The notes under the pieces: generated by a model
What the model saw: the letters and a program-made list of their open reading frames with translations, nothing else
Database searches by the model: none
Told to the model about the DNA's origin: nothing
Program-made: the position numbers and the translations under genes
Shown here: positions 1 through 8,971 of the stretch, in pieces
Numbering within the stretch: position 1 is the stretch's first letter
Layout: the number at the start of each line of letters is the position of its first letter
From: Candidatus Latescibacterota bacterium
GTDB lineage: Bacteria > JAAXHH01 > JABIQT01
Direction: 5' to 3'
DNA: 8,971 nt
NCBI GenBank assembly: GCA_018667995.1
Contig: JABIQT010000733.1
Span: forward strand, 1-8,971

Positions 1-256
1 AAATGATTTAGGTGATATACTCGGCGAAATCGGACAGGATCTTCGTGACAGGATCTTCGTCAATATCGTCCATCTTCCCAGTAGGCTGCGTGACTATTCA
101 TTTCAGATTGTTGGGTTCGCCCGAGATGGATCTACGTATTTGACCGATCCAACAACGTCACGCGATCGGATTATCGCCTTAGTCGAACGATCAAACCTGA
201 CTCCAACAGATATCGTGGAAGTTGAACTTCGCTTTAAACGAATATTCCCTGGTTGA
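1..256 (+). CDS. 3' end of an unrecognised gene (partial)
   Basis: From base 2 the frame is open for 84 codons and ends at a TGA (254-256). The other two frames stop within the first 11 bases, so this is the only frame that can enter from outside the window. The visible C-terminal part is soluble, with alternating charged and hydrophobic residues (for example IVEVELRFKRIF near the end), and has no membrane segment or cysteine motif. I do not recognise the family. It lies on the same strand as the large protease-ATPase gene and ends 42 bp before its start, which suggests one operon and perhaps a functional partner. A perfect 14-bp tandem repeat (33-60) lies inside it. The start and most of the gene are outside the window. 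Confidence 0.65.
   Translation, partial: NDLGDILGEIGQDLRDRIFVNIVHLPSRLRDYSFQIVGFARDGSTYLTDPTTSRDRIIALVERSNLTPTDIVEVELRFKRIFPG
33..60. repeat. 14-bp perfect tandem duplication
   Basis: The unit GACAGGATCTTCGT occurs twice back to back (33-46 and 47-60). Fourteen is not a multiple of three, so the copies are read in different frames, as GQDLR and then DRIFV. This looks like slippage or a local duplication inside the coding region. Confidence 0.9.
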
Positions 257-298
257 ATACTGAACCTTCACTTTTTCCTTCCGCAGACAATATCAATA

Positions 299-3200
299 AT
301 GAAAGTAATCTCCCCGATACATGCGCTCCGATCAGATGATTATGTCGGAGCTCTAGAACGAAAGATCGCCGCCGTACCCACTTCAACCGAGGCAGGACGC
401 CAGGCGATTCTTCGATCTCTTGTGGATTCACTTCCGGACACCCAGAATCTCGCGCTCTGTTGTGACAAAATCCTCCTAATACAGTGCCGAAAACTGCTTA
501 AGAAAACACGAGAGGAAGCAGTTTCACGAGCGGTTGGGCTCATTAAGCGGCAGTGCCTGAATATTCGCAGGGCCGAGAGATTTCTGGATCAGGTGAGATG
601 TCCTGCAATTGACCTTGAGAAGATAGACGCACGAATCTCCGATCTCGAGACGGGGCAACTGTCTATAATCAATTTCGCTGACACACCGCACAACGAACGA
701 TATCGACTTCAGGTTGAGAAAGACAGACAGGGCAAGGTGGCATGGGAGGGCATACTAACCTTTGTACAGCACCTGTTCGCATTTGGTCAAACAGCTGGGC
801 CCGAATCCAGGTCCTTTGTTAACCTCGTCGAAGCATTGATCTGGGATGAGAGACGTTACCTACAAGGCGAATACTGGACTTGGGGACTATTTACACGTGG
901 AGATCACGGAGTAACTGAACGCATCAGTTTGAATCTTTTTCTGGGTGGTACGGGGCAGACGGCGCTCTTGGCATCCCCAATTCAGGGATCTGAAGATGGA
1001 GATAGATTTCGCCTCTCAATTCTCAACGCAAAAGAATCGGCCAAGAAATACATCAATGATCTCACGTCAGATGCATTAACAATAGGCAGCGAATTCGACA
1101 GTATGTTAAGGATCGGCCATAACACTGAGCCTCAAGAGCTTCGAGGAGGATCAGCAGGATTACCCATTGCGGTCATGATGGTGGCTCAACTAATCCACGC
1201 ACCCCCTATCGCCACGACTGCTCTGACCGGCGAGATAGATACTAGCGGAAACGTGCTACCTGTTAACGGAATTCGAGAGAAAGTCGAAGCCGCAACCCAA
1301 TTTGGAATCGAAAAAGTGCTACTCCCGACTGAAAACTTCGAGTCTCTTGGGGTTCATACTACGGATTTTCCTTACCTTGTACCGGTTCGAACGCTCCGTG
1401 AAGCTTGTGATCACCTATTCCGTGATTTCTTACTTGAAAATGGCTATCGGGCCTTTCCACTGTCGGCAACATCAGAAACGAGAGAGCCTGAGAGATTTTA
1501 TCCATCTGATGTACCCGTAAGCTCGCTCGTAGGTCGCGACAATGAGATGGTCTGGCTACACCAAGGCATTAACCGAGCTTTGTCCGCCAAAGGGTCGATC
1601 ATCTTAGTCTCTGGTGAAGCAGGCGTCGGAAAGTCCTATCTTGCTGAAGCAGCAGTGGCGCACGCACGGAGCTTAGGCATGACTGTACTGAGAAGCGCAT
1701 GTACATCATATTCGGCGGTTGTACCTTATCTGCCGATTGTAGATCCTCTACTGAGAATCGACCCACCTACGTCAAATCCGGGGAGCACAGAGATATGGTT
1801 AAATCTAGTAGCGTCGCTTCGAGATCTGCTTGAATGTTTGGACGACAGCAGACGGGATCAATCTTCAATGCGCCAAATACGATTCTTTGATATTATCATA
1901 TCAATGTTTCAGCATCTCATGAGCGGTCCTGGTATGGTTTTCCTGGTGGATGATCTCCAGTGGTGTGATAGTGGCAGTCTCCAGCTACTCCAGCGACTAG
2001 CTAGGCATCTCGAAGATAAAAGGCTCTGCATTTTGTGCACCTACCGCAGCGAAAGAGCCACCGCTCACTGGGAGGAATCTTCACACCACCTTATCGACCG
2101 GTTCGTGGCTGAACTACCTTCAAACGTTGTTAAAACTCTGAGGGTGAATAATCTGAACACTGAACAAACCCGTGTTATGGTTGAGAGCTTGCTGGAGAGT
2201 CACAACATCCCATTGTGGCTGAGCGATATCATCTTTTCCGAATCGGAAGGTAATCCGCTGTTCGTTCAAGAGGTTATTAGTTGGTGGAGGGCATCGGGAA
2301 TAATCCCACGAAATGGGTACAGTTTACATGATATTGACCGGACACAGATTTCAATTCCGCCCAAGATCTATGATCTCCTACGAGTACGAATTTCTAATCT
2401 CAAAGACGAGGATCGCGAGATACTGGAAGTAGCCGCAGTCATGGGCGAAGTTTTTGATATTGAGGATGTTACTGAGATCATCGGCTACCCGTCCACAACA
2501 ATTCTTCGGGCGACTCAGAGGCTCATTAGGGACCATAGGCTGCTTAACGAGAACGAAGGCAACCGTTACAGTTTTCGGCACGGAAAAATCCGCGAGGTCA
2601 CCTACCAAGAAACCACTCCCAACCTTAGAAAAGCTTACCACGCAGCCTGGTGTGACCTACACCTAACGGGTGCCACCAGAGGTATTACGCCCAGTCAAGA
2701 AGAAATAGCCAATCACTGTATGAGAGCTGGCCGGGAAGTCCAATCACTTCCCTATTTGCAGAATGCTGCCCGAAGAGCGACAGAAATGTGTGCCTACAGA
2801 GAGGCAACAACGTACTGGGAGCGTTTGGAGACTATCTACAACAAACTTACCGCTGTGGAGGCAGACGCTGAAATTGAACTCAATTTACGGCTCGGGCAGA
2901 TCTGTTACGAAACAGGAGACTATTCAACTTCTGCGATCCGCTGTAAAAGGGCTTTTCGATTGGCAAAATTGCGGTGTCGCCCAAAGCACCAGGGCGATGC
3001 CCTTATGCGCCTTGGTTCCATTTACAGAGATAGAAGCAGATGGGAGACGGCGAAACGTCTGTACAACGCTAGTCTCACCCAATACCACAGGAGCAAGGAT
3101 CATATCGGCACCATGGCAGCCAAAACCAATATCGGGCTTCTCGCATACTTGAAGGGTGACTGGGCCTCAGCAAACACTATCCTATCGGATGCTCTAGAGT

Positions 3201-3877
3201 TAGCAGAAGAGTGCCAGAATGACAAAGGCATCGCCATCTGTTCAGGAAATCTTGGTAATGTGGCGTATGCAGAGGGTAGAAACGAAGAGGCAATCGAGTT
3301 CTATCATACCAGTTTGAAATTCAATCATAAAATACGCAGTCCCCTAGGGATAGCAGAAATAGAGACAAACATGGGTCTGATATTCGAACGATTCCTAGAT
3401 TGGCAAACTGCCGCGGATTGCCACAAACGCAGTATAGAGAGTCTGGAGCGCTTGGGCAGTGTCAGGAATCTATTGAACTCATACATTAACTACGCCCGTG
3501 TCCTGCTACGTCTTGATGACGTAACTCTCGCCCAAAGTATCTGCTCAGAGATGGAGGGCCAATTGGAGGACTTAGGTAATCAGCGACTGATAGCCGAGAA
3601 CAAACGCGTACAAGCTCTAGCAGCTATCCGGATGGAGGACTTTCGGCAGTGCCAGCTGCTTTTGCGCACTTCTGCAGATATCTGTGAAAGAATAGAGGAT
3701 AAACCGGGGTATGCAGATACCAAGGAAATCATAGGGGAAATGTTTCAGCTTGAGGGAGATATTGAAAAGGCCAGAGCTGCTTACGAGGATTCGATCAAAC
3801 TGTACGAAAAGTGTGGCTCGATTGGAAACATTCCGTCCTTGCAGGGACGCCTATCTAACTTGAATTCTAATGATTGA
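299..3877 (+). CDS. Lon-protease / STAND-like ATPase / TPR fusion protein
   Basis: 1192 residues. Residues 1 to about 125 are helical, charged and unrecognised. Residues of roughly 200-375 match the Lon (S16) proteolytic domain: GGSAG with Ser285, TGE at 310-312 and REK with Lys328, then GIEKVLLPTEN. Ser285 and Lys328 are 43 apart, exactly as Ser679/Lys722 in E. coli Lon. Residues of about 410-800 form an AAA_16/STAND-like ATPase: LVGRDNEM (410-417), Walker A GEAGVGKS (439-446), Walker B VFLVDDLQW (547-555), GNPLFVQEV (651-659) and SFRHGKIRE (from 758). From about 857 to the end there are roughly eight TPR repeats of 38-41 residues. No signal peptide or membrane segment is visible, so it is probably cytoplasmic. 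The start is the first ATG after an in-frame stop at 254-256; no clear Shine-Dalgarno is seen. Known STAND proteins keep the C-terminal repeats for sensing, the ATPase for oligomerisation and the N-terminus as effector. By inference this is a ligand-triggered protease, for defence or signalling; the substrate is unknown. Confidence 0.93.
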   Translation: MKVISPIHALRSDDYVGALERKIAAVPTSTEAGRQAILRSLVDSLPDTQNLALCCDKILLIQCRKLLKKTREEAVSRAVGLIKRQCLNIRRAERFLDQVRCPAIDLEKIDARISDLETGQLSIINFADTPHNERYRLQVEKDRQGKVAWEGILTFVQHLFAFGQTAGPESRSFVNLVEALIWDERRYLQGEYWTWGLFTRGDHGVTERISLNLFLGGTGQTALLASPIQGSEDGDRFRLSILNAKESAKKYINDLTSDALTIGSEFDSMLRIGHNTEPQELRGGSAGLPIAVMMVAQLIHAPPIATTALTGEIDTSGNVLPVNGIREKVEAATQFGIEKVLLPTENFESLGVHTTDFPYLVPVRTLREACDHLFRDFLLENGYRAFPLSATSETREPERFYPSDVPVSSLVGRDNEMVWLHQGINRALSAKGSIILVSGEAGVGKSYLAEAAVAHARSLGMTVLRSACTSYSAVVPYLPIVDPLLRIDPPTSNPGSTEIWLNLVASLRDLLECLDDSRRDQSSMRQIRFFDIIISMFQHLMSGPGMVFLVDDLQWCDSGSLQLLQRLARHLEDKRLCILCTYRSERATAHWEESSHHLIDRFVAELPSNVVKTLRVNNLNTEQTRVMVESLLESHNIPLWLSDIIFSESEGNPLFVQEVISWWRASGIIPRNGYSLHDIDRTQISIPPKIYDLLRVRISNLKDEDREILEVAAVMGEVFDIEDVTEIIGYPSTTILRATQRLIRDHRLLNENEGNRYSFRHGKIREVTYQETTPNLRKAYHAAWCDLHLTGATRGITPSQEEIANHCMRAGREVQSLPYLQNAARRATEMCAYREATTYWERLETIYNKLTAVEADAEIELNLRLGQICYETGDYSTSAIRCKRAFRLAKLRCRPKHQGDALMRLGSIYRDRSRWETAKRLYNASLTQYHRSKDHIGTMAAKTNIGLLAYLKGDWASANTILSDALELAEECQNDKGIAICSGNLGNVAYAEGRNEEAIEFYHTSLKFNHKIRSPLGIAEIETNMGLIFERFLDWQTAADCHKRSIESLERLGSVRNLLNSYINYARVLLRLDDVTLAQSICSEMEGQLEDLGNQRLIAENKRVQALAAIRMEDFRQCQLLLRTSADICERIEDKPGYADTKEIIGEMFQLEGDIEKARAAYEDSIKLYEKCGSIGNIPSLQGRLSNLNSND

Positions 3878-3889
3878 TTCGGCTACAAA

Positions 3890-4864
3890 CTATCTTAGGT
3901 AATCGACTGAACCAACATCAAAATAGGTTTTGTAGGCATTTGAGCGGTGATGTTCTATAAACGAATCAGTTTTCTGTACTATGGTTGTAAATAGCTCTCC
4001 ATCAATCTGCTCCGGATGGCAGGCTTCAGGTTTATTGTAATGGGCTCGGATCAATAGGCTATTCTCATTCAGCGGCAGATCGCTGATATTAGACACATAC
4101 CGATGAAATAGTCCCTCGTTAAAAAGCCGGTACTCGACACTCGAAATGTAGATACAGGCGACCCCCAGTTCTCTCTCCTGACAGAATGATTTTATAGCTG
4201 ACAGCGTCTTTCTCCCAGAAAAATCTCCAGTGATCGGCACTATCAGGTTTTGAGACTGTTGCTGCTTGATAAACTCAAAAGAACTGCCGTTCGCCAGGAA
4301 ATTCCCAAAGACAGCTGGATCATCGCCGGAGAGTAAGAAATCCTTGAAAGTAGGATATGGTAACCCACCTGATGTAACCGTGGGCAACCGACACCGTAGA
4401 TTGAGATCGTATTGAGAAAAGTCCCGATACATCTCTCTGATGATAAGAATGTCATCAGAAGATAATCCCTTGGTGGTATCGATGACCCGCGGCAGTATTA
4501 ACGAGAGGTTTCTCTCCATCCTCTTCGGATCTGCGGCAGTTCTTTCGATATATTCTATCAATTGGCCCAGTGTTCTGTCGTCAGAAGAATCCTCACCATT
4601 GAAAGGCCTGGAGAATAGCATAGTTAGATACTCTTCTCTGCTGCCCGAAAGTAGAAAAAGTACACGAAAAAGGTGGTGAAGGAGAAGATTTTCACGTCTA
4701 TAATCGACAATGAATGAGATTACGGGCTGAACTCCCGCGATGTACGAGAAATTCTGATCTGGCCCTACACCAATGTAGACGCCACGGTTGGAAGGCATAT
4801 TGTTGATAAAGTGCCCAATTCTTGCATAATCAATCTCATTAGAAACCAGATACTCAAAATTCAT
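3890..4864 (-). CDS. Conserved protein of unknown function, LIC_10091-like
   Basis: 324 residues from the ATG at 4864. I recognise the pattern of an uncharacterised bacterial family, which I recall being named after Leptospira LIC_10091. The N-terminal third has the glycine-rich GVGPDQNFSYIA (from residue 32), then FIVDYRRENLL, with an Asp at the end of a strand and paired Arg. Next comes an FSRPF segment, and later NLIVPITGDFSGRK and CIYISSVEYRLF. The alternating strands and the early glycine-rich loop followed by Asp resemble a class I methyltransferase-type Rossmann fold, but that is inference and no activity is assigned. No signal peptide or membrane segment is seen. A TTG 27 bp upstream (4891) would add nine residues, but it lies inside a terminator stem, so I prefer the ATG, with a weak GGA upstream. 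It lies downstream of the acidic peptide gene and is convergent with the protease-ATPase gene, 12 bp apart. Confidence 0.85.
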   Translation of the reverse strand: MNFEYLVSNEIDYARIGHFINNMPSNRGVYIGVGPDQNFSYIAGVQPVISFIVDYRRENLLLHHLFRVLFLLSGSREEYLTMLFSRPFNGEDSSDDRTLGQLIEYIERTAADPKRMERNLSLILPRVIDTTKGLSSDDILIIREMYRDFSQYDLNLRCRLPTVTSGGLPYPTFKDFLLSGDDPAVFGNFLANGSSFEFIKQQQSQNLIVPITGDFSGRKTLSAIKSFCQERELGVACIYISSVEYRLFNEGLFHRYVSNISDLPLNENSLLIRAHYNKPEACHPEQIDGELFTTIVQKTDSFIEHHRSNAYKTYFDVGSVDYLR

Positions 4865-4876
4865 GGCGGATTTTCC

Positions 4877-4914
4877 AATAAAGAAGCCCAATCACCATGG
4901 TACAGTGATTGGGC
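4877..4914 (-). terminator. Intrinsic terminator after the acidic peptide gene
   Basis: GCCCAATCAC (4886-4895) and GTGATTGGGC (4905-4914) form a perfect 10-bp stem with a 9-nt loop. Read on the minus strand, the stem is followed by TTCTTTATT (4885-4877), a U-rich tail. The plus side has no T-tract, so it acts on minus-strand transcripts. It begins 33 bp after the stop codon of the 47-residue peptide gene and lies just before the LIC_10091-like gene, so it may end or attenuate a shared transcript. Confidence 0.8.
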
Positions 4915-4947
4915 TACCGTTGAGCTAACTTTATTCTGTAGGCCGAG

Positions 4948-5091
4948 TTACTCTTCGGTATCAGACAGCACTATGCTCGGAGCAACACGAGGTTCAATCT
5001 CTTCCGTAGCAGTTTCGAGAAGCAGTTCGAGATCGTCCATCGTGAATGTGTCAAGTTCTTCGGTTGTAATGTCGCGGATTTCCTGTGCCAT
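4948..5091 (-). CDS. Very acidic 47-residue peptide, unknown
   Basis: The ATG at 5091 opens a 47-codon frame ending in TAA (4948-4950). The product starts MAQEIRDITTEELDTFTMDD and ends in IVLSDTEE. It has 15 Asp/Glu against 2 Arg, no Lys, no Cys and no membrane segment. Evidence that it is real: GGGGG lies 7-8 nt before the ATG as a Shine-Dalgarno-like element, a promoter with two operator-like palindromes lies upstream, and a strong intrinsic terminator follows 33 bp after the stop. The opposite strand is open here too, but its reading is a serine-rich shadow. I do not recognise a family. Possible roles are a small regulator, a binding partner or inhibitor, or a precursor peptide; nothing in the window decides between them. 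The next gene on the same strand is the LIC_10091-like gene beyond the terminator. Confidence 0.65.
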   Translation of the reverse strand: MAQEIRDITTEELDTFTMDDLELLLETATEEIEPRVAPSIVLSDTEE

Positions 5092-5171
5092 GATCAAACC
5101 CCCATTGAAGTGTGACAAAAAGAAACGATTGAACGACTGATTTATGAGTTCCTTGTATTCTGCGAGGCTAT

Positions 5172-5187
5172 TGTGATTTGCGTCACA
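5172..5187. promoter_or_regulatory. CRP/FNR-family-like operator, site 1
   Basis: TGTGATTTGCGTCACA is a perfect match to TGTGA-N6-TCACA, the E. coli CRP consensus. It lies where transcription from the minus-strand promoter at 5194-5222 would start, which would suit repression. If the weaker CATAAA (5141-5146, minus strand) were the -10, the site would lie about 45 bp upstream of the start, which would suit activation. Confidence 0.6.
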
Positions 5188-5193
5188 CCGTAT

Positions 5194-5222
5194 AATATGT
5201 GATCCAAATCACATATTGTCAA
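5194..5222 (-). promoter_or_regulatory. Probable sigma70-type promoter of the acidic peptide gene
   Basis: On the minus strand a perfect TTGACA (5222-5217) is followed by a 17-bp spacer and CATATT (5199-5194, 4 of 6 matches). TATTAT (5197-5192) at 19 bp is an alternative -10. The start would be near 5187, giving a leader of about 96 nt before the ATG at 5091. The spacer is filled by palindrome site 2, so a protein bound there should block RNA polymerase. Confidence 0.5.
5195..5216. promoter_or_regulatory. CRP/FNR-family-like operator, site 2 (22-bp palindrome)
   Basis: The arms ATATGTGAT and ATCACATAT are separated by CCAA: nine perfect base pairs around a 4-bp centre, with TGTGA-N6-TCACA inside (5198-5213). 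It closely resembles the ideal E. coli CRP site. Its centre is 26 bp from that of site 1, and it lies between the -35 and -10 of the minus-strand promoter. Confidence 0.7.
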
Positions 5223-5351
5223 TAATAAAATCCTATTTATTTGAATTTTTAAAGCATCAGCCAGTGTGGTTTTCGTTATTTCACAATGCTATCCTCCCAA
5301 CGATCAACCTGTTATCCACAGTACACACATCGGCGACAACTTACGCCCAGC

Positions 5352-5380
5352 TTGACTTTTGCTCCGCCTAAAACTATCTT
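5352..5380 (+). promoter_or_regulatory. Probable promoter of the zinc-ribbon gene pair
   Basis: TTGACT (5352-5357, 5 of 6), a 17-bp spacer and TATCTT (5375-5380, 4 of 6). The predicted start near 5387 lies about 50 bp before the ATG at 5439. This supports the internal ATG over the one at 5286. Confidence 0.45.
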
Positions 5381-5438
5381 TCCCGTAGTAAGTTACAACT
5401 CCAACCATCCCCCTGTCTTAAACCATATTGATACGCGT

Positions 5439-5735
5439 ATGCCTACCTGCCAGAAATGCCAGACCGTGGCCCTTCCAGACGATAAGTTCTGTGGTCATTG
5501 CGGATACGATATTCATGCCGCCACCACCGAATTATCTACGCTGACTGAGCATTCACTGGACGTCGTCGAAGTGAAATTCCGGCTGGGCATGGTATACTAT
5601 AAGAAGGATAACATGGAAAGCGCCGTTGCCCTCTGGAAAGAAGTGCTGGAGCTGGATAAAGGCCACGCCGACGCTATCCGCATGATGGAGAGAGTACGAT
5701 CCTACCAGGATCCAACCAACAACGACGATGAATGA
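5439..5735 (+). CDS. Small zinc-ribbon protein with a TPR-like helical segment
   Basis: 98 residues. The N-terminus holds a CxxC-X10-CxxC zinc ribbon (Cys4, Cys7, Cys18, Cys21, ending FCGHCGYDI). After an acidic linker, VKFRLGMVYYKKDNMESAVA and WKEVLELDKGHADAI have the spacing of one TPR-type helix pair (G-Y-x(5-6)-A-x(3)-W). It is probably a cytoplasmic adaptor or scaffold protein; the binding partner is unknown. The ATG at 5439 is preferred over one 153 bp upstream because the extra 51 residues look non-coding, a promoter lies between them, and the zinc ribbon normally begins near the N-terminus. No clear Shine-Dalgarno is seen. The last 8 bases overlap the start of the zinc-ribbon/FHA gene, so the two are almost certainly co-expressed and perhaps translationally coupled. 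Confidence 0.8.
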   Translation: MPTCQKCQTVALPDDKFCGHCGYDIHAATTELSTLTEHSLDVVEVKFRLGMVYYKKDNMESAVALWKEVLELDKGHADAIRMMERVRSYQDPTNNDDE

Positions 5736-6186
5736 GCAGATGGTATGCGCCGAATGCGGCCACGAGAAGAGAAAGAATAACCGCTACTGCACTGAATGTG
5801 GAAAGCGCCTGGATACTCGTCCCAGGGCCCTTGGCAGACTAATAATCGTAAGCGAAGCTGGCACAGAACCCGACTCGCGACGGAGGGTCCAGCAGAACAA
5901 TATCACCAATGAACGCCGATCTGGGTTTGATATCAGCCAGTTTCCATTGAAAATCGGACGAAGTGACGACAACACGTTCGTCATGATCGACGAGCAATCC
6001 TCAGCGTATCATGCCCTCATAACCACCGATGGACTACAGTTCTGGATTCAAGACCTGGAAAGTACCAATGGAACCCATATTGACGGTATCCGCATAGACG
6101 CGACGACGCAACTACGTGCCGACAGCTTGATCAAAATCGGATCTACGATTATTAAGTTCGAACACTTTCCAGAAACCGCGGCTTGA
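5728..6186 (+). CDS. Zinc-ribbon / FHA-domain protein
   Basis: 152 residues. The N-terminus has a CxxC-X10-CxxC zinc ribbon (Cys7, Cys10, Cys21, Cys24). A polar, Arg-rich linker follows (about 30-68), then an FHA domain (about 70-148). Its signature residues are present: IGRS with Arg78, the S-x-x-H motif at Ser92-His95, and STNGT with Asn114-Gly115. FHA domains bind phosphothreonine peptides, so this is likely a phospho-dependent adaptor working with a Ser/Thr kinase encoded elsewhere. No membrane segment is seen. The ATG at 5728 overlaps the end of the preceding zinc-ribbon gene by 8 bp; an ATG four codons further in is also possible and would leave the domains unchanged. The repeated layout of ribbon plus interaction module in both proteins suggests they act together. 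Confidence 0.88.
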   Translation: MNEQMVCAECGHEKRKNNRYCTECGKRLDTRPRALGRLIIVSEAGTEPDSRRRVQQNNITNERRSGFDISQFPLKIGRSDDNTFVMIDEQSSAYHALITTDGLQFWIQDLESTNGTHIDGIRIDATTQLRADSLIKIGSTIIKFEHFPETAA

Positions 6187-6200
6187 ACGCGCAACTCTCA

Positions 6201-6228
6201 TTGACAAATTCATTTTGTAATAAATATT
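6201..6228 (+). promoter_or_regulatory. Probable ispG promoter
   Basis: A perfect TTGACA (6201-6206), a 16-bp spacer and AATATT (6223-6228, 4 of 6) lie in an AT-rich gap between the FHA gene and ispG. The predicted start is near 6235, about 28 bp before the ATG. ispG therefore probably has its own promoter. Confidence 0.55.
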
Positions 6229-6250
6229 CAAATTTCATATTTGGTGGCAT

Positions 6251-6262
6251 AGGAGAAGGTGT
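6251..6262 (+). promoter_or_regulatory. Strong Shine-Dalgarno of ispG
   Basis: AGGAG (6251-6255) lies 7 nt before the ATG at 6263. This fixes the ispG start and shows that the host uses canonical ribosome binding, in contrast to the weak or absent sites of several neighbours. Confidence 0.8.
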
Positions 6263-7441
6263 ATGACAGATGTTGTATATCCACGACGGGTTACCCGGGA
6301 GGTGCGAATAGGGAGCATCGTTGTTGGAGGGTCTAATCCGATTGCGGTTCAATCGATGATTACGGAAAACACGCGGGATGTGGAATTATGTGTGGCCGCG
6401 GCCATCAAACTGCATGAAGCTGGTTGCGAGATCGTGCGTGTTACTACACCGACGCTTGCCGACGCAAAGTGCCTGGGACAGATGAAACAGATCCTTCGGG
6501 ATCGGAATATCGATATTCCACTTGTTGCTGACGTGCACCACCAGGGAACTCAGATTGCCCAGGAGGTGGCGAAACATGTGGACAAAGTACGGATCAATCC
6601 AGGCCTCTTCGTATTCCAACGAATTGCAGATTCGATCGACTATACCGAAGACGAAATGCGGCTCGCCCGGCAGGAAGTTGAGGACCAGCTACGACCCGTC
6701 ATCGAGGCCTGCAAGGTTCGCGATATTGCCATGCGAATTGGTGTCAACCATGGTTCTCTCTCGGATAGAATGACCGTGACATATGGCGATACCCCCGAGG
6801 GCATGGTGTCCTCCGCTCTGGAGTTCATCGACATCTGTGAGAAATACGACTATCACAATCTAATCATATCTCTCAAGGCATCGCGCGTACCTGTGATGCT
6901 CGAATCCAATCGTCTCATGGCAAATCGAATGAGTGATCTCGGGATGGACTATCCCCTTCACCTCGGCGTCACGGAGGCTGGTGATGGTGAATATGCGCGG
7001 ATTAAATCTACGACCGGAATCGGGACACTGCTGGCGGAGGGGATTGGCGACACCATTCGAGTATCACTCGCGGAAGACCCCGTGAATGAGATTCCGGTGT
7101 GCTATGATATCCTGCAGGCACTTGGACTACGTCGTACCAAGGTCGAGTTCATCGCTTGTCCATCGTGTGGGCGTACCAAATTCGACCTGACGAATGTACT
7201 CGCCGAAGTCAAGCAGGCTACAGGACACCTGGCGGGCCTCGACATCGCTGTCATGGGATGTATCGTAAATGGGCCCGGCGAAATGGCCGATGCTGACTAC
7301 GGTTATGTAGGGCGTGCGAACGGCATCATCTCACTCTATCGCGGCCATGAGTGCGTAACGATGAGCGTTCCTCAGGAAAGTGGGGTCGATGAGCTGGTAG
7401 ACCTCATCAAGCAGGACGGCCGCTGGGTTGATCCGGCCTGA
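6263..7441 (+). CDS. ispG: IspG, 4-hydroxy-3-methylbut-2-enyl-diphosphate synthase
   Basis: 392 residues, also called GcpE. This 4Fe-4S enzyme converts 2-C-methyl-D-erythritol 2,4-cyclodiphosphate to HMBPP, the next-to-last step of the MEP isoprenoid pathway, in the cytoplasm. The N-terminal TIM-barrel part contains [20 protein letters not shown] and [13 protein letters not shown], then [14 protein letters not shown] and [11 protein letters not shown]. The C-terminal cluster domain has Cys299 and Cys302 (CPSCGRT), Cys333 ([10 protein letters not shown]) and the conserved Glu340. Wording such as [30 protein letters not shown] and [16 protein letters not shown]-type segments matches the cyanobacterial/chloroplast subtype better than the E. 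coli one, and the length (about 400) fits that two-domain form. The start is fixed by a strong Shine-Dalgarno. The gene seems intact. Its last 35 bp overlap the 3' end of the convergent rlmA. Confidence 0.98.
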
Positions 7442-8312
7442 AAGTCAATACGCTGAAGTGTGCGGTTGCAAGGAGGCCATCGAGCCCGCGGATTCTTTCC
7501 TGGGCCTCCTTTGTGGAACGCCAGTATACCGGTATCATGCGGTAGAGGTCCCAGAGCGTATCCATGTTTAAGAGCATCTCAAACCGTACCGTCTGCTGAT
7601 CCATGAGATCAAAATTCGGCCGGAATTGGGCAATAGTCTCCTGTTCTTTAGCCCCTGTGTCTCTCGAGTCGGCCATGGCCAGCGCAGTTAGCTCCGCCAG
7701 GTGATGAGGGCCGGGTATGACCGTCACAAGTCGGCCTTCGGGCGCTATAACTCGGTGGAGAAGGTCGCTAAATCGAGGTGCAAAAACACTGAGTGCGAGG
7801 TCCACGGAACCGTTTCCGCACGGTATGTAGTCTGCGGCATTCGCCACGCACCAGCTCACGTCCTTGTAGCGCCGAGCAGCCATTCGGACAGCTTCCTTTG
7901 AGATATCGATTCCGAGCCTCTCCGTCAGAACATTCGGGTGGCGGTCGGTCAGGTGCGTTTGCATCCTATTCAGATAGTACCCCTCGCCGCATCCCACATC
8001 CAAAATAGACCACGGCCGCTGACTTTCACGAGAGTCGCTTGCAGCGTCGCTGGCAAGGCGTGACACGATCTGATTCAAACAGTCCGATAGAGGCGCATAC
8101 TGGTCAGTATCGAGAAAGCTGCGCCTGGAGACCAGCATCTCCCTCGAATCACCGGGCTGATTCTCCGACTTACGACTCGTTCTGTATAGATTAACGTATC
8201 CCTCCCGAGCGATGTCGAAAGAGTGCCGGTTTGGACAGGCGACAGCCACACGGGACCAGCTCATGGCTTCGTGGCAGACGGGGCACGTCAATGGAAACTG
8301 TATGGATTGCAT
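7407..8312 (-). CDS. rlmA: RlmA, 23S rRNA (guanine-N1)-methyltransferase
   Basis: 301 residues. The family methylates N1 of a guanine in hairpin 35 of 23S rRNA (G745 for RlmA-I, G748 for RlmA-II/TlrB) using SAM. The N-terminal zinc site is complete: Cys10, Cys13, Cys26 and His30 (CPVC, then CPNRHSFD). It is followed by the family hallmark AREGYVNL and PGDSREM...RRSFLD. SAM motif I is [12 protein letters not shown] (Asp105-Gly111), then GIDISKEAV, with a later PGPHHLAEL. The order matches E. coli RlmA. The ATG at 8312 is chosen because the zinc ribbon begins there as in E. coli; the frame stays open to 8486, but that extension lies inside the upstream gene and looks unrelated. The start lies 19 bp after the isochorismatase-family gene, with GGAG about 14 nt before it, suggesting an operon. 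Which guanine is modified cannot be told from sequence alone. Confidence 0.95.
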
Positions 8313-8331
8313 GTGGTAGAGAAGATCTCCG

Positions 8332-8971
8332 CTAGAGAATGCCCAACACGTCATCCAGATCGAAAACATAGCCGTAGGCGAGGGCGACGCGCCAAAGGCC
8401 GATTTCCTTGCAAAGCTGTTCTTGGGCCGTCTCTCTGTTCTCGACAGCCGTGACTGCCTGACGAATGGCGGAACACATAACACCATACTTCTGCATATCC
8501 ACCATACCGCCGGGAGATACCAGGAGGCACCAGTTAATGGCGAAACCAGCGTATATCAGGTGGTTGACACCCGCATCTCGACAGAGTGCTGCCAGTTGAT
8601 GGCCATTCTCGGCAACGCCTTCTATACCGACCGGTACCGCCTCAGGCATGAAATCAAGACGGTCGAACCCCTTTTTGACGTCAGGCGAATTGTGAGAACC
8701 TGTGAATACATGTTCCGTTCGGAAGAGCCTCAGCGCATCGAGAGTGGAATCAGTGTCGATCGGCTGAGCGGGTTCGGGTTCGGGCCCAGCAAGTTCACGT
8801 GCCCTCCGAAATCCGGGATAGTCTGCATAGTAATCGCCGCCACCCACCACATGAAATAACGGATAGGAAGACGATCTTACGGCAGACAACAACTCAGGAA
8901 AGACAGTCTGGCTGATATGGCGGGCTCGGGGAATGTACTCCACCGCGCGGTGCCACCCCGGGAATTCATCC
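8332..8971 (-). CDS. Isochorismatase-family cysteine hydrolase (5' end outside the window)
   Basis: At least 212 residues; the frame stays open to the window edge (reading EFPGWHRAVEYIP), so the GTG at 8943 is probably internal and the gene is partial. The segment HLIYAGFAINWCLLVSPGGM carries the expected nucleophilic cysteine (bases 8527-8529) in the position and context of isochorismatase-like hydrolases. Just after it is the helix with GVMCSAIRQAVTAVENRETA, as in that fold. Family members hydrolyse amides, ureas or enol ethers (nicotinamidase, isochorismatase, carbamoylases, others); the substrate here cannot be assigned. The catalytic Asp and Lys expected in the N-terminal half are not identified with confidence. 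No signal peptide can be judged because the start is missing. It is followed 19 bp later by rlmA on the same strand. Confidence 0.85.
   Translation of the reverse strand, partial: DEFPGWHRAVEYIPRARHISQTVFPELLSAVRSSSYPLFHVVGGGDYYADYPGFRRARELAGPEPEPAQPIDTDSTLDALRLFRTEHVFTGSHNSPDVKKGFDRLDFMPEAVPVGIEGVAENGHQLAALCRDAGVNHLIYAGFAINWCLLVSPGGMVDMQKYGVMCSAIRQAVTAVENRETAQEQLCKEIGLWRVALAYGYVFDLDDVLGIL

What the first reader, a model, noticed from the sequence alone, without database searches (positions are those of the whole stretch)
299..3877. A Lon-type protease in the effector position of a STAND-like ATPase with a TPR sensor
In ordinary Lon the protease follows its own AAA+ module. Here an S16 protease domain with an intact Ser-Lys dyad precedes a P-loop module of the AAA_16/STAND kind, and the C-terminus is TPR repeats instead of DNA-binding or PDZ parts. 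The order effector, switch, sensor is that of Avs/NLR-like immune proteins, and of AAA_16-TPR signalling regulators. A ligand-triggered, oligomerising protease is a plausible mode of action. The domains are seen in the sequence; the defence or signalling role is inference.
Basis: partly seen in the sequence, partly recalled or inferred. Interest (0 to 1): 0.78.

Follow-up and report, generated by a model that had tools for sequence, protein, structure and literature searches.

The report
Lon protease on a STAND-TPR switch
A bacterial protein carries a Lon-type protease domain on a molecular switch (STAND ATPase plus TPR sensor) that carries a kinase in its closest relatives, and its gene follows an anti-sigma-like gene, so it is probably a signal-triggered protease that switches on a set of genes rather than an anti-phage weapon.

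Summary
The 1192-aa ORF at 299-3877 has an S16 (Lon) protease domain with intact Ser285-Lys328, then a complete AAA_16/STAND ATPase, then about nine TPR repeats. A 33%-identical relative in another family of the same order (a Candidatus Zixibacteria MAG) has the same domain order and dyad, so it is no chimera. No third case was found in about 1,400 sampled genomes, a limited pattern scan of 85,000 species genomes, IMG/VR or PLSDB. In a tree of the ATPase the two Lon-STANDs nest among kinase-STAND-TPR proteins of the same order: a kinase was swapped for a protease on an existing switch. The defence reading is not supported: neighbours are ispG, FHA and RlmA genes, and no defence family matches beyond generic domains. 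In both genomes the gene directly follows a zf-HC2-type anti-sigma-like (ZAS) gene, which in the relative is coupled to an ECF sigma gene. Sigma and ZAS also lie beside ispG in related genomes without a Lon-STAND. Best reading: a STAND-triggered protease acting on the anti-sigma, working like CalpL/CalpT/CalpS without CRISPR. Cleavage, ligand and oligomerisation are inferred.

The parts
2..256 (+). 3' part (84 codons, cut by the contig end) of a zf-HC2-type anti-sigma-like gene (ZAS); ends 42 nt before the Lon-STAND start
   Evidence: 34% identity to residues 133-212 of the 213-aa G011 protein; aligned with six full-length relatives, all with H-x3-C-x2-C
299..3877 (+). Lon(S16)-STAND(AAA_16)-TPR protein, 1192 aa
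299..874 (+). N-terminal region (residues 1-192), predicted mostly helical at low confidence, no known family; conserved with the G011 relative
875..1453 (+). S16 (Lon) protease domain, residues about 193-385
   Evidence: Pfam Lon_C 283-350; hhalign 246-380; 193-245 by inspection only
1151..1153 (+). catalytic Ser285 codon
1280..1282 (+). catalytic Lys328 codon
1526..2293 (+). AAA_16/STAND P-loop module (residues 410-665): Walker A nt 1613-1636, Walker B nt 1943-1969, GNP motif within nt 2246-2263
2324..2698 (+). helical linker/winged-helix-like region between ATPase and TPRs (residues about 676-800)
   Evidence: secondary structure of a low-confidence part of the model; otherwise inference from STAND anatomy
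2696..3868 (+). TPR superhelix (residues about 800-1190, about nine repeats)
   Evidence: Pfam TPR_12; model pLDDT about 80-96
3890..4891 (-). DUF7790 protein, convergent with the Lon-STAND gene and syntenic in G011; probably a separate unit
5728..6186 (+). zinc-ribbon/FHA protein, syntenic neighbour between the locus and ispG
6263..7441 (+). ispG, syntenic anchor of the locus in the order

Best explanation
A STAND-type signalling protease. At rest the STAND module and the C-terminal TPR superhelix hold the N-terminal S16 domain inactive. An unknown intracellular ligand (protein, peptide or small molecule) binds the TPRs, ADP is exchanged for ATP, the molecules oligomerise, and the S16 domains come into an active assembly. 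The protease then cuts the product of the gene just upstream, a soluble zf-HC2-type anti-sigma factor; this frees the ECF sigma factor encoded with it and starts a transcriptional response. It works like the CRISPR protease switch CalpL/CalpT/CalpS, with a STAND-TPR switch in place of the cA4-binding SAVED domain. It arose when the kinase of a kinase-STAND-TPR regulator was replaced by a Lon domain. Shown: domain order, intact catalytic and nucleotide-binding motifs, gene order, kinship with kinase-STANDs. Inferred: proteolytic activity, ligand gating, oligomerisation, and the anti-sigma as substrate.
For: Domains and motifs. Same architecture and dyad in G011 at 33% identity, although the motif around the serine has drifted (GGSAG to GVSLG). 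In G011 the order is M50/HlyD protein, kinase-STAND-TPR, sigma, ZAS, Lon-STAND-TPR; sigma and ZAS overlap by 4 nt and ZAS ends 21 nt before the Lon-STAND; in the window that gap is 42 nt. The sigma passes the ECF superfamily cut-off (TIGR02937, 44.9 against 42.9) and ZAS weakly matches an anti-sigma model (NF052375). H-x3-C-x2-C is in all six full-length ZAS proteins. Sigma orthologues (53-57% identity) are in all 12 g3 genomes; sigma-ZAS-ispG is intact in five of seven g3 loci read. ATPase tree: the Lon-STANDs pair (97/95), sister to kinase-STANDs of G011 and G001 (99/95), a further G001 kinase-STAND just outside (100/99). Precedents of proteases that act on an anti-sigma of an ECF sigma: CalpL/T/S (PMC11417357) and Csx29/Csx30/CASP-sigma (PMC10028731).
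Against: No biochemical evidence; only two Lon-STANDs are known. The sigma gene of the window's own genome is not seen: the contig starts inside the ZAS gene and no orthologue was found in the 85%-complete assembly. Sigma is kept in 12 related genomes that have no Lon-STAND, and in two of seven g3 loci ZAS itself is reduced to remnants beside an intact sigma, so the protease is at most an optional input. The zf-HC2 match is weak (Pfam 17.2 bits, under its cut-off). In G011 a kinase-STAND stands on the other side of the sigma gene and could be the actual input.
Confidence: 0.43

Rival explanations
1. A STAND-gated regulatory protease with another substrate (for example a small protein linked to DUF7790, the M50/HlyD membrane protein, the neighbouring kinase-STAND, or a distant regulator); adjacency to sigma-ZAS reflects co-regulation only.
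For: Sigma is kept without Lon-STAND in 12 genomes and ZAS is decaying in two of seven loci; a conserved small ORF with DUF7790 and, in G011, an M50/HlyD protein are also nearby; TPR-STAND proteins are also named in RiPP systems (NCBIfam matches below cut-off to TOMM_kin_cyc, HaaT, FxSxx_TPR).
Against: DUF7790 and the small ORF are convergent with the Lon-STAND gene; the M50/HlyD gene is not seen in the window. Only ZAS is directly upstream and co-directional in both genomes.
Confidence: 0.32
2. An NLR/Avs-like defence protein: a phage component is sensed by the TPRs, the STAND module oligomerises, and the Lon domain cuts host proteins and halts growth.
For: Effector-STAND-repeat order as in Avs/NLR proteins; peptidases in conflict systems with STAND proteins are described, trypsin-like and caspase-like (PMC7159879).
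Against: No defence family at meaningful score; neighbours are ispG, FHA, RlmA; syntenic across two families; closest relatives of the switch are kinase-STANDs; not found on viral contigs or plasmids.
Confidence: 0.12
3. The S16 domain is not catalytic but a binding or oligomerisation module, as in RadA, ChlI or BrxL.
For: S16-like folds without activity exist (established knowledge); ChlI, RadA and BrxL models match the same stretch weakly.
Against: Ser285, Lys328 and the LTG motif are intact and kept in the relative; matches to Lon/LonB are much stronger.
Confidence: 0.09
4. An assembly chimera joining a Lon fragment to a TPR regulator.
For: The window is a whole contig of a fragmented MAG (1165 contigs).
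Against: The same fusion at 33% identity with the same neighbours in another MAG; one open frame with even GC.
Confidence: 0.01

Closest known systems
CalpL/CalpT/CalpS (type III CRISPR Lon protease, anti-sigma, ECF sigma)
   Same: N-terminal S16 effector with a C-terminal sensor; anti-sigma(-like) and ECF sigma genes next to it (in G011)
   Different: STAND ATPase plus TPR instead of SAVED; zf-HC2-type anti-sigma-like protein; no CRISPR or cyclic-nucleotide genes seen in the locus
Kinase-STAND(AAA_16)-TPR regulators, including the TOMM kinase/cyclase fusion TIGR03903 and the kinase-STANDs of the same order
   Same: Same ATPase and TPR chassis; Lon-STANDs nest among the kinase-STANDs of the order
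   Different: The effector is an S16 protease, not a kinase or cyclase; score far below the TIGR03903 cut-off
PDB 6mfv, STAND protein with a TPR sensor
   Same: Closest solved fold of STAND plus TPR
   Different: 6mfv is titled only as a STAND protein with a TPR sensor; no S16 part is named there
Csx29/Csx30/CASP-sigma (type III-E CRISPR, TPR-CHAT protease)
   Same: Triggered protease that relieves anti-sigma inhibition of an ECF sigma (PMC10028731)
   Different: CHAT protease activated by Cas7-11; not homologous
LonA/LonB proteases
   Same: S16 catalytic domain with Ser-Lys dyad, nearest to LonB
   Different: No Lon AAA+ module before the S16 domain; a STAND-type ATPase after it

Membership tests
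STAND ATPase with TPR sensor (AAA_16/MalT/AfsR type) | Walker A, hhhhDD-type Walker B, GNP motif | tested here: met
   AAA_16 8e-23
STAND ATPase with TPR sensor (AAA_16/MalT/AfsR type) | C-terminal superstructure-forming repeats as sensor | tested here: met
   TPR_12, model, 6mfv match; that they sense a ligand is inference
STAND ATPase with TPR sensor (AAA_16/MalT/AfsR type) | Ligand- and ATP-dependent oligomerisation | not testable with these tools
   needs biochemistry
S16 peptidase domain | Lon_C homology and Ser-Lys dyad | tested here: met
   dyad conserved in G011
LonA/LonB protease | Own AAA+ unfoldase directly N-terminal of S16 | tested here: not met
   residues 1-192 match no family; the ATPase is AAA_16 and lies C-terminal
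CalpL/CalpT/CalpS | SAVED or CARF sensor on the Lon protease | tested here: not met
   only the S16 stretch matches CARF/SAVED-Lon models, at 15-18 bits
CalpL/CalpT/CalpS | Adjacent ECF sigma and anti-sigma genes | tested here: met
   in G011, with a ZAS-type anti-sigma-like protein; in the window only the end of ZAS is on the contig
CalpL/CalpT/CalpS | CalpT-type anti-sigma as substrate, cA4 as trigger | not testable with these tools
   ZAS was not compared with CalpT; needs biochemistry
Avs/NLR-like anti-phage STAND | Match to an Avs or other defence model over the protein | tested here: not met
   PADLOC hits only to generic S16/TPR/P-loop stretches
Avs/NLR-like anti-phage STAND | Location in a defence island or mobile element | tested here: not met
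   syntenic neighbourhood with ispG; not on viral contigs or plasmids
TOMM kinase/cyclase fusion (TIGR03903) | Score above cut-off, N-terminal kinase | tested here: not met
   184.7 bits against a cut-off of 705.75; residues 409-979 only
zf-HC2 (ZAS) anti-sigma factor (upstream gene) | H-x3-C-x2-C motif, pairing with an ECF sigma | tested here: met
   motif in six of six full-length relatives, sigma next to it; Pfam score below cut-off; the window holds only the C-terminal part, without the motif

The most novel reading that the evidence does not exclude
A CRISPR-independent, STAND/TPR-triggered Lon protease that frees an ECF sigma factor by cutting a soluble ZAS anti-sigma: a new input module for regulated proteolysis, created by exchanging the kinase of a kinase-STAND for a Lon domain.
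Probability: 0.4. Interest if true: 0.78.

Novelty: new variant of a known kind. Interest (0 to 1): 0.62.

Why it matters
STAND proteins are known with kinases, cyclases, DNA-binding domains, nucleases, caspases and trypsins as outputs; a Lon (S16) output with an intact dyad was not found in the papers searched. If it acts on the neighbouring anti-sigma, the CalpL-style protease/anti-sigma/sigma wiring was reached by a second route without CRISPR. It is also a clean case of effector swapping on one STAND chassis within one bacterial order, with kinase and protease versions on either side of one sigma-ZAS pair.

Tried and rejected
AlphaFold2 of residues 1-405 with a two-row alignment gave a useless model (pLDDT 39.8), so no fold claim is made for the S16 part from structure; the full-length model is good only for the TPRs and fair for the ATPase. 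Searches for more Lon-STANDs: genome contigs pattern scan (one locus), IMG/VR (none), plasmids (only Lon and generic AAA_16), 384 relatives and 195, 398 and 400 genomes of three other phyla (only matches confined to the S16 region; the one odd case opened, L102, is a LonB-type protein). A phylum search around G073 held a single genome. Rejected: assembly chimera (same fusion in another MAG); defence island. Literature searches for Lon plus STAND found no described case. The promoter/terminator scan was near chance except for one strong hairpin.

Full report
OBSERVATION. The ORF at 299-3877 encodes 1192 aa in one frame. Pfam gives Lon_C at 283-350 (2.8e-13), AAA_16 at 410-578 (8e-23) and TPR_12 in five stretches (9e-28), all above the curated cut-offs. 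Solved relatives of the first part are S16 domains, best the LonB group of the 1z0c series. A profile of the window and its relative aligned with 26 S16 domains of ordinary Lon/LonB over 246-380 (99.1%, 3.7e-19). Ser285 (GGSAG), the LTGE motif and Lys328 (GIREK) stand at the catalytic places. The ATPase has GEAGVGKS, LVDDLQWCD and GNP, the signature of STAND ATPases (family knowledge). AlphaFold2 gives a confident TPR superhelix and a fair ATPase, and the best PDB fold match is 6mfv, a STAND protein with a TPR sensor. The N-terminal 400 residues are not modelled with confidence, so the Lon assignment rests on sequence profiles. The first 192 residues match no family.

RELATIVES. The only full relative found is in a Candidatus Zixibacteria MAG (VGJU01000059.1; G011 here), another family of the same order. 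It has 36% identity over the N-terminal and S16 part and 33% overall, with Ser and Lys kept while neighbouring residues drift. Its frame breaks at a run of ten T (L048 about 14812), with the rest of the TPRs in another frame; I take this for a sequencing or assembly slip, but cannot prove it. No further member was found in 384 relatives, nor in 195, 398 and 400 genomes of three other phyla: other matches were confined to the S16 region, and the one odd case I opened is a LonB-type protein. IMG/VR had none, and PLSDB only Lon and generic AAA_16 matches. The pattern scan of 85,000 species genomes used only two short patterns, so distant members may be missed.

ORIGIN. In a tree of the ATPase region the two Lon-STANDs pair (97/95). 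Their sister is the pair of kinase-STANDs of G011 and G001 (99/95), and a further G001 kinase-STAND lies just outside (100/99) (kinase domain of the G011 protein; the G001 proteins align with it from the kinase part on). The protease therefore most likely replaced a kinase on an existing switch within this order. In G011 the kinase-STAND and the Lon-STAND lie on either side of the sigma-ZAS pair and share 77% identical DNA over 250 bp of their TPR parts, which suggests gene conversion or a mix-up of paralogues in assembly.

CONTEXT. In G011 the order is M50/HlyD protein, kinase-STAND-TPR, ECF sigma, ZAS, Lon-STAND-TPR, DUF7790 (reverse), FHA, ispG. The sigma passes the ECF superfamily cut-off. 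The next gene overlaps it by four bases and carries H-x3-C-x2-C, the zf-HC2 anti-sigma motif, without reaching the Pfam cut-off. The window starts inside the same ZAS gene and continues with Lon-STAND, DUF7790 (reverse), a zinc-ribbon/TPR protein, FHA, ispG. In the g3 genomes of G011's family the sigma is kept at 53-57% identity. Of seven g3 loci read, five hold sigma-ZAS-ispG with no STAND protein between, and two hold sigma and ispG with only remnants of ZAS. These genomes have no match to the Lon-STAND beyond the S16 domains of ordinary Lon. So sigma beside ispG is the stable core, ZAS is usual, and the Lon-STAND is an added input, or one lost in g3. In the window's own genome no orthologue of the sigma was found.

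MECHANISM. The most likely mode is ligand binding by the TPRs, nucleotide exchange and oligomerisation by the STAND module, and activation of the S16 domain by assembly, since the S16 domains of Lon work as hexamers (established knowledge). The most likely substrate is the product of the gene upstream. CalpL cuts the anti-sigma CalpT so that the ECF sigma CalpS can be released (PMC11417357), and Csx29 cuts Csx30 to relieve inhibition of CASP-sigma (PMC10028731). The parallel is one of wiring, not of descent: no SAVED or CARF part is present and the CRISPR Lon models match only the S16 stretch, weakly. I give the anti-sigma substrate 0.43, another regulatory substrate 0.32 and a defence role 0.12.

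DEFENCE READING. No defence family matches beyond generic domains. The neighbourhood is shared between two families and anchored on ispG. Peptidases linked to STAND proteins in conflict systems are known, trypsin-like and caspase-like ones (PMC7159879), but neither that paper nor PMC8195603 mentions a Lon domain.

VERDICT. A real, rare and well-formed combination: a new variant of the known STAND effector theme.

Noticed in passing
window 4948-5091 (-); L048 16506-16622 (-): A 47-aa acidic ORF (MAQEIRDITTEELDTFTMDDLELLLETATEEIEP...) upstream of DUF7790 on the same strand, 72% identical over 39 aa in G011. A hairpin follows it in both genomes (window 4885-4915; in G011 by eye). It matched nothing in NCBIfam or on plasmids; it may be a short leader-like protein, possibly a RiPP-type precursor, or a small regulator.
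   Followed up: partly
L048 4950-7217; L050 2124-4454: M50-type intramembrane protease plus HlyD adaptor protein next to the kinase-STAND in G011 and G001; the N-terminal half matches the daptide metalloprotease model below its cut-off (5e-53). A secretion or peptide-maturation link to these STAND loci is possible.
   Followed up: no
L048 about 14812 and 10294-10296: In G011 the Lon-STAND frame breaks at a T10 run and the kinase-STAND has an in-frame TGA, both near a 250-bp stretch of 77% DNA identity shared by the two genes: assembly error, gene conversion or real disruption.
   Followed up: partly
L089 and L090 (G002, G007): Beside an intact sigma gene and ispG only remnants of the C-terminal part of the ZAS gene are left, so this sigma may run without its anti-sigma in these genomes.
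   Followed up: partly
window 3890-4891 (-): DUF7790 protein (4e-29) of unknown function, with relatives on two Gemmatirosa plasmids and a weak match to the LIC_10091 family; conserved beside the Lon-STAND in both genomes.
   Followed up: partly
window 5286-6186: Two overlapping genes: zinc ribbon plus one TPR, then zinc ribbon plus FHA (phosphothreonine reader), kept beside ispG in G000 and G011; the end of the FHA gene also precedes ispG in G013.
   Followed up: no
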